The notes under the pieces: model-generated
Told to the model about the DNA's origin: nothing
What the model saw: the letters and a program-made list of their open reading frames with translations, nothing else
Database searches by the model: none
Shown: positions 1 through 64,000 of the stretch, one piece after another
Numbering within the stretch: position 1 is the stretch's first letter
Layout of the letters: each line of letters begins with the position of its first letter
DNA from: Archangium violaceum
GTDB taxonomy: Bacteria; Myxococcota; Myxococcia; Myxococcales; Myxococcaceae
Assembly: GCF_016859125.1 (NCBI RefSeq)
Contig: NZ_CP069338.1
Location: 10,729,501 to 10,793,500 of the forward strand
Length of the DNA: 64,000 bases
Direction: 5' to 3'
Translations under genes and position numbers: made by a program

Positions 1-210
1 CCGGCGGCCGTTCACCATCCGGGAGATGTAGTAGATGGGCCCGCTCGGCCCCTTGGGCTTCCTCCCCCGCTTGCCCGTGGTTCCGGAGGAACCGCTGCCC
101 ACCCCCGGCTCGGCCGCATCCGCAGGGACCTCGGCCTCGCCCAGGTCCTTCCAGTAGATCTCGCCCCCGGCCCAGCTACCCCTGAACCCGCCTCGACGCT
201 TCGCCTTCAC
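1..210 (-). CDS. N-terminus of a tyrosine-type site-specific integrase (cut by the left edge)
   Basis: The reading frame is open from a GTG at 210 to the window edge (70 codons). A GGGAG ribosome site lies 7 bases before the GTG; the ATG at 215 runs straight into a TGA, so GTG is the better start. The peptide opens with a basic patch (VKAKRRGGFRGSWAGGEIYW), then an acidic and glycine-rich linker, then IYYISRMVNGRR, which resembles the N-terminal arm-type DNA-binding region of myxobacterial phage and genomic-island integrases. The catalytic domain lies outside the window, so assignment rests on this short stretch and on the position 100 bp from the 3' end of a tRNA gene, a classic integrase location. 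Confidence 0.55.
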   Translation of the reverse strand, partial: MKAKRRGGFRGSWAGGEIYWKDLGEAEVPADAAEPGVGSGSSGTTGKRGRKPKGPSGPIYYISRMVNGRR

Positions 211-271
211 GACATGCTCCCGAGGGGGGCTGTCGGGCGGCGTTACCCAACAGATTCCCCCAACAGGGCAA

Positions 272-306
272 ATAAAAAGGGCCGGCCACTTACGTGACCG
301 GCCCTT
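272..306 (-). terminator. Rho-independent terminator after tRNA-Thr
   Basis: Read on the minus strand, a 9-bp perfect stem (AAGGGCCGG 277-285 with CCGGCCCTT 298-306), extended by an inner CAC/GTG pairing, is followed by TTTTTATT. It lies just beyond the 3' end of the tRNA and should end its transcript before the integrase gene. Confidence 0.8.
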
Positions 307-310
307 CTCT

Positions 311-386
<76 letters not shown>

Positions 387-705
387 ACAACGACAGCGCT
401 TTTTTGCGTCACCGAAGTGAGCGGCGAAGTAACACGCTGTTCCAACCAGGGCAAGCACTTCTTTCATCCCCCCCTCGCGCCCTGCCGTCACACGCCTTTC
501 ACAGATTCACAGCCTTCCACTCGGTCCAGGCGAGCAGTCGGGCGAAGACCCCCTGTGAATGACACGCTGCGTTGGCTAACTACCTGAAAAAACTAAAAGT
601 TTGGATGCCAACATGCCTGCCCGACGGTTGACCACGTAGGGGAGCCTATGAGCATAAGGGCCCCGCCTAAACCCGATCGCCTCAACCCCAAGGAGCGATT
701 TTCAC
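387..705. other. Intergenic region between tRNA-Thr and the glutamate dehydrogenase gene
   Basis: No coding sequence is apparent; short ORFs here lack codon bias. It should hold the divergent promoters of the tRNA and of the dehydrogenase. For the latter, a TTGACC at 628-633 is a possible -35 box, with CATAAG at 653 as a poorly spaced -10. Confidence 0.6.
426..454 (-). promoter_or_regulatory. Possible sigma70-type promoter of tRNA-Thr
   Basis: On the minus strand TTGCCC (454-449) and TACTTC (431-426) are separated by 17 bp, about 40 bp upstream of the mature tRNA 5' end. The -10 match is weak, so this is tentative. Confidence 0.3.
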
Positions 706-2256
706 ATGGCAAGCGAAGAGAATTTCATGCGCGCCCCGGCCCCGACGCCCAAGCGCACCGTTTACACGGAGGCGATGGAGATCTTCCATCGCGCCGCCGA
801 CCTCATCGGTCTGGACAAGCGCGTTCGGCTCGAGCTCGAGGAGCCCGACTACGAGCACATCTTCTACGTCACCGCGAAGCTGAAGGACCGCCTCGTCCCG
901 CTTGCTCCCGAACAAGCGCGCGACTTCTCGGACCTCCAGGTCACCCAGGTCCGCAACCCCGAGGGCATGGAGCGTCTGGCCGACGGGAAGATCATCCTCA
1001 ATGGCCGCGCCCTCCTGGGCTCGGACGTCTCCATCCGCCGCGGCCACCTGCGCCTGCCCGACGGCAACGTGTACCAGCTCGTCCCCGGTGAGTCGCAGCG
1101 CTTCAAGGCCTACCGCGTCCAGCACAACCAGGCCCGCGGCCCCTACAAGGGCGGCATCCGCTATCACCGCGAGGTCTCCCTGGATCTCTTCAAGGCGCTC
1201 GCCGCGGAGATGACCTGGAAGACCGCCATCTCCGAGGTCCCATTTGGCGGCGGCAAGGGTGGCCTCCAGATCGATCCCCGCTCGTACGGCAAGGAGGAGA
1301 TGGAGAACATCACCCTGCGCTTCATGTACAAGCTCAAGAGCCTGATCGGCCCCAACATCGACATCCCCGCCCCCGACGTGGGGACCAATGGGGACATCAT
1401 GGCGCTCATGTACCGCCAGTACTCGGACGGCGAGCGCGAGAAGCACAACATGCGCGGCATCGTCACCGGCAAGGACGTGCGCATCGGCGGCTCCGAGGGC
1501 CGTGCGGCCGCCACCGGCCAGGGCGTGGCCTTCTGCATCGAGGACTACTACGCCGAGAAGGGTGAGACCCTGAAGGGCAAGTCCTTCATCCTCCAGGGCT
1601 TCGGCAACGTGGGCAGCCACGGTGCCGCCATCCTCCAGCGGATGGGCGCCCGCCTGCTCGCGGTCAACGACGCCGACGGCACCATCTACAACGGCGACGG
1701 CATCGACGTGCCCTCGTTGCTGGCCTACGTCCAGGATCCGAAGAACCTGCGCCGCAGCGTGCTCGGGTACCCCGGCGCCCAGCGCATCGAGAAGAAGGAC
1801 TTCTGGGAAGTCCAGGCAGACATCTGCATCCCGGCGGCCCTCGGCGGAGAGATCACCGCCGACATCGCCGAGCGCCTCAAGGTGAAGCTGATCGCCGAGG
1901 GCGCCAACGGCCCCACCACGCCCGAGGCCGATCGCGTCCTGCAGAAGCGCGGCATCGACATGATCCCCGACATCATCGCCAACGCTGGCGGTGTGACGGT
2001 GAGCTACTACGAGTGGATCCAGAACAAGCGCATGGAGCGCTGGAGCGAGGCCGAGGTCAACCAGCGCCTCGAGCACGCGATGAAGCGCAACTACCGCATC
2101 ATCCGTGACATCGCGCGCAACCAGGCCCGCCGCTCGGACACGCACGACAGCCGTCCGTACTGCATCGGCAAGGAAGTGGATCCCCGCTGCGCCGCGATGA
2201 TCCTCGCGCTCAAGCGCATCGAGGCCCACTACCTCCTCGAGGGCTTCTCCCAGTAG
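706..2256 (+). CDS. gdhA: Glu/Leu/Phe/Val-type dehydrogenase, probably NAD(P)-dependent glutamate dehydrogenase, with insertion
   Basis: This 516-aa enzyme should interconvert glutamate with 2-oxoglutarate and ammonia in the cytoplasm. Family signatures are present: RVQHNQARGPYKGGIRYH (about 138-154), the lysine loop PFGGGKGG (179-186), PAPDVGTNGD with its catalytic Asp, and the nucleotide-binding GFGNVGSHGA in the second domain. The usual beta-hairpin before the RVQHN motif is interrupted by about 60 extra residues (roughly 60-125), making the protein longer than the 410-450 aa of ordinary hexameric enzymes. The start is supported by AGGAG 10 bases upstream. It stands alone, followed by a strong terminator. 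Substrate is not proven: related leucine or valine dehydrogenases share these motifs. Confidence 0.88.
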   Translation: MASEENFMRAPAPTPKRTVYTEAMEIFHRAADLIGLDKRVRLELEEPDYEHIFYVTAKLKDRLVPLAPEQARDFSDLQVTQVRNPEGMERLADGKIILNGRALLGSDVSIRRGHLRLPDGNVYQLVPGESQRFKAYRVQHNQARGPYKGGIRYHREVSLDLFKALAAEMTWKTAISEVPFGGGKGGLQIDPRSYGKEEMENITLRFMYKLKSLIGPNIDIPAPDVGTNGDIMALMYRQYSDGEREKHNMRGIVTGKDVRIGGSEGRAAATGQGVAFCIEDYYAEKGETLKGKSFILQGFGNVGSHGAAILQRMGARLLAVNDADGTIYNGDGIDVPSLLAYVQDPKNLRRSVLGYPGAQRIEKKDFWEVQADICIPAALGGEITADIAERLKVKLIAEGANGPTTPEADRVLQKRGIDMIPDIIANAGGVTVSYYEWIQNKRMERWSEAEVNQRLEHAMKRNYRIIRDIARNQARRSDTHDSRPYCIGKEVDPRCAAMILALKRIEAHYLLEGFSQ

Positions 2257-2291
2257 GCCCCCGCGGCCTGCCCGTCAGGCCCGGAAACACG

Positions 2292-2330
2292 AAGGGCACG
2301 GTCGCTTCCGCGCGGCCGTGCCCTTTCTTT
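2292..2330 (+). terminator. Terminator of the glutamate dehydrogenase gene
   Basis: A 10-bp perfect stem (AAGGGCACGG 2292-2301 with CCGTGCCCTT 2316-2325) is followed by a T-rich tail (TCTTTC). It separates two convergent genes. Confidence 0.8.
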
Positions 2331-2360
2331 CGTCCACCGACCTCCCCCGGGTGGTGTGAT

Positions 2361-2726
2361 TCAGTGCATGACGCGCTCGCGCGCCACCAGCAGCAGCGGC
2401 TGATCCTCCTGCACCTCGTAGGCGACGATGCGCAGGCCCACGCCGCGGCTGTTGCCCTCGCGCCCGTCCTTGCGTCCGTACGAGAGCGCCACCTGGTAGC
2501 GCACCTCACACAGGCACGTCATCTCCGTGCCGTCCTCTCCGGCGAATGTCACCTTCACCCGCTCGCCCAGCGACAGGTGCTCCCGCGTCTCCACGAACAT
2601 GCCCTGGGCGCTGATGTTGCGTCCGATGCCCCGGCTCAATCCCCCCTCCGTGGAGAGATAGATGGTGAAGACCTTGTCGAAACGCAGATGGGAGCGACGC
2701 TCTCGGACCTGGGCCTGTGGTGCCAA
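2361..2726 (-). CDS. PilZ-domain protein, c-di-GMP receptor
   Basis: A 121-aa single-domain PilZ protein. Both c-di-GMP-binding signatures are present: RxxxR as RSHLR (residues 11-15) and [D/N]xSxxG as NISAQG (37-42), followed by a small beta-barrel ending in a GVGLRIV strand. The frame extends upstream to 2843, but the extension is low-complexity, whereas a TTG at 2726 has a perfect GGAGG six bases away, so I take TTG as the start. In myxobacteria such proteins couple c-di-GMP levels to motility or polysaccharide output; the partner is unknown. It runs convergent to the dehydrogenase gene and divergent from the next gene. Confidence 0.85.
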   Translation of the reverse strand: MAPQAQVRERRSHLRFDKVFTIYLSTEGGLSRGIGRNISAQGMFVETREHLSLGERVKVTFAGEDGTEMTCLCEVRYQVALSYGRKDGREGNSRGVGLRIVAYEVQEDQPLLLVARERVMH

Positions 2727-2762
2727 CGAATGCCTCCGGGGTGGGTGGAAGGTGACGGGGAA

Positions 2763-2785
2763 ACTACATGGTGCGGCCATGTAGT
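2763..2785. promoter_or_regulatory. 9-bp inverted repeat between divergent genes
   Basis: ACTACATGG (2763-2771) and CCATGTAGT (2777-2785) form a perfect palindrome with a 5-nt centre. It lies 37 bp upstream of the PilZ start and 130 bp upstream of the opposite gene. It is followed by repeated CGTACC units near 2823 and 2833. A regulator operator is plausible; function is unknown. Confidence 0.4.
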
Positions 2786-2913
2786 CAAAATATCCACCGC
2801 CCCATACCATCACGCACCACCACGTACCGCTACGTACCCACATCCCGGGTGCTCGGAAGCTCCGGGGGTGGCACCATCGCCCTCCATCTTCTCCCTCTCT
2901 GGAGTAGCCCCTC

Positions 2914-3564
2914 GTGAGACGACTCTTCCTGGCCGCCCTGCTCCTGCTGCCCGCGTTCGCCCTGGCGGACGTGGATCCGCGCTTCGCCCGGATGCGGGAT
3001 CAGGCCGAGCCCCTGGGTAGCCTGGCGACCTTCCTGGACAAGTACATTGGCGAGTGTTCCGGCCTGTTCGTCCGCCCGTCCTGCCGGAGCGACGCCGAGG
3101 AGTTTCGCAAGAAGTACGAAAACAAGCGGCTCTACATGATCGTCGGAGAGGAGGCGGCGACCATGCTCAGTCCGGGCCCGTACCAGCCCGGCAGCGGCAA
3201 CTACGCCATCCAACTCACCCCGTACTTCCCCGGGGGCTCCTATGCCCTGACGCAGGGAGTCCCCACGCAGGTGGACTCGGCGGGCAACCCGCTGCTGCCC
3301 TGGATGCGCCTGTCTGGCACCACCCGCGAGGGCTGGGCCGCCACCGACTTCCTGCGCCTCTTCTCCACCCGGCAGATCCGGGCGCAGATCATCTTCACGC
3401 CCCAGGGAGTGTGGAGCCTGCCGCGCCGGGGAGGGGGCATGCAGTACGGCGTCGGAGCCCGCCTGGAGGCGATTCTCCTGTCGCACGCGCGCACGGGCGA
3501 GCAGCTCGGCCTGTGGTTCGCCGATGACCCCGCCGGGAGCGGCAAGAAGGGGCGGAAGAAGTAG
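2914..3564 (+). CDS. Secreted protein of unknown function, conserved myxobacterial type (possibly DUF6066)
   Basis: A 216-aa protein with a clear Sec signal peptide (residues 1-18, RRLFLAALLLLPAFALA, cleavage after ALA). The mature part starts DVDPRFARMRDQAEPL and has two cysteines (CSGLF, PSCRSD) that may form a disulphide, a central beta-rich region and a lysine-rich tail (GKKGRKK). Start: GTG with GGAG 9 bases upstream. No catalytic motif is visible. It resembles single-copy secreted proteins of myxobacteria, but I cannot name a function. The next gene is convergent and ends 12 bp away. Confidence 0.7.
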   Translation: MRRLFLAALLLLPAFALADVDPRFARMRDQAEPLGSLATFLDKYIGECSGLFVRPSCRSDAEEFRKKYENKRLYMIVGEEAATMLSPGPYQPGSGNYAIQLTPYFPGGSYALTQGVPTQVDSAGNPLLPWMRLSGTTREGWAATDFLRLFSTRQIRAQIIFTPQGVWSLPRRGGGMQYGVGARLEAILLSHARTGEQLGLWFADDPAGSGKKGRKK

Positions 3565-3575
3565 CCGGAGGGCGC

Positions 3576-5024
3576 TCAGGGCTCCAGCGCGACGTACTGC
3601 TGCACGGTTCCGCGCTGGACCCGCAGCAGCACCAACGAACCCGAGCCGCCGCGCTCCAGGGCGCCCTTCGCCGCCGCGATGTCCTTGACCTTGCGGCGGT
3701 TGACCTCGGTCACCACGTCTCCCGTGCGCAGCCCCGCGCGCGCCGCCGGGCTGCGTGGAAGCACGCCCGACACCAGCACCCCCGCGTAGGGCGTCAGGCC
3801 CATGGGCCCCGCCACCTCGGGGGTGATGTCACGAAGCACCAGGCCGAGCTCCTCCAGGTTGCCGGGGCTGGCCAGCGCCGCCAGCACCTCCTGCGCCGGA
3901 CGGGCCGACAGCTTCACCACCACCTCCTGCGAGGCGCCCTCGCGCAGCAGCGTCAGCTTCGCCTCGGAGCCCGGGGCCAGCATCGCCACCTTGCGCAGCA
4001 GCTGCTGGTACGAGTCCACCTGCTTCCCGTTCACCCCCACCACCTGATCTCCGGTGCGGATGCCCGCCTGAGCCGCCGGGCTGTTGCGGTACACCTCCTT
4101 CACCACCGCGGCGCGGGCGCCCGCCAGCGGCTGCTCGTCGATGACCACGCCCAGCCAGCCCTTCTGCAGCTGACCGTTCTTGCGCAGGTTGGGCAGCAGA
4201 TCCTTCACCATGTTGATGGGCACCGCGAAGCCGATGCCCTGCCCCTCGCTGATGATGGCCGTGTTCACGCCCACCACCTCGCCGCGCATGTTGAAGAGCG
4301 GCCCGCCCGAATTGCCCGGGTTGATGAGCGCGTCCGTCTGGATGAAGTCGTCGAACGGACCCACGCCAATCACCCGCTCCTTGGCGGAGATCATCCCGTG
4401 CGACACCGAGTGGTCCAACCCGAACGGGTTGCCGATGGCCACCACCCAGTCACCCACCTCCATCCTGTCCGAATCCCCCAGGTAGACCGCCGGCAATCCA
4501 CCCACGCCCTTGCCCAGGAGCCGCAGCAGCGCCACGTCCGTGGACGCGTCACGACCGACCACCTCGGCGTGGAACTCGCGGCCGTCCGACAGGCGCACCA
4601 CGATCTCGCTCGCCGCCACGTTCCCGCGCGCCACCACGTGGTTGTTCGTCACCACCAGCCCATCCGGGGTGAGGATGAAGCCCGAGCCACTCGCCGTGCG
4701 TGTCGCGCCCTCCAGCGGGTTGGAGCCCATGACGTTGATGTTCACCACGCCCGACTCCACCGCCCGGATGAGCGGCGCGAGCGAGGTGGGCGGCACGAAG
4801 CCCGGCAGCATCGGTTCGCTGGAGGCCCACTCCCGCCACAGCCCCATCGGGCCGCTGCGCACCTGGGTCGAATCCTCGGCCCACGCCGCGTGCTCCCGCG
4901 CACGGGCCTCGAGCCAGGGAGCCAGCGAGTCCTGCCCGGCGCCCGCTCGGGGAGCGAGCACCAGAGGGAGCAGCACCAGCAGGCTGAGCAGGGGAAGAAA
5001 ATAGCGAGTCACGACACGGGCCAT
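3576..5024 (-). CDS. degP: HtrA/DegP-type periplasmic serine protease with two PDZ domains
   Basis: A trypsin-like quality-control protease of the cell envelope. From the ATG at 5024 (482 aa) there is an uncleaved or cleaved signal (ARVVTRYFLPLLSLLVLLPL), then the protease domain with catalytic triad His129 (TNNHVV), Asp163 (STDVALL) and Ser239 (INPGNSGGPLF), then PDZ1 (LGVVIDEQPLAGARAA onward) and PDZ2 (VLVSGVLPRSPAARAGLRTGDVV). The length is normal for the family. An in-frame GTG at 5087 would add 21 residues but abuts a REP-like repeat, so I prefer 5024, although no clear ribosome site precedes either. GrpE and FtsH lie directly upstream on the same strand, so this is a proteostasis neighbourhood. 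Confidence 0.9.
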   Translation of the reverse strand: MARVVTRYFLPLLSLLVLLPLVLAPRAGAGQDSLAPWLEARAREHAAWAEDSTQVRSGPMGLWREWASSEPMLPGFVPPTSLAPLIRAVESGVVNINVMGSNPLEGATRTASGSGFILTPDGLVVTNNHVVARGNVAASEIVVRLSDGREFHAEVVGRDASTDVALLRLLGKGVGGLPAVYLGDSDRMEVGDWVVAIGNPFGLDHSVSHGMISAKERVIGVGPFDDFIQTDALINPGNSGGPLFNMRGEVVGVNTAIISEGQGIGFAVPINMVKDLLPNLRKNGQLQKGWLGVVIDEQPLAGARAAVVKEVYRNSPAAQAGIRTGDQVVGVNGKQVDSYQQLLRKVAMLAPGSEAKLTLLREGASQEVVVKLSARPAQEVLAALASPGNLEELGLVLRDITPEVAGPMGLTPYAGVLVSGVLPRSPAARAGLRTGDVVTEVNRRKVKDIAAAKGALERGGSGSLVLLRVQRGTVQQYVALEP

Positions 5025-5085
5025 GGCGATGGGCTCGAACAGCCACGCCCTCCGCCTATTTCCCGGGGCGAATGGGCGAGGAGTC

Positions 5086-5123
5086 ACCTCCCCACCCTAC
5101 CCCTCTCCCAGAAGGAGAGGGAA
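5086..5123. repeat. REP-like palindrome, copy A
   Basis: A CCTCACC-type lead-in is followed by CCTCTCC and GGAGAGG arms around a short loop. It is the most diverged of four related elements in the window and lies in the degP-grpE gap. Confidence 0.6.
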
Positions 5124-5137
5124 CAACTCCGAGGGGC

Positions 5138-5764
5138 TCAGGCCTGCGCGGGGGCGACGTACTTGGCCACCTTCACGCGCGCCGGACGGATGATCCGCTC
5201 CTTCAGCCGATAGCCCGCCCTGACCTCCGCCACCACCTTCTGATCCTCATCGGGACTGGTGGTGATCTCCATGTCCGTGGCCTCGGCCGTGTTGGGGTTG
5301 TACGGCAGACCCACCACCTGGAGGCGCTCGATGCCCGACTGCTGCAGCTTCGACAGCAGCCCGTCGCGGATCATCTTGACGCCCTGGGCCAGCGGCGACG
5401 ACACGTCTCCTCCGCTCATGGACAGGCAGCGGTCCAGCTCGTCCACCGCCTCCAGCAACAGGGTGGCCACGTTGCCCCGCTCCACGTCCATCATCCGCTC
5501 GCGCTCGCGCGTGAGACGCTGCTTGAACTCCTCGCGGTCCCTCTCCAGGTCCTGGTAGGCGCGCGCCAGCTGATCCACGCGGCGCCGGGCCGCGTTCAGC
5601 TCCGACTCCAGCCGCTCCCGCTCGGGATCCACCGCGGGGGCGGCCTCCGGGGCCTGCGTCTCCTGCTGCTGCTCGGTGGACGTCTCGGGTGCGGCGGCGG
5701 CCGTGGCGGCCTCCGTAGCCTGATTCTCCTGGGACGGACCGTCTGTCCGGGGGTTGCCGTTCAT
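5138..5764 (-). CDS. grpE: GrpE, nucleotide exchange factor of DnaK
   Basis: GrpE drives ADP release from DnaK in the Hsp70 cycle. The 208-aa protein has an acidic and Ala/Gln-rich N-terminal tail, a long coiled coil (about residues 45-100, ERLESELNAARRRVDQLARA), the four-helix region (LLEAVDELDRCL) and the C-terminal beta-wing ending in GYRLKERIIRPARVKV. The ATG at 5764 has no ribosome site, but a promoter places the transcript start on its A, so a leaderless message is likely. dnaK is not in the window. Confidence 0.92.
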   Translation of the reverse strand: MNGNPRTDGPSQENQATEAATAAAAPETSTEQQQETQAPEAAPAVDPERERLESELNAARRRVDQLARAYQDLERDREEFKQRLTRERERMMDVERGNVATLLLEAVDELDRCLSMSGGDVSSPLAQGVKMIRDGLLSKLQQSGIERLQVVGLPYNPNTAEATDMEITTSPDEDQKVVAEVRAGYRLKERIIRPARVKVAKYVAPAQA

Positions 5765-5770
5765 GCGGCG

Positions 5771-5798
5771 AACGTAACCAGCCCCGGGCATGTGTCAA
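5771..5798 (-). promoter_or_regulatory. Promoter of grpE, apparently giving a leaderless mRNA
   Basis: On the minus strand a consensus TTGACA (5798-5793), a 16-bp spacer and TACGTT (5776-5771) are followed by six bases and then the ATG at 5764. The predicted transcription start therefore coincides with the start codon. Confidence 0.5.
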
Positions 5799-5813
5799 CG
5801 CCAGGACGACGCG

Positions 5814-6086
5814 CTAGTGCTCCGCGGGAGTGGCGGGCTGCTCGGCCATGAAGCCGTGATCCACCTGCCCGGTCACCTCGTCGATGATCTCCACCTGGGC
5901 GGCCCGGAGCGAGTAGTAGAGCAGCCACCGCTCGGCCGCCGTGAGTGTCCCGGCCGGCAGGGCCTTCTCGATCTCCTGCATCGTGAGACGGCCCTCACGC
6001 AGTCCCTTGGCGAACAGGGCCTTGCGCGCCGTATAGCTCTTTCCGATTCTGTTCTCCACGGCCTCTCCCTCCTTCCCGGGCAACAT
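5814..6086 (-). CDS. Small protein resembling a standalone sigma70 region 1.1 domain
   Basis: The 90-aa product is not linked to any sigma-factor core. Its centre (KALFAKGLREGRLTMQEIEK, then ALPAGTLTAAERWLLYYSLR, then EIIDE) follows the pattern of region 1.1 of primary sigma factors, the acidic helical domain that blocks DNA binding before holoenzyme assembly. It ends in a short tail without motifs. ATG at 6086 is preceded by GGAAGGG at 7 bases; an ATG 12 codons upstream has no such site. It lies between ftsH and grpE on the same strand. A role as a transcription modulator is inference from the fold resemblance. Confidence 0.6.
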   Translation of the reverse strand: MLPGKEGEAVENRIGKSYTARKALFAKGLREGRLTMQEIEKALPAGTLTAAERWLLYYSLRAAQVEIIDEVTGQVDHGFMAEQPATPAEH

Positions 6087-6091
6087 AATTT

Positions 6092-6131
6092 CGCCCTTCC
6101 GACACCGCAGAACATGCGGCACGGAAGGGCG
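6092..6131 (-). promoter_or_regulatory. Hairpin covering the ribosome site of the region 1.1-like gene
   Basis: CGCCCTTCCG (6092-6101) pairs perfectly with CGGAAGGGCG (6122-6131), with a second inner stem CCGCA/TGCGG (6105-6109 with 6115-6119). On the minus strand the downstream arm contains the GGAAGGG ribosome site. No T-run follows, so it is a poor intrinsic terminator for ftsH. It may control translation or act as a weak terminator. Confidence 0.5.
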
Positions 6132-6173
6132 AAGGCAAGGCCAGGGAGCAGGCGGCCGAGCGCCTGAGCCTAC

Positions 6174-8234
<2,061 letters not shown>

Positions 8235-8456
8235 CGTCGGCGCACTCCCCCTCCCCCATGCCACGCACCCCCGGTGGTACGTGGTTACGACTGAGCTGCG
8301 GGCAAAAGATGTTCACACTCGCCCGCCGGTCAACCCGGCGTGTGAAGCACCTCCGGGTATTTGGGGTAACGCTGGAACAGCGCTCGTCCATCCGGGCGAC
8401 AGCATTGCCCGGTAGCGAACACCGTCCGCTCGACGACACAGGATGGAAGACACCGA

Positions 8457-9404
8457 TCAGCGGCAATCCACCCGGTAGAGGATCTGCCCGGCGAACTCGG
8501 AGCCGAGCAGGAACGAGCGCCCATCGGGCAGCCAGGTGATGGCCTCGGCCTGGGCCTGGCTGGGAGCGGGGACCTCCGCCACCTCGCCCTGGACGAGCTC
8601 CTCCAACCGGGAGGCCCCGGGCCGACGCACTTCCCACACGCGCATGTAGGTACGCAGCAACATGCGCTGCCCCGACGGGTGGAGCGCCGCCGCGGTGGTG
8701 CGGAAGTCGACGTTGTCCGGTGCATGCAACGTCCCCAGGTGGGTGGCCTTCGTCACCGTGCCCGGCGCGAGCCCGTCCAACGCGAAGAGCTCGCCCAACG
8801 AGTCGCGCTCCTTGGTGACGATCGCCAACCGGGCCGTGCGTGGCTCGAGCACGAGCGACTCGGCGTCGTGCGGCCTGTCCGGGTAGGTGAAGGGGAGCGT
8901 CTCCACGGCAACGGTGGCATCGGCCACCTGGTCCGGCTCGGGGAAACGGAAGATTCGCACCCGCGTACGGCGCTCGAAGTTATCTCCGGTATCAGCGAGG
9001 TAGATGCACGAGCGCTCGTCTCCCGGGGAACACGGGCCCAGGGCGATGTCCTCAAGGTCCATCCCCGCCTGCTCCTTGGGCTCGACCCCCGTGAGCGTCA
9101 GGGTGGCGAGCACCTTGCCCGAGGTGTCGATGGCGAACACCCGGAAGGTGTTGCCGGAGTCATTGTGTGCCCACAGCACGCCCTCGTGCCGGGTGCTCGC
9201 GGCGAGGCCCGACATCTCGGCCAGGGCCAGGGGGACATGGCCCACGTTCCGGGGCGTGCCGTAGAGCATGCAGCCGGGCAACCCCGCGGTGGGCGGATAG
9301 CGCGGATCAACGGCCGCGATGGAGGCATCGGGGCTGGAGGGCTTCTTCGTCGTGCAGCCCGCCAGCACCGCCCCCGCGAGCACCAGGGCGATACCCCGGC
9401 GCAC
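8457..9404 (-). CDS. Lipoprotein, possible beta-propeller fold
   Basis: 315 aa with a lipoprotein signal (LVLAGAVLAGC, lipidated Cys16 or so). The mature part has repeated strand patterns: MSGLAASTRHEGVLWAHNDS, DLEDIALGPC, SCIYLADTGDN, DAESLVLEPRTARLAIVTK, ITWLPDGRSFLLGSE. This is the pattern of esterase-like or phytase-like beta-propellers with acidic loop residues that can bind calcium. No enzyme can be named. GTG start follows the TGA of the NUDIX gene by one base, so the two genes are co-translated. The stop is followed by about 220 bp without a gene up to ftsH. Confidence 0.7.
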   Translation of the reverse strand: MRRGIALVLAGAVLAGCTTKKPSSPDASIAAVDPRYPPTAGLPGCMLYGTPRNVGHVPLALAEMSGLAASTRHEGVLWAHNDSGNTFRVFAIDTSGKVLATLTLTGVEPKEQAGMDLEDIALGPCSPGDERSCIYLADTGDNFERRTRVRIFRFPEPDQVADATVAVETLPFTYPDRPHDAESLVLEPRTARLAIVTKERDSLGELFALDGLAPGTVTKATHLGTLHAPDNVDFRTTAAALHPSGQRMLLRTYMRVWEVRRPGASRLEELVQGEVAEVPAPSQAQAEAITWLPDGRSFLLGSEFAGQILYRVDCR

Positions 9405-9405
9405 G

Positions 9406-9813
9406 TCAGGCTTCCAGACCCAAGAGCTTGGCGAGCGTCTTCGCGTCCGCGTCGGGGAACTGGTACTTCGACATCTCCTCCAGCGTCACCCAACGATGAT
9501 CGTGCACGCGCAGGTGATGGATGGCCGACTCGGGACTGGAGAGCCGACAGCGGTAGACGCGGAAGTCGATGTCGTAGGTGGGATACTCGTGGTGGGTATG
9601 GAGGGCCTGATCCATCACCACCACCTCCACGCCCATCTCCTCGCGGATCTCCCGGGCGAGCGCCTGCTCGTCCGACTCCCCTTCCTCGACGCGACCTCCA
9701 GGGAACTCCCACAGCAGCGGCAACGTCGCCTTGGGCGGACGCTGGGTGATGAGGTAGCGCCCCTCGGCGTTCTGCAGCATCGCGCCGACGACGCGGATGT
9801 GACGGCGAGCCAT
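9406..9813 (-). CDS. NUDIX hydrolase, MutT / 8-oxo-dGTPase-like
   Basis: 135 aa. The Nudix box is complete (GGRVEEGES then REIREEMGV) and is preceded by LLWEFPGG as in MutT-type nucleotide pyrophosphohydrolases, which remove oxidised nucleotides. The C-terminal HRWVTLEEMSKYQFPDAD also follows MutT. ATG at 9813 has AGGAG 7 bases upstream. Exact substrate cannot be read from sequence. It is the first gene of a two-gene unit with the lipoprotein. Confidence 0.85.
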   Translation of the reverse strand: MARRHIRVVGAMLQNAEGRYLITQRPPKATLPLLWEFPGGRVEEGESDEQALAREIREEMGVEVVVMDQALHTHHEYPTYDIDFRVYRCRLSSPESAIHHLRVHDHRWVTLEEMSKYQFPDADAKTLAKLLGLEA

Positions 9814-9886
9814 CTCCGGACTCCTTCTCACGGAAGCGGAAAGGAAAGGCGGCGGCCTAACACGGCCCGGGCCCCCAGGCCAAGCC

Positions 9887-11050
9887 TCAGGACTCCTTTC
9901 CAGACCCTCCCCTCCGGCCCCGCGGAGCCCCCCGCCCCCGCTTCCGGGAGGGGTCGGAGGGTTCCTGGGGCTCCTCCAGCGCCTCCAGAGCCTCCCGGGT
10001 CAGGGTGGAGACCTCCCGCACCAACTCGAGGGCCCCGTACCGCTGGCCGGCGTTCCACAGGTAGTCGCGAAGCGCCTGGGCCAGCTCCGCTCCCGTGGAG
10101 TAACGGTCCTCCCGCCGCGGCGCGAGCACCTGGTGGAGGATGGCCCTCAGCCCTTCGTTCAGCGAACGGGTCGCCTCCTCGACCTGCTGGGGACTCAGCT
10201 GGCGCATGCGCTTCATCAACTCCGTGGTGCGCGCGGGGCTCAGCTCCGCGAGACCCGGCCCGCGCGGCGTCCCGTCCCCCCGCGCGCGCAACTGGCGGCC
10301 GCGCATCTCGGCCTCGTGGCGCGCCACGGCGTCCAGCAGGTGCCGACCCGTGAGGAGCTGCAACAGGATGAGCCCCAGCGAGAACAGATCCGAGCGCCCA
10401 TCCAGCTGCTCCAGCATGGCCCGCTCGGGAGAGCCGTAGGCGATGTTGCCCAGATCGGAGTCCCCCTCGGTGGAGATGCGGCCCTCGAGCCGGGACCAGG
10501 CCCCCCCGAAGTCCAGCAGCTTCACCTCGCCGTGCTGGCTCACGAGGATGCCCTGGGGAGTCACGTCCCGGTGGACGACGGCCAGGCCCCGCCCGTTCTC
10601 ATCCTGCAGGGAGTGCGCGTGGTGGAGCCCCTTCGCGACCTCGGAGGTCACATAGCAGGCGAACGCCTCCGACAGGGGACGGCCCGCCCTCGCCGCCAGA
10701 CGCATCAAGTCACCCAGGGCCTGCCCCTCGACGTGCTCGATGAGGAGCAGCGGCTCGTCCGGCGTGCCCGCGAGCAGCTGCACGGAGACGATGTTGGGGT
10801 GGCGCAACTGGCCGCCCAGGCGCGCCTCCTCCACCAGACGGTGGTAGTCCTCCTGGCGCACCACGCGGTTGAGCCGCTTCACCACGGTGTAGCCTCCCAA
10901 TCCCTGCTGGTAGCGCTGGCGCGTCAGCACCAACTCCCCATGATGGCCCTGGCCCAACGAGCGCACGAACTCGTAACTCACCAGCCCGGCGTCGAACACC
11001 ACCGGGGAGGTCCCGCTCGAGGGATTTTCAGGGGTCTGCCGACTCGACAT
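9887..11050 (-). CDS. Soluble Ser/Thr protein kinase with altered catalytic loop
   Basis: 387 aa, eukaryotic-type kinase fold: glycine loop GQGHHGEL (33-40), ATP-anchoring Lys58 (TVVKRL), a helix C Glu near 75, HRD at 160-162 and DFG at 180-182. The catalytic loop reads HRDVTPQG, so the Mg-binding Asn of HRDxxPxN is Gly167. Activity may be low or absent. The C-terminus is a basic, Arg/Gly/Pro-rich tail (about 355-387) with no membrane segment. It is transcribed divergently from an XRE regulator across a region full of short repeats. Confidence 0.85.
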   Translation of the reverse strand: MSSRQTPENPSSGTSPVVFDAGLVSYEFVRSLGQGHHGELVLTRQRYQQGLGGYTVVKRLNRVVRQEDYHRLVEEARLGGQLRHPNIVSVQLLAGTPDEPLLLIEHVEGQALGDLMRLAARAGRPLSEAFACYVTSEVAKGLHHAHSLQDENGRGLAVVHRDVTPQGILVSQHGEVKLLDFGGAWSRLEGRISTEGDSDLGNIAYGSPERAMLEQLDGRSDLFSLGLILLQLLTGRHLLDAVARHEAEMRGRQLRARGDGTPRGPGLAELSPARTTELMKRMRQLSPQQVEEATRSLNEGLRAILHQVLAPRREDRYSTGAELAQALRDYLWNAGQRYGALELVREVSTLTREALEALEEPQEPSDPSRKRGRGAPRGRRGGSGKES

Positions 11051-11167
11051 GTGAAGCGCTCCTTGGGGGTATCCGCCAGATGACTCGAAAGGTAAACATG
11101 CGCCACGCCAGGTACCAAGAACGATGACGAAGCAGCGGTGGCACGAACGTTGGAACGGTGACCTCGA

Positions 11168-11230
11168 AAGTCATGTCTACCTCATAGATGACTGTTGAAG
11201 TCACCACTTTTCCGGTTATCTTAGAAGTCA
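11168..11230. promoter_or_regulatory. Cluster of AAGTCA half-sites between kinase and XRE regulator
   Basis: AAGTCA occurs at 11168, 11198 and 11225 (spacings 30 and 27 bp). TGACT (11189-11193) and AGTCA (11199-11203) form a perfect inverted repeat with 5-nt spacer, and GTCATGTCTA (11170-11179) faces TAGATGAC (about 11185-11192). The layout suggests an operator array in the divergent promoter region, possibly for the XRE protein. Confidence 0.45.
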
Positions 11231-11288
11231 CGTAGGCCGGGGTCTTCCAGGCCGTACGCCTTCACCTCTTTCTCCAGGACCGCACGGC

Positions 11289-11705
11289 ATGTCACACCCA
11301 CGAGGACTGGCATCGACCATCGGGACCGCGGCCCGAGCGGCTCGGGTCCGGGCCAATCTCACCCAGGAGGACGTGGCCGAGCGGGTGGGACTCGCCACCG
11401 AGGTGTACGGCCGGCTGGAGCGCGGCGGGATGCTGCCCAGCGTGCCCACGCTCAAGAAGCTGTGCGAGGTCCTGCACATCCCCTCGGACATCCTGCTGGG
11501 GCTCACCCCCGCGCAGGAGAACTTCTGGACGCAGACGCAGGAGACCCCGGCCCAGCCCGTCGAGGAGCCCGCGGAGATCCGCCGGCTGCTGCGCAACTTG
11601 AGGAAGCTGGAGCCCGCCGAGCTCCGCCTGCTCAGCATCATGGCCGCGGGACTCCTGCGCCTGAGGCCGCTGCGGCACGGCCGTTCCCCCCATGACGCCC
11701 CCTAG
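11289..11705 (+). CDS. XRE-family helix-turn-helix regulator
   Basis: 138 aa. Residues 10-70 form a Cro/C1-type HTH: ARAARVRANLTQEDVAERVG, then LATEVYGRLERG, MLPSVPTLKKLCEVLHIPSD and ILLGL. The C-terminal half is Pro/Glu-rich, then a short Leu-rich helix (RLLRNLRKLEPAELRLLSIM) that may mediate dimerisation. It is divergent from the Ser/Thr kinase and could bind the repeats between them. Targets are unknown. Confidence 0.85.
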   Translation: MSHPRGLASTIGTAARAARVRANLTQEDVAERVGLATEVYGRLERGGMLPSVPTLKKLCEVLHIPSDILLGLTPAQENFWTQTQETPAQPVEEPAEIRRLLRNLRKLEPAELRLLSIMAAGLLRLRPLRHGRSPHDAP

Positions 11706-11826
11706 GGAGCTCCCCCCGTCCCCCGGGCACCGGGCGGGCGGGCGGAGCCTCTCCTTACCCTACCCTCGGGTTTCCCTGGGCAACACCCGGTCTCTGGCGA
11801 TAGGTAAGCCGGATTCCGGGGACCCC

Positions 11827-12318
11827 ATGACCGCAGCCCTCCTTTCGCTCACCCTCTTTCTCGCCTCGGGCCAGTTCGCGCCCCAACAGGCCGGGAGTGA
11901 ACCCCTCGCGCCGCCCCTGGAGGCCCGCGTGCAGACGCTCGCCAAGGAGCTGCGCTGCGCCGTGTGCCAGGGCCTGTCCGTCGCGGACAGCCCCTCCTCC
12001 ATGGCCCGGGCCCAGCTCGACAAGGTGCGCGAGCTGGTGTCCCAGGGGAAGTCGGACCAGGAGATCCGTGACTTCTTCGTGGCCCGCTACGGCGAGTGGG
12101 TGTTGCTCCAGCCCAAGGCCGAGGGAGTGAACCTGCTCGTGTGGCTCGGCCCGGTGGCGCTGCTGCTGGGTGGCGCCTGGGTCATCGCCCGCCAGGTGCG
12201 GCGCGAGCCCGAGCCCGCCTCCCCGCGGGCCGCCTCCGCGCCCGCGGCGGCTAGCACCTCCCAGGACGATTCCGTGGACCCGTACCTCGCGGCCGTGCGC
12301 CGGGAGCTGGATCAATGA
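11827..12318 (+). CDS. ccmH: CcmH/CycL-type cytochrome c maturation thiol oxidoreductase
   Basis: 163 aa. Signal peptide at the N-terminus, then the diagnostic ELRCAVCQGLSVADSPSS with Cys44 and Cys47, the helical KSDQEIRDFFVARYGEWVLL, and a C-terminal membrane helix (LLVWLGPVALLLGGAWVIA). CcmH reduces the haem-attachment CXXCH cysteines of apocytochrome c at the outer face of the inner membrane. The frame extends upstream to 11692, but ATG 11827 gives a normal signal peptide. It overlaps the CcmI gene by four bases (ATGA). Other ccm genes are not in the window. Confidence 0.9.
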   Translation: MTAALLSLTLFLASGQFAPQQAGSEPLAPPLEARVQTLAKELRCAVCQGLSVADSPSSMARAQLDKVRELVSQGKSDQEIRDFFVARYGEWVLLQPKAEGVNLLVWLGPVALLLGGAWVIARQVRREPEPASPRAASAPAAASTSQDDSVDPYLAAVRRELDQ

Positions 12319-13244
12319 ACCCCCCGACCACCAACTGGCTGCCAGGCATCGTCGTCCTCGCGGTGGGCTTCGTCGCCGCCGCGCTCTTCCTGCTCACCCA
12401 ACGCCGCAAGGGCACGCCCGCGCCCGAGGCGAAGGACGGGGTGCTCGAGGATCTGGAGCGGCGCTACCAGTCCCTCATCGAGCAGCTCAAGGAGCTGGCG
12501 GCGGACAAGCACGCCCTGGCGCCGGAGCGCTACGAGGCGGAGCGGTCGCGGCTGGAGCAGGAGGCCGTGGCGGCGCTGCGCGCCCGGGACGAGCACCAGA
12601 AGAAGCGCGGGAAGGACGGAGCGGGAGCCCCCGCGCCCCAGACGGCGCCCGTGGCGACGGGCTTCCTGTCGCCGCAGCTCAAGGGCGCGCTGTGGGGCGG
12701 CGGCATCGTGCTGTTCTTCGCCACCCTGGGCTACACGCTGGTGTCCGAGCAGCGCACGCGCGGCGAGGAGGAGGCCGCGACGGGCCGGGTGCCTCCGGGC
12801 ATGGCGGCCAACGGGCAGCAGCAGGAGGACCCGGAGCTGACCCAGGCGATGGAGCGGCTGAGGAACAACCCGGGGGACCTGGACGCGGCGGCGCTGCTGA
12901 GCCACGAGCTCATCCGGCGGCAGATGTACGAGGAGGCGGAGCGCGTGACGCTGCGCGCGCTGGCGCTGGACCCGTTCAACGTGGAGCTGCGGGTGCACAA
13001 GGGCGTGCTGCGGGCGGTGCGCGGTGACGAGGCCGGCTCGGAGCAGGAGCTGATGCATCTGGTGGACACGTACCCGGACGCGCAGGAGGCGCTGCTCTTC
13101 CTGGGCGCCATCGCGATGCGCCAGGGCGACAAGGCGAAGGCGCTGGATGCCTACGAGCGCTTCGCCGTGGAGGTGCCCTCCAACATGCATCCGCCGCCGC
13201 TGCCCGCGGCCATCCAGCAGCTGCGCAGCGAGCTGGGTAGGTAG
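12315..13244 (+). CDS. ccmI: CcmI-like cytochrome c biogenesis protein with TPR domain
   Basis: 309 aa. An N-terminal membrane helix (GIVVLAVGFVAAALFLL) precedes a coiled-coil loop (LEDLERRYQSLIEQLKELAA) and a second helix near 115-135 (GALWGGGIVLFFATLGYTLV), as in CcmI. The C-terminal half has TPR-like repeats (DAAALLSHELIRRQMYEEAE, ALLFLGAIAMRQGDKAKALD) that in CcmI hold the apocytochrome. Translationally coupled to ccmH. Assignment rests on topology and neighbour rather than on a signature motif. Confidence 0.8.
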   Translation: MNPPTTNWLPGIVVLAVGFVAAALFLLTQRRKGTPAPEAKDGVLEDLERRYQSLIEQLKELAADKHALAPERYEAERSRLEQEAVAALRARDEHQKKRGKDGAGAPAPQTAPVATGFLSPQLKGALWGGGIVLFFATLGYTLVSEQRTRGEEEAATGRVPPGMAANGQQQEDPELTQAMERLRNNPGDLDAAALLSHELIRRQMYEEAERVTLRALALDPFNVELRVHKGVLRAVRGDEAGSEQELMHLVDTYPDAQEALLFLGAIAMRQGDKAKALDAYERFAVEVPSNMHPPPLPAAIQQLRSELGR

Positions 13245-13253
13245 ATCTCATCT

Positions 13254-13278
13254 CCCGACGGGTCCGAATCCCGTCGGG
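13254..13278 (+). other. Hairpin resembling a tRNA T-arm
   Basis: CCCGACGGG and CCCGTCGGG form a perfect 9-bp stem with a 7-nt loop TCCGAAT, then GGACA. The ACGGG-TCCGAAT-CCCGT core followed by CGGGGAC looks like the T arm and 3' acceptor strand of a tRNA-Glu, but no other tRNA parts and no CCA are present. It could simply be the first of two termination hairpins after ccmI. Confidence 0.4.
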
Positions 13279-13292
13279 GACACTTCAATCGG

Positions 13293-13337
13293 GGCCGGAA
13301 GCCGCTGGAATCTCAGCGGTTTCCGGCCTTGGTGTTT
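13293..13337 (+). terminator. Terminator of the ccmH-ccmI unit
   Basis: GGCCGGAA (13293-13300) pairs with TTCCGGCC (13321-13328), and an inner stem CCGCTG/CAGCGG sits inside; the tail TTGGTGTTTTC is T-rich. The minus-strand gene that follows ends inside this hairpin. Confidence 0.75.
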
Positions 13338-13672
13338 TCAGGCTCCTGCTCGTCTCCAGAATGTCTCCAAGCCGGAGACTCTCCCCGCCCCTCCTCCAGC
13401 ATTTGCTCGGCCTCCACCGTGAGCATGGCGAAGGCGCAGACATAAAGTCGTTTGACGGTGGCCCGGAGCTGCTCGCCCGCCTGAAGGAAGTGGAAGTAGG
13501 CCGTGATGACCTCCAGCCCTTGAGCGAGGAGCCGCGCCTGGGGGCCCAGCATGGGCGTGAGCTTGCTGGTATCCGTGGCCCACACTCCCCTCGGCAACTC
13601 GGGAAACACTCGCAAGTAGTCCTCCGAGAGCAGCGCCTCCTGGCTGCGATTCACCCAGGCGAACGCACTCAT
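13313..13672 (-). CDS. Hypothetical protein, second gene of an unknown pair
   Basis: About 119 aa from ATG 13672 (a TTG at 13681 overlaps the stop of the upstream gene and is an alternative). Mostly helical: LRVFPELPRGVWATD, LLAQGLEVITAYFHFLQAG, LRATVKRLYVCAFAMLTVEA, then an acidic, polar tail. No recognised domain. Its stop lies inside the terminator hairpin of the opposite ccm unit. Tight coupling to the upstream gene suggests they work together. Codon bias is weaker than in neighbours, suggesting recent arrival. Confidence 0.5.
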   Translation of the reverse strand: MSAFAWVNRSQEALLSEDYLRVFPELPRGVWATDTSKLTPMLGPQARLLAQGLEVITAYFHFLQAGEQLRATVKRLYVCAFAMLTVEAEQMLEEGRGESPAWRHSGDEQEPENTKAGNR

Positions 13673-13677
13673 CCCCT

Positions 13678-14082
13678 TCAACGGGCCGTGCCGGCATCCA
13701 TGCCGGCTTCGCAGCGCGGAGGGGCGGCGAACAGCCGCTCCCGCAGGAAGTCCGGGTGGGTGATGTACAACCCCTGGAAGATCGAATTCGCGAAGGCCGA
13801 ATGGTTCGCGGAGCTCCGCACCCAGGTGATGAGATGCTCATAGAGCGCCGGACAGGTTGTCTCCACGAGCGCTCCCTGTTCACCCAAGGGACTGTAGTGA
13901 GTCCACTCTCCGCTCGGCATCTGCATGCGATCGAGCCCCAGGTCCGTCGCCACCCAGAGCGAGTCTCCGTGCACACGCAGCTCATGGATCAGGAAGCCGC
14001 ACGGAGCATCCTTATGCAATAGACGTAATTCACAAAATGCCGGATGTAATGTCCCAGGTGACATCGCAGTGGGGAGACTCAC
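13678..14082 (-). CDS. Hypothetical protein, first gene of an unknown pair
   Basis: 134 aa from a GTG with a strong GGGGGAG 7 bases upstream. Its first 25 codons are unusually AT-rich for this genome. Visible features are the strand-like LWVATDLGLDRMQMPSGEWT, which resembles one blade of a two-component-regulator propeller, and a helical C-terminal part (ALYEHLITWVRSSANHSAF). I do not recognise a family. Stop overlaps the start region of the next gene. Base composition suggests transfer. Confidence 0.55.
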   Translation of the reverse strand: MSLPTAMSPGTLHPAFCELRLLHKDAPCGFLIHELRVHGDSLWVATDLGLDRMQMPSGEWTHYSPLGEQGALVETTCPALYEHLITWVRSSANHSAFANSIFQGLYITHPDFLRERLFAAPPRCEAGMDAGTAR

Positions 14083-14107
14083 TCAAAAGCTCCCCCATCT
14101 TTCCTAG

Positions 14108-14386
14108 GCGATCGTCCGGATGAACCTGCTCAGCGCGAGCGCGGACTGGGGCTCCGACGACACGTTCGACGTGCTGCGGCTCGACGCCCGGAGGTACTTC
14201 ACGCTCCCGTGGACGGAGCGGCACGTGCTGGCGATGCAGCGACTCGTCGAGCTCCGCCGGGTCAAGCCAGCCGGGGGCCTGGGCCTGCGGTTCGCTCCGC
14301 GCGAGGACGCCCCCGTGAACATCCGGCTCGACGTGGCCTACGGCTCGGAACCGGGCTTCTACCTGAACGTGGGCGAGGCGTTCTGA
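14108..14386 (+). pseudogene. C-terminal fragment of an Omp85/BamA-type surface antigen
   Basis: About 90 codons open from a stop at 14105, with no ribosome site or signal peptide. The C-terminal strands (LGLRFAPREDAPVNIRLDVA, then YGSEPGFYLNVGEAF) match the last two strands of D15/Omp85 barrels, including the terminal Phe used for barrel insertion. The rest of the gene is missing, so this is a remnant. It lies between the unknown pair and a convergent MerR gene. Confidence 0.6.
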
Positions 14387-14410
14387 TGGAGCTTTCCCTG
14401 TGGCCCCACC

Positions 14411-15247
14411 TCAGGGAGTGCCCCGGCTCCCGTTCTCCTCCCAGGACAGCGCGAGTTCGGTCAGCCACGAGGAGGCGGGCGCCGCGTCCGTCGCGCCCAC
14501 GCGCAGGTACGTCTCGCGCAGGGGAACGGCCGGGGCTCGCTCCCGGGCATGGAGGTGGGCGAAGAGGCGCGCCCAGGAGGGGCCCACCGAGTCGGGCGGT
14601 CCGGTATGAACGAGCGTGGCCGCCTGCACCTCTGGCAGCTCCTCCACGTGGACGCCCTCCGGGCGTGCCCCGGGCGCCAGGGGCACGCACCAAGAGATGT
14701 CCGCGTCGTCCTCGCGGTACTCCGCCTCGTGGAAGAGGCAGAAGGGAGCACCGGCCACGTGGGGGCCGCACGCGGCCAGCAGCCGTGGGAAGACCACCGC
14801 CGCGTCCGAGTAGCGCCCCCGGGCGCGGTGCACGGCGGCGCGGACCGATGGCAGCCACCGCTCCACGAGTGGCGGGGGCGCGCGCAGGTAGGCCTCCGCC
14901 CGGGCCTGGTGCCGCAGCAGCGTGTCCAGGGCCAACACCGCCCGCTGCGCGCTGGCCGCTTCCTCGGCGAGCCGGGCGCGTACCCGCCCCAGTTGCTCGG
15001 CGAGCGAGGCGCCCTGGTCCAGCTCCGCAAGCACCCCGCGAATCTCCTCCATCGAGAGCCGCAGGTCGCGCAGCGCGCGCAGGGTGTGGGCCTGGGCGAT
15101 GTCGCGCTCGGTGTAGTAGCGGTAGCCGGAGGAGGGGTCCACGCGCGAGGGCTCGAGCAGCCCCTTCTCCTGGTAGAGGCGCAGCGCCTTCACGCTCACG
15201 CCGGTGATGCGCGACACCTCTCCGATGGCGTACAGCAATCCACTCAC
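14411..15247 (-). CDS. MerR-family regulator with GyrI-like effector-binding domain
   Basis: 278 aa. The N-terminal winged HTH is clear: YAIGEVSRITGVSVKALRLY, QEKGLLEPSRVDPSSGYRYY, then the dimerising coiled coil (MEEIRGVLAELDQGASLAEQ). The C-terminal half (about 120-270) has the SHS2/GyrI-like strand pattern of BmrR/SAV2435-type drug-sensing domains. GTG at 15247 has GGAGG 7 bases upstream and overlaps the hydrolase stop (GTGA), so the genes are coupled. It may sense a hydrophobic compound and control the hydrolase or an efflux system elsewhere. Confidence 0.85.
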   Translation of the reverse strand: MSGLLYAIGEVSRITGVSVKALRLYQEKGLLEPSRVDPSSGYRYYTERDIAQAHTLRALRDLRLSMEEIRGVLAELDQGASLAEQLGRVRARLAEEAASAQRAVLALDTLLRHQARAEAYLRAPPPLVERWLPSVRAAVHRARGRYSDAAVVFPRLLAACGPHVAGAPFCLFHEAEYREDDADISWCVPLAPGARPEGVHVEELPEVQAATLVHTGPPDSVGPSWARLFAHLHARERAPAVPLRETYLRVGATDAAPASSWLTELALSWEENGSRGTP

Positions 15248-16311
15248 CGCTCCACCTCCGCGAGGAAGGCGCGCAGCGTGGCCGCGAAGGCCCCGGGCTG
15301 CTCCTCGAAGGGGAAGTGCCCGCTGCCCGCCAGTTCCACCAGCCGCGCGTGGGGCAGGGCTTGTACCACGCGAGCGGTGGCGGAACGCGGCTGAAGGTCC
15401 TCGGCTCCGTGGATGACGAGGGTGGGCGCGCGCACCCGGCGCAGCCAGTCGCTCCAGTCGTGGTGCCGTCCCAGGCTCAGGTAGAGCCCCAGGGAGAGAA
15501 AGCCTCCGGGAGCGCCGGAGCCGGGCGGCCGTGCTCCGGGACGCTCCCGCCGCATGGCCTGGGCGTAGAGAGGTCCAAAGCCCGCGAAGTGCTCGGCGAG
15601 ACGAGCCTCGTCGTCCTTCAGGCGCGCGGGGAGGTCGAAGGTGTGCTCCATCCACACCTCCAGCGCGCGCTGTCCTTCCGCGTCCAGTCGGGCCCGCACC
15701 TGAGTGAAGAGGTCGCCGTCGCCAGCGGGCATCGTCACCAGCGGCGCGGGCGCCACTAGCACGAGGGCCTCCACCCGCTCTGGCCACTCCGCCGCGTAGA
15801 GCGCGGCCACCAGGGCTCCGAAGGAGTGCCCCACCAGCGTGAGGCGCTCACGTCCGAGCAGACGTCGGATGCGCTCGAGGTCCGCCAGTTGAGCGGCAAG
15901 TCCCAGTCGTGCCTCCACCTCCCGCATGGCCTGCCACGTTCCACCCGTTGGAGCGTGGGTGAGCGGCCGCGAGGAGGCACCACAGCCGCGTTGGTCGTAG
16001 AAGTGCCAGCGCAGGGTGTCGCCGGTGAGGACGGCCGCGCGCCACGGCGCTGCTGGAGGCAGGCCCGGGCCGCCGTGCACGACGACGACATCCCTTCCTT
16101 CGCCCACGGCCATGTGGTGAAGCCGCACGCCCGGCGCCACCTGCCATTCCGAGGCGTCGGCCCGCTGTCCGGGGGGAACCTCCAGTGTCTCGCCGCGCGC
16201 GGCCAGCGTCTGCTCCACGGTGCCCGGCTGGAAGAGCGCGCGCCCCATCCACCACCACGCGCCCACCGCCACGCCCACCAGCAAGACGAGTGCTCCAAGC
16301 GCTACCGCCAT
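15244..16311 (-). CDS. Membrane-anchored alpha/beta hydrolase, proline iminopeptidase-like
   Basis: 355 aa from ATG 16311 (GAGGA 6 bases upstream; the frame extends further without a site). An N-terminal membrane anchor (MAVALGALVLLVGVAVGAWW) precedes the hydrolase fold: oxyanion HGGPG (79-83), nucleophile elbow GHSFGA with Ser163, Asp in HGAEDLQP, and His in GSGHFPF. HGGPG is typical of prolyl aminopeptidases and related peptidases or esterases; substrate is unknown. First gene of a two-gene unit with MerR. Confidence 0.85.
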   Translation of the reverse strand: MAVALGALVLLVGVAVGAWWWMGRALFQPGTVEQTLAARGETLEVPPGQRADASEWQVAPGVRLHHMAVGEGRDVVVVHGGPGLPPAAPWRAAVLTGDTLRWHFYDQRGCGASSRPLTHAPTGGTWQAMREVEARLGLAAQLADLERIRRLLGRERLTLVGHSFGALVAALYAAEWPERVEALVLVAPAPLVTMPAGDGDLFTQVRARLDAEGQRALEVWMEHTFDLPARLKDDEARLAEHFAGFGPLYAQAMRRERPGARPPGSGAPGGFLSLGLYLSLGRHHDWSDWLRRVRAPTLVIHGAEDLQPRSATARVVQALPHARLVELAGSGHFPFEEQPGAFAATLRAFLAEVER

Positions 16312-16900
16312 GAGGTTCCTCTGCGACCTGTATCTGGGTGACATGCGTGGAGGGTGGCGGTCTGCCCCTGGGGGAGAGTCAAGCGTGGGCCGTGCAGCCC
16401 ACCCGGGGCTTCCCCGCGCTGAAGGCCTGCCCCATGGCGCCGCCGCCAGGCGCCCCAAGCACCTCGAACCGGCGCTCGTCCTGGCCACCCAGGCGCGCGC
16501 CAGGAGCAGTCATCCGGGAGGGCACCTGCGCCCGGTGCCCTCCCTCGGGAAGGAGTGCTGTCCTCTCTTGTCACGAACCACCGGAATCCGAACGGAGCAC
16601 CGCCCGTGCGACTGGCACCGGTGCCTCCGGATGAACCAGGCGATCAGTCCGTCATGACGCAGGAAAGACTCCAGTGTTGTGACTGCGGCAAGGTCAGGGT
16701 GGTCCAGCGTAATAACAAGTGAACCCACGTCGCATTCGGAAGGGGGCCGGCCCAGTGCTTTCCATCCTGCACAGCAGCCCGGCCCCATCCACCCGCGCCG
16801 TCCCCTGCTTCCTCGGCTCCTCCACCGTCGCCGCCAAGGAGATGCTCTCCTTCTGTGGCCCCGCCTCCCTCCCCGCTTGAGGGAGCCCGGCCCCGGTCAG
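16312..16900. other. Gap of about 590 bp without a convincing gene
   Basis: Small ORFs on both strands lack ribosome sites. One minus-strand frame (about 16,600-16,760) reads DVGSLVITLDHPDLAAVTTL then ESFLRHDGLIAWFIRRH, which looks protein-like but is flanked by non-coding sequence, so it may be a decayed fragment. The AT content is somewhat raised near 16,680-16,740. Confidence 0.4.
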
Positions 16901-17236
16901 TCAGGATCCGCCGGGCAGACGGTCGAACTGGGTCGCGAAGGAGGGTGGGCCGTGGACGTGGGACCGATACGCGGTGTCCCGCGCGGGCACGCTCTGTTCG
17001 ACGTCCATCGTCACGAGTGGCTGGTGGACCTTGACCTGCTCCGCCTCCCTGCCGTGTGTCACGAGGATGCGACCGGCCCATGGGCTGGACACCGTGATGG
17101 GGGTCTGACCCGCCATGACCGCGGCGAGCACCTGGCCCTCCTGGACCGTGTCGAAGGACTTCACGTGCCACCTGACGATCGTGGCCACCGTCACGCCTTC
17201 GTCGAAGCCGGAGATCATGATGTCGCGCAGTGCCAT
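16901..17236 (-). CDS. Standalone biotinyl/lipoyl-like domain protein lacking the modifiable lysine
   Basis: 111 aa. Residues 10-75 follow the lipoyl/biotinyl fold (TIVRWHVKSFDTVQEGQVLA, ITVSSPWAGRILVTHG, EQVKVHQPLVTMD). At the hairpin tip, where lipoyl domains have ETDKA and biotin domains AMKM, it has VMAGQTPIT, with no lysine, so it cannot carry the cofactor in the usual way. The tail is unstructured. ATG has GAGGAG 8 bases upstream. No partner dehydrogenase or carboxylase is nearby, and its role is unknown. Confidence 0.65.
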   Translation of the reverse strand: MALRDIMISGFDEGVTVATIVRWHVKSFDTVQEGQVLAAVMAGQTPITVSSPWAGRILVTHGREAEQVKVHQPLVTMDVEQSVPARDTAYRSHVHGPPSFATQFDRLPGGS

Positions 17237-17415
17237 GGATTCTGCTCCTCGGGTGAGGCGGCCAGGAACGACCGCACGTCCATCAGACTATGTCACCGCC
17301 GGCGAGCACGGTAGGTGCTACAGCCGGAGCGGAGTGGGCATGCGAGGAATCTCCGGGGAGTGAGGTTCCGCCCCGTCATGGATGCAGCACCTGGATGCCC
17401 TGGGACGTCCCCCTG

Positions 17416-17691
17416 TCAGTCTGCGCTCGAAGCCCAGGCGATCAGCGTGCCGATGAGGAAGACCGCGCCGAGCGCGATGACGAGCGCCCAGTTCTCGTCC
17501 GAGCGCCTCGCACTGCCCGTGTTCTGGAAAGGAGCGTCGGGCGGTGGCGGCTCCGGGCGGGGACCCCCCATCAGCTTGGGCAGGATGCGAGGCCCCAGGG
17601 CCAACAGGATGATAATGGCCGCGGTGACGCAGTGGATTCGCGTCCCCGAGCGCAGCGCGATGGAACAGTCCACCAGGGTGATGACGTCCAT
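17416..17691 (-). CDS. Small membrane protein with two helices
   Basis: 91 aa. Two hydrophobic segments (CVTAAIIILLALGPRIL near 21-37 and WALVIALGAVFLIGTLIAW near 68-86) are joined by a Pro-rich linker (GGPRPEPPPPDAP). ATG at 17691 has AGGAG 5 bases upstream. No family recognised. It is probably in an inner-membrane hairpin. Confidence 0.6.
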   Translation of the reverse strand: MDVITLVDCSIALRSGTRIHCVTAAIIILLALGPRILPKLMGGPRPEPPPPDAPFQNTGSARRSDENWALVIALGAVFLIGTLIAWASSAD

Positions 17692-17736
17692 GAGGCTCCT
17701 TTCCCTCCTGGCGGATGCACCGAGGCCACGAAGAGT

Positions 17737-18030
17737 ACACCAGGATCCGGTTTCACGTTCGAAGGGGTGCACGGAGCGCTGCGACACCTGCTCTCGGAGT
17801 TGTCGAGCATGTCGTTCCTCGACTTCCTGGAAACACCCACCGGAGTGCAGGGGCTCATCGCGGATCCGCATTTCCGGGGCGCCGGGCCGCACCTCACGCT
17901 TCGTGGGGGTCATCTGGCGCTTCACGCGGACTTCAACCGCGATCGCTCGCGTGGGCTCTCGCGGCGGCTCACCGTCCTCTACTACCTGAACCCCGATTGG
18001 GAACCCGCCTGGGGCGCGGCAGGGGCCTGG
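17737..18030 (+). pseudogene. Remnant of a 2OG-Fe(II) oxygenase (prolyl 4-hydroxylase type)
   Basis: The plus frame reads SMSFLDFLETPTGVQGLIAD, then HLTLRGGHLALHADFN with the HxD iron motif, then RRLTVLYYLNPDWEPAWG. This is the core of a 2OG-FeII oxygenase. There is no start codon with a ribosome site and the N-terminal third is absent. After DWEPAWG the frame loses the expected GGxLELW strand and distal His, so the gene is broken at both ends. Confidence 0.65.
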
Positions 18031-18197
18031 CTCTCTTGGCCCTGGCGGCTTGAGCTTCAACACCACGCGGCCTGGAGGGGCCCGCGCGCCGGGGCCAGCC
18101 TCGCACCTGCCGTGGGCAGGCCCAGGTGCTCCAGAGCCACGCAGCACGAGGCCATCAGCCGCGTCCTTCAGCTCGGCGGAGCGCTGACCTGACCTGT

Positions 18198-19304
18198 TCA
18201 GGAGACGTCGAAGGCGCCCACGGGATTGGCCGCTCCGTTGACGAGCACATCGACGCGGTGAGCCCCCTTGTAGTGTTGGCGCGTGGTGAGGTCGGCGAGG
18301 GACACGGTCTTTTCCAGCGTGGCGGAGGCACCGGGCGCCAGGTCCACCGTACGCCCCTTGAAGACCTTGGGGCGGGAGGCGCCGTTGGCCTTCACGAAGT
18401 GCACGGCCAGATCCACCACGGCCTTCTGGCGCTCCAGGGATGTGTTGGTCACGTGGAGCCGTACCTGCACGGACTGCCCCAGGCGCACGCGGCTCGGATC
18501 GAAGGTGGCGGTGACCTCGAGCGCGGCCGGACCCTCGAAGCCCAGCAGGGCCAGGGCGCGAGGCTCTCCACGCTTCACCGCGGAGCGCAGGGCGTGGCGG
18601 ATGATCCACTGACGCTCGGGCGAGGCGCCCTTGCTCCAACGCTCGCAGGTTTCCACGAGCAGCACGGGGTGGTCCTTGCCGATGTCGTTGAGGTTGTTGG
18701 CCACCGAGCGGCGCACGTAGAGCTCGGGGTCATCCTTGAGCAGCTCCAGCAGCGCGAGCACTGGCCGGGGATCCGCCTGGAAGGCGCGGAGCCTGGAGGC
18801 CCAGGGCAGGCGGGGCCGGGTGCCCTCGGAGACGAGGCGCCGCACGTGCACGTTCTCATCGGCCGCCCACTCACGCAGGCGCGCGAGCGTCTCTCGCGGG
18901 TGGCGCTCCAGGTAGGGGCGGATGCAGAACTCGGCGGTGAAGCGTTGGGTGAGCGCGTGCTGCAGGCGCATGGCGGGCTCGAAGTGCGCCAGCCCATGCT
19001 CGGCCACGTAGAGCACGTGGGGCAGGTAGAGGAACACGGACATCCCGTGGCCCTCGGTGCGCTCCAGCGGCGGCCCGAGCGAGTCCTGGAGGATGCGCGC
19101 CGCGTGCTCGAAGTCCTCGGGGAGCGCGCGATGCATGGCGCGCATGATGTGGCGTGCGCGATCCATCAGCTCGAGGGCGTCCAGCCCTTCGGAGGCCTCG
19201 GCGATGAAGCGGCGCTCGGGGAGCGAGGGGTGAGCGGTGCGCAGCATGGTGGCGATGCGCCGCACGAGACTCGGGTCGAAGAAGGTCTTGAGGGATTCGG
19301 CCAT
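18198..19304 (-). CDS. DNA alkylation repair (AlkD-like) HEAT-repeat protein
   Basis: 368 aa from ATG 19304; no clear ribosome site, and a TTG nine codons upstream is possible. Residues 1-250 are helical HEAT repeats (VHVRRLVSEGTRPRLPWASR, YVRRSVANNLNDIGKDHPVL) as in AlkC/AlkD-type glycosylases, which flip out alkylated purines. The C-terminal 100 residues form an Ig-like beta sandwich (TFDPSRVRLGQSVQVRLHVT). Function is inferred from the repeats only. It is divergent from the isomerase gene. Confidence 0.75.
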   Translation of the reverse strand: MAESLKTFFDPSLVRRIATMLRTAHPSLPERRFIAEASEGLDALELMDRARHIMRAMHRALPEDFEHAARILQDSLGPPLERTEGHGMSVFLYLPHVLYVAEHGLAHFEPAMRLQHALTQRFTAEFCIRPYLERHPRETLARLREWAADENVHVRRLVSEGTRPRLPWASRLRAFQADPRPVLALLELLKDDPELYVRRSVANNLNDIGKDHPVLLVETCERWSKGASPERQWIIRHALRSAVKRGEPRALALLGFEGPAALEVTATFDPSRVRLGQSVQVRLHVTNTSLERQKAVVDLAVHFVKANGASRPKVFKGRTVDLAPGASATLEKTVSLADLTTRQHYKGAHRVDVLVNGAANPVGAFDVS

Positions 19305-19394
19305 CGTCGGGAGCGATCTACCGCGCCCCAACGGGCTTCACCAGGAGGTATGCCTCGCTTGCCGCGACACCGCTCCCGTGCGACACGGGGCATC

Positions 19395-20252
19395 ATGACC
19401 GAACATCCCGAGCTGTTGGCTTCCTATTGGACCGTCGCGGGCGGCGCCGAGCCACATACCGATCGCGAATACAGTCCCATCGATTTTCGTGACCGCGTAT
19501 CGGCCGCCGCCAGGGCGGGCTTCCGCGGCATGGGCCTCTGGCACGCGGATCTCACGCATTCGTTGAAACGTTACACGCTGACCGAGATGAAACGGATTCT
19601 CGACGATCACGGCATCGTGCACGTCGAGCTCGAATTCCTGACCGACTGGTTCGTGGACGGCGAGCGGCGTGTGGCCTCCGACCAGACCCGGCGCATGCTG
19701 CTGACGGCCGCGCAGGCACTGGGCGCCCGTCACCTGAAGGTGGGTGACTTCCTGCGCACACCCTGCCCGATGCCAGGGTTGATCGAGAGCTTCGCCGGCC
19801 TGTGCGAGGACGCCGCCGAGCATGGCACGCGCGTCGGCTTCGAACTGATGCCTTTCTCCACCATCGACTCACTGCCCAGGGCGCTGGAGCTGGTGACCGG
19901 TGCCAACGCGCCGAACGGCGGCATCGTGTTGGATCTGTGGCACATCGTGAAGCTGGGCATCCCGTACCAGGCGGTCGCGGAGTTTCCCGTCAACTCCATC
20001 TTCAGCATCGAGCTCAACGATGGACGGTTGAAGTCCATGCCCGACCTCGTCGAGGAAACCACCCAGTACCGAAACCTCTGCGGCGAAGGCGAGTTCGATG
20101 TGCGAGGCTTCGTCGACGTCATGTCGGCGGCGGGGTATCGGGGCCCGTGGGGCATCGAGGTCTTGTCGAAGGCACTCCGGCAGCTCCCGATCGAGGAGGC
20201 GACCCGCCGCGCGTACGACACGACGTTGGCGCAGTTCCCAGGGCACCGATGA
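19395..20252 (+). CDS. Sugar phosphate isomerase/epimerase, xylose isomerase-like TIM barrel
   Basis: 285 aa. AP-endonuclease-2/IolE-like barrel: FRGMGLWHADLTHSL, IVHVELEFLTDWF, LGARHLKVGDF, GTRVGFELMPFSTID, GGIVLDLWHIVKLG, IFSIELNDG and GYRGPWGIEVLS place the metal-binding acidic residues at strand ends. Such enzymes isomerise or epimerise keto sugars or inositols; substrate is unknown. ATG 19395 follows GGGG by four bases. The much longer frame upstream (from 18126) is antisense to the alkylation-repair gene and not coding. Confidence 0.8.
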   Translation: MTEHPELLASYWTVAGGAEPHTDREYSPIDFRDRVSAAARAGFRGMGLWHADLTHSLKRYTLTEMKRILDDHGIVHVELEFLTDWFVDGERRVASDQTRRMLLTAAQALGARHLKVGDFLRTPCPMPGLIESFAGLCEDAAEHGTRVGFELMPFSTIDSLPRALELVTGANAPNGGIVLDLWHIVKLGIPYQAVAEFPVNSIFSIELNDGRLKSMPDLVEETTQYRNLCGEGEFDVRGFVDVMSAAGYRGPWGIEVLSKALRQLPIEEATRRAYDTTLAQFPGHR

Positions 20253-20277
20253 CACGCGCGCCGCTCGCGGCTCCGGC

Positions 20278-20940
20278 TCAGCGCCGCTTCCTGGAGGGAG
20301 CGCTCCGCGGAGCCCGAGGGGTGGTGCCGACGGCATCCGTGGAGGTGGCCAGGATTTGCCTCATCACGTCTCGGAACAACTCCTTCGGGACGGCTTCGGG
20401 CTCGAGCGAGGCCTGGATGCTGAGCCCGCTGGAGAGGCCGAACACGGCCCAGGCGAGCTGATCGACCCGGAGCGCGGGTCTCTGGCCCTGCTCTTCGTAG
20501 TGGGCGGCGAGTAGCGTCTTCAGGCGCTCACGCACGGAAGCGTAGAGCCGCGCGAGCTGTTTCCGCGCCTGCGGTTCGCGCATGGCATAGAGATAGAACT
20601 CGAGCGTCAGCAGGCCCCAGCGGGTCGCCTCTTCATCCGGCTGGGCGTGCAACAGCGCCTCGTGGCCGCGCAGCACGTCCTCGAGCGAGAGCAGGCCCCC
20701 GTCGGGAGAAGTCCAGCTCTCCACGTCCCGCAGGGAGCGCTGCTCGAGCAGGGCGAGGAACAGCTCGTCCTTGCTCGAGAAGTTCGCGTACACCGCGCCC
20801 TTCGTGTACCCGGCGGCCTCCGCGACCTGATCCACCGAGGTCGCGTGGAAGCCGCGCTCGGCGAATACCCGGGCGGCCGCCTCGAGCAGACGCTGCCGCG
20901 TCTGTTGCCGACTCTCCTCACGCGTCATCCGCTTCGTCAC
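20278..20940 (-). CDS. TetR/AcrR-family repressor
   Basis: 220 aa from GTG 20940 (AAGGA just upstream; ATG 20928 is an alternative). N-terminal HTH: RQRLLEAAARVFAERGFHAT, SVDQVAEAAGYTKGAVYANF, SSKDELFLALLEQ. The C-terminal ligand-binding domain is helical with QASLEPEAVPKELFRDVM near the end and a basic tail. Two matching palindromes lie directly upstream, so it probably represses its own transcription. No intact divergent target gene remains, because the neighbour is a pseudogene. Confidence 0.9.
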   Translation of the reverse strand: MTKRMTREESRQQTRQRLLEAAARVFAERGFHATSVDQVAEAAGYTKGAVYANFSSKDELFLALLEQRSLRDVESWTSPDGGLLSLEDVLRGHEALLHAQPDEEATRWGLLTLEFYLYAMREPQARKQLARLYASVRERLKTLLAAHYEEQGQRPALRVDQLAWAVFGLSSGLSIQASLEPEAVPKELFRDVMRQILATSTDAVGTTPRAPRSAPSRKRR

Positions 20941-20954
20941 CCGTCCTTCTTGGC

Positions 20955-21000
20955 ATACCGGCCGGTATCCGACAACCGGAGTTGACATACCGTCCGGTAT
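20955..21000. promoter_or_regulatory. Two TetR-type operators upstream of the repressor gene
   Basis: ATACCG-GC-CGGTAT (20955-20968) and ATACCG-TC-CGGTAT (20987-21000) share the same 6-bp arms. They are 32 bp apart centre to centre, three helical turns, so dimers would bind one face. A TTGACA (20982-20987 on the plus strand) abuts the second copy. Confidence 0.75.
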
Positions 21001-21023
21001 CCGCTCGGTACGGCGCTCGAACC

Positions 21024-21350
21024 TCACTTCCGTCGTTCGAACACGTCCTCCGGTGCGAGTCCCAGGGTCTCCACCATCTTCGCATCGGGGACGCCCGTGG
21101 CCGGCAGGCCATGTGCCTTCTGGGCCTTCTGGAGCGCGGTGCTCGTCGGGCCATCGAGGGCCCCCTCCGCAGCGTGGCGCTCATGGCGATGCTCGTCGCC
21201 TGGCCGAGCGACAAGGGACGGTTGGACGCGAGGTTCTCGGCAACTCCTTCTCGCGGCGGTCCTCGATGAGGATCTCTCCGTCCAGGATTTCGACCCGGTC
21301 GATACGAGCGCTCGGTACGCCCCCTGGTGTTGAGACGTGAACGGAAGCGC
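21024..21350 (-). pseudogene. Frameshifted gene with a C-terminal peptidoglycan-binding domain
   Basis: Three minus-strand segments in three frames read on as one protein, all with high GC at third positions: STPGGVPSARIDRVEILDGE (about 21,340-21,250), then VAENLASNRPLSLGQATSIA (21,250-21,180), then EGALDGPTSTALQKAQKAHG and LPATG (21,175-21,024). The last is a PG_binding_1-type repeat. Two frameshifts separate them. No start is seen. Confidence 0.55.
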
Positions 21351-21431
21351 GGCACCGGAGCGCCCTGGGGGCCCCGTGAGCGTGCTGGGCTCGGGGCAGG
21401 GCATCACGTGCCCCTCTACCAAGGACCCAAC

Positions 21432-21812
21432 ATGACCGTCCGTTTCAACCACACGATCATCGCCGCGAAGGACAAGGTGCGCTCCGCTCAGTTTCTCGCC
21501 GAGCTCCTCGGGCTCCCCGAGCCGCAACCCGCCGGGCACTTCCTGGCCGTCAAGCTGGATGACGGAGTAACGCTCGACTACATCGAATCCGACGTCGAAT
21601 TCCCTGGCCAGCACTATGCGTTCCTCGTGTCGGACGACGTGTTCGACGCGCTGATCGCCAAGATCCGCGATCGGGGGATCGAGCACTGGGCCGACCCGCG
21701 CGGTCATCGCCGCGGAGAGATCAATACCAACGATGGGGGCCGCGGGGTCTACTTCCAGGATCCGTCGGGCCACTACATGGAGGCCATCACCGTCCCCTAT
21801 GGGGGCTGGTGA
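21432..21812 (+). CDS. VOC-family (glyoxalase/bleomycin-resistance fold) protein
   Basis: 126 aa. Two beta-alpha-beta-beta-beta modules: FNHTIIAAKDKVRSAQFLAE ending HFLAVKLDDGVTLDYIE, and HYAFLVSDDVFDALIAKIRD ending GRGVYFQDPSGHYMEAITVP. Metal ligands are likely His in FNHTI and Glu in YMEAI, giving a dioxygenase, isomerase or drug-binding role that cannot be fixed from sequence. ATG 21432 has AAGGA 6 bases upstream. The next gene's frame overlaps its stop. Confidence 0.85.
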   Translation: MTVRFNHTIIAAKDKVRSAQFLAELLGLPEPQPAGHFLAVKLDDGVTLDYIESDVEFPGQHYAFLVSDDVFDALIAKIRDRGIEHWADPRGHRRGEINTNDGGRGVYFQDPSGHYMEAITVPYGGW

Positions 21813-21889
21813 CGGCCCGCCGGGTGATGGCGGCTCACCCTGCACCGTATGCACCGTCGACTGGCACTGCCTGGGCTATCCTCCCGGCC

Positions 21890-22729
21890 GTGTTCCGTTC
21901 TCTCATGTGGACAGCCCTGTTGGCGCTGCTCCTGGCGGGTTGTGCCGCTTCACCTGAATGGAAGTACTGCAGCACCCATTCCACGCCCGAGCCGCCTCGT
22001 GATGCGCCGGAACTGGTGCGGCGGGCGGAGCACTTGTGTCGCTACCAACTCCTGGATGCGCCCGTGCTCTCGCGATTGCCTCCGGGCGATTCTCCCTCCG
22101 AGCTCATCAGGAAGGAGGACCTCGACTTCCTCGCGAGAAACCCCACGTTGGGGAGGAATGGGCCGTTCGACGACTCGCCCGGCCTCCATGGTGCCCTGGG
22201 ACATTTCTCCCAATGTGGGCTACCTGAAGAAGAGGAGCGCCGTCTCCATCCCCTTGAGCTCCGTCACTGCCCCCTCGTTCCCGGAGAGCCTCCATCCCTG
22301 GTGTTGGATCCGGACATGACGCCGCCTCGACTCCTCTCCAAGGAAGAGTTGCTGTGGCACCCGAAAGAGGCCCAGGACGCCCACGTTCAGGGACAGTTCA
22401 TTGCCCGCTGCCTGGTGGCGCGTGATGGCGAGGTGCGTGCCTGCTGCATCCGCCACTCCCTTCCCTATATGGACGAGCCGCTCCTTCCGGATGGCCGGGT
22501 CCACCCCTCTACCACTTCGGCCTTCTTTCCGGAGGCGGTCGCACGGCGCCGGCCCCATGCGTCACCCCAAGGGGCTCGACCCACATCCTTCCATCGGGAG
22601 ACGCGCCGAGGCTTTGCCGTACCCGCAGGGCGTGCTCGCGCAGACCGTTCCCATCCAGCCGCTCCGCCGCCCACGACACCGCCGCCGGCCACGAGGACAG
22701 GACGGAGTACGGCACCACCTTGGGCTTGA
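21890..22729 (+). CDS. Lipoprotein with TonB-C-like domain, probably truncated or frameshifted at its end
   Basis: From GTG 21890 the product begins with FRSLMWTALLALLLAGC, a lipobox with Cys18. The centre is Pro/acidic with several Cys. Near residue 185, QFIARCLVARDGEVRACCIR and HSLPYMDEPLL match the TonB C-terminal beta-alpha-beta core, but the last strands are missing. The remaining 75 residues (Arg/Pro/Ala-rich) are antisense to the next gene over about 220 bp. The true gene probably ended or was broken near 22,490. Confidence 0.5.
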   Translation: MFRSLMWTALLALLLAGCAASPEWKYCSTHSTPEPPRDAPELVRRAEHLCRYQLLDAPVLSRLPPGDSPSELIRKEDLDFLARNPTLGRNGPFDDSPGLHGALGHFSQCGLPEEEERRLHPLELRHCPLVPGEPPSLVLDPDMTPPRLLSKEELLWHPKEAQDAHVQGQFIARCLVARDGEVRACCIRHSLPYMDEPLLPDGRVHPSTTSAFFPEAVARRRPHASPQGARPTSFHRETRRGFAVPAGRARADRSHPAAPPPTTPPPATRTGRSTAPPWA

Positions 22730-23105
22730 TGCGGTGGACGAGCACCCGGACCATCAGCGCCACGGAGGGTGAGTTGATGAGGACCGCGATCCCCATCGCC
22801 CACTGGCGCATCAGGACCTCGTGCTGTCGCAGGAAGAGCCACTGCTGCTCGCGCAGCTCGGCGCTCACCGACCAGAGCTGACGCGCGTCCACCAGAGTGA
22901 CGAACCGCTCCCCCCGCTGCAGATAGAACAGGATGCGCCCCAGCAACGCCTCCTGTTGCTCCTTCGTCATCACACGCGGCAACGTCACCCGCACCAGTGG
23001 CCAGAGCGAATCGTCTACGAGACTCGAAGTCAGCGGACCCATACGGGCAGTATAGGCCGCACTCTCACTGATGATGGGAACCGGAGTTGAGGTGGGTCGC
23101 GGCAT
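22509..23105 (-). CDS. Uncharacterised STAS/SpoIIAA-like protein
   Basis: 198 aa. ATG 23105 has AGGAG 8 bases upstream. The pattern LGRILFYLQRGERFVTLVDA, RQLWSVSAELREQQWLFLRQ and GIAVLINSPSVALMVRVLVH is that of the SpoIIAA-like domain common in myxobacterial proteins and often linked to signalling. After SLGASPDG the last 28 residues look out of frame and overlap the convergent lipoprotein ORF, so the C-terminus may be altered. It follows the truncated vWA gene by 12 bp. Confidence 0.6.
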   Translation of the reverse strand: MPRPTSTPVPIISESAAYTARMGPLTSSLVDDSLWPLVRVTLPRVMTKEQQEALLGRILFYLQRGERFVTLVDARQLWSVSAELREQQWLFLRQHEVLMRQWAMGIAVLINSPSVALMVRVLVHRIKPKVVPYSVLSSWPAAVSWAAERLDGNGLREHALRVRQSLGASPDGRMWVEPLGVTHGAGAVRPPPERRPKW

Positions 23106-23117
23106 GACAGCCTCTCC

Positions 23118-23927
23118 TTAATCCGGGATTCCGCTGGCGACGGACGTGAAGAGCCTCTCGCGCTCGGAGGCGGGGGTGGGGGGCAGCACGTCGCGCACCC
23201 TGCCGGCATAGGTGACGAGCGCCACGGTGTCCGACTCGTTGAGCCCGTCCACCATCAACTTCATCGCATTCTGGGCGAGTGGCAGCTTGTCCGGCCTGCC
23301 CATGGAGCCACTGGTGTCCACCAGGAAGACGAGGTGCGTGGGCTTGCGCTGGCTCTTGGCGATGGTGCGGCCCTGCAGACCCACCTTCACGAGGTGGCGG
23401 CCGGGGGTGAAGGGCGAGGGCGCGCCCTCGAGGTCCACCCGGAAGTCCCCCTGCTCGGGCGAGGGGTAGCGGTAGCGGAAGTAGTTCACCCACTCCTCCG
23501 GGCGGATGGACTCGCGCGGCGGCATGCCGCCCTCGGAGACATAGCGGCGGAAGAGCGCGTAGGAGGCGGTGTCCACGTCCACCGCGAAGGTGGAGAAGCG
23601 ATCCTCCCCCGCCGGGGCGCCGGAATCGTCCTCATTCGATCCGAAGGTCACCAGTGACTTGCGCTTCAGCATCGAGCTCCGCGACGAACCCATGGCCTCC
23701 TCGCCCTCTCCGCTGGAAAGCGCGGCGGCGCTGGCACCGAAGAGCCCGCGGACATTGGCTCCGAGGACGATGAAGACGGCGCCAAGGACAGCCAGGACGC
23801 TCAGGGTGATGAGCGTGAGCTTCGAGAGGCCCGCGAATCGTTTCATGCGAGCGGGAATCGCACGTCCCTCGGGTTTCTCGCGTCCGTCATCCGGCGGATG
23901 TCCGTCATCCGGAGGAGGGTCGGTCAA
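23118..23927 (-). pseudogene. YfbK-type von Willebrand factor A protein, truncated at its C-terminus
   Basis: 269 residues with a membrane helix (about 36-56, LTLITLSVLAVLGAVFIVLG), the YfbK N-terminal signature FSTFAVDVDTASYALFRRYV and EEWVNYFRYRYP, and the vWA domain with MIDAS motif DTSGSMG. The frame stops at 23118 soon after VTYAGRVRDVLPPTP, in the middle of the vWA domain. The rest of the MIDAS site and the C-terminal half, about 250 residues in full-length homologues, are missing. The TTG start has no ribosome site and is uncertain. Confidence 0.7.
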
Positions 23928-23964
23928 CAGGTGGATGGCGCGACCCCCTTCTCGGGGGCCTGGC

Positions 23965-26619
23965 TCAATGCACCGGTGCCGGAGCCTCCACAGCGCGGAC
24001 CCGGGCCTCTACCTGGAAGGAGAACCTCCCGTCCGCGAAGTCCACGAGCAGCCGATCTCCCTCGTGCACATCCCCTCTCAGCAGCATCCGGCTGAACTCC
24101 GTCTCCAGCTCGCGCTGGATGACCCGCCGCAGCGGCCTCGCGCCGTACTTCGGGTCGAACCCGCGCCGCGCCAGCTCGTCCTTCGCCGCGTCACGAACCT
24201 CCAGCGTGATGTTCTGCCCATGCAGCTTGCGCCGGGTGGACGCCAGCATCGAGTCCACGATGCGGTTGAGCTGCTCGCGGTTGAGCGAATGGAAGACGAT
24301 GATCTCGTCGATGCGGTTGAGGAACTCGGGCCGGAAGTGGCCGCGCAGCGCGTCCATGATGGTCGCGGCGACCCGCTCGTCCTCCACGTTCACGCCCTCC
24401 CCGGGGCGCTGGAACCCGAGTGTCCCCTTCTGGAGTCCGAGCTGCTCGGCGCCCAGGTTGGACGTCATGATGATGACGGTGTTCTTGAAGTCAACCGTGC
24501 GCCCGCGTGAGTCCGTGAGCCGCCCGTCGTCCAGTATCTGCAAGAGCAGGTTGAAGACGTCCGGGTGGGCCTTCTCGATTTCATCGAACAGGAGCACCGA
24601 GTAGGGCCGCCGCCGCACGGCCTCGGTGAGTCGTCCCGCATCCTCGTAGCCCACGTAGCCCGGAGGCGCGCCAACGAGCCGGCTCACCGTGTGCCGCTCC
24701 AGGTACTCGGACATGTCGAAGCGGAGCATCGCGTTCTCGTCGTTGAAGAGGTAGTCGGCGAGCGCTCGCGCCGTCTCCGTCTTCCCCACGCCCGTGGGCC
24801 CCAGGAAGATGAACGAGCCGATGGGTCGCCCTGGATCCTTCAACCCCGCGCGTGCCCGGCGTACCGCCTCGGAGATGGCGCGCAGGGCCTCCTCCTGGCC
24901 CACCACGCGCTGACGCAACGCCTGCTCCATCTCCAGCAGCCGCTGCGACTCCTCCTGCTGCAACTTCTTCGCCGGAATCCCCGTCCACTCGCTCACCACC
25001 GTGGCGATGGACTCGGGCGTCACCGTGGGCTCGGTCACCCCCATGGCGTGCTGCCACTGCGTGCGCAGCCCGTCCAGCTCCGCGCGCAACGCCTCGATCT
25101 CTCCCTTGAGCCGCGAGGCCTCCTCGTAGCGCTCGCCGGCCACCGCGGCCTCCTTGTCCTTCTCCTTCTTCGTCAGCCGCTCCTCCATGTCCTTCATGCG
25201 GCCCGGCTCGGTGTGCGCGCCCAGCCTCACCATCGCCGCCGCCTCGTCGAGCAGATCGATGGCCTTGTCCGGCAGGAAGCGGTCGCTGATGTACTTGTCG
25301 GCCAGCTCCACCGCGGCGGTGAGCGCGGCGTCGGTGATCTTCACCCGGTGATGCGCCTCATATGAGTCGCGCAGACCCCGGAGGATCTCGATGGCCTGCT
25401 CCGGGGTGGGCTCGGCCACCATCACCGGTTGGAAGCGGCGCTCCAGGGCGGAGTCCTTCTCGATGTGCTTGCGGTGCTCGTCGAGCGTGGTGGCACCCAG
25501 ACACTGGAGCTCGCCGCGCGCCAGGGCCGGCTTGAGCATGTTCGCGGCGTCCATCGAGCCCTCGCCCGCGCCGGCCCCCACGATGGTGTGCACCTCGTCG
25601 ATGAAGAGGATGACCTGGCCCCCGAGGTCTCGAATCTCATCCATCAACCCCTTGAAGCGCTCCTCGAACTCACCGCGGAACTTCGAGCCGCCGATGACGC
25701 CCGCCAGGTCCAGCGAGAGCACCTTCTTGTCCTTGATCACCTCCGGCACCTCGCCCGCGATGATGCGCTGCGCGAGGCCCTCGGCGATGGCCGTCTTGCC
25801 CACGCCCGGCTCGCCGATGAGCACCGGGTTGTTCTTCTTCTTGCGGCTCAGGATGCGGATGACCCGCTCGATCTCCTTCTCGCGGCCGATGATGGGATCC
25901 AACTCTCCCGCCTTCGCCAGCGCGGTCAGGTCCCTCGTGAAGCGGGTGAGGAGGGGCGGAAGCCGATCCGCGCCCCGGCCCGACTGAGCGGCCCCTGACG
26001 TCCCGGAGACACCGCCTCCTGTCAGGTGCGTGCGCAGCTCGTCCGGGTCGATGTCGGAGAGGAACTGGGCGGCGAAGCTCTCGCCCTCGGCCATGATGGC
26101 GAGCAGCAGGTGCTCGGGGCCGATGAAGGTCTGTCCCAGCTGCACCGCCTGGAGCCTCGCCAGCTGCAACACACGCTTCATGCCCGAGGACAACCCCACG
26201 CCCTCGGCACGCAGCGGCTCCCGACGCTCCATCACCTGCCGCAGACGGACCTCGTACTCGTCCACGTCCGTGCCCTCCTCCTCGAGCGCCGAGCGGATCT
26301 CCGGGACCTTCTGGGTGAGCGCCAGCAGCAGGTGCTCGATGCGGATGCGATCGTAGCCCCACTCCAGCGTCAGCCGCGCCGAGTGCTCCAGCACCTGCTG
26401 CGCCAGCTCCGACAGCTGGGCCAGGATGTTCTCCCGCTTCGGCCGGGAGCCCATCATCTGCGCGAGCAGCCCCTCCAGTCCGAAGGGCATGGACCCGTCG
26501 CCCCTGGCCACGGCACTCGCGCAGTGGTTGCACAGACTCAAGGTGTTCTCGTGCCCATCGGCCATCCGCCGCTTGAGGAACACCACCGCGGGCCTCGCCC
26601 GGCAGTTCTCACAGACCAT
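23965..26619 (-). CDS. ClpC/ClpE-type AAA+ unfoldase with N-terminal zinc finger
   Basis: 884 aa. A four-Cys zinc finger at the N-terminus (VCENC, Cys3/6, and LCNHC, Cys30/33) is followed by Clp-N repeats (about 70-200). The first AAA+ module has Walker A GEPGVGKT, the middle region has a UVR-like coiled coil ([19 protein letters not shown]), and the second AAA+ module has [11 protein letters not shown] and sensor 2 [10 protein letters not shown]. It should unfold substrates for ClpP or act as a disaggregase. The zinc finger and UVR segment are as in ClpE; ClpC naming is also possible. ATG 26619 has GGAGGAGG 8 bases upstream. Confidence 0.9.
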
Positions 26620-26818
26620 CTCGTCCGCCTCCTCCCGCGCTCCCAAGCAAGCTAGGAACGTGTCGGGCGCAGAACCATCGGTCAGTGGTTCACCCCCAGG
26701 CGTGCGGCCGAGCCCCGCCCCGATGGGTCCGGGGGCGAATGTCCCCTCTTTCGCTCCTGCCTCGAATTGGGTACATCACTCCCCGTAATTCAAGAAAACC
26801 ACCAAAGAAGAGTTCTCC

Positions 26819-27672
26819 ATGTCGAGTCAGCAAGCTGGTGGATGCGGGGCTTTCGTTCTGGCGTTGTGTGTCAGCGTTCCGGCGGCCGCGAGCGCCGCGG
26901 AGCAGCTGCCCTACGGAGCCAACACCTTTCCCGGCGTCATCAAGGCCCATGACTTCGACCAGGGAGGCGAGGGGGTCGCCTACCACGACTCGGACTCGAT
27001 CAATACCCATCAGCACTACCGGCCTGGCGAGGCCGTGGACATCGGCATCCGGGGTTCGGGGACCTACGAGGTCCGGGGCGTGACGGGCGAGTGGCTCGAG
27101 TACACGGTGGATGTGCCCACGGGCGGCCGCTACGAGGTATCCGTCAACTATTCCCGAGCGAGCGGGACCGCCCAGGTCACGATCGGCCTGGATGGAGCGG
27201 CTCCCCTCCCCGTGACGCTCCCGGCCACGGGCGGGCACGGCACCTTCCATGGCTACAAGGTTCCCACGTCCTTCGAGGTCACCCCGGGCCGTCACGTCCT
27301 CCGGTTCACGTTCGCCGGTGGGGACGTCTACCTGCGGCAACTGTCCTCGGCCCGGCTTCCGGGACGCGCCTTCTACTTGAGCCGCGCCGGGGCAGGTGCG
27401 AAGGACGGGTCCAGTTCTTCGCCAACGAGGGCAGTGAGATCGTCCTCGAGAACAACACCACGCCCGCGGCGCGCGTGAAGCTCGTCCACTCCGTCCTCTC
27501 GGACGCGGGGCCGTGTGGAGCCGTGGCATCCAAGGAGGGCGGCACCACGCTGGAGCTGGTCGACAGCGTGGTTTGCGAGGGCGCGGCGGGGACGCCGGTT
27601 CCCCTCCGGGCGCCGAGCGCGAATTGGACGGGACAGCCCGCGGATGCCTTCACGCATCGAGGAGGTCGCGGC
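26819..27672 (+). pseudogene. CBM6 / parallel beta-helix protein gene with internal deletion
   Basis: The intact first part (26819-27400) encodes a signal peptide (FVLALCVSVPAAASA) and a CBM6-type carbohydrate-binding sandwich (EWLEYTVDVPTGGRYEVSVN, VTPGRHVLRFTF). It then begins FYLSRAGAGAKDGSS, the usual opening of a right-handed beta-helix. At about 27,405 the sense passes to another frame: QFFANEGSEIVLENNTTPAA, RVKLVHSVLSD, GGTTLELVDSVVCEG, helix rungs from near the end of such a domain. Several hundred codons are missing and the frames disagree, so this is a deletion derivative of a polysaccharide-lyase-like gene. Confidence 0.65.
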
Positions 27673-27896
27673 CCACGCTCCGGCCTGGAGCGGCCGGTTC
27701 TCGCTCCCGGCCCGCCTCAGCATCCGGATGATGCGGGTCCTCCCGCCGCGCCGAAGGCTCGGCCGATTCCTGCGGTGGTATCGCTTCTGAAGTACCCCGC
27801 CCCTCGATGTGCGGCCCCAACATTTCAGTCACGAAGGATGCGCGGACGGAACGAGATGGTTAGCTTGCGCACACTCACACCCCTGGAGGATGAGAG

Positions 27897-28484
27897 ATGT
27901 CGCGTCATGGGAGGGCGGTACTGGGAATCGTAGCGGCGCTGGGCACGGCGGGCACGGCGGCGGCCGCCGAGGAGCGAGGAGAGTGGATCGGCAACAAGAA
28001 GATCTTCCTGCGCGGCGGCGTGGGCAACTACACGGGCAACCTGGGTGAGGTCGCCAAGCCGGGTCCGAGCTGGGGCCTGACGTTGAACCTGGGGGCCATG
28101 AGCTTCCTCGGCCTCGAGTTGAGCTACGAGGGTGCGCGCAATGTCATCAGCGAAGCGGAAGTGCTCGACCTGGCCCTGACGCGTCATGGAGCCTCCGCTC
28201 TGCTGAAGCTGTCCCTTCCCCTTTTCGATGCCGTGCGTCCCTTCGTGGGCGGCGGTATTGGCGGCACGTACACCCTCGCGGAGGGCACGTTGCTGGGCAG
28301 CGACAAGTCGGAGCTGGTGGGCGAGGTGCCGCTGGCCGCGGGCGTCGATTTCAACGCGGGCAAGCTCACCGCGGGAGTCCGGGCGACCTACCGGCTGCTG
28401 CTGGACGAGAATCTCTCGGAGCAGTTCGACAGGCCCAGCGGCGGCTACTTCGACGTCGTCGCCACCCTGGGCATGCGCTTCTAG
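27897..28484 (+). CDS. Outer-membrane beta-barrel protein
   Basis: 195 aa. Signal peptide (AVLGIVAALGTAGTAAAA), then alternating strands (KIFLRGGVGNYTGNLG, GLTLNLGAMSFLGLELSYEG, VRPFVGGGIGGTY, KLTAGVRATYRLLL) and a C-terminal FDVVATLGMRF ending in Phe, as needed for BAM insertion. This is an eight-stranded OmpW/OmpA-like barrel by size. Function is not predictable. It is followed by a long hairpin. Confidence 0.85.
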   Translation: MSRHGRAVLGIVAALGTAGTAAAAEERGEWIGNKKIFLRGGVGNYTGNLGEVAKPGPSWGLTLNLGAMSFLGLELSYEGARNVISEAEVLDLALTRHGASALLKLSLPLFDAVRPFVGGGIGGTYTLAEGTLLGSDKSELVGEVPLAAGVDFNAGKLTAGVRATYRLLLDENLSEQFDRPSGGYFDVVATLGMRF

Positions 28485-28506
28485 TCAGGTCCTCGCAAGA
28501 GGGAGT

Positions 28507-28550
28507 GGGCGGCCATGGCTCCATCCAACGATGGAGGACATGGCCCGCCC
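28507..28550. terminator. Long hairpin between convergent genes
   Basis: The left arm (28507-28525) GGGCGGCCATGGCTCCATC pairs with the right arm (28530-28550) ending GGCCCGCCC around a 4-nt loop CAAC, with two unpaired bases. It follows the barrel gene by 22 bp. It lacks a T-run, but its strength and position suggest termination. Confidence 0.55.
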
Positions 28551-28705
28551 CGCCCTCGAGTTGCCAGGACTGGCGTACAGCGAGCGCTCGTGGCTCGAGC
28601 CAGGTGTGGGACAGCCATCCAGCGGCTCCGCGCCGTCTGGGCCATCCTGCGCTTCCCCTTCGAGCGAAAGCACCAGGCGCCCCCCTCGAAGTGAGGCGGG
28701 AGACC

Positions 28706-29692
28706 TCACCAGCGCTCGTGCACCAACGGCCGGATGCGCCGGTCATACACCGAGCGCACCGCCGCCAGGGTCTGTTCGGACAGGGGCGGCAGATCCGCCG
28801 CGGCGGCGTTGGCCTCGGCCTGGGACGGATTCTTGGCGCCCGGGATGACGCAGCTCACCGCCTCCTGCATCAGGATCCACCGCAAGGAGAACTGCGCCAT
28901 GCTCGCACCGGCGGGCACCAGGGAACGCAGTTCCTCGACCGCCTCCAGGCCTGTCTCGTAGGGCACGCCGGAGAAGGTCTCGCCGACATCGAAGGCCTCT
29001 CCCTGTCGGTTGTAATTGCGGTGGTCGTCGGCGGCGAAGCGGGTGTCCCGGCGCAGCTTTCCCGTCAGCAGGCCACTCGCGAGCGGCACGCGGGCGATCA
29101 CCGCCACGTCTCGCGCCGCCGTCTCGGTGAACAACGTCTCCGCCGGCTTCTGCCGGAAGATGTTGAAGATGATCTGGATGCTGGTCAGGTTGGCATGCTC
29201 CAGCGCCCGCCGGGCCTCAGCCACCGTCTCGACGCTGACGCCCCAGTGGCGCAGCTTGCCCTGGCGCACCAGGTCATCCAGCGCGGCGAACGTCGCGTCC
29301 TGAGAGTAGACCGCGCTCGGTGGACAGTGGAGTTGCAGCAGGTCGATCCGATCCGTGCCGAGGTTCCTCAACGAGCGCTCGACGAAGCCCGTCAGGTGGG
29401 CGGCGTCATAGCCCTCGGCGACATGGGGGTTCAGGCGACGTCCGGCCTTGGTGGCGATGTAGACGCGCTCGCGGCCATGGGCCTTCACCGCCTGCGCCAC
29501 CAACCGCTCGCTGCGGCCGTCGCCGTAGACGTCCGCCGTGTCGATGAAGTTGATGCCGCGATCGAGCGCCGCGCGGACCGTCGCCAGCGCTTCCTCCTCC
29601 GTGACCGTGCCCCAATCCGCGCCAAGCTGCCATGCGCCCAGCGCGATCTGCGACACCTGCCAGCCGGTACGGCCAAAACGGCGGTAATGCAT
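28706..29692 (-). CDS. Aldo/keto reductase
   Basis: 328 aa TIM-barrel NADPH oxidoreductase. The tetrad is visible: Asp and Tyr in INFIDTADVYGDGRSE, Lys in VYIATKAG, His in LLQLHCP. The C-terminal cofactor part is CVIPGAKNPSQAEAN. ATG 29692 has AGAGGG 5 bases upstream. The subfamily resembles general stress or YghZ-like reductases. Substrate is unknown. Downstream of the DUF1552 gene on the same strand, but separated by about 135 bp. Confidence 0.88.
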   Translation of the reverse strand: MHYRRFGRTGWQVSQIALGAWQLGADWGTVTEEEALATVRAALDRGINFIDTADVYGDGRSERLVAQAVKAHGRERVYIATKAGRRLNPHVAEGYDAAHLTGFVERSLRNLGTDRIDLLQLHCPPSAVYSQDATFAALDDLVRQGKLRHWGVSVETVAEARRALEHANLTSIQIIFNIFRQKPAETLFTETAARDVAVIARVPLASGLLTGKLRRDTRFAADDHRNYNRQGEAFDVGETFSGVPYETGLEAVEELRSLVPAGASMAQFSLRWILMQEAVSCVIPGAKNPSQAEANAAAADLPPLSEQTLAAVRSVYDRRIRPLVHERW

Positions 29693-29828
29693 CGTCACCC
29701 TCTTGTCGACGGTCCTCGAGCCCACCTCGGGACGGTGCGAGCGGGGGTCTAGAACGACGACCCCGGCGGGACCAGCCGCATGTGATGGCGCCGTTCACCA
29801 GCAGGCAGCCGGTGAACCGCAGCTTCCC

Positions 29829-31250
29829 TTACGCCATGAGCTCGGGGAGCACGCCCTTGGGCAGGGAGGGATCTCCGAAGTCGTCCAGGTACTCTCCGGA
29901 CGCGTTGCGCAGCCCCACGGCGCTACCGATGGTGTTCAGCATCCGTTTGTGATTGAGGGCGCCAGGGTTCGGAAGCTCGATGGCGAGACCCTGCTTGAAG
30001 AAGCCATTGCAGCTGCCCGCCAGGACGTAGGGGATGTTCCTCGCCGAGTGGGCGGGCCCGTTCCCCAGGTCGTTGTACCAGACGGATACGCCATGGTCGA
30101 TCAGCCGCTTGCCATCCGGCATCTCGTAGGCGGCCAACTTGTCCAGCAGGTACTTGAAGGCACCCGCGAAATGCATGTCCACGTAGTGGTGCATCAGGTC
30201 CGCACCCGTGATGACGGTGCCGTCGCTGCCATCCGACATGCGGCGGTGCGAGATGAAGTGGTAGCTCTCCATCGGGGTCCCGCTCGGATTGCGGTAGCGC
30301 GTGCTGCTGTCATTGCCGTTGCCCACCTGGATCGCGACGGAGCGGGTGGTGCCACAGGCCACCGCGAGTACCGCGATGTCGATCTGCATCTTCAGCGAGG
30401 CCATCACCACGTCGCCGTCGGAGCTGTTGTAGCCCGGCGCCCGGGACTGGAGCAGCAGCTCCTCATCCGCCCGCATGCGGCAGCTCAGGGCGACCTCCAG
30501 GTCCCGCACGTTCGACAGGTGCAGATCCAGCCGCTGGCGATCGGTGGAGCTGAGCTGCGGGTTCTGCTTCAACTGATTGAGCTGGGCCTGCACCAGATCA
30601 TTCACGCTGCGCTGCCGCACGAGGAGTTGCTCGCGGGCCTCGGGAGTCAGCCCTCCCGTGCCGCCGATCATCGTCTGGTACGAGACCCAGGGATCATGCA
30701 ACGCGGCCCGGCGCACCCCGCTGCTCCGGTAGGAGATACAGGCGCCACCGAGCCATCCCCCACTCCTGCCCGCGTAGAGGAAGAGCGAGTCGCGATTCTG
30801 CGGATTGAGCTCGCGGCCGATGCGGTGGTCCAGGGACTCCCCGGACGCCTCCGAGCTTCCGCCCATCCCCTCCACCACGGGACCTCGGGCGGTCAGCCCC
30901 TGAAACGCGCCACGCGCATGGCCGTCCCCGTAGTTGAAGTCCTTCATGTTCACGTTGCGCACCACCAGCAGGCGCGAACGGTGGTTCACCAGCTCGCCCA
31001 CGGCCCGCCCGGACATGCTCTCCGGGGTGAGCGCGCCCATCGACTTCGGCCAGAAGCGCTCCGGCTCGCTGCCGAGCTCGCTCGTCGTCTGCGCCGCGGC
31101 CACGCCGTTGGCCTGCCGGAAGAAGATGGCGTACGGCAGCGCCTGCGTCTCCGCCGCCTCGGCTCCCCCCGGCAGCAATCCCTCGAGCAGCGGCAGCCCC
31201 AACACGGTTCCGCCCAGCCCCTGCAACACCAGTCGACGGCTCAGCTTCAT
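29829..31250 (-). CDS. DUF1552 family protein, probably Tat-exported
   Basis: 473 aa. N-terminal SRRLVLQGLGG with a following hydrophobic stretch is a Tat-type signal. The body has the DUF1552 pattern (YAIFFRQANGVAA, SLDHRIGREL, VSVWYNDLGNGPAHSARNIP). The family is always paired with DUF1592-type proteins in planctomycetes and myxobacteria and resembles sulfatase/alkaline-phosphatase folds. Its function is unknown. Start overlaps the stop of the upstream DUF1592 gene by four bases (ATGA), so the pair forms one complex or pathway. Confidence 0.85.
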   Translation of the reverse strand: MKLSRRLVLQGLGGTVLGLPLLEGLLPGGAEAAETQALPYAIFFRQANGVAAAQTTSELGSEPERFWPKSMGALTPESMSGRAVGELVNHRSRLLVVRNVNMKDFNYGDGHARGAFQGLTARGPVVEGMGGSSEASGESLDHRIGRELNPQNRDSLFLYAGRSGGWLGGACISYRSSGVRRAALHDPWVSYQTMIGGTGGLTPEAREQLLVRQRSVNDLVQAQLNQLKQNPQLSSTDRQRLDLHLSNVRDLEVALSCRMRADEELLLQSRAPGYNSSDGDVVMASLKMQIDIAVLAVACGTTRSVAIQVGNGNDSSTRYRNPSGTPMESYHFISHRRMSDGSDGTVITGADLMHHYVDMHFAGAFKYLLDKLAAYEMPDGKRLIDHGVSVWYNDLGNGPAHSARNIPYVLAGSCNGFFKQGLAIELPNPGALNHKRMLNTIGSAVGLRNASGEYLDDFGDPSLPKGVLPELMA

Positions 31251-32944
31251 GGCAGCTCCTCCGGGTGGCGGTTGACGAAGCCCTCGCCCGTGACGACCTC
31301 CACCACGAGGTCCAGGATGGACAACTGGCCCTCTCGCGACAGGCGGCCGAGCCGCGTCACGAGGGCCTGGTCCTCATTGGCCACCGGACGTCCGTTGAGG
31401 AACTCCACCCAGTGGCGCGCGTAGCACTCGTGCACCGCCTGGCTGGAAGCGAGCGTCTCCGCCAGGTCGGTGGCGTTGCTCACCGAGCGCGTCTCCTGAC
31501 CGATGCGGGGGGCCGAGCTGGCGTTCACCGGGAATCCGTTGTCCGTGGTGCGGTAGCCGCCGATCGCGTCGAAGTTCTCGAAGGGGAAGCCGAGCGGGTT
31601 GATGAGGGTCGCATGACACGAGGCGCACGCGGTGCCAGCGACCTCGGTGTGCGACTCGACGACCTCCCGGTTCGTCCGTCCTCCCGCGGGCGGCAGCGGC
31701 GGGATGTCGGCGGGTGGCGCACCAATCTTCTGGCAGATGATGCGCTCGGACAGGAAGACACCGCGGTGGATGGGATCCGGGCTCACCGACGTCGCGTGTG
31801 ACGCCAGGAAGCCCACCTGGGTGAGCACGCCACGGCGCTGGCTCGAGTCCAGCGACACGCGGACGAAGTCGGTCCCGAACGTCCCGCTCAGCCCGTAGAT
31901 ACGTGCCAGCTCGTCGTTGACGAAGGTGGACGTGGAGGTGAGCAGGTCGGAATAACTCCCCTGCTTCTCGAAGACGACATCCCCGACGAACAGCGAGTTC
32001 TCCCGCGCGGCGTACTCGGCCAGCCGCGCCGACACGTCCGGGTAGCGCGTCGAGGAAGGTTTGATGGAGGCGTAACGGGGCACGTCGAAAACCGTGCGGT
32101 GGAAGGCGTCCACCACGCCGCGCGTGCGGGGGTCCTGGAGCATGCGCTTCGCCTGTTGGAGAACGCCCTCGCGATCGCGCAGGCGGCCCTCCCGGGCGGC
32201 GGCGAACAAGGCATCATCCGGCATGGAGTTCCACAGGGCGTAGCTCAGCCGGGAGGCGACCTCGTGGTCCTCGAGCGGCACACGGCCGCCCTTGACCTGC
32301 GTGCTCCGCTCCACGCGATAGAGGAAGTGCGGCGACTGCAGGAAGGCCTCTATGAGCAGCCGGATGCCCGCCTCGAACGCCGGCATGCCCGAGTAGGCCT
32401 GGGTCCCCTTGCGGTACAGCGCGAGGTAGGCCTCCACCTCCTCGGCCGTCAGCGGACGCCGGTGCGCGCGAAGGCCGAACTCCTCCACGAAGGTCCGTGC
32501 ACGCTCCTCGGCCGTGGAGGCCGCGGGAGGCAGCAGGCGCGAGAGCCGCGCCGGATTCGTGGCCACCTGCCCGGCCAGCTCCGAGGCCGCGCGCTGGTAC
32601 GCGCCCCAGAGCGACTCATCCACGGAGAGGGTCCGCGCCTCGTTGTCGAAGAGGAAGCCGCTCTGGGCCGGGTCCGCCCGGAAGCCCTGCGTCTGGGACG
32701 TCGGCGGCGCATCGAGCCGGAGGAGCTCCTGGACACTGTTGGCCCACTGCGTATGGGTCAGGCGGGCGACCCGCACCGTCCGGGCCGGTTGCTCCTTGGC
32801 CGCGGGCGAGTCCTCGCCCTGGAACGGATCGAGGAGCCTCCCCTCGCAGCCAGCGAGCATGCCCGCTGCGAGACCGAGGACCACCGAGCGCCGCCACCCT
32901 CCCCGCCACCTGGGCTCTCGCGACAACCGTCTTCTTCGCGTCAT
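31247..32944 (-). CDS. DUF1587/DUF1592/DUF1588/DUF1585-type cytochrome c-like lipoprotein
   Basis: 565 aa from ATG 32944 (GGAGG 10 bases upstream). Lipoprotein signal (LGLAAGMLAGC). Domains in order: an N-terminal segment (LTHTQWANSVQELLRL), DUF1592 (AFLQSPHFLYRVERS, VASRLSYALWNSMPD), DUF1588 (RRGVLTQVGFLASHATSVSP, RGVFLSERIICQ) with one haem motif CASCH, and DUF1585 at the end. Known only as a conserved envelope redox-like protein. Translationally coupled to DUF1552. Confidence 0.85.
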   Translation of the reverse strand: MTRRRRLSREPRWRGGWRRSVVLGLAAGMLAGCEGRLLDPFQGEDSPAAKEQPARTVRVARLTHTQWANSVQELLRLDAPPTSQTQGFRADPAQSGFLFDNEARTLSVDESLWGAYQRAASELAGQVATNPARLSRLLPPAASTAEERARTFVEEFGLRAHRRPLTAEEVEAYLALYRKGTQAYSGMPAFEAGIRLLIEAFLQSPHFLYRVERSTQVKGGRVPLEDHEVASRLSYALWNSMPDDALFAAAREGRLRDREGVLQQAKRMLQDPRTRGVVDAFHRTVFDVPRYASIKPSSTRYPDVSARLAEYAARENSLFVGDVVFEKQGSYSDLLTSTSTFVNDELARIYGLSGTFGTDFVRVSLDSSQRRGVLTQVGFLASHATSVSPDPIHRGVFLSERIICQKIGAPPADIPPLPPAGGRTNREVVESHTEVAGTACASCHATLINPLGFPFENFDAIGGYRTTDNGFPVNASSAPRIGQETRSVSNATDLAETLASSQAVHECYARHWVEFLNGRPVANEDQALVTRLGRLSREGQLSILDLVVEVVTGEGFVNRHPEELP

Positions 32945-33105
32945 GGGATGAGCGCCTCCAGCAGAAGAAGCCAGCACTCAAACGATAGACGTGCTCCGAG
33001 TCAACACTCTCGCGAGTTCCAGGGCTCTCACATCTTGGGAAAGCCACACGCTCACTGGAATCTCATGGTCTGATGTCACTGAGTTTCAGTAAGAGCGGAA
33101 GCAGC

Positions 33106-34221
33106 TCAGTCGAACAAAGGCATTCCGACCATCGCCTTGCCGATGAAGTCGTAGAGCAGATCCGTGGTCGGTGACATGACCGTGACGGCGCGGGCGTCGC
33201 GGAAGTGCCGCTCGATGCCGACCTCCTTGCGGAACGCGGCCCCACCGCACACGCGCATGGCCAGCTCGGTCACCTCGGGGGCCAGTTCGCCGATGGCGGC
33301 CTTCACCTCGAGCACCCGGAGCTGCGCGTCCTGGCGTCCGGACTCGATGGCATCCAGCGTGTCGAGGAGCAGCCCGCGCGCCATGTCCGTCTTGATGCGC
33401 ATCCGCGCGAGGTAGGCCCGCGTCGTGGCCAGGTCGCCCAGGGACTGCCCCAGGTGGGTCAGCCGCGTCTTCGCCACGTGCGCGGCGGCCTTGCGCGTGA
33501 CGGCCTCCATGATGCCCAGGTAGCAACTCGCGCCCAGCACCTGGAAGTGGGGCAACACGTTGTTCATCATGATGTCGAACCCGCCCCCATCCGGGCCGAT
33601 CATCGCCGAGCGAGGAACACGCACGTCCCGGGCCACGATGGGGCTGGAGGAATTGCCGCGCAGGCCCAGCCCATCGAACACCACCGGGAACGACAGCCCG
33701 GCGGCGTTGCCCGGTACCAGCCACAGCGTGCTCAGGCCCCTGGCGGCCAGCGGCCGGCTCGACCAGACGTAGCTGTCGGCCTGGCCCGCGGACGTGGCCC
33801 AACTCTTGTCCGCGTCCAGCCGGACCGTGTCCTGCTCGGGGACGGCGAGGGCCGTGCTCACCGGCGTCCAGAAGTGGCTGCGCGAGCCCGCCTCCGAGAG
33901 TGCCAACGTCGTCACGTGCCGCCCGGCCGCGATGGCCTCCCGGATGTCTCGCGGCCCGTGCTGCTCGATGACCGCCGCGCCGCAGTAATGCATGCACAAC
34001 ACCATCCCGGTGGACCCGCAGGAGGAGCCCACCTGCTCGACGATCGAGGACGCTGCCCGAAGCCCCTCACCCATTCCCCCGACTTCCTTGGAGCTGATCA
34101 GCCCCAGCAGGCCCGCCTTGCCCAGGGCATCCATCGCCGCCCGGGGATATTTGCCATACCGGTCGACCTCGATCGCACTGGGTTCGATGACCTCGGAGAT
34201 GATGCTCTCGATGAAGTTCAT
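33106..34221 (-). CDS. Acyl-CoA dehydrogenase family flavoprotein
   Basis: 371 aa. N-terminal helical domain (EVGGMGEGLRAASSIVEQVG), middle beta domain (TTLALSEAGSRSHFWTPVST, SWATSAGQADSYVWSS), and C-terminal helical domain (RVCGGAAFRKEVGIERHFRD then RAVTVMSPTTDLLYDFIGKA). FAD-dependent oxidation of acyl-CoA thioesters or related monooxygenase chemistry; the active-site Glu is not obvious, so activity on acyl-CoA is not certain. Monocistronic. Confidence 0.82.
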   Translation of the reverse strand: MNFIESIISEVIEPSAIEVDRYGKYPRAAMDALGKAGLLGLISSKEVGGMGEGLRAASSIVEQVGSSCGSTGMVLCMHYCGAAVIEQHGPRDIREAIAAGRHVTTLALSEAGSRSHFWTPVSTALAVPEQDTVRLDADKSWATSAGQADSYVWSSRPLAARGLSTLWLVPGNAAGLSFPVVFDGLGLRGNSSSPIVARDVRVPRSAMIGPDGGGFDIMMNNVLPHFQVLGASCYLGIMEAVTRKAAAHVAKTRLTHLGQSLGDLATTRAYLARMRIKTDMARGLLLDTLDAIESGRQDAQLRVLEVKAAIGELAPEVTELAMRVCGGAAFRKEVGIERHFRDARAVTVMSPTTDLLYDFIGKAMVGMPLFD

Positions 34222-34312
34222 GAGTCCGGTTCCTGGTAGGTGAATGAAGCACCGACGCTAGCAACCCTCTGAACGGGATGGGGAGTCACAATCGGATGGG
34301 ACAGGGGCGGCG

Positions 34313-34348
34313 ACCCTCACCCCCGCCCTCTCCCGGAGGGAGAGGGAG
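34313..34348. repeat. REP-like palindrome, copy B
   Basis: ACCCTCACCCC lead followed by arms CCCTCTCCC and GGGAGAGGG around a GGA loop. It is the best-formed copy and lies between divergent genes. Confidence 0.75.
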
Positions 34349-34404
34349 TATGCGCTCCCCCTCAACCCCTCGCACTTTGGAGCAATGCCTGTCAGGCTCC
34401 GGCC

Positions 34405-35220
34405 ATGGCTGATGTGATCCTCACCGGCGCCTCCCGCGGTATCGGCCACGCCCTGGCCCTCGCCCTCGCCGAACGGCGCGGCGATCGTCTCGTCCTCGTC
34501 GCTCGTGATCGTGCCCGCCTCGACGCCCTCGTCACCGCCGTCGAGCGGAAGGGCGGCAGTGCCATCGCCGTGCCGGGTGATCTCTCCTCGCTCGCCGAGG
34601 CCCGGGCTCTGGGGCAGCGCCTCGCCGAGGTCGTCACTCCGGGCGCGACGCTCATCCACAACGCCGGGCTGTGGCCGACGAAGCGGGTGCTCACTCCCGA
34701 GGGATTGGAGACAGCCTTCGTCGTCAACCACCTGGCTCCCCTGGTGATGCAGCGGGCGCTCCTCGACGCCGAGCGCCTGCGCCGCGTCATGGTGGTGAGC
34801 GCGGGATTGATCCTCAAGGGGCACTTCGATGCCGCCCGCACGCCCACCGGCGAGGACTTCTCCGGCATCCGCACCTACTGCACCACCAAGCTCTGCTTCG
34901 CCCTCGCCATGCGAGACATCGCCGCCGCGAATCCCGCGATCGATGTCGTCATCCTTCATCCTGGCGTGGTGCGCACCGACCTCGGGGCTCGCACGGGCCC
35001 GGTGGGTTGGCTCCTGTCGCTCGTGAAGCGCGGCTGGGAAGCTCCCGAGGTCTGCGCCGCACGCCTCGCACGCATCCTCTCGCGCGAGCGTTGGTCCCCC
35101 GCCGGTGAGGCCCGCTGGCTCATCGAGGAGGACGAGCAGTCGTGGCCCGCTGTCGCCGAGAACGAAACCACCCGGCGCTCGGTACGGGAGACCACCGCCC
35201 GGCTGCTCGCCTCCGCGTGA
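34405..35220 (+). CDS. Short-chain dehydrogenase/reductase
   Basis: 271 aa NAD(P)-dependent Rossmann enzyme: TGASRGIG near the N-terminus, NAG in HNAGLWPT, catalytic Ser in MVVSAGL, and YxxxK as YCTTK. The C-terminus (GWEAPEVCAARLARILSRER) is like retinol/WW-domain oxidoreductase-type SDRs. Substrate is unknown. The next gene is convergent and ends 3 bp away. Confidence 0.88.
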   Translation: MADVILTGASRGIGHALALALAERRGDRLVLVARDRARLDALVTAVERKGGSAIAVPGDLSSLAEARALGQRLAEVVTPGATLIHNAGLWPTKRVLTPEGLETAFVVNHLAPLVMQRALLDAERLRRVMVVSAGLILKGHFDAARTPTGEDFSGIRTYCTTKLCFALAMRDIAAANPAIDVVILHPGVVRTDLGARTGPVGWLLSLVKRGWEAPEVCAARLARILSRERWSPAGEARWLIEEDEQSWPAVAENETTRRSVRETTARLLASA

Positions 35221-35223
35221 CGC

Positions 35224-35649
35224 TCAGCCCAGTTGCCGCGCGAGCCGCTCGATTCCGGCACGAATCATCCGTCCATAGCCGTCTTCGTCCAGAGCATCCG
35301 CCGCGGCCTCCGCCCTCGCTACGTGCTCCTTCGCCCGAGCCAGGTCACCCAGCTTGCGGTAGTCCTCAGCGAGGTTGAGGTGCAGTGACGGTTGGAACGC
35401 CCGCGCCCGCTCCTCCGTGAGCTGCTCGGCGGCGTCGAGAGCGCGCAGGTCCCAGAGCAGCTCCTCGTGCGGATCGTCCTGCACGTCCGCCATGTAATGC
35501 GCGAGCGTGCAACGGTGGAACGGCTCCCCCCGGGGGGTGAGGTCCTTCCATATATCGGCGAATAGCTGGCGAGCGACTTCGCGATCGCCCCGCTGGCTCC
35601 TGTCGATCGCCTCGGCGATCCTGCTCATGAACTCGTCCTGTCCCGACAT
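35224..35649 (-). CDS. Small TPR-like helical protein
   Basis: 141 aa from ATG 35649 (GGGAGG 4-5 bases upstream). Helical with a pattern DREVARQLFADIWKDLTPRG, HLNLAEDYRKLGDLARAKEH, VARAEAAADAL like a degenerate tetratricopeptide array. Such proteins occur widely in actinobacteria and myxobacteria without known function. Divergent from the pseudouridine synthase gene, 76 bp apart. Confidence 0.75.
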   Translation of the reverse strand: MSGQDEFMSRIAEAIDRSQRGDREVARQLFADIWKDLTPRGEPFHRCTLAHYMADVQDDPHEELLWDLRALDAAEQLTEERARAFQPSLHLNLAEDYRKLGDLARAKEHVARAEAAADALDEDGYGRMIRAGIERLARQLG

Positions 35650-35725
35650 GACGCCTCCCAGGGAGCCGTTCGCCACGCGCTGGACCGTAGCGCATACGTC
35701 GGCGGTTTCGTGTTACCGGAGAGCC

Positions 35726-37405
35726 GTGGAGACCTGGATCACCCCCATCGAGCCCCCGCCGGCCCCTGGCGAAGTCCCCGAGGCCTTCCCGAGCCCCTTT
35801 GACGCGCTCGGTCCCCATGCGCTGGCGCGCCGGGCCGCGGAGATGATGCAGGCGGAGCTCCGGAGGGGCTTCGTCGCCCCGGGTGTCCCCACCTCGACGC
35901 TCGATGGCCCCGAGGGCGGCAAGATGTTCGGTGTGCTGGTCGTGCAGGCGCCCGACGGGCGCATCGGGTTCCTCCGAGCCTTCTCCAGCATGCTCGCCGG
36001 GCAATGGGAGCTCCCGGGCTTCGTCCCTCCGCTCTTCGATCGCGAGGCTCGGACACGGGTGGAGCCCGCTGGCGAGGCCGTGGTGAAGCAGTTGCTCGCC
36101 CGCGCCGAGGAGCTCCGGACCTCGCCGGAGCTCGTCTCGCTCCGGAGCGCCCACGAAGCGCAGGAGGCGCGCCATGCCAGAGAGCGCGCCACGCTGCGCG
36201 CCCGGCACGAGGAACGGCGGAAGCGTCGTCACGCACGGCGGGCCGAGATCACCGCGTCGGACGCGCTCGCGGAAGCCGGGAAGCGCGAGGCCCTCCATGC
36301 GCTGGATCAGGAGAGCCGGGGCGACAAGGCGGAGCTGCGCCGGTTGGAGGCAACCCAGGAGGAGGAGCGACGGGCGCTCGTGCCGAGGAGAGCGCGCCTG
36401 GAGCGGCGTCTCCGGGCCCTCGAACGTCTGCGGCGGATCGTCTGTCGTGCGCTCATGAAGCGGATCCACGACACCTACGGGGTCCCGAACGCGCGGGGCG
36501 AGCGACGTCCCCTGCGGGCCCTGTTCACCCCTGGAGAGCCGCCCTCGGGCGCCGCCGACTGCGCGGCCCCGAAGCTCCTCGCCCATGCCTTCACGCATGG
36601 CCTGCGACCGCTGGCGCTCGCCGAGTTCTGGTGGGGCGCTCCGCCGTCCGCGGGGGGACGCGCCGCCGGTGCGTTCTATGGTGCCTGCCGGGACAAGTGC
36701 GGGCCCCTCCTCCCCTTCATGCTGGAGGGTCTCCGAGTCTCCTCCCCGAGAACCTTCTCACCACCAGCCGCCGTGGCCGACGACCTGGCCATCGTCTTCG
36801 AGGACGCGTGGATCGTCGTGGTCGACAAGCCCCACGGTCTGCTCTCCGTTCCCGGAAAGGACGTCTCGGTGACGGACTCGGTGCTCGCCCGACTGCGTGC
36901 CCGGTATCCGCACGCCACGGGTCCGCTCCTCGTTCATCGGCTCGATCTGGATACCTCGGGGCTGCTCGTCGCGGCGCTCGACCCGAGGACGCACGCGGCC
37001 CTGCAGCGGCAGTTCGTCCACCGGGAGGTCCACAAGCGCTACGTGGCCTGGATCGCCGGGCCCGTCCAGGGCGAGCACGGGACCATCGACTTCCCCATGC
37101 GTGTCGACCTCGAGGACCGGCCCCGGCAGATCCACGACCCCGTGCACGGAAAGCCCGCGATCACCCGGTGGCAGGTCCTGGAGCGGCGGGGGGAGCGCAC
37201 CCGGGTGGCCTTCTTCCCCCTCACCGGGAGGACCCACCAGCTGCGCGTCCATGCGGCCCATCCGCTCGGCCTCGGCGCGCCCATCGTCGGGGACCGACTC
37301 TATGGGCACCCGGACGAGCGCCTGATGCTGCACGCGGAGTCGCTCTCGTTCCGGCACCCGGAGACGGGACAACACGTCTCCTTCGAGCGACCCGCGCCGT
37401 TCTGA
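35726..37405 (+). CDS. RluA-family pseudouridine synthase with long N-terminal extension
   Basis: 559 aa from GTG 35726 (GGAGA just upstream). The C-terminal 210 residues are a RluA-type synthase: DLAIVFEDAWIVVVDKPHGL, catalytic Asp in VHRLDLDTSGLLVAA, HKRYVAWIAG and GRTHQLRVHAAHPLGLGAPI. It isomerises uridine in rRNA or tRNA. The first 340 residues hold a helical, Arg/Glu-rich coiled coil (about 130-220) and a region EVPEAFPSPFDALGPHALAR seen in a long RluA subfamily. RNA target is unknown. Confidence 0.85.
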   Translation: METWITPIEPPPAPGEVPEAFPSPFDALGPHALARRAAEMMQAELRRGFVAPGVPTSTLDGPEGGKMFGVLVVQAPDGRIGFLRAFSSMLAGQWELPGFVPPLFDREARTRVEPAGEAVVKQLLARAEELRTSPELVSLRSAHEAQEARHARERATLRARHEERRKRRHARRAEITASDALAEAGKREALHALDQESRGDKAELRRLEATQEEERRALVPRRARLERRLRALERLRRIVCRALMKRIHDTYGVPNARGERRPLRALFTPGEPPSGAADCAAPKLLAHAFTHGLRPLALAEFWWGAPPSAGGRAAGAFYGACRDKCGPLLPFMLEGLRVSSPRTFSPPAAVADDLAIVFEDAWIVVVDKPHGLLSVPGKDVSVTDSVLARLRARYPHATGPLLVHRLDLDTSGLLVAALDPRTHAALQRQFVHREVHKRYVAWIAGPVQGEHGTIDFPMRVDLEDRPRQIHDPVHGKPAITRWQVLERRGERTRVAFFPLTGRTHQLRVHAAHPLGLGAPIVGDRLYGHPDERLMLHAESLSFRHPETGQHVSFERPAPF

Positions 37406-37417
37406 GCCTCGAGCGCT

Positions 37418-38629
37418 CTACCCGCGGACCGCGGAGAGCTTGCGCCGGAACCTGCGCACCCGCTCGACCGCGTCCTGGGGCAGCACGCGCTTGGCCACCT
37501 CGCGCACCTGCCGCATCGCCTCGTCGCGCCGCACGAGCCACGCTCCGCTCCCTCCCGGAGAGAGCACCCGCAGCGACACGGTGCGCCGCTGCCTCGTGGT
37601 CCAGTCGGACTTGTAGGACTCGGTGCCGCGCAGGAAGTCGTACTCGGTGAGCCCGGCCTCGAGGGCGTCGCGGAACGTCTCGCCCACCAGCACCAGCCCC
37701 ACGCTGCGGTTGCGCCAGGCCGGGTCATAGCCGGACTGGAAGTAGATGAAGGAGTCGCGGTGGAGGATGCCGTACACCGAGGCCACCGCCTGCCCTCCCA
37801 CCTTCATCGTGTAGAAGCGCAGCCGGCCCCGCTCGGCCAGCAGTTGCGTGGCATCACGATGGAACGCCTCCACGCCCCGGCCCCGGATGCCCTGAGAGCC
37901 CCCATCCGACTCCCACCGCATCGCGTGCAGCCGGAAGAAGTCCGTCAGCGGCCCCGCCAGCGCGCCCGGCGCCTCCGTCTTCTCGATGCGGTAGCCCTCC
38001 TGCTTCTCCAGCCACTTCTTGCGGCGCAGGTAGTTGTCCCGCCGGCTCGTGCGCTTCAGGAAGTCGTCGAAGGACTCGCCCTTCCCGAGCGACTCGTACG
38101 GGCACACGTACCGCGTGGACAGCTGGAGCTCCGCCCGGTGCTTCTCGAAGGTCTCCCGCAGCACCCGCACCGTCACCGAGTCCTCTCGCAGGTTCGTCAG
38201 GTCCAGCACGTCCCACTGATCCCTCAGCTCCCACAGGGCTCCGGCGAAGGTGCGTGCCACCTCCTCCTCGCGGCCCCTCCTGGCCACCACGTCCAGGTAG
38301 TCGCTGCCCACGTGCGTCTCGCCCAGGAACGCCAGCCGCCGGATGGGCCTGCCCAGCACCCAGTGGTAATCGAAACCCAGCGGCATCAGCCCCACCAGCG
38401 CCCCGCTCCGATCCTTCGCCTGCAGCACGAAGGGCTTGCGGTCCGCTCCGATGCGTCTGCACCACGGGTACAGCCACTCCCATGCGTTGAACGGGCCCGC
38501 CTGGCTCTCGTCCAGCAGCGCGTCCCAGGCGCTCCTCAGTCCCGCCAGCTGGGACAGCTCCCGCACGGTGCCCACTTCCAGCCACCTCGCGGGGCTCGGC
38601 GTGGGTGACAGTTCCGCTTCGTGAATCAC
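37418..38629 (-). CDS. exoI: ExoI-like GNAT/FemAB-type acetyltransferase
   Basis: 403 aa. GNAT fold of the BioF2-like type: GPFNAWEWLYPWCRRIGADR, VGLMPLGFDYHWVLGRPIRR, YLRRKKWLEKQEGYR, FFRLHAMRWESDGGS, FIYFQSGYDPAWRNRSVGLV. GTG 38629 has GAGGT 7 bases upstream. Order and content match the distal end of the M. xanthus exoA-I spore-coat locus, where two such enzymes flank an aminotransferase and are thought to modify the sugar precursor. The symbol is by synteny, from memory. Confidence 0.75.
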   Translation of the reverse strand: MIHEAELSPTPSPARWLEVGTVRELSQLAGLRSAWDALLDESQAGPFNAWEWLYPWCRRIGADRKPFVLQAKDRSGALVGLMPLGFDYHWVLGRPIRRLAFLGETHVGSDYLDVVARRGREEEVARTFAGALWELRDQWDVLDLTNLREDSVTVRVLRETFEKHRAELQLSTRYVCPYESLGKGESFDDFLKRTSRRDNYLRRKKWLEKQEGYRIEKTEAPGALAGPLTDFFRLHAMRWESDGGSQGIRGRGVEAFHRDATQLLAERGRLRFYTMKVGGQAVASVYGILHRDSFIYFQSGYDPAWRNRSVGLVLVGETFRDALEAGLTEYDFLRGTESYKSDWTTRQRRTVSLRVLSPGGSGAWLVRRDEAMRQVREVAKRVLPQDAVERVRRFRRKLSAVRG

Positions 38630-38653
38630 GGTGTCGACCTCGTGTCTCGAAAT

Positions 38654-38689
38654 ACCCTCACCCCGACCCGCTCCCGGAGGGAGAGGGAG
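38654..38689. repeat. REP-like palindrome, copy C
   Basis: ACCCTCACCCCGACC lead followed by arms CCGCTCCC and GGGAGAGGG around GGA, one mismatch from copy B. It lies in the 80-bp gap between exoH and exoI. Confidence 0.75.
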
Positions 38690-38709
38690 GGGTTGTCGTG
38701 TCCGCTCGC

Positions 38710-39885
38710 TCAGCCCGCGTGCTTGCGCGTACGGCGATCCTGCGTGAGCGCGCCTCGCACCACCGTGGCCACCTCCGCCATCACCTCCGGCGAGAGATCC
38801 TGGTGGCAGGGAATCTCCACGATGCTCCGCCGCAGCTGCGCCACCTCCGGGAAGGCCGAGGCGTCGCACGCCGGATGGAAGTGTTTCCAGAAGTCGATGG
38901 CCTCGATGCCCTTGGAGTGCAGCCTCGCCAGCACCTCCGCCTTGTCCGCCACCACCAATGGGTAGAAGAGCGGGCACACCCCCGCGGGCAGCTGGTTGAA
39001 CAGCGGCGCGGACACGTCCCGCAGCCGCCCCAACAGGAAGAAGTAGTTGCGCCGCCGCCGCTCGACGATCGCCTCCAGGTCCTGCGCCTGGGCGATCCGC
39101 TTCGCGAACGGGCTCATCCCCAGGTCCACGTGCCGCCGCTCGAAGTGCTGCGTCCCCGTGGCCACCCGCTGGATGTCCGCCGCCTTCACCGCCCCCTTGC
39201 CGAGGCTCCGGATGAGGCTGCGCACCCCGCGCCCGAACGCGCCCCCGCGCAGCTCCAGGTTCTGCAGCAGCGCGGACAGCGTATGGCTCAGCGTGGAGGT
39301 GAAGGGAGGCGTGGGCGGCTCCGGCAGGCTGTACGAGCGCGGGCCGTTGACGGTGAGCGCCCCACCGTGCGGCAGCGGCAACGTCTTGTAGAGGCAGAAG
39401 ATGCCGATGTCCCCCGTCGTCCCCAGCGGCACCGAGCCGTCCGCGCTCAGCAGCGACAGCGCGCAGTCCTCGATGAGCGGCAGGCCGTGCTTGTCCGCCA
39501 GCCGGCGCATCTCCTCGGCGGGGCTGGGGAAGCCCGCGTAGTGGATGAGGTAGAGCGCCTTCGTCTTCGGACCGATGCGCTGCTCCACGTCCTCCACATC
39601 CACGTCCCAGCGGCTGCCCACCCGGTAGAAGCGCGGCGTGGCCCCGGCGTCCGCCACCGCCTCCACCTCCACACCGTGGTGGTAGGCCGGCATGAGCACC
39701 TCGCCCTTGTCCAACCCCAGCATCTTCACCGTCAGCCACACGGCGTTGCGGGCGAAGTAGAACCAGCGCACGTTGGGCGCGCTGAAGGGCATGAAGTTGC
39801 TCGGCTCGCGCCGGCCGAACAGCATGCCCGGCCACAACGTGGGCAGGGCGGGAACGAACAGCCGGGCATTCGTCATTTCTTCCAT
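38710..39885 (-). CDS. exoH: ExoH-like PLP-dependent DegT/DnrJ-type aminotransferase
   Basis: 391 aa fold-type I aminotransferase: EVLMPAYHHGVEVEAVADAG, GPKTKALYLIHYAGFP, LIEDCALSLLS with the PLP Asp, GIFCLYKTLPLPHGGAL with the likely Schiff-base Lys, and C-terminal FWKHFHPACDASAF. It should put an amino group on a nucleotide keto-sugar, then acetylated by the flanking acetyltransferases. ATG 39885 has GGAGG 10 bases upstream; ATG 39876 overlaps the upstream stop (ATGA) and is nearly as likely. Confidence 0.78.
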   Translation of the reverse strand: MEEMTNARLFVPALPTLWPGMLFGRREPSNFMPFSAPNVRWFYFARNAVWLTVKMLGLDKGEVLMPAYHHGVEVEAVADAGATPRFYRVGSRWDVDVEDVEQRIGPKTKALYLIHYAGFPSPAEEMRRLADKHGLPLIEDCALSLLSADGSVPLGTTGDIGIFCLYKTLPLPHGGALTVNGPRSYSLPEPPTPPFTSTLSHTLSALLQNLELRGGAFGRGVRSLIRSLGKGAVKAADIQRVATGTQHFERRHVDLGMSPFAKRIAQAQDLEAIVERRRRNYFFLLGRLRDVSAPLFNQLPAGVCPLFYPLVVADKAEVLARLHSKGIEAIDFWKHFHPACDASAFPEVAQLRRSIVEIPCHQDLSPEVMAEVATVVRGALTQDRRTRKHAG

Positions 39886-40991
39886 CGCGCCACCACCTCC
39901 CTGGCCACCGGGGCCCAGCGGAACTTGGCCGCGCACATCGCGCGACCCAAAGCCGTATCGTTGAAGACGTAGAGCCACGTGTGGCGGCGCACCTTGTCCG
40001 TCCAGTCCCGCTTCCACACCATGTCCGGCCCGAGGAAATCGAACTCGCGCAGGCCCCGCGTCACGCAGTCGCGCAGCACGTCCTCCATGAGGAGCTGTCC
40101 CGGGCTGCAGTCGCCCAGCGACTCGTCGTAGCCAGGCTTGAGCAGGAAGTAGCGCCCGCCGTACTCCAGCGCGTACTGGAAGGCCACCGCCCGCCCGTCC
40201 AACCTCATGAAGAACAGCGCCAGCCGGCCCTCGTACGCCGCCGTGCGCGCCAGCTCCGAATAGAAGCCCCGCGTGCGCGCGTCCTGCGCCATCGCCGTGC
40301 CCCGCCGGCCCTTCCAGCCGCTCGCCTCCAGCGCGAAGCCCTCCTCCAGCTTCGCCTCCAGCTCGAGCCCGCCTTCCACGCGCTCCACCGTGACGCGGCC
40401 CTTCTCCTCCAGCTTGCGGCGCCGTCGGCGGCAGTTGGCCTTGAACTTGGACTGCAGCGTCTTCTGGTACGCCTCCCACGAGCCCGGCAGCGGGATGTAG
40501 GGCGACTGCAGGGACTCCCACGTCCCCACGGACAGCCCCGCCGCCTTCGCCGCCGCGTACAGGCTCCAGCCAGCGCCACCCTCGGGCACGTCCGTGAGCA
40601 GCAGCACGTCCCAGTTCTTGTCTCCGCGCAGGTGCTCGAGGAACGCCGCCGAGGCCTCCCCGGGATCGCGCGCCAGCAGATCGAAACGGCATGAATGCGG
40701 ATTGGCCGTGGCGGAGAGCTGCCGCACCGGCACTCCGTACATGGAGACACGCCCGGCCATCAGCGGCAGGGCCGCGCTGAGGCGTCCCTCCCCATCCCGC
40801 AGCGTGAACACTCGCAGCCGCGCCTCCGGGGCGAAATCATCCAGCCATATCCGAAAGAATTCATGACGGTAGAAAGGCTCATCAGCCGTGGACTCCACGA
40901 GCGCGTTCCACTCCGGCTCCAGCGCCATGAAGGTGGTCCGGTCGGCCACCTCGACGACACGCGGTGCGGAGGTGAGCTGTCTGGCTTCCAT
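39873..40991 (-). CDS. exoG: ExoG-like GNAT/FemAB-type acetyltransferase
   Basis: 372 aa from ATG 40991; the ribosome site is poor (AGGA 14 bases away). GNAT domain: EPFYRHEFFRIWLDDFAPEA, PLMAGRVSMYGVPVRQLSAT, YQKTLQSKFKANCRRRRRKL, then DGRAVAFQYALEYGGRYFLL and KPGYDESLGDCSPGQLLMED. It is a distant paralogue of exoI. In M. xanthus this gene follows exoF directly, but here a monooxygenase gene intervenes, so exoG must be read from its own promoter or from read-through. Confidence 0.76.
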   Translation of the reverse strand: MEARQLTSAPRVVEVADRTTFMALEPEWNALVESTADEPFYRHEFFRIWLDDFAPEARLRVFTLRDGEGRLSAALPLMAGRVSMYGVPVRQLSATANPHSCRFDLLARDPGEASAAFLEHLRGDKNWDVLLLTDVPEGGAGWSLYAAAKAAGLSVGTWESLQSPYIPLPGSWEAYQKTLQSKFKANCRRRRRKLEEKGRVTVERVEGGLELEAKLEEGFALEASGWKGRRGTAMAQDARTRGFYSELARTAAYEGRLALFFMRLDGRAVAFQYALEYGGRYFLLKPGYDESLGDCSPGQLLMEDVLRDCVTRGLREFDFLGPDMVWKRDWTDKVRRHTWLYVFNDTALGRAMCAAKFRWAPVAREVVARWKK

Positions 40992-41221
40992 GTGTTCTAT
41001 CCGATTCCTGACGATGCAGGGCCCCCGAGGTCCCGCATGCGCCGCAAGGTGGCCACGGACGTTGCCGCCCACAACCCGCGCCTGCCATTTCGCCCGGGAG
41101 GACAGTCGGGTACGCGCGCACAACTGGCCAGCGTGTATGTGATGCCAGAAGCCAGGGGCCGCGGCGCACCGGGCTCCATGGCTCGACGGGCAGGGATTCG
41201 TTCACTTACGATCAGCCGCCC

Positions 41222-42634
41222 ATGCCAACCTCAAGCCCCCTCCCCCTTCCCCCCAGGCCCGTCGGCAAGCACGCCATCGTCTTTGGCGGCAGCATGACGG
41301 GGCTGATCTCCGCGGGTGTCCTGTCCCGTTACTTCGAGCGTGTCACGCTGGTGGAACGCGACCGCTTCCCGGATGGACCGAACCCGCGCAAAGGCATCCC
41401 CCAGGCGCAGCACGCTCATGCCCTGCTCATGCGGGGACTGAACATCATCGCCGACACCTTCCCAGGTGTCCTGGAGGATCTGGAAGCCGCCGGGGCGGCA
41501 GTGGTGGACGTGGGCGACTCCACCGCCGCCTTTGGAGCTGGCGGTTGGCGTCGGCGGTATCATGTGGGCGTCAGGGCCTCCTCGCAGAGCCGGTTGCTGA
41601 TCGACTGGGTCGTCCGCAAGCGCCTGCTGACCTTCGCGAACGTACGCATCCTCGATGGACGTGAAGTGGTGGGCTTGAAGACGAGCGCGGACCGGGCCCT
41701 CATCACGGGCCTCCAGCTCCAGGCCCCTGGTGGCGGGCAGGAGGAGACGCTGGAGGGCGACTGGGTGGTGGACGCCAGCGGCCGTGGATCTCGCATGCCC
41801 CAGTGGCTGGAGTCACTGGGCTACCCCCGCGTGGAGGAGACGCACATCCACGTGGACGTGGGTTACGTCAGCCGACTCTACCAGAAGCCGCCGGGCTTCG
41901 CGCCGGGATGGGACATGCTCGCCCTCACGCCCAAGCTGCCCCAGCAACGGCGGCTCGGACTGATCCTGAGCATCGAGGGAAACCGATGGCTCGTGCAGTT
42001 GGCGGGCTGGCTGGGCGAGGTCCCCTCCGCGGACAACGCGGCGTTTCTCGAGTTCGCCCGCGGCCTGCCCCAACCGCACCTCTACGAAGCCATCAAGAAC
42101 GCGGAGCCGATCGGGCCCATCAACAGCCACCGTTTCCCGCACAACCAGCGGCGCCACTATGAGCGCATGCCCCGCTTCCCCGAGGGCCTGGCGGTGGTCG
42201 GCGATGCCGTCTGCTCGTTCAATCCCATCTACGGCCAGGGCATGACCTCGAGCGCGCTGCAGGTCCAGGCGATGGGTGAGTCCCTGCGAGAGGGGCTGCA
42301 CGGTGCCTCCACGCGCTACCGCCAGCGGGCGGGCCAGCTCCTCAATGGACTCTGGACCCTCGCGACGCTCGGGGACCTGAGCATCCCCGAGGTGAAGGGC
42401 AAGCGCCCGCCGGGGTTCGGCCTGATCCACTGGTACGTCGACCGGCTCCAGACACTCACCAACTACGACGAGGGCGCGATGAAGACCTTCACACGGGTGC
42501 AACACATGCTCGAATCGCCCACGGCCCTGTTCTCCCCGCGGATGCTGATGAAGGTGCTCACCGCCCAGCCCGACAAGGCCGCCCTCATCCCCGGCCCGGC
42601 CCCCATCGCCGCCACCCCACGGCAGGCGGCCTGA
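41222..42634 (+). CDS. FAD-dependent monooxygenase/halogenase-like oxidoreductase, inserted in the exo locus
   Basis: 470 aa. N-terminal dinucleotide fold (HAIVFGGSMTGLISAGVLSR, VTLVERDRFPDG) with a GGSMTG variant of GxGxxG, VVDASGRGSRMPQWLE, and the second FAD motif GLAVVGDAVCSFNPIYGQGM. This is the layout of aromatic hydroxylases, epoxidases and flavin halogenases; the halogenase WxWxIP motif is absent. No ribosome site is seen at ATG 41222. It is opposite in strand to all surrounding exo genes and splits exoF from exoG. A partial second copy follows. Confidence 0.82.
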   Translation: MPTSSPLPLPPRPVGKHAIVFGGSMTGLISAGVLSRYFERVTLVERDRFPDGPNPRKGIPQAQHAHALLMRGLNIIADTFPGVLEDLEAAGAAVVDVGDSTAAFGAGGWRRRYHVGVRASSQSRLLIDWVVRKRLLTFANVRILDGREVVGLKTSADRALITGLQLQAPGGGQEETLEGDWVVDASGRGSRMPQWLESLGYPRVEETHIHVDVGYVSRLYQKPPGFAPGWDMLALTPKLPQQRRLGLILSIEGNRWLVQLAGWLGEVPSADNAAFLEFARGLPQPHLYEAIKNAEPIGPINSHRFPHNQRRHYERMPRFPEGLAVVGDAVCSFNPIYGQGMTSSALQVQAMGESLREGLHGASTRYRQRAGQLLNGLWTLATLGDLSIPEVKGKRPPGFGLIHWYVDRLQTLTNYDEGAMKTFTRVQHMLESPTALFSPRMLMKVLTAQPDKAALIPGPAPIAATPRQAA

Positions 42635-42789
42635 ACGAACCAGGAAATGGGTGGTCCGCCAGCACGTGCGGGCCCTGCCCGACGTGCGCGTCCTGGAGGG
42701 CCGTGGGGCGGCCGGCCTGAAGACGGGTGCCTGTTGTCCCCTCGGATGGTGTTCGAGGTGCTCACCTCCAGGCCCGACGCCGCCGCCCG
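42635..42789 (+). pseudogene. Remnant of a second copy of the FAD monooxygenase
   Basis: One frame reads VRQHVRALPDVRVLEGRGAA then GLKTGA, matching VRKRLLTFANVRILDGREVV / GLKTSA of the intact gene. It passes, with a deletion of roughly 280 codons, into LLSPRMVFEVLTSRPDAAAR, matching LFSPRMLMKVLTAQPDKAA near the C-terminus. The divergence shows an old tandem paralogue reduced by internal deletion rather than a fresh duplication. Its end abuts exoF. Confidence 0.72.
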
Positions 42790-43869
42790 CTACAACCCGC
42801 AGCGCGCCATCTTCATCAGGCAGCGCGCCACCTTGCGGCTGTCGTGGCGGATGCGCGAGCCCTCCTTGAGGAGGTCCGCCTCCACCGGCACGACACCCGC
42901 GCTGATGAGGGCGCGGCGATCCACCCGGACGGGGAACTGGCCCTTGAGCGCGTAGCGACGGGCGGCCTCCTCGGAGGGCGCGGTGCCATTGAGCAGCACC
43001 GCGTCCAGCACCGGGCCCACGTGGTCGATGACGGCGCGCACGTGATCCAGGCAGTCCATGCCGTCCGTCTCACCCGGCTGCGTCATCAGGTTGGCCACCA
43101 TCACCTTGAGCGCCCGCGTCTCGCACAGCGCCTGGGCCACCCCGTCCACGAGCAGGTTGGGCATCACGCTCGAGTACAGCGAGCCCGGGCCGATCGCGAT
43201 CAGGTCCGCGGTGTGGATGGCCTCGATGAGCCCGTCCACCGGAGGCGGCGAGCGCGGGCTGAGCAGCACCTTGCGGATGCGGCCATGGGCGCGACAGATG
43301 GCGCTCTCGCCCACCACCTCGGTGGAGTCATCCATCTGCGCCACCAGCTGCACCGGCGAGGTGGTGCTGGGCAGCACCCGGCCCTTTATCCCCAGCAGCT
43401 CCCCGGAGACGCGCACCGCCTCCAGGAAGTCCCCCTTGAGCTCGGCGAGCGCGGCGATCAGCAGGTTGCCCACCGCGTGCCCCGCCAGCCCGCGCTTCCC
43501 GGCGAAGCGGTACTGGAAGACCTCGCTCAGGGGACTCTGGCTCTTGCCGCCCGCCAGGGCCACCAGACAGTTGCGCACGTCCCCGGGAGGCAGCACCCCG
43601 CGGGTGCGGCGCAGCCGGCCGGAGCTGCCCCCGTCGTCGCTCATCGCCACCACGGCGGTGATATCCAGGCCGGGATCCCCCAGCTTGGGAGCCGCGCGCC
43701 GGGCCAGGCCGCGAAGCACCATGGGGAGCCCCGTCCCACCGCCCATGGCCACGATGCGCGTCGGCCGGAGGTCGAGCGCCTGCAACAGCTCGTTCCGGTT
43801 GCCAATCCGGCGCCCATCGCTCGTTTCCCTCTCCCACGCCTCTTCGAGAGGCGACTGCAGCTCGAGCAT
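42790..43869 (-). CDS. exoF: ExoF-like YvcK/CofD-fold protein
   Basis: 359 aa. YvcK-type Rossmann signature: RIVAMGGGTGLPMVLRG, AVVAMSDDGGSSGRLRR, GVLPPGDVRNCLVALA, GHAVGNLLIAAL, and ADLIAIGPGSLYSSVMPNLL. YvcK proteins bind UDP-sugars and influence central carbon flow and wall synthesis. In the exo locus the homologue is thought to link precursor supply to spore-coat production, though its reaction is unknown. ATG 43869 has GGAGG upstream. Confidence 0.85.
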   Translation of the reverse strand: MLELQSPLEEAWERETSDGRRIGNRNELLQALDLRPTRIVAMGGGTGLPMVLRGLARRAAPKLGDPGLDITAVVAMSDDGGSSGRLRRTRGVLPPGDVRNCLVALAGGKSQSPLSEVFQYRFAGKRGLAGHAVGNLLIAALAELKGDFLEAVRVSGELLGIKGRVLPSTTSPVQLVAQMDDSTEVVGESAICRAHGRIRKVLLSPRSPPPVDGLIEAIHTADLIAIGPGSLYSSVMPNLLVDGVAQALCETRALKVMVANLMTQPGETDGMDCLDHVRAVIDHVGPVLDAVLLNGTAPSEEAARRYALKGQFPVRVDRRALISAGVVPVEADLLKEGSRIRHDSRKVARCLMKMARCGL

Positions 43870-43901
43870 GTTCCATCCCCTCCAACGCCCATCCGAATCC
43901 C

Positions 43902-43953
43902 CGCCGCCGGGCCCCCCGGCGGCGTCAACACCCGGGCCCCCACCAGGGCCCGG
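43902..43953 (-). other. Two tandem GC hairpins in the exoE-exoF gap
   Basis: CGCCGCCGGG (43902-43911) pairs with CCCGGCGGCG (43915-43924), and CCGGGCCC (43932-43939) pairs with GGGCCCGG (43946-43953). They fill most of the 90-bp gap between exoE stop and exoF start. Without T-runs, mRNA stabilisation or processing is more likely than termination. Confidence 0.55.
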
Positions 43954-43959
43954 CCCGAC

Positions 43960-45345
43960 CTACCGCGCACCGCGCGCCAGCAACACGTGCCGCACGGTGT
44001 GGAAGATGATGCCCATGTCCAGGAAAAGGGAGCCGTTCTTCACGTAATACAGATCGAACTCCAGTTTGTTGCGCGCGTCCTCCACCGACGCCCCGTACGG
44101 GTAGCGGATTTGAGCCCACCCGGTGAGGCCCGGCTTCACCGCCTCGCGCAGCCCATAGAAGGGAATCTGCTGCTTGAGCTGCTCGACGAAGACGGGGCGC
44201 TCCGGCCGCGGCCCCACGAAGCTCATGTCCCCCATCAACACGTTGAAGACCTGGGGAATCTCGTCGATGCGCGTCTTGCGGATGAAGCGGCCCACCCGGG
44301 TGACGCGATCATCGTTCGTCCGCGCCCACACCGCTCCGTCCTTCTCCGCGTCCGTGCGCATGCTGCGGAACTTCCACAGCCAGTACGTCTTCCCGTTGAG
44401 CCCCACGCGCTCCTGCCGGTAGAAGATGGGCCCCTTCGAATCCAGCTTGATGGCCAACATCACCAGCAGAAGGAAGGGCGCGGCGCACAGCAGCAGCATC
44501 GAGGCCACGAGGATGTCGAAGACGCGCTTGGCCATGCGCCTCGAGCGGGAGACCGTCAGCTCGTCCGCGAAGACGAAGTCGCTGGTGCGCAGGTGCGCCA
44601 CCGGAATCCGGCGCAGCACGCGCTCGCAGAAGCCGGCGGCCTCGTACACCCGGCGCCCGGCCAGGCGGCAGCGCAGCAGCGCGTCCATCCAGTTGGCCCC
44701 GCGCATGTCGTCCGCGGCCTGCACCACGAACTCGGCGCCGAGCCGCGCGGCCGTCTCGTCCACCTGCTCGGCCGGCGAGCCATCCGCCCTCGGCACGCGG
44801 GGCTCCACCAGCGCGACCACCTGGAAGCTGTCCTCACCGCCCTGCTCGATGACGCTGGCCAGCGCGCGGGCCTTGAGCCCGTCACCCACGATGACGACAC
44901 GGCTGGGCATGCCCACCACCGCGCGAAGCGAGGAGCGCACCAGCAGCGTCCCCACCAGGGCTCCCACGGCGCCGCCGAGCAGCGCCCCCGGAGGCAGGTG
45001 CACCGGCAGCACCGCCGGCGCCATCAGCATCAACAAACCGACGAAGGCCGTCGTCACCCCCGCCGCCTTGAGGAGCCGCGCGCCCCGACCCCGATCCTCC
45101 GCGGCCACCCTCAGGTTGTAGAGATCCATCAGATAGATGGAGAACTGGAACGTGGGGACGAAGGTGGCGCCCAGCAGCAGCAGCGCGGGCCCCGACTGCG
45201 CCAGCGGCAGGTGCGCATCCTCTGGCGCCAGCATCTTCGCGCAGGCCACCGCCCCCAACAGACACGCCAGGGCAATCGCGGCTCCTTCGATGACGAAGAG
45301 CGTCAGCTTCCTGGACGAAAAGTAATGATGGAAAACCCGAAGCAC
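43960..45345 (-). CDS. exoE: ExoE-like polyisoprenyl-phosphate hexose-1-phosphate transferase
   Basis: 461 aa. Several N-terminal membrane helices (FVIEGAAIALACLLGAVAC, ALLLLGATFVPTFQFSIYLM, FVGLLMLMAPAVLPVHL), a CoA-binding-like Rossmann domain (VVIVGDGLKARALASVIEQG), then a membrane helix and the bacterial sugar transferase domain (ILVASMLLLCAAPFLLLVML, KGPIFYRQERVGLNGKTYWL, SFVGPRPERPVFVEQL). It starts spore-coat repeat units by moving a hexose-1-phosphate to undecaprenyl phosphate. GTG 45345 has GGAGGG 8 bases upstream; the longer frame lacks a site. Confidence 0.88.
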   Translation of the reverse strand: MLRVFHHYFSSRKLTLFVIEGAAIALACLLGAVACAKMLAPEDAHLPLAQSGPALLLLGATFVPTFQFSIYLMDLYNLRVAAEDRGRGARLLKAAGVTTAFVGLLMLMAPAVLPVHLPPGALLGGAVGALVGTLLVRSSLRAVVGMPSRVVIVGDGLKARALASVIEQGGEDSFQVVALVEPRVPRADGSPAEQVDETAARLGAEFVVQAADDMRGANWMDALLRCRLAGRRVYEAAGFCERVLRRIPVAHLRTSDFVFADELTVSRSRRMAKRVFDILVASMLLLCAAPFLLLVMLAIKLDSKGPIFYRQERVGLNGKTYWLWKFRSMRTDAEKDGAVWARTNDDRVTRVGRFIRKTRIDEIPQVFNVLMGDMSFVGPRPERPVFVEQLKQQIPFYGLREAVKPGLTGWAQIRYPYGASVEDARNKLEFDLYYVKNGSLFLDMGIIFHTVRHVLLARGAR

Positions 45346-45387
45346 GTATCTCTCCCTCCGACCACCTCGCCCCCCTGCCACACCCCT

Positions 45388-45419
45388 CCCGGCCACGCGC
45401 CCCCTCGCGCGTGGCCGGG
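45388..45419 (-). other. 12-bp perfect hairpin in the exoD-exoE gap
   Basis: CCCGGCCACGCG (45388-45399) pairs with CGCGTGGCCGGG (45408-45419). It is 15 bp after the exoD stop codon and 43 bp before the exoE start. No T-run follows. Confidence 0.6.
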
Positions 45420-45433
45420 CTACCGCCGACGTC

Positions 45434-46171
45434 CTACTTCCGGACGTAGTTCTTCAAGTACGGGGTGTCGCTCATCTCCGCCCCGTTCAACACGCAGCCC
45501 AGGATGGGCGCCCCACCCAGCTGCTCCACGGCCTGGTTGACCGCCCGGGCCGGGGTGACGTTGGCACGCACCACCATGAGCAGGCCGTCCGCCTGGTGCC
45601 CGAGGATCGCCGAGTCGGCGAAGGGCAGCGTGGGCGGCAGGTCCATGTAGACCTCGTCGAAGTGCTCACGCACCACCTTGAGGAACTGCTTCATCCGCGC
45701 GCTGGCCAGGGCCTGCGTGGGCTCCTCGGGCGTGGCACCCGCGGTGATGACGGCCATGCGCGTGGCATGGAAGCGGCGCACCAGGTCGCGCACCTCACAC
45801 TCCCCGCTCAAGAGCTCCGACAGACCCGGCCGGCCCTTGATGCCGAGCACGTCCGCCACCTGGCCGCGACGCAGGTCCGCGTCGATGAGGAGGATGCGCC
45901 GCTCCATGTTCGCCCGGGCCGCCGCCAGGGCCAGGTTCACCGTGGTCACCGTCTTGCCCTCGCCGGGCAGCGCCGAGGTGACACCCACCACCTTGAGAGG
46001 ACGCAGCTCGCGCATCCGCTCCAGCCGGTAGTAGAGGCTGCGGTACTGCTCCGCCGCACCCGAGGCCGGGGCCGTCAGCGAGACCACCCGCTTGTCCACG
46101 GCGTTCGGAGACCCCGCGGCGTCATCCACGCGAGGAAGGAAGTTCCCCGCCCGCTCCATCGTTTGATCCAT
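45434..46171 (-). CDS. exoD: ExoD-like bacterial tyrosine (BY) kinase
   Basis: 245 aa, cytoplasmic BY-kinase separate from its membrane partner ExoC. Walker A VTSALPGEGKTVTTVNLALA, Walker A' RRILLIDADLRRGQVADV, Walker B DEVYMDLPPTLPFADSAIL. The C-terminus ends DTPYLKNYVRK, with two tyrosines as a short autophosphorylation tail. It should cycle phosphorylation to control polysaccharide chain length. ATG 46171 has GGGAGG 6 bases upstream. Confidence 0.9.
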   Translation of the reverse strand: MDQTMERAGNFLPRVDDAAGSPNAVDKRVVSLTAPASGAAEQYRSLYYRLERMRELRPLKVVGVTSALPGEGKTVTTVNLALAAARANMERRILLIDADLRRGQVADVLGIKGRPGLSELLSGECEVRDLVRRFHATRMAVITAGATPEEPTQALASARMKQFLKVVREHFDEVYMDLPPTLPFADSAILGHQADGLLMVVRANVTPARAVNQAVEQLGGAPILGCVLNGAEMSDTPYLKNYVRK

Positions 46172-46211
46172 CTTGTTCCTCCCGGATTCCGCGTTGTTCA
46201 CCCGAAGTCTC

Positions 46212-47633
46212 CTAGTTCAGCGGCGAGTCCGACGAAGACGGTGACGCCACTCCATTGCGAACCCCCGAGGCGGGCATCAGCACCCGCTTCTCCGCCTTAC
46301 CCTGCATGTTCGGGACCACCGCCAGCACGGGGAGGGGCAGGCGATCGCGCAGCTCCTGCGTGTCCCGGATGCTGTCGTCGCGCATCTCCAGCACCACCCC
46401 GACGAGCACGCCCAGACCCAGGGCGATCAGGAAGGAGATGAGCAGGCCGCTCAGGCGATCCGGCCGCGCCGCCGCCACGGGCACACCGGCCGGGGAGACG
46501 ACGTTGAACAGGCTCTCCGCGCTCTTCACCTCGAGGTCCTGCGCCAGCTCGGCCTCCACCCGGCGGGACACCACGCTCTGGTACTTGGCGCGGGCGATCT
46601 CATAGTCGCGGTTGAGGACCCCCAGCTCATGGGCCCAGCGCGGGGTGCGATCCAACCGCTCCTGGTAGCTCCTGGCCTGCTGGTGCAGACCCTCGATCTC
46701 CTTCTGGATGGAGGAGATGAGCTCGGCCACGCGGGAGCGCTCCTGGCGCTCGGCCCACTGGCGGCTCTCTGCGTCCTTGCGGCGCTCACGCATGGTGTTG
46801 AGCTCCTGGGTGAGGCGCTTCACCTCGGGGTGATCCGCCGTCCACGAGGAGCGGGCGGCCACCAGGCTCTGGGTGAGGGAGTGCTCGGCGGCCTCGAGAC
46901 GGCCGGCCTCGCTGTCCGCGGCGTTGCGAGCCCGCGCCAGCTCCGAGCGGCGGGCCTCGGCCACGCGCAGCTCCTCGGACTTCGTCTGCAGCAGCGCCCC
47001 CACGCGCTCCAGCCCGCGCATGTTCATCTCCAGCTGCTCGGGCAGCTCGCCGATGTGGTCCACCTTGAACTGGGCGATCTTCTTCTCCCACTCGGTGACG
47101 CTCTTGGAGAGGGCGACGATCTCGTCCTCGAAGAGCTTCGTGGCACGCGCCGCCTGCTCCTGGCGCGACTTGAGCGCCTGCTCGGAGAAGAGCTGCGGGA
47201 GCCGGTTGGCCACCTGAGCCGCCACGTTCGGATCCGTGTGCGCGTACGTCAGCTCGAAGGCGCTCTCCCCCTCCACGCGCACGGTGAGATCCTTGCGCAT
47301 GCGGTTGACGGCGGCCTCCATGCCCGCCTCGGAGACGATCTCCGGATAGAGGTTCATCTCCTCGATGGCCCTCTGGAGGACCGGACGCGCCATCAACTCC
47401 TGGCGGACGGTGAGCAACCGCTGCTCCACCAGCTCGCTGACGGTGCGCTGCACCATCTCCTCACCGGGGCGCTGCGGTTGCACCCGCACCACCGCCGTTG
47501 CCTCGTACACACTCTGCTGGCTCAACACGATGGCGGCGCCCACCGCGAAAGCTCCCAGCACGATGGCCCCGACCAGCACCTTGCGGCGCCACAGTGCCTT
47601 CAGCACCTGGTCTGCCGTCATCCCACGCTCCAT
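46212..47633 (-). CDS. exoC: ExoC-like Wzz/Wzc-type polysaccharide co-polymerase
   Basis: 473 aa without kinase domain. Membrane helices near the N-terminus (VLVGAIVLGAFAVGAAIVLS) and C-terminus (LLISFLIALGLGVLVGVVLE) enclose a Wzz domain and a long periplasmic coiled coil (about 150-380, RVGALLQTKSEELRVAEARR). A PxxP-like segment precedes TM2. It sets chain length and contacts the BY-kinase ExoD and Wza-type ExoA. ATG 47633 has GGAGGA 6 bases upstream. Confidence 0.88.
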   Translation of the reverse strand: MERGMTADQVLKALWRRKVLVGAIVLGAFAVGAAIVLSQQSVYEATAVVRVQPQRPGEEMVQRTVSELVEQRLLTVRQELMARPVLQRAIEEMNLYPEIVSEAGMEAAVNRMRKDLTVRVEGESAFELTYAHTDPNVAAQVANRLPQLFSEQALKSRQEQAARATKLFEDEIVALSKSVTEWEKKIAQFKVDHIGELPEQLEMNMRGLERVGALLQTKSEELRVAEARRSELARARNAADSEAGRLEAAEHSLTQSLVAARSSWTADHPEVKRLTQELNTMRERRKDAESRQWAERQERSRVAELISSIQKEIEGLHQQARSYQERLDRTPRWAHELGVLNRDYEIARAKYQSVVSRRVEAELAQDLEVKSAESLFNVVSPAGVPVAAARPDRLSGLLISFLIALGLGVLVGVVLEMRDDSIRDTQELRDRLPLPVLAVVPNMQGKAEKRVLMPASGVRNGVASPSSSDSPLN

Positions 47634-47665
47634 GTGCTCTCCTCCTCCTACTCCAGTCACGTGTC

Positions 47666-48832
47666 TCACCAGGCCGTCATGTGGAGGCGGATCGCCGCCA
47701 CATTCCGAGTCAGGTTCAGTCCGGCCGTGGCCTCTTCATCCATCCCCACCTGTGCGATGCGATCCACGGCCGCCTGCATCGACACATACCGATTCACCTT
47801 GAACTCGAGCCCCGCGCCCAGCGCGTAGCCCTGTGCCACCGTGGGATCCTCTCCCCACGAGAAGACGCCATGGCCCGGCGCCCGCCCGTTGCGGAAGAAG
47901 CTCGCCATTCCATACACGGACACCCGGTCACTGAAGTGCTTGTTGAGCACCATGCCCGCGTAGTCCGCCCACAACGCATTGGTGAAGCCACTGGCGCCCA
48001 CCAGGTCATGCCCCGCGATGATGCCCAGGTCGAAGTGCCTGGCCTCATGCAGCAGCTCCAGCTTCACCCGCGGAATCACCCCGCTGGTGCCCTCCTGCCC
48101 GGAGAAGGCCACCGGACCGGCGCGCGCCGTGAAGGTGGTCTGCCGGCTCAGCCGGTAGCGCAGGCCTCCGAAGACACCGTGCGCCTGCTGGAAGCTGTCG
48201 CCGTACAGGAAGCCCTGGTAGCGGTACTCCACGCCCAACGACAGCCGCCGCGTGGTGCGCAGCCAGGCCTCCACGAACGGGGTGTGCACGAAACCGGCGA
48301 CCTGCCCCGGCGCGAGCACCTGCACGCCCTCGAAGCCGTAACCGGCCCCCACGTCCAACCGGCGCGTCGCCCGCCCGGAGACGTACACCCGGGACTGGCC
48401 GTAGAGGACGGGCTCTCTCGAGCGCGCCACGCTGTCACGCGGCAGCGAGGCGGGATCCGTCACCCGGTAGATGCTCCCGGACGCCTCCACCCTCAGGCGG
48501 CGCGACAACAGCTTGCGCACCGACAGGCCGCCGCGGTGATCCAACGTCAGCGAGCCACTGCCGTGCCGCATGAGGAGGTCCGCCGCGTAGAAGCTCTCCA
48601 GCTTCAGCGTCTCGTCCCTCACGTCCAGGCCGAGCCGGGGCGTCAGCTTCGTCATCAACTGACCACCCGCCTGGCCGTCTGCGGCCAGCCGGAAGTCATC
48701 GTCGTAGCGCTCCTCGAGCGACACCCGGAGCCGAGGCTCCACCTGCGTGGCCGCGAGCGCGGCCGGACAGGTGCCCAGAACCGCCGCCGCCACCACCCAA
48801 CCCTTCCATGAACGTCTCACGGCACCCTCCAT
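47666..48832 (-). CDS. exoB: ExoB-like outer-membrane beta-barrel
   Basis: 388 aa. Signal peptide (WVVAAAVLGTCPAALAA), then continuous beta-strand pattern (EPRLRVSLEERYDDDFRL, RLRVEASGSIYRVTD, RRLSLGVEYRYQGFLYGD, YALGAGLEFKVNRYVSMQAA) ending LHMTAW with an aromatic residue. In M. xanthus the equivalent barrel is needed for export of the spore-coat polymer together with a Wza protein that lacks its own membrane-spanning part. ATG 48832 has GGAG 7 bases upstream. Confidence 0.83.
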   Translation of the reverse strand: MEGAVRRSWKGWVVAAAVLGTCPAALAATQVEPRLRVSLEERYDDDFRLAADGQAGGQLMTKLTPRLGLDVRDETLKLESFYAADLLMRHGSGSLTLDHRGGLSVRKLLSRRLRVEASGSIYRVTDPASLPRDSVARSREPVLYGQSRVYVSGRATRRLDVGAGYGFEGVQVLAPGQVAGFVHTPFVEAWLRTTRRLSLGVEYRYQGFLYGDSFQQAHGVFGGLRYRLSRQTTFTARAGPVAFSGQEGTSGVIPRVKLELLHEARHFDLGIIAGHDLVGASGFTNALWADYAGMVLNKHFSDRVSVYGMASFFRNGRAPGHGVFSWGEDPTVAQGYALGAGLEFKVNRYVSMQAAVDRIAQVGMDEEATAGLNLTRNVAAIRLHMTAW

Positions 48833-48883
48833 CCCCACTCTCCGACCCGGAACCGGCCCCACTTCCCCAGGCACTCCACCGCG

Positions 48884-49462
48884 CTACGGCACGACGATGG
48901 TGTCGCCCGGACGAAGGATGAGCGGCTCGTTCTTGTCCGGCGCCTTCACCAGATCGTTGTAGCTCACGGGGATGGTGCTCCCATCCGTGCCCGAGCGGCG
49001 CAGCACGACGATGCCGTCGCGATCCGCGAAGTCCGTGAAGCCTCCCGCCAGGGCGATGGCCTGCAGGATGGACACCCGGCCGCGCAGCGGGTAGGCGCCA
49101 GGGTGGGCCACCTCGCCGGTGATGAAGACGCGGCTGCTGTTCACCTCCCGGACGACGACCGTCACCCGAGGCTCCTGCACGTACGGCTTGAGCGCCTCGC
49201 GAATCTCGTCGGACAGCTCGGTCGGCGTGCGCCCCTCGGCCCTCACCTCGCCCACCATGGGCAGGGAGATGAAACCGTCCGGCCTCACGGGCAGCGTGCG
49301 CGACAGATCCGCGTCACGCCACACCGCCACGTCCAGGAGATCCTCACGGCCGATGCGGTACGGCTGGTCCGAATTGTCCACCTTCCCCGTCGCCTTGTGT
49401 GCGCACCCCGACAGGATGAGCAACCCCAGCACCACCCACCACCTCGCGCTCGTCTTTCCCAT
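48884..49462 (-). CDS. exoA: ExoA-like polysaccharide export lipoprotein (Wza type)
   Basis: 192 aa. Lipoprotein signal (VVLGLLILSGC), then the polysaccharide export domain (DQPYRIGREDLLDVAVWRDA, VRPDGFISLPMVGEVRAEGR) and one SLBB repeat (RVFITGEVAHPGAYPLRGRV). It is short and lacks the C-terminal membrane helix of E. coli Wza, consistent with needing a separate barrel (ExoB). First gene of the locus, with a sigma54-type promoter about 60 bp upstream. Confidence 0.9.
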   Translation of the reverse strand: MGKTSARWWVVLGLLILSGCAHKATGKVDNSDQPYRIGREDLLDVAVWRDADLSRTLPVRPDGFISLPMVGEVRAEGRTPTELSDEIREALKPYVQEPRVTVVVREVNSSRVFITGEVAHPGAYPLRGRVSILQAIALAGGFTDFADRDGIVVLRRSGTDGSTIPVSYNDLVKAPDKNEPLILRPGDTIVVP

Positions 49463-49528
49463 CGCTCGCCTCTCCCCAAAGTCCCTGGCCCCGATGAAAG
49501 GCCAGGGGCCGTGTGTTCGCGGAAGGCC

Positions 49529-49547
49529 TTAGCAGCGGGTGTGCCAA
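49529..49547 (-). promoter_or_regulatory. Sigma54 (RpoN)-type promoter of the exo operon
   Basis: On the minus strand TTGGCAC (49547-49541), five bases, then CTGCTAA. The invariant GG (-24, 49545-49544) and GC (-12, 49533-49532) are exactly 12 bp apart, with one mismatch in the TTGC box. Transcription would start near 49,520, leaving a leader of about 58 nt before exoA. Confidence 0.65.
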
Positions 49548-49723
49548 ACCTCCCACGCGGGCAAAGTCCCCGGATCGTCATGGGTTACGCGCTACAGCCC
49601 CTCGGAACCGTGTGGGATGTCCGGGAAAAAATTCCGGCATCGGCCGTAAGGGAGGGTCAGGATCTCAGTCTTTCTGGCCCCCGGGGTGGGCAGCGCGCTT
49701 CCTCCGCCGCTCCTCGTTTTTTC

Positions 49724-49741
49724 CCTCTCCCTCTGGAGAGG
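49724..49741. repeat. REP-like palindrome, copy D (variant loop)
   Basis: CCTCTCC and GGAGAGG arms around a CTCT loop, preceded by a run of six T. The arms match copies A-C, but the CCTCACC lead is missing. Confidence 0.5.
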
Positions 49742-49821
49742 CGCGTGGCACGCCGCTTGAATTCATCTCTCGCGACGCCCGGGTTCAGACAGGACCGGGC
49801 GAGTGAGGAGCGGACGGGGCT

Positions 49822-50022
49822 ATGAGCAAGGCGGCGGCGGGGGCGGTGATCGCGATGTTCACGGTGGGCGCGGGGATGATGACGCTGCTGGGCTCGGTAC
49901 TGGGCACGTACGCGGAGGCGGCCACGCTGGCGCTGGTGGGCGTGGGATTGTTCGCGGGCAGCTCGGTCCTGAGCGGAAACAAGGACGCGGTGCCTCAGGC
50001 GGGAGTAGCCAAGGAAGCCTGA
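49822..50022 (+). CDS. Small membrane protein with two helices
   Basis: 66 aa. Two adjacent hydrophobic segments (AGAVIAMFTVGAGMMTLLGS and ATLALVGVGLFAGSSVL) and a short polar tail. Codon bias is good, and GAGGAG lies about 12 bases before ATG. It stands between exoA and the toxin gene and points toward the latter. No family recognised. Confidence 0.55.
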   Translation: MSKAAAGAVIAMFTVGAGMMTLLGSVLGTYAEAATLALVGVGLFAGSSVLSGNKDAVPQAGVAKEA

Positions 50023-50377
50023 AGTCCACGAATGAAGGGCTGAAAAAAAGCGGGTGGCGATTGCGCGGGCAGCGCCGCCACGACCACCCGCTTCAGCGAA
50101 ACGCTCGCGGCGCCAGGCGCCCCAATGGGCCCATGTCCGCATGCGTCAAACAATTCAACATTCTTCAGCTTTTCCTGTATTCAACGTTTAGCTAGCTTGT
50201 GAGCGCAAATGGACGGAGCCAGCTCCGGACGCCCGCGCTCCGAGGCGGCACGTCCACGAATGCAGGGGGAAACACATGAGGACGAGCACCCTCGAGGTCA
50301 CCTCCAGCTGAGTCCTCACCCCGGTTCCGGTGAGGGCTCCGTCAACGAGCCTGCGCGGCAACTCCTGGGGATGGACG
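50023..50377. other. Gap of 355 bp with hairpins and an AT-rich segment
   Basis: No gene is apparent. It holds a minus-strand terminator (50043-50093), a segment at about 50,145-50,205 with unusually high AT for this genome that probably carries promoters, and a hairpin CCTCACC/GGTGAGG (50314-50320 with 50329-50335) just upstream of the toxin gene. Confidence 0.6.
50043..50093 (-). terminator. Rho-independent terminator on the minus strand with no gene feeding it
   Basis: AAGCGGGTGG (50048-50057) pairs with CCACCCGCTT (50084-50093); on the minus strand the stem is followed by a run of seven T. On the plus strand no T-run follows. No minus-strand ORF lies just upstream of it (50,094-50,400), so it may end an unannotated RNA. 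Confidence 0.65.
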
Positions 50378-52624
50378 ATGCACGCGGAGGAACGAGCGTA
50401 CACGTGGGCGGCGCTGATACTGGGAGCCGTCCTGGTGACGAGCGGTTGCGTCACACTGACGCCGCATCCAGGCGGAGGCTCCCCCGAAGGCCCTCGCACC
50501 CTCTCCGCGTTGCACGAAATGGGGGCCCGCTCCTCCTCCGAGCCGGAGCCACCGCACCGCCGCCGGAGCGCTGGCGGAGCAGGCCCGGCCCTGGCGAGCG
50601 CGGGGCCTGAAGCCCACGGCCCGCCCTCCTGCGGAGGGGAGGCGGTGCCTCCAGGCTGGCCCGACTTCTCCTCTGGAGACAGAGAGGCACTGCTCGCTCC
50701 CTTCCTCTCGTGCACCTCGCCCGCGGAAGTCCTCGCCCTGCAAGAGCGCGTGGACATGCCCCGGTTGGTGGAAGCCCTGGACGACTGGCGCGCCGTGCGA
50801 CTCGGTGCCCTGGGCACACCGCGCGAGGATGTCGCCCACCTGCTCAACAGCAAGCGCGCCGCCTTCCTCATGAAGGCCCCCGAGAAGTATGGCGCCCTCG
50901 GAGCCGAGGTGCTCGCCGTCTTCATCGTCGACTCGGCCCATGACGACGACTTGAGGGAGCTCCTCTTCCTATTGGCCCGGGAGAAGCGGCTGGAGGAAAC
51001 GCTCGCGAGCCTGCCCGCATTCCAGGGGGCGTTGGAGAGGAGGGGCCTGAAACCCACGGCCCGTGTGGACCGGGACTTTGAAGTCGGAGACCTGGGCCGA
51101 GGCGCTGGCCGCGCCTTGAGGGACGGACTCTCCAGCTCCCTGGCGAACGACGGAGGGGGAGGATTCGCCTTCCTCCCCATACGAGGCCAACTGCCGCCGG
51201 AGTACCAGAAGGCCCTCGACGAGGCGGAGAAGCGATGGGCGGAGCAGCACTTCTCGGCGGGCAACGTGGCACTGGGAGGATTCGACCACCTCACCTTCGG
51301 CGTGCCGCTGGGCTTCTACGGGCTGCTGGCCAGCACGGGGCATGGCGCGCGGTCGCTGGCGCAGGGCAGGTACGAGCAGGCCACGCGCGAGCTGGCTCCA
51401 GCGGCGCTGCTGGTGGCCCTCTACGCGGGAGGCAAGGGCCTGCGCTACCTCTCCGAGGGTAGAGGCGCACCGGGGAGGGGGCCGCACCGCCGCACCGGGC
51501 TCGAGGCCCTCGAGCTGCGGCTGCGAGCCCTCGAGGAGACAGCGAGGCAGTTGGAAGGGCGGATGAGCCAGGAGGGCCTGCGCGAGCTCGTGCGGTACCT
51601 CCAGGCCAGCCGGGAGGCGGGCCGTTTCGTCGCCGCGGGAGGAGCGGACGCCGCGCTGGCGCTGTACGAGGCCCGGGGGGACGTAGCCAAGGCCCGGCCA
51701 CTGTTGTCCAGGGCCAGACCCGGGGCCACGGACTCCCCGCCCGTGAAGAGCGGTGCGGGGACAGGCGCCAGGGAAGCCGCCGCGGCGAATGAGGCTCCAC
51801 GTCCCTCTCTCGAGAAGGCCCGTGCCACGAAGCGCCCTGGCACCCTGGCCTCGCTGGTGGACGAGGGGGTGGGCCACACGCGGGAGGTGGTGGAGGCCAA
51901 GCTGGCGGCGGTGGAGCTCGAGACCACGGGCCCGCGCCACCCCACGGACATAGGCGTACTGAAGAAGCACCACCCCACCCTCGACGCCCCTCCGCCCGAG
52001 GCCCGGGGCAACCCGCGCTGGCGCGAGTATGTCGACTACTACGAGAGACGCTCTCTCGAGGTGGAGAAGGGCACGGCCGCCGAGGGCCCCTTGAAATGGG
52101 AGGGCTACGAGCGGATGCGCGGGTTGTTCGCCCGGGGGCTGGCCTTCGAGCGCTCCATGGTGAAATTGCTTCAAGAGGACGCGAAGAAGCCTCGGGCCGA
52201 TCGCCGCTTCCTTGGGGACTTCGACAAGCCCCGCATCGAAACGCATGTGGGCGTGAGGAAGCCGGGCCCTGGCCTTCGCTACGCGGACGTGCTCGTCATT
52301 GAACAGGGCGAGTCCGGCGGGCGACCACGGCGAGTGGAGACGCTCAGCTTCAAGAGTCGCGATCTCTCGACAATGGGGGAAAAGCAGCTGGCAGCGCAGA
52401 TGACCGACGACGCGAGCGAGGCCCTGAGGTACTATGGCGAGACGCTGGACATCCGCCGAGAATCCCTCCAGCACCTTCTCCCAGGAGGCAGTGAGGTGAA
52501 CGTGCCGAGAGCTCGCCTCATCTACGAGGGGGGCGAACTCAAGCCCTCGGATGTAGCCATGTTGAAGAGAGCCGTGAACGAAACCAAGAGACTGGCTCCG
52601 GGAGTGGAGGTGCAATTCCAATGA
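50378..52624 (+). CDS. Large lipoprotein with nuclease-like C-terminal domain, candidate SitA-like polymorphic toxin
   Basis: 748 aa from ATG 50378 (GGGGA 6 bases upstream). Lipoprotein signal (WAALILGAVLVTSGC, Cys24). The centre is helical with a hydrophobic segment (about 310-350, GFYGLLASTG, RELAPAALLVALYAGGKGL) and a charged coiled-coil part. The C-terminal 120 residues read RYADVLVIE (Asp637) then VETLSFKSRDLS (Glu654, Lys659), spaced like PD-(D/E)XK nucleases. Overlap of four bases with the next gene fits toxin/immunity coupling. In M. xanthus, SitA lipoprotein toxins are passed between cells by TraAB outer-membrane exchange. The SitA link is inferred from architecture, not from a recognised N-terminal family. 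Confidence 0.6.
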   Translation: MHAEERAYTWAALILGAVLVTSGCVTLTPHPGGGSPEGPRTLSALHEMGARSSSEPEPPHRRRSAGGAGPALASAGPEAHGPPSCGGEAVPPGWPDFSSGDREALLAPFLSCTSPAEVLALQERVDMPRLVEALDDWRAVRLGALGTPREDVAHLLNSKRAAFLMKAPEKYGALGAEVLAVFIVDSAHDDDLRELLFLLAREKRLEETLASLPAFQGALERRGLKPTARVDRDFEVGDLGRGAGRALRDGLSSSLANDGGGGFAFLPIRGQLPPEYQKALDEAEKRWAEQHFSAGNVALGGFDHLTFGVPLGFYGLLASTGHGARSLAQGRYEQATRELAPAALLVALYAGGKGLRYLSEGRGAPGRGPHRRTGLEALELRLRALEETARQLEGRMSQEGLRELVRYLQASREAGRFVAAGGADAALALYEARGDVAKARPLLSRARPGATDSPPVKSGAGTGAREAAAANEAPRPSLEKARATKRPGTLASLVDEGVGHTREVVEAKLAAVELETTGPRHPTDIGVLKKHHPTLDAPPPEARGNPRWREYVDYYERRSLEVEKGTAAEGPLKWEGYERMRGLFARGLAFERSMVKLLQEDAKKPRADRRFLGDFDKPRIETHVGVRKPGPGLRYADVLVIEQGESGGRPRRVETLSFKSRDLSTMGEKQLAAQMTDDASEALRYYGETLDIRRESLQHLLPGGSEVNVPRARLIYEGGELKPSDVAMLKRAVNETKRLAPGVEVQFQ

Positions 52625-53961
52625 GAGTGCTGCACTTGCACGACTTGAAGGCGGAGGATCGCCTCCGGCTCACTTTCGACGGAGCCTTCGATCCGCACGC
52701 GGCAGCGGAGAGAGAACTGGAGCCATTCTTCCTGGCGCTCGAGAAGCATGCCGACGGGTGGATGCCGGACATCGTCGAAGGCAAGCGGCGGCGAAAGTAT
52801 GCCCGCGCCGCCATCTGGAAGTCCCTGGAAGAGGAGCGCCAGGAGAGAAGAACGGCCATCGGACTCTATCGTACGCAGTGGCCCGCGTTGGACATGACGC
52901 TACGGCTTTGGTTCCCGCCGCTCCATCCTGAACTGGACCTCACGCTCACCTTGAAACCGCTCTCCTTCTTCGCGGAGCCGGAGCACTGCGGGAAATTCGT
53001 GGAGCTGGTGCGTGCCTGGGCCTCCCGTTATCCAGTCACACATGCCGTGGCTCATAGCGGTGATGACATGATATTGGCGGGCTCTCCCAATTTCGGCCGC
53101 GACGACGAGACGGAATCCAGAGACGGGTTCGACAGAGTCTACGAGGTGTTCTGGCTCAACGTCTTCGGTCCAAAGCTGGTGGAAGCCGTGGGCCGCGAGC
53201 GCATGTTGTCCACCCCAGCGCACCGGGTGGAGGAACTGCCCAACGGCTCCGTCCTCATCGTCACGTGGCCCACCGTGGCGGATTTCGCCAGCAAGGAGGC
53301 ACGGCTCGCGCAGGCCCGTGCCCACGCGCACCTCCGGCCGGACCTCGACTTCGACGCCGTGCTGCGCACCCTGCACGAGCGCAGTGCCATGCTCGCCCCC
53401 GTGGAGCCTCGCTTCCACCCGGACCTGGCCCCGCTCCTCTCGCGTGTGGTGGACCGCGCCGCCAGCCATGAGCGCCAGCGGAGGATCGCCGGGCTCAACA
53501 CATGGTGCCCTCCCGAGCCCGAGGAGTGGCGCCCCGCCGACTCCGCCCTCCCCCCGGATGTGGAGGATCTGGAGCGCGCTCGCGAGCATTACAGCACCCT
53601 CGCCGAGCACCTCGTGGCGCTGCTGCACTCGGAGGTGCCCTCCGTCTTCGGGGCAACGCCCGAGTCGCTCACGGACATCGACTTCTACTTCTGGCGCGAG
53701 GAATTCCCGACAAGCCGCCCAAGGGAAGCCATCGACGAGCACGCGGTGCCCGCCATTGGTGCGTACCTGGGGGAGGCGCTGGTGCGCAACCTCGGCGGGA
53801 GGTGGATTCCGCGCCAGAAGCTCGAGGAGGCACAGGTTCTCGTGGGCAACCGCGTGTGGTTGCCCTTCGCCAGGGCCCGCCACTACATGCGCTCGCGACA
53901 GGCGTTGCTGGATTACTCGCTCACCTGGCTCTACCGCGAGGCCAAGCGGCACCGGGGCTGA
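52621..53961 (+). CDS. Candidate immunity protein (Imm52-like) partner of the lipoprotein toxin
   Basis: 446 aa, no signal peptide, so cytoplasmic. The first half (PALDMTLRLWFPPLHPELDL, GKFVELVRAWASRYPVTHAV, VFWLNVFGPKLVEAVGRERM, NGSVLIVTWPTVADFASKEA) resembles the Imm52 immunity fold; the second half (DIDFYFWREEFPTSRPREAI, IGAYLGEALVRNLGGRWIP) looks like a second, DUF-type domain. ATG overlaps the toxin stop (ATGA). The size is large for an immunity protein, so a second function is possible. Assignment is moderate and rests mainly on position. Confidence 0.55.
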   Translation: MRVLHLHDLKAEDRLRLTFDGAFDPHAAAERELEPFFLALEKHADGWMPDIVEGKRRRKYARAAIWKSLEEERQERRTAIGLYRTQWPALDMTLRLWFPPLHPELDLTLTLKPLSFFAEPEHCGKFVELVRAWASRYPVTHAVAHSGDDMILAGSPNFGRDDETESRDGFDRVYEVFWLNVFGPKLVEAVGRERMLSTPAHRVEELPNGSVLIVTWPTVADFASKEARLAQARAHAHLRPDLDFDAVLRTLHERSAMLAPVEPRFHPDLAPLLSRVVDRAASHERQRRIAGLNTWCPPEPEEWRPADSALPPDVEDLERAREHYSTLAEHLVALLHSEVPSVFGATPESLTDIDFYFWREEFPTSRPREAIDEHAVPAIGAYLGEALVRNLGGRWIPRQKLEEAQVLVGNRVWLPFARARHYMRSRQALLDYSLTWLYREAKRHRG

Positions 53962-54136
53962 AAGCCGATGGAGCATCGAGACATGCCCCCCATCGCCAGC
54001 CAGGCGGGCGGGCATGCGTTCCCCCGGTGAGGAGGGGCGTACGGGATGGCATGCCTTCCTCTCTCCCGAGACCCTGCACAACCTTGACGGCGTTCGCTTC
54101 TGTCTGGGAGGAGCCGTGGGGTCGGGAAGCTTTCAA

Positions 54137-55996
54137 ATGACGCTCGGCGCGCGTCCGCTCACAGATGGCCGCACCCATTTCCGCGTGTGGGCACCGCGCC
54201 GCCGAAGGGTGGATGTCTGTGTCCACGAGTCGGGCGGACTCCGCAACCTGCCGCTCGAGCCTTCCGGTCGCGGCTACTTCGAGGGCACCCACCCCGTCCC
54301 GGTGGGGAGCCTCTACAAGTACCGCCTGGACGGCGGAGAGGCCTTCCCGGACCCCTGCTCCCGCTTCCAACCCGAGGGCCCGCATGGCCCCTCGCAGGTG
54401 GTGGATCCCACGCGCTACGCCTGGAAGGACAGCGGCTGGGCGGGCGTCACGTCGAAGGGACAGGTCCTCTACGAGCTGCACATCGGCACCTTCACCCCCG
54501 AGGGAACCTACACGGCGGCGGCCTGGAAGCTCCCGCTGCTCAATGAGCTGGGCGTCACCACGCTGGAGCTGATGCCGCTGCACGCCTGTCCCGGCCGCTT
54601 CAACTGGGGCTACGACGGCGTGCAGCTCTACGCGCCTCACGCGGCCTACGGGAGCCCGGACGAGCTGCGGCAGCTGGTGGACGAGGCGCACCGGCTGGGG
54701 CTCGGCATCATCGTGGACGTCGTCTACAACCACCTGGGGCCGGACGGGAACTACCTGTCCCAGTACGCAGAGGGCTACTTCAACCCGAAGTACCCCAACG
54801 AGTGGGGCGATCCCACCAACTTCGATGACGGGGAGGCGGCGGGCCCCTCGCGCGACTTCTTCATCCAGAACGCCTGCTATTGGGTGGCCGAGTACCACTT
54901 CGACGGGCTTCGCCTGGACGCCACGCAGAGCCTGTACGACGCCTCGCCGAAACACATCGTGGCGGAGCTCGTCGAGCGGGTGCGCGAGGCGGCGGGCAGG
55001 CGGCACGTCCTCATCATCGGGGAGAACGAGCCCCAGAACGTGAAGCTGGTGAAGCCCCCCTCCGAGAAGGGGTACGGGGTGGACGCCATCTGGGTGGACG
55101 ACTTCCACCACTCGGCGAAGGTGGCGGCGGTGGGCCGCTCCGAGGCCTACCTGATGGACTACTGCGGCACCGCGCAGGAGCTGCTGTCATGCGTGCTGCG
55201 TAACTCGCTCTACCAGGGGCAGTACTACAAGTGGCAGAAGAAGCCCCGGGGTACGCCGCTGCTGCACACGGATCCGAAGCACGTCGTCTTCTACCTGCAG
55301 AACCATGATCAGCTCGCCAATGCCCTCAAGGGCGAGCGGCTGCACCAGCAGGCGGGGCCAGCGCGGGCCCGGGCGCTGACGACGTTCTTCCTGCTGCTTC
55401 CCCAGACGCCCATGCTCTTCATGGGGCAGGAATTCTACGCCTCCTCGCCCTTCCTCTACTTCGTGGATCACAACGCGGAGCTGCAGGAGCTGGTGCGCAA
55501 GGGGCGCAACGACTTCCTCTCCCAATTCCCGAGCGCCCGCCATGCCCTGGAGAAGGAGGGCTATCAGGTGCCGTTCGGTGAAGAGGCCTTCCGTCTGTCC
55601 AAGCTGGACTGGAGCGAGCGCGAGCGGAACACGGGAGCCCTGGCGCTCCACAAGGAGCTGCTGAGGCTGCGGCGGGAGGATCCGGTGTTCGCGGCGCGGG
55701 ACCCGAAGCGCCTCGCGGGAGCGGTGCTGTCGCAGCACGCGCTGGTCTTGCGCTATTTTGGAAGCGGGCAGGAGGGCGACCGGCTGGTGCTGCTCAACCT
55801 GGGGACGGAGCTGGAGGTGGCCCCGTGTCCAGAGCCGCTGCTGGCTCCCCCACCGGGAAATAAGTGGAGCCTCCTCCTGGCTTCTGAGCACGTCCGCTAC
55901 GGCGGAATGGGGACCCCGCCCTTCTCGGAAGAGACGCGCATGCGGATACCTGGACAGACGTCGCTCGTGCTCACGAGCGAGGAGATGAAGACGTGA
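54137..55996 (+). CDS. treZ: TreZ, malto-oligosyltrehalose trehalohydrolase
   Basis: 619 aa GH13 enzyme that releases trehalose from maltooligosyl-trehalose. N-terminal beta domain ([20 protein letters not shown]), then barrel motifs [14 protein letters not shown], catalytic Asp in [15 protein letters not shown], Glu in IIGENEPQN, Asp in [11 protein letters not shown], and the TreZ-typical [15 protein letters not shown] 54137 has GGGAAG 7 bases upstream; GTG 54116 is an alternative. TreY, its usual partner, is not adjacent. Overlaps the debranching gene (GTGA). Confidence 0.88.
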
Positions 55997-58032
55997 CCCC
56001 TCCTGCAACTGAGTGCCCCTCCCTGCCCCGGCTCGCCTTCGACTGGCCCACGGGCGCGGACTTCTCGGACATCGTCACCCGCGAGTGGCTCGTGACCAAC
56101 GGGCGCGGCGGATACGCCTCGGGCTCGGTGGCGCGGTGCAACACGCGCCGCTACCACGGGATGTTCATCCCCGGTCTGGAGAAGCGTGGCCGCACGGTGC
56201 TGCTGGCGCGGCTGGGGGAGCTGGCCGTGGTGCGCGGCAGAACGTACCGGCTGGACGCGGAGGATCTCGCGGACGGGACGCAGGTGCCCGAGGCCGCCAC
56301 GCTGCTGCGCGGCTTCCACCTGGACGGATTGGTCCCGCACTGGATTTATCAGGTGGGCGAGGCGCGCATCCAACGCAAGCTGGCGCTGGTGCACGGGGAG
56401 AACACGCTCATCGTGCTGTGGGAGCACCTGTCGGGTCCCGAGGTGGCGCTGCAACTGCGGCCCTTCCCGGCCATGCGCATGCACGATGACAAGCTGCACC
56501 ACTCGGAGCTCGAGCCCACCGTGCTGCTGAGGGGCTCGCGGGTGGAGATGCAGGCCGGGGACGGCGTGCCTCCCATGAAGATGCGCCTCTACTCGCCCCG
56601 CCCGGCGCCGTTCGTGGGGCTGTGCGAGGCGAGCGCGCCACAGTTCTACCGGGTGGAGAAGGCGCGCGGATACGACTTCGTGGAGACGCTGGTGAGCCCG
56701 GGCTACTTCGATTGCACGCTGCGGCCGGGCGAGTCCCTGGCGCTGGGTGTCACCACGGAGGATGCGGTGGTGCTGGACCGGGAGCCCCAGGAGACGCTGT
56801 CCCTGGAGTACGAGCGCGAGCGGCGGCTGCTGGTACGGGCCCCGGAGGAGGCGCGCACGGGAGTGCCGGCGCGGCTGGTGCTGGCGGCGGACCAGTTCAT
56901 CATCGACCCGACGCGCCCCGCGGACGACGCCTGGGCCCGAGCGGTGGGCCAGGACGCGCGCTCGGTGATCGCCGGCTACCACTGGTTCACGGACTGGGGC
57001 CGGGACACGATGATCTCCCTGGAGGGGCTGACGCTGTGCACGGGCCTGCACTCCACGGCGGCGGCCATCCTGCGCACCTTCCATCACCACGTGCGGGACG
57101 GCCTGCTGCCCAACCTCTTCCCCGAGGGCGAGAACGAGGGCCTGTACCACACGGCGGACGCGACGATGTGGTTCTTCCACGCGGTGGATCGCTACCTCGA
57201 GCACACGAAGGACGAGGAGCTGCTGCGGGACTTCTACCCGACGCTGGCGAAGATCATCGACCACCACCAGAAGGGAACGCGGCACAACATCCGGGTGGAT
57301 CCCGCGGATGGCCTGCTGAGCCAGGGCGAGGAGGGCTACCAGCTCACGTGGATGGACGCGAAGGTGGACGGCTGGGTGGTGACGCCGAGGCGCGGCAAGC
57401 CGGTGGAGATCAACGCGCTGTGGTTCAACGCGCTGCGGCTGATGGTGGAGTGGTCCGAGCGGCTGGGCAAGGACGCGAGGCCGTACGCGGCGGCGGCGGA
57501 GAAGGCCTACGCGAGCTTCAACCGGCGCTTCTGGAACGCGACGGAGTCCTGCCTGTTCGACGTCGTGGACGGTGAGGACGGGAAGGACGATCCCTCGGTG
57601 AGGCCGAACCAGGTGTTCGCCATCTCGCTGAAGAATCCGGTGCTGCGGCGGGACAAGTGGGAGCCCGTGCTGGAGAAGGTGCGCAAGGAATTGCTGACAC
57701 CGGTGGGCCTGAGGAGCCTGGCGCCGGGGCACCCGGACTACAAGGCGAAGTACGACGGAGATCTGCGGGCGCGCGACGCGGCGTATCACCAGGGCACCGT
57801 GTGGGGCTGGTTGATCGGCCACTACGTGGACGCGACGATGAAGGTGAACCCGGACAAGGGCGCGGCGCGGGAACTGCTCAGCGGTCTGGAGGATCACCTG
57901 GAGCACGCGGGCGTGGGGCAGATCAGTGAGATCTTCGATGCCACGGAGCCCTACCGGCCGCGAGGGTGCATCGCCCAGGCCTGGAGCGTGGCGGAGGCGC
58001 TGCGCGTCTTCCTGAAGACCGGGGCCCGCTGA
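55993..58032 (+). CDS. Amylo-alpha-1,6-glucosidase (glycogen debranching type)
   Basis: 679 aa. N-terminal GDE-N-like domain ([40 protein letters not shown]) and a C-terminal six-hairpin GDE-C domain ([70 protein letters not shown]) with acidic catalytic residues. It removes alpha-1,6 branch stubs from glycogen. GTG start overlaps the treZ stop, so trehalose formation and glycogen breakdown are coupled, as would suit spore or stress metabolism. Confidence 0.88.
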
Positions 58033-58040
58033 CCTCTCCC

Positions 58041-58820
58041 ATGAGCGATGTCCGCCGGCTCTACATCCTCCGCTGCGGGTACGAGATCCTGCCGAGATCC
58101 GTCTCCATCCACGGAGCGGATCCCACCGTCATCCTGTGCGAGCCGGTCTGCGCCTATCTCCTGGATACGGCGCACGGTTGGGTCCTCTTCGATACCGGGA
58201 TCGATCCCGCGCGGTTGAAGGATCCGGCGTTGCGCCAGCGGTTCTTCTCGGGTCCGGGTTGGCTGGCGCCGCCCATCGTCCTGCCGGAGCACGAGCTGCT
58301 GCCGCAACTGGCGAGGCTGGGGATCGGGGCGGACGACATCTCCGCCGTCATCCTCAGCCACGTCCATTACGACCACACGGGCCACCTCAAATACCTGCGC
58401 AACGCCCGCATCTACATCCAGCGCCGCGAGTACGACTTCGCCATGGGTCCTCATGGCAACCCGGCGGTGTTCGACGAGGACCTCCGTCTGGCGGACCGTG
58501 ATTGGCGGCTCGTCGAGGGCGACTGGGAGCTGATGCCGGGCGTGCGTGGCGTCCTGACGCCCGGTCACATGCCCGGGCACCAATCACTCGTCGTCGAGCT
58601 GCCCGTGAGTGGCACGAAGATCCTCGTCGCCGACGCGGGAGACCTGCACGAGAACTTCGAGCGGGAGCTGGCGCCCGGGGAGTGCTCGACCCCCGAGCAG
58701 GGCATCGCGTCGATTCGCAAGCTCAAGGCGATCCGCGACGCCACCGGCGGCGAGCTCGTCCTCCTGCATGATCCGGACGACGTCCATTCGCGCCGCCTCG
58801 CTCCGGACTTCTACGAGTAG
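58041..58820 (+). CDS. Metallo-beta-lactamase-fold hydrolase, N-acyl homoserine lactonase-like
   Basis: 259 aa. Dinuclear zinc motif [14 protein letters not shown] (HxHxDH), GH in [22 protein letters not shown] for the bridging Asp, and [17 protein letters not shown]. This is the layout of AttM/AiiA-type lactonases that inactivate AHL signals, though other lactones or esters are possible. No ribosome site at ATG 58041, which is 8 bp after the debranching gene stop, so it is probably co-transcribed. Confidence 0.8.
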
Positions 58821-58899
58821 TCGGCCCGGAAGAAGACGTCACGAATCCAGGAGAGTCACTCCACCTGTCCGCCCTGATTGGGCACACCAGGAGGAGGAC

Positions 58900-60651
58900 A
58901 TGAACAGGAAAAGAACCATCAGCGGGCTGCTGGCGGGATGTCTCTGCGTGTTCGCGGCGGCACCCGCCTGGGCCTTCGACAACGCGGCGGCTGATCGGGT
59001 CCTACAGACCGCCCAGCAGAAGTTGCGCGCCACATCCTCGGATCCCGCGATACCGACCAACCAGTACCCCAAGGCCACGACCAACGGCCCATGGCGGCTC
59101 GTCCCCAACACGGCCAACCACGACTGGGTCCAGGGCTTCTTCCCGGGTCAGCTCTGGCTCATGTACGAGCAGGGGCGGGATCCCTTCTGGCGCACCAAGG
59201 CCGACGCCTGGACGCGCAACCTGGAGGTCCAGAAGAGCAACACCGACATCCGTCAAATCACCCATGATCTGGGCTTCAAGTTCATGAACAGCTTCGGCCA
59301 GGCGTACCGGCTGACGGGGGATGACTACTACCGGCAGGTGACGTTGACGGCCGCCACCTCGCTGGCCAGACGTTTCAACCCCACCGTGGGCGTCATCGAT
59401 TGCTGCGATTGGAATGACGGCACCTGGCATGTGCCCATGGTCGTGGACACGATGATGAACCTGGAGCTGCTCTTCTGGGGAGCCCGGAACGGAGGAGATC
59501 CCGCCTGGAACGACATGGCGCTCCGTCATGCATTGAAGACCGCTTCGGACATGGTCCGCGCGGACGGCGGCACCTTCCACGTGGTGGATTACAGCACCTC
59601 GGGCGCCATCCTCTCCCGGAAGACGTTCCAGGGGTACTCCGACAGCTCCACCTGGGCCCGGGGACAGGCCTGGGCCATCTACGGTTTCACCACGGCCTAC
59701 CGGTACACGCGAGATCCGCGCATGTTGCAGGCCGCGCAGAAGGTTACCGACTACTACCTGCCCCGGCTGCCCGCGGACTCCATCCCCAACTGGGACTTCA
59801 ACGCCCCCGCGGACCAGCAGCAGAAGGACTCCTCGGCCGCCGCCATCGTCGCCTCGGCGCTCCAGGAGTTGAGCAGGTACGTCACCGACGCGACCGTGGC
59901 CCAGCGGTACCGGAACGCGGCCCTGGCGACGCTCGACACCCTCGCCTCCCCGGCCTACCTGAATTCGGCCACGGGTGGTGGCCCCGGCATCCTCCTGCAC
60001 GGCGTGGCGTTCTACAGGACGGCGATCAAGCCCCAGGGAGAGGACATCGACAAGAGCCTCATCTACGGCGACTACTACCTCGTCGAGGCGGTGAGCCGCT
60101 TCAAGCTGTGGAACCAGGACGGGTGGCTCTCGACGCTCGGCTTCCCCGCGAGCGTGCGCGGCCTGGGCACCGGCAACACCGGCGTGCGGATCGTCGAGTT
60201 CGACGTGACGCCGCTCAGCCAGCCCATCGACGGCGTCATCGGCTACGCGGACACCTCGACCAACGTCACCGCCTACTCCAGCCTGGCCATGGCCATCCGC
60301 ATGAACCCGAGCGGCTCCTTCGATGTGCGCCGGGGTGCCGCGTACGCCGCGCTCGCGAACGTGCCCTACCAGGCCAATGCCACGTACCACGTGCGCATGC
60401 GCACGGACCTGAACGCCAAGACCTACAGCGTCTGGGTGCGGCCTCCAGGAGGCACCGAGGTGCTCGTGGCCGACCGCTTCGCCTTCCGCTCCGACGCGCC
60501 TCCCACCGATGACCTCGGCAAGGTGTCACTCAAGAGCGGCCACTTCGACAACGAGTTCCGGGTCCGCAACCACACCGTGCGGGCCGAGACGGCGCCCGCC
60601 GCCAGCACGCGCCTGAGAACGGGGCGAGCAGGACCGGCGCGGAATCCGTAG
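58900..60651 (+). CDS. Secreted glycoside hydrolase, GH88 / unsaturated glucuronyl hydrolase type
   Basis: 583 aa. Signal peptide (GLLAGCLCVFAAAPAWA). The (alpha/alpha)6 domain (about 30-410) has GH88 traits: HDWVQGFFPGQLWLMYEQG, THDLGFKFMNSFGQAYRL, VIDCCDWNDGTWHVPMVVDT, QGYSDSSTWARGQAWAIYGF, KDSSAAAIVASALQEL. It should cleave unsaturated uronic acids from lyase products. The last 170 residues form a beta sandwich with lectin-like strands (FDVTPLSQPIDGVIGYADTS). GGAGGAGG lies just before ATG. It may act with the beta-helix lyase-like gene now lost at 26.8 kb. Confidence 0.85.
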   Translation: MNRKRTISGLLAGCLCVFAAAPAWAFDNAAADRVLQTAQQKLRATSSDPAIPTNQYPKATTNGPWRLVPNTANHDWVQGFFPGQLWLMYEQGRDPFWRTKADAWTRNLEVQKSNTDIRQITHDLGFKFMNSFGQAYRLTGDDYYRQVTLTAATSLARRFNPTVGVIDCCDWNDGTWHVPMVVDTMMNLELLFWGARNGGDPAWNDMALRHALKTASDMVRADGGTFHVVDYSTSGAILSRKTFQGYSDSSTWARGQAWAIYGFTTAYRYTRDPRMLQAAQKVTDYYLPRLPADSIPNWDFNAPADQQQKDSSAAAIVASALQELSRYVTDATVAQRYRNAALATLDTLASPAYLNSATGGGPGILLHGVAFYRTAIKPQGEDIDKSLIYGDYYLVEAVSRFKLWNQDGWLSTLGFPASVRGLGTGNTGVRIVEFDVTPLSQPIDGVIGYADTSTNVTAYSSLAMAIRMNPSGSFDVRRGAAYAALANVPYQANATYHVRMRTDLNAKTYSVWVRPPGGTEVLVADRFAFRSDAPPTDDLGKVSLKSGHFDNEFRVRNHTVRAETAPAASTRLRTGRAGPARNP

Positions 60652-60659
60652 GGCGACGC

Positions 60660-61310
60660 CTACTTCCGGCTCGCGAGCCCCCGCCGGACGGCCTGGACGA
60701 GGGCGCTCGCGGCCACCTCGCAGTCATCCGCGGAGCAGATGGCGGACACCACGGAGACGCCGTCCGCCCCGGCGGCGATGACATTCGCGGCGTTGGCGGC
60801 GTTGATGCCACCAATGGCCACGACCGGGACGGGCAACAGGGGCCGCAGGCGGGCCAGTTCCTCCAAGCCGAGCGCCGGAGTGGCGTCCGCCTTGGAACCG
60901 GTGGGGAAGATGGGACCCACGCCCGCGTAGTCCACCACCGACGGATCCAGCGTGCGCAGATCCGCCGGTCCGGTGATGGACAGCCCCACCAGCGCGTCGG
61001 GCCCCAGCAGGCGTCGGGCCACCTCGGGGGGCAGATCGCCCTGCCCCACGTGGACACCGTCCGCCCCCAGCACCATGGCCAGGTCCACCCTGTCATTGAC
61101 GATGAGCGGCACCCCGAGCGGCCGGAGCCGTCCGAGCAGGGCCCGGCCCAGCTCCAGCGTCTCGCGCGCCGAGGCCTCCTTCTCGCGCAACTGCACCACG
61201 GTGGCCCCGCCGCGCACCGCGGCGAGCACCACGTCCACCAACTCGCGCCCACGCGCCAGCAGGCGATCCGTGACGAGGTAGACGGACAGGTCGGGCACAC
61301 GACGGGACAT
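60660..61310 (-). CDS. thiE: ThiE, thiamine phosphate synthase
   Basis: 216 aa TIM barrel that joins hydroxymethylpyrimidine-PP and thiazole phosphate. Motifs: YLVTDRLLARGRELVDVV, ATVVQLREKEASARET, PLIVNDRVDLAMVLGADGVH, VGQGDLPPE, YAGVGPIFPTGSKADATPAL, VVAIGGINAANAANVIAAGA, DGVSVVSAI. Complete. 13 bp after thiM on the same strand, with AGGAGG upstream. The next gene is convergent, 8 bp away. Confidence 0.95.
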   Translation of the reverse strand: MSRRVPDLSVYLVTDRLLARGRELVDVVLAAVRGGATVVQLREKEASARETLELGRALLGRLRPLGVPLIVNDRVDLAMVLGADGVHVGQGDLPPEVARRLLGPDALVGLSITGPADLRTLDPSVVDYAGVGPIFPTGSKADATPALGLEELARLRPLLPVPVVAIGGINAANAANVIAAGADGVSVVSAICSADDCEVAASALVQAVRRGLASRK

Positions 61311-61323
61311 GGGCGGAGCCTCC

Positions 61324-62118
61324 TCAGCCCACCCGGGCGCGGGCGCGCACGGTGTCCTCGTCCAGGGAGTAGAGCACGTCCAGCAGGTGCAGCTGCAGTG
61401 AGCCCGGTCCCTTGGACTGCTCGGCGGCGAGCTCTCCCGCCATCCCCAGCACCGCGAGCGCGCGCGCGGCGGCCAGCACCGCGTCGGACTCCACCGCCAG
61501 GAAGGCCCCCACCAGGGCGGACGCCGTGCAACCCATGCCCGTCACCCGCGCCATGAGCGGGTGGCCATTGTCCACCGCCACCACGCGGGTGCCGTCGGTG
61601 ACGTAGTCCGTCTTGCCCGTGACGGCCACCACGGTGCCCAGGCTGGAGGCCAGCCGCCGGGCCGCCTCGAGCGAGGCCTCGGACGATTGGGTACTGTCCA
61701 CCCCGCGCGTGGCGCCCGCCTCGCCCGCCACGGCGAGCACCTCCGAGGCGTTGCCACGGATGACCGCCGGGGCCTGGCGGGCCAGCTCGGCGGCGGTGCT
61801 GGTGCGGTAGCGCGTGGCCCCGGCGCCCACCGGATCCAAAACCCAGGGCACCCGGGCCCGGCGCGCGGACTGGACGGCCAGCTGCATGCCCTCCACCCAC
61901 TCGGGTGACAGGGTGCCGATGTTCACCACCAGCGCCTGCGAGATGGCCGTGAAGTCCGCCACCTCCTCACGTGCGTGGACCATGGCGGGCGAGGCCCCCA
62001 CGGCGAGCAGGGCGTTGGCCGTGTTGTTCATCACGACATAATTCGTGATGTTGTGCACGAGCGGCGACCGCTCCCGCACCGCCTTCAGCGACTCCCACAC
62101 TCCTGAGATCAGGTCCAC
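61324..62118 (-). CDS. thiM: ThiM, hydroxyethylthiazole kinase
   Basis: 264 aa from GTG 62118, preceded by AGGAGGAG at 6 bases; an ATG eight codons upstream has no good site. Ribokinase-like motifs: VHNITNYVVMNNTANALLAV, GASPAMVHAREEVADF, VLDPVGAGATRYRT, VIRGNASEVLAVAG, VVAVTGKTDYVTDG, and ARVTGMGCTASALVGAF with the catalytic GxGC segment. It salvages thiazole for ThiE. No TPP riboswitch core is recognisable upstream. Confidence 0.93.
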   Translation of the reverse strand: MDLISGVWESLKAVRERSPLVHNITNYVVMNNTANALLAVGASPAMVHAREEVADFTAISQALVVNIGTLSPEWVEGMQLAVQSARRARVPWVLDPVGAGATRYRTSTAAELARQAPAVIRGNASEVLAVAGEAGATRGVDSTQSSEASLEAARRLASSLGTVVAVTGKTDYVTDGTRVVAVDNGHPLMARVTGMGCTASALVGAFLAVESDAVLAAARALAVLGMAGELAAEQSKGPGSLQLHLLDVLYSLDEDTVRARARVG

Positions 62119-62161
62119 TGAGAGCTCCTCCTGCCAGGTCATCTAGCACCATCCGCCCCAT

Positions 62162-62182
62162 GAGGGCAGGCTGACTGCCCTC
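62162..62182. promoter_or_regulatory. 8-bp perfect inverted repeat between thiM and the kinase gene
   Basis: GAGGGCAG (62162-62169) and CTGCCCTC (62175-62182) flank GCTGA. The site lies in the short divergent region (about 120 bp), so either an operator or a leader hairpin is possible. Confidence 0.4.
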
Positions 62183-62238
62183 CTGGCGTGCCGTTGAACT
62201 CGCCTTGCCTCCCAGGCTGCAAGAGAATGGGGGGCGAC

Positions 62239-63912
62239 ATGCCCCTCTTCCACCGTCCAGGACGCGTGACACCGCTCGGCAGACAACTGCTCGCCGAGCA
62301 CATCCGGTCGGATACCGCCGCCCGAGAAGCCTCCGTGGCCCGGTTCAACAGCGGGGTGTGCTGCCTCTTCATCCTCACCGCGCTCGCCCTGGGACCCCTG
62401 CTCGGCTGGCCTCGCGCCCTCTCCGTGGCGGGCATGTGCGTCCTCTATGCCGGGTACTACGCGTGGCTCGCCCGGATCTTGAGCCGGGGCTGGTTCCATC
62501 CCGCCCTCTGCTGGTTCAACGTCTGCCTGGAGACCGCCGCCGGAGCGTGGATCTTCCTCTTCGACATCCTCTATGGGGATGCCGAGCAGGCGCTGTCCAA
62601 CCCCTCGGCCGTCCTCTGGAGCACGCTCATCCTGCTCGCGGCGTTGCGCGCCAATCGCGGGCTGGCCTTCTTCGCGGGCTGTCTGGTGACGGCCGAGATG
62701 TTGCTGCTCTACTTCTTCGTCGCCCTGCCCCGGCTGAGCGAGCCCATCGCCCTGATGTTCACACCGACGCTCATGGTGCAGCGCGCCATCTACTACTTCA
62801 CCACGGGTGGGTTGGCGGCCTTCGTGGCCAGCCACCTGACGCGCAAGGCCGAGGAAGCCCTGCACGCCATCCGGGCGAAGGACCTGGTGGGCAAGTACTT
62901 CCTGCACGAGAAGCTGGGGGTGGGCGGCATGGCGGAGGTGTTCCGCGCCACCTACAGCCCGGAGGGTGGCTTCGAGAAGGTGGTGGCCATCAAGCGCATC
63001 CTCCCGGCCTACGCCGAGGACGAGGACTTCGTGACGCTGTTCCGGCGCGAGGCGGAGCTGGGCTCGCTCCTCAACCACTCCAACATCGTCCAGGTGCTCG
63101 ACGTGGGCCGGTTCGCGGACACCTACTTCATGGCCATGGAGTTCATCGAGGGGCTCTCCCTGCGCGAGCTGATCAAGCTCCACGGCCCCCTGCCGCCAGC
63201 GGTGGTGGCCTACATCGGGGCGGAGATGGGCCAGGCGCTCGACTATGTCCACCGGCGCACCGCGAGCGACGGCGTCCCGCTGAACCTCGTCCACCGGGAC
63301 GTGAATCCGCCCAACATCCTGCTGTCGCGCATTGGTGAGGTGAAGCTGGGAGACTTCGGGGTCGCCCGCGCGGCCATCCATGTCCGCCTCACCCAGGCCG
63401 ACCGGGTCCGCGGCAAGCTGGGGTACATGTCTCCGGAGCAGGCCCGGGGCGAGCCGTTCGACGGGCGCGCGGATCTCTTCGCGCTCGGCCTCACGCTGCA
63501 CGAGGCGCTCACGGGACGGCGCCTCTTCCAGGGAGAATATGTGTCCGACACGACGCGGAGCGCTCCCCCGCCCTTCATCCTGCCGCCCTCGAGCTTCCGT
63601 CCAGACATCCCCCCCGCGCTCGACGCCGCCATCATGGGCCTGATCCAGTGGAGGGTGGTGGACCGCACGCCCCGGGGACTGAGGTTGCGCGAGCAGCTCT
63701 GTGAGCTGACCGGCGCCGTCGCGCCCTATCCTCACGGACAGGAGGCGCTGGCCCGCCTGGTCCAGGAGGCCATGGTGCGCAGGAAGCAACCGGTCGTGAT
63801 CGGCGCTCCGGAGCAGGAGACCCGGCCGGAGTGTGATCCCGTCCTCGCCAGGAGCGAGGAGCCCACGGCGGTCCTGTCACCGAAGGGCGCGGTCGCGGGT
63901 AGGAAGGACTGA
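62239..63912 (+). CDS. Membrane Ser/Thr protein kinase with N-terminal transmembrane domain
   Basis: 557 aa from ATG 62239 (G-rich region just upstream; ATG 62227 also possible). The first 200 residues hold about six hydrophobic helices (VCCLFILTALALGPLLGW, VLYAGYYAWLARIL, GLAFFAGCLVTAEMLLLYFF, GGLAAFVASHL). The kinase domain follows with LGVGGMAEVF, VVAIKRIL, HRDVNPPNIL (all catalytic residues present), LGDFGVA and LGYMSPEQA. Unlike the other kinase in this window it should be active. N-terminus topology, with the kinase C-terminal in the cytoplasm, differs from the usual single-helix PASTA type. Confidence 0.88.
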   Translation: MPLFHRPGRVTPLGRQLLAEHIRSDTAAREASVARFNSGVCCLFILTALALGPLLGWPRALSVAGMCVLYAGYYAWLARILSRGWFHPALCWFNVCLETAAGAWIFLFDILYGDAEQALSNPSAVLWSTLILLAALRANRGLAFFAGCLVTAEMLLLYFFVALPRLSEPIALMFTPTLMVQRAIYYFTTGGLAAFVASHLTRKAEEALHAIRAKDLVGKYFLHEKLGVGGMAEVFRATYSPEGGFEKVVAIKRILPAYAEDEDFVTLFRREAELGSLLNHSNIVQVLDVGRFADTYFMAMEFIEGLSLRELIKLHGPLPPAVVAYIGAEMGQALDYVHRRTASDGVPLNLVHRDVNPPNILLSRIGEVKLGDFGVARAAIHVRLTQADRVRGKLGYMSPEQARGEPFDGRADLFALGLTLHEALTGRRLFQGEYVSDTTRSAPPPFILPPSSFRPDIPPALDAAIMGLIQWRVVDRTPRGLRLREQLCELTGAVAPYPHGQEALARLVQEAMVRRKQPVVIGAPEQETRPECDPVLARSEEPTAVLSPKGAVAGRKD

Positions 63913-63942
63913 CTTCCCGGAGATATCCAGTAGAGAGGTGAC

Positions 63943-64000
63943 ATGCGAAGCATCGATGTGTGGGCCAGGATGGGCCTCTTGCTCCTCCTGGGGGGTGCGC
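63943..64000 (+). CDS. Start of a signal-peptide-bearing protein (cut by the right edge)
   Basis: ATG 63943 with GAGAGGT about 3-9 bases upstream. 19 codons are visible: RSIDVWARMGLLLLLGGA, a basic start and hydrophobic core typical of a Sec or lipoprotein signal. It may be co-transcribed with the kinase gene, 30 bp upstream. Nothing more can be said. Confidence 0.5.
   Translation, partial: MRSIDVWARMGLLLLLGGA

Follow-up and report, generated by a model that had tools for sequence, protein, structure and literature searches.

The closest described counterpart of the locus reported here is the nine-gene exoA-I locus of M. xanthus (SPS/MASC), outlined in passages of PMC3858216, whose ExoA protein is 190 aa long according to a section of PMC9601211. 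In the BPS locus, as far as the relevant passages of PMC7310880 and PMC3858216 describe it, the co-polymerase and the BY-kinase are not on separate proteins. Two systems of other kinds also bear on the present case, namely the polyene epoxidases MonCI and Lsd18, which are class A flavin monooxygenases, and the noncontiguous operon menE-menC-MW1733-ytkD-MW1731 of S. aureus, presented in excerpts of PMC7154746.

The window (the whole 64-kb stretch of Archangium violaceum DNA that was analysed, part of a 12.68-Mb single-contig genome) contains nine minus-strand genes extending from 49462 down to 37418, with the Pfam domains expected of exoA-I. The first, exoA (48884..49462), encodes a short (192 aa) outer-membrane polysaccharide export (Wza/OPX) protein with Poly_export and SLBB domains, whose length agrees with that of ExoA (PMC9601211). 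Its neighbour exoB (47666..48874), the outer-membrane beta-barrel partner, gave a weak OMP_b-brl match below the cut-off, and was identified by conserved synteny and by adjoining exoA, as in the section of PMC9601211 cited above. These are followed by exoC (46212..47669), a Wzz-type polysaccharide co-polymerase without a kinase domain (PF02706, Wzz), by exoD (45434..46201), a separate BY-kinase of the BtkA type (PF13614, AAA_31; tyrosine autokinase model TIGR01007 above cut-off), and by exoE (43960..45396), a polyprenyl-phosphate sugar transferase (PF02397, Bac_transf; TIGR03025 and TIGR03013 above cut-off), for which the four other matches in the same genome were all partial and at most 51% identical.

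The remaining genes, for which we take the names exoF to exoI to apply gene by gene, encode a YvcK/CofD-like protein (exoF, 42790..43869; PF01933, E 2e-96; TIGR01826 above cut-off), a GNAT-fold acyltransferase (exoG, 39873..40991; PF13480, Acetyltransf_6), a DegT-type aminotransferase (exoH, 38710..39885; PF01041) and a second GNAT-fold acyltransferase (exoI, 37418..38629; PF13480, Acetyltransf_6). By comparison of loci, the likely start of exoG is the ATG at 40991, an ATG being present there in 20 of 24 loci; translations place the likely starts of exoH and exoI at about 39885 and 38629, respectively, with homology of the latter beginning at 38620. The gene order and coordinates given in the initial annotation therefore held, except that the starts of exoG, exoH and exoI had to be trimmed, its 805-aa exoI and 660-aa exoH reading frames being inflated. 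Upstream of exoA, about 84 nt before the gene, lies the minus-strand site TGGCAC-N6-TGC (49532..49546), labelled sigma54-like by a consensus that we assume to be that of sigma54. A site of this kind was present 82–107 nt upstream of exoA in all 12 genomes examined, as at the M. xanthus exoA-I locus.

The locus is like M. xanthus exoA-I in its nine genes, their order, strand and domains, the short OPX protein and the placement of co-polymerase and BY-kinase on separate proteins (by Pfam), a correspondence drawn from order, content and publications. Its genes run as OPX, barrel, PCP, BY-kinase, sugar transferase, YvcK-like protein, acyltransferase, aminotransferase and acyltransferase, the barrel being recognised only below the Pfam cut-off. 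These nine genes, in this order, were also found in 16 of 18 loci from outside the genus read gene by gene (the other two are cut by contig ends), which argues against a chance arrangement. An EPS locus was ruled out, with the EpsY model scoring 138 bits against a cut-off of 320 and EpsZ 147 against 800. Because of this order and content, the 192-aa OPX protein, the separate co-polymerase and kinase and the failure of both Eps models, comparison of sequences supports an exoA-I spore-coat polysaccharide locus, in agreement with the initial annotation, whose order and strand for the nine genes were also borne out by Pfam domains and synteny.

Unlike M. xanthus exoA-I, the locus in the window has exoF and exoG 1.8 kb apart, with an opposing FAD enzyme gene and the remnant of a second copy between them. 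The nine genes do not form a contiguous single-strand run, the break falling between exoF and exoG, and for this reason we call the locus a variant of exoA-I. A single plus-strand gene for a MonCI/Lsd18-family FAD monooxygenase (41222..42634), assigned by PDB sequence matches and predicted fold and already placed after the sixth gene by the initial annotation, lies antisense in this position; it converges with exoF and diverges from exoG, from which it is separated by a 230-bp intergenic region (40992..41221). In the literature searched, which comprised sources other than subscription journals, no description of a FAD gene inside the Archangium exo locus was found; the arrangement may be drawn in PMC9601211 Fig S1 and PMC7310880 S1.

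The extent of the interruption was determined in a survey of 96 genomes of the family at a threshold of E 1e-60, which detected exoF in 71 and exoG in 69. In all 69 genomes with both genes, these lay on one contig and strand; G081 and G082 contained exoF with no exoG match at this threshold, and the exoF match of G026 was partial. Between matched stretches, the exoF-exoG gap was 34–177 nt in 63/63 family genomes outside Archangium (genus g1) and 1662–4463 nt in 6/6 Archangium genomes; the gap of G080, the next outgroup, is 38 nt. Measured from the exoF stop to the exoG ATG in 24 loci, the distance was 16–159 nt in 18 and 1659–4460 nt in six. The FAD gene occupied the slot, antisense and in uniform orientation, in all six Archangium loci; when 23 loci were read gene by gene, it was found in the slot in the five other Archangium loci and in none of the 18 others. 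In a tree of ExoC-ExoI, the sister genus of Archangium was g6 (support 93 for g1 and 98 for g1 plus g6). Since all 63 other family genomes keep exoF and exoG close together, the comparison supports a derived state in which the FAD gene was inserted, and on the same gap lengths this insertion characterises the genus as a whole rather than one strain and does not extend to neighbouring genera. The initial annotation had suggested that an insertion may have separated exoG-I, and that finding the layout in all relatives, with a shared exoF-exoG transcript, would speak against this; the synteny comparison confirmed the interruption in all six Archangium genomes and its absence, by gap length, from the 63 other family genomes.

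We propose a reading of the locus to which we assign, as a whole, a probability of roughly 0.6. Ancestral Archangium, or the common ancestor of Archangium and g6, would have gained a MonCI/Lsd18-type gene, inserted in antisense orientation into the exoF-exoG interval of its exoA-I locus, and this gene would subsequently have been duplicated, lost and exchanged within the slot; its product would act on a lipid. The genes exoA-F would be read from the sigma54-like promoter, as the conservation of the site suggests, and exoG-I, which an opposing gene now keeps 1.7–4.5 kb away from exoF, would start separately within the 230 bp that they share with the FAD gene. The latter is read as a genus-level passenger that set exoG-I apart as a separate block. 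The locus would be a clear example from nature of how, early in the history of a genus, an opposing gene broke up a conserved developmental operon. Its boundary is sharp (6/6 against 0/63 by gap length), the slot records both duplication and decay, and the question of how exoG-I stay expressed becomes directly testable.

In the window, the stretch that separates the FAD gene from exoF is about 155 bp long and carries two FAD-like pieces on the plus strand, which together make up a remnant at 42645..42793. The first (42645–42725) resembled FAD residues 126–152, with E 1.7e-9 in a tblastn search of ten short intergenic pieces. The second (approximately 42731–42793) is a C-terminal piece in a different frame that ends at the exoF stop; none of 1000 shuffles was as good as this piece against each of seven FAD C-termini. 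To judge from these matches, the remnant is a decayed second tandem copy of the FAD gene, a feature missed by the initial annotation. Two intact tandem copies were present in the slot of G003 and G005. At the A. violaceum locus L091, which is longer by 1.4 kb, a third copy remnant was considered and rejected, as the extra sequence gave weak matches only (best E 0.01); it holds other small ORFs.

A tree of 52 FAD proteins, representing a subset of the family matches and excluding four short pieces, placed the eight slot copies within one clade of 14 that held only g1 and g6 genes (support 96/88). Within this clade, the single slot copy of G002 grouped with the exoF-side copies from G003 and G005 (100/99), the slot copies of G004 and G006 paired together (100/100), and the window copy grouped with non-exo copies from four other genomes (100/99). 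Descent of the slot copies as a single lineage was thus rejected, exo and non-exo copies being interleaved in the tree, and these mixed groupings indicate a stable slot whose occupants do not descend as one lineage. In rough gene calls, no neighbours were common to the non-exo copies of G031, G002 (two) and G034, and only distant matches (27–35% identity) tied two far ORFs around them to other loci; those of G004 and G006 did have common neighbours, and six of seven Myxococcus-side copies lay in a third common setting.

An insertion scar, in the form of a duplication of the exoF end before exoG, is not claimed, the evidence being suggestive for part of g6 only. In the within-genome test for a second exoF 3' end before exoG, a value below 0.01 was reached in only one of 15 genomes tested (the window, 0/500 shuffles), the next best being G042 (23/500), and nine others proved too short for this test. 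When the exoF ends of 13 other genomes were compared with 2780 null windows, p values were 0.0000–0.03 for the block of G031 (g6), 0.0000–0.97 for that of G034 (g6) and 0.0014–0.98 for g1 blocks.

Regarding transcription, the promoters of exoG-I and of the FAD gene, if any, would lie at 40992–41221. No sigma54-type site in the exoG direction was found in any of the six exoG-FAD gaps, and in the FAD direction three of the six, the window not being among them, contained a poor match to the sigma54 pattern. A scan of 40900–43000 with consensus patterns, a method that is weak in GC-rich myxobacteria, found no sigma70-like promoter or terminator-like site. An added promoter element before exoG was also rejected: the block conserved there across Archangium can be aligned with the short spacer between exoF and exoG in g6 and is therefore nothing newly added. 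The lack of a promoter motif weakens the step, conjectured in the insertion proposal of the initial annotation, in which exoG-I would have acquired a separate promoter.

The same observations favour a different explanation, according to which exoA-I would still be transcribed as one unit through the antisense FAD gene, so that FAD and exo mRNAs oppose each other and vegetative expression of the FAD gene would hold exo down until sporulation. An opposite-strand gene inside an operon is the layout that defines a noncontiguous operon in the cited part of PMC7154746, and the locus resembles the S. aureus case in having such a gene amid genes that stand together elsewhere, a likeness known here at the level of gene layout. 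Further, no terminator-like site follows exoF and no promoter-like site precedes exoG within the scanned region, the sequence next to exoG corresponds to a plain spacer rather than to a new element, and the only conserved sigma54-like site found stands before exoA. Against this, consensus scans carry little weight in such GC-rich genomes, and the length of read-through would have to vary from 1.7 to 4.5 kb, because the slot holds one gene, two, or two and further ORFs. We regard this explanation as unlikely, although not far-fetched. Its fuller form, in which one sigma54-driven transcript would cross, in antisense, an epoxidase gene that is alive and has been replaced repeatedly, with mutual repression, seems to us somewhat more doubtful still; if true, such repression would tie a vegetative lipid-modifying enzyme to the spore-coat decision. 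We lean instead towards transcription of exoG-I starting within the 230 bp that separate exoG from the divergent FAD gene.

The nature of the FAD enzyme was addressed through sequence and predicted structure. The protein fell just under the cut-off of Pfam FAD_binding_3 (21.2 against 22 bits), and a search of sequences with solved structures returned, at E ≤0.01, only MonCI and Lsd18/LasC entries (nine distinct sequences, best 3e-71), which it matched over the full length at approximately 30% identity. Its predicted model (pLDDT 90.7) superimposed on Lsd18 with Z 47.3 and an rmsd of 2.3 over 453 residues, and on MonCI with Z 45.4, the next family reaching Z 29.2. On these sequence and model comparisons, it is clearly a member of the MonCI/Lsd18 flavin-epoxidase family. 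Of the nine flavin-contact positions named in the cited section of the MonCI paper (PMC10560226), six are conserved as mapped from the alignment (MonCI Ser15, Arg37, Ala56, His57, Gly333 and Met336 corresponding to S24, R46, A65, H66, G338 and M341) and three differ (Ala17 to T26, Leu58 to A67 and Ala140 to V149). H66, the counterpart of the His57 that stacks on the flavin in MonCI, was nearly invariant among 35 relatives. The enzyme would most likely use FAD, NAD(P)H and O2 in the epoxidation or hydroxylation of C=C bonds. Since farnesyl 4-hydroxybenzoate is an in vitro epoxidation substrate of MonCI (PMC10560226), the substrate is probably a hydrophobic isoprenoid or polyene lipid rather than the coat polymer. 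Unlike MonCI and Lsd18, the gene in the window belongs to a polysaccharide locus with no polyketide-synthase domain within the window, and a polyether polyketide cluster at this locus was ruled out, as none of the 48 genomic ketoacyl-synthase (PF00109) matches fell inside these 64 kb; this conclusion draws on those matches rather than on Pfam scans of flanking ORFs, several of which were probably in the wrong frame.

Sequence divergence bears on whether the enzyme instead tailors the coat, or a co-regulated spore pigment or lipid, as the initial annotation had offered as an alternative. Like slot copies showed dN/dS values of 0.32–0.34 (0.49–0.52 between tandem copies), which indicates that they are kept as proteins under purifying selection; this, together with retention of the gene at the exact spot in all six genus genomes, favours such a role, and might just as well reflect a useful connection with sporulation. 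However, in the same four species pairs, dN was 0.049–0.134 for FAD copies against 0.004–0.059 for eight exo genes (exoB left out), exceeding that of each exo gene in every pair by at least 1.9-fold, and we take this faster divergence to speak against the enzyme belonging to the conserved coat-building machinery. As the dS of FAD copies (0.15–0.39) was also above that of most exo genes (0.07–0.33), older splits or exchange between copies, rather than weaker constraint, may partly explain the difference, and the dN/dS of exoC was comparable (0.32–0.33) in two of the four pairs. Further, in four other genomes the genes most closely related to the window copy sit at other loci, the relatives that have been studied act on hydrophobic alkenes, and the known MonCI substrates are, in the portion of PMC10560226 cited, hydrophobic polyenes or isoprenyl esters, not sugars. 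We consider a role in coat or pigment modification improbable, and favour the passenger reading with a lipid-acting enzyme.

MonCI-family enzymes emerge as common, moving paralogs in myxobacteria, with roles that are mostly putative. A family member at E 1e-60 or better was present in 51 of 96 family genomes, and relatives were widespread, with at least 573 related stretches. Two other FAD paralogs of the window genome lie 4–7 kb from ketoacyl-synthase genes.

Divergently from exoA, a small hydrophobic ORF of 66 amino acids is located on the plus strand of the window (49822-50022). In a sequence search of the exo loci, matches to this ORF were detected in 20 out of 23, the two poorest with E values of 0.01-0.02, while among the same 23 loci no match was obtained in genomes G043, G044 and G080, the last of which has a locus that is cut short. 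A minus-strand ORF (49657-50142) overlaps the 66-amino acid ORF and is probably a mere shadow of it.

In A. violaceum Cb vi76 (locus L091), where two tandem copies of the FAD monooxygenase gene occupy the exoF-exoG gap, the stretch that separates the second copy from exoF contains two more small ORFs (L091 10091-11397), so this gap has received more than FAD genes. The exoB match of this locus consists of two overlapping pieces (L091 16271-17441), a possible frameshift or assembly error, and pieces of a second exoI-like gene were found close to the end of locus L093 from genome G032 (48-405).

Elsewhere in the A. violaceum genome that contains the window (G000), two FAD paralogs, G000:C1:5906078-5907409 and G000:C1:4838806-4840166, lie approximately 7 kb and 4 kb, respectively, from a ketoacyl-synthase match, a proximity which hints that part of the FAD family may act on polyketide-type substrates. 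The latter paralog is broken across two frames and is likely a decayed copy.
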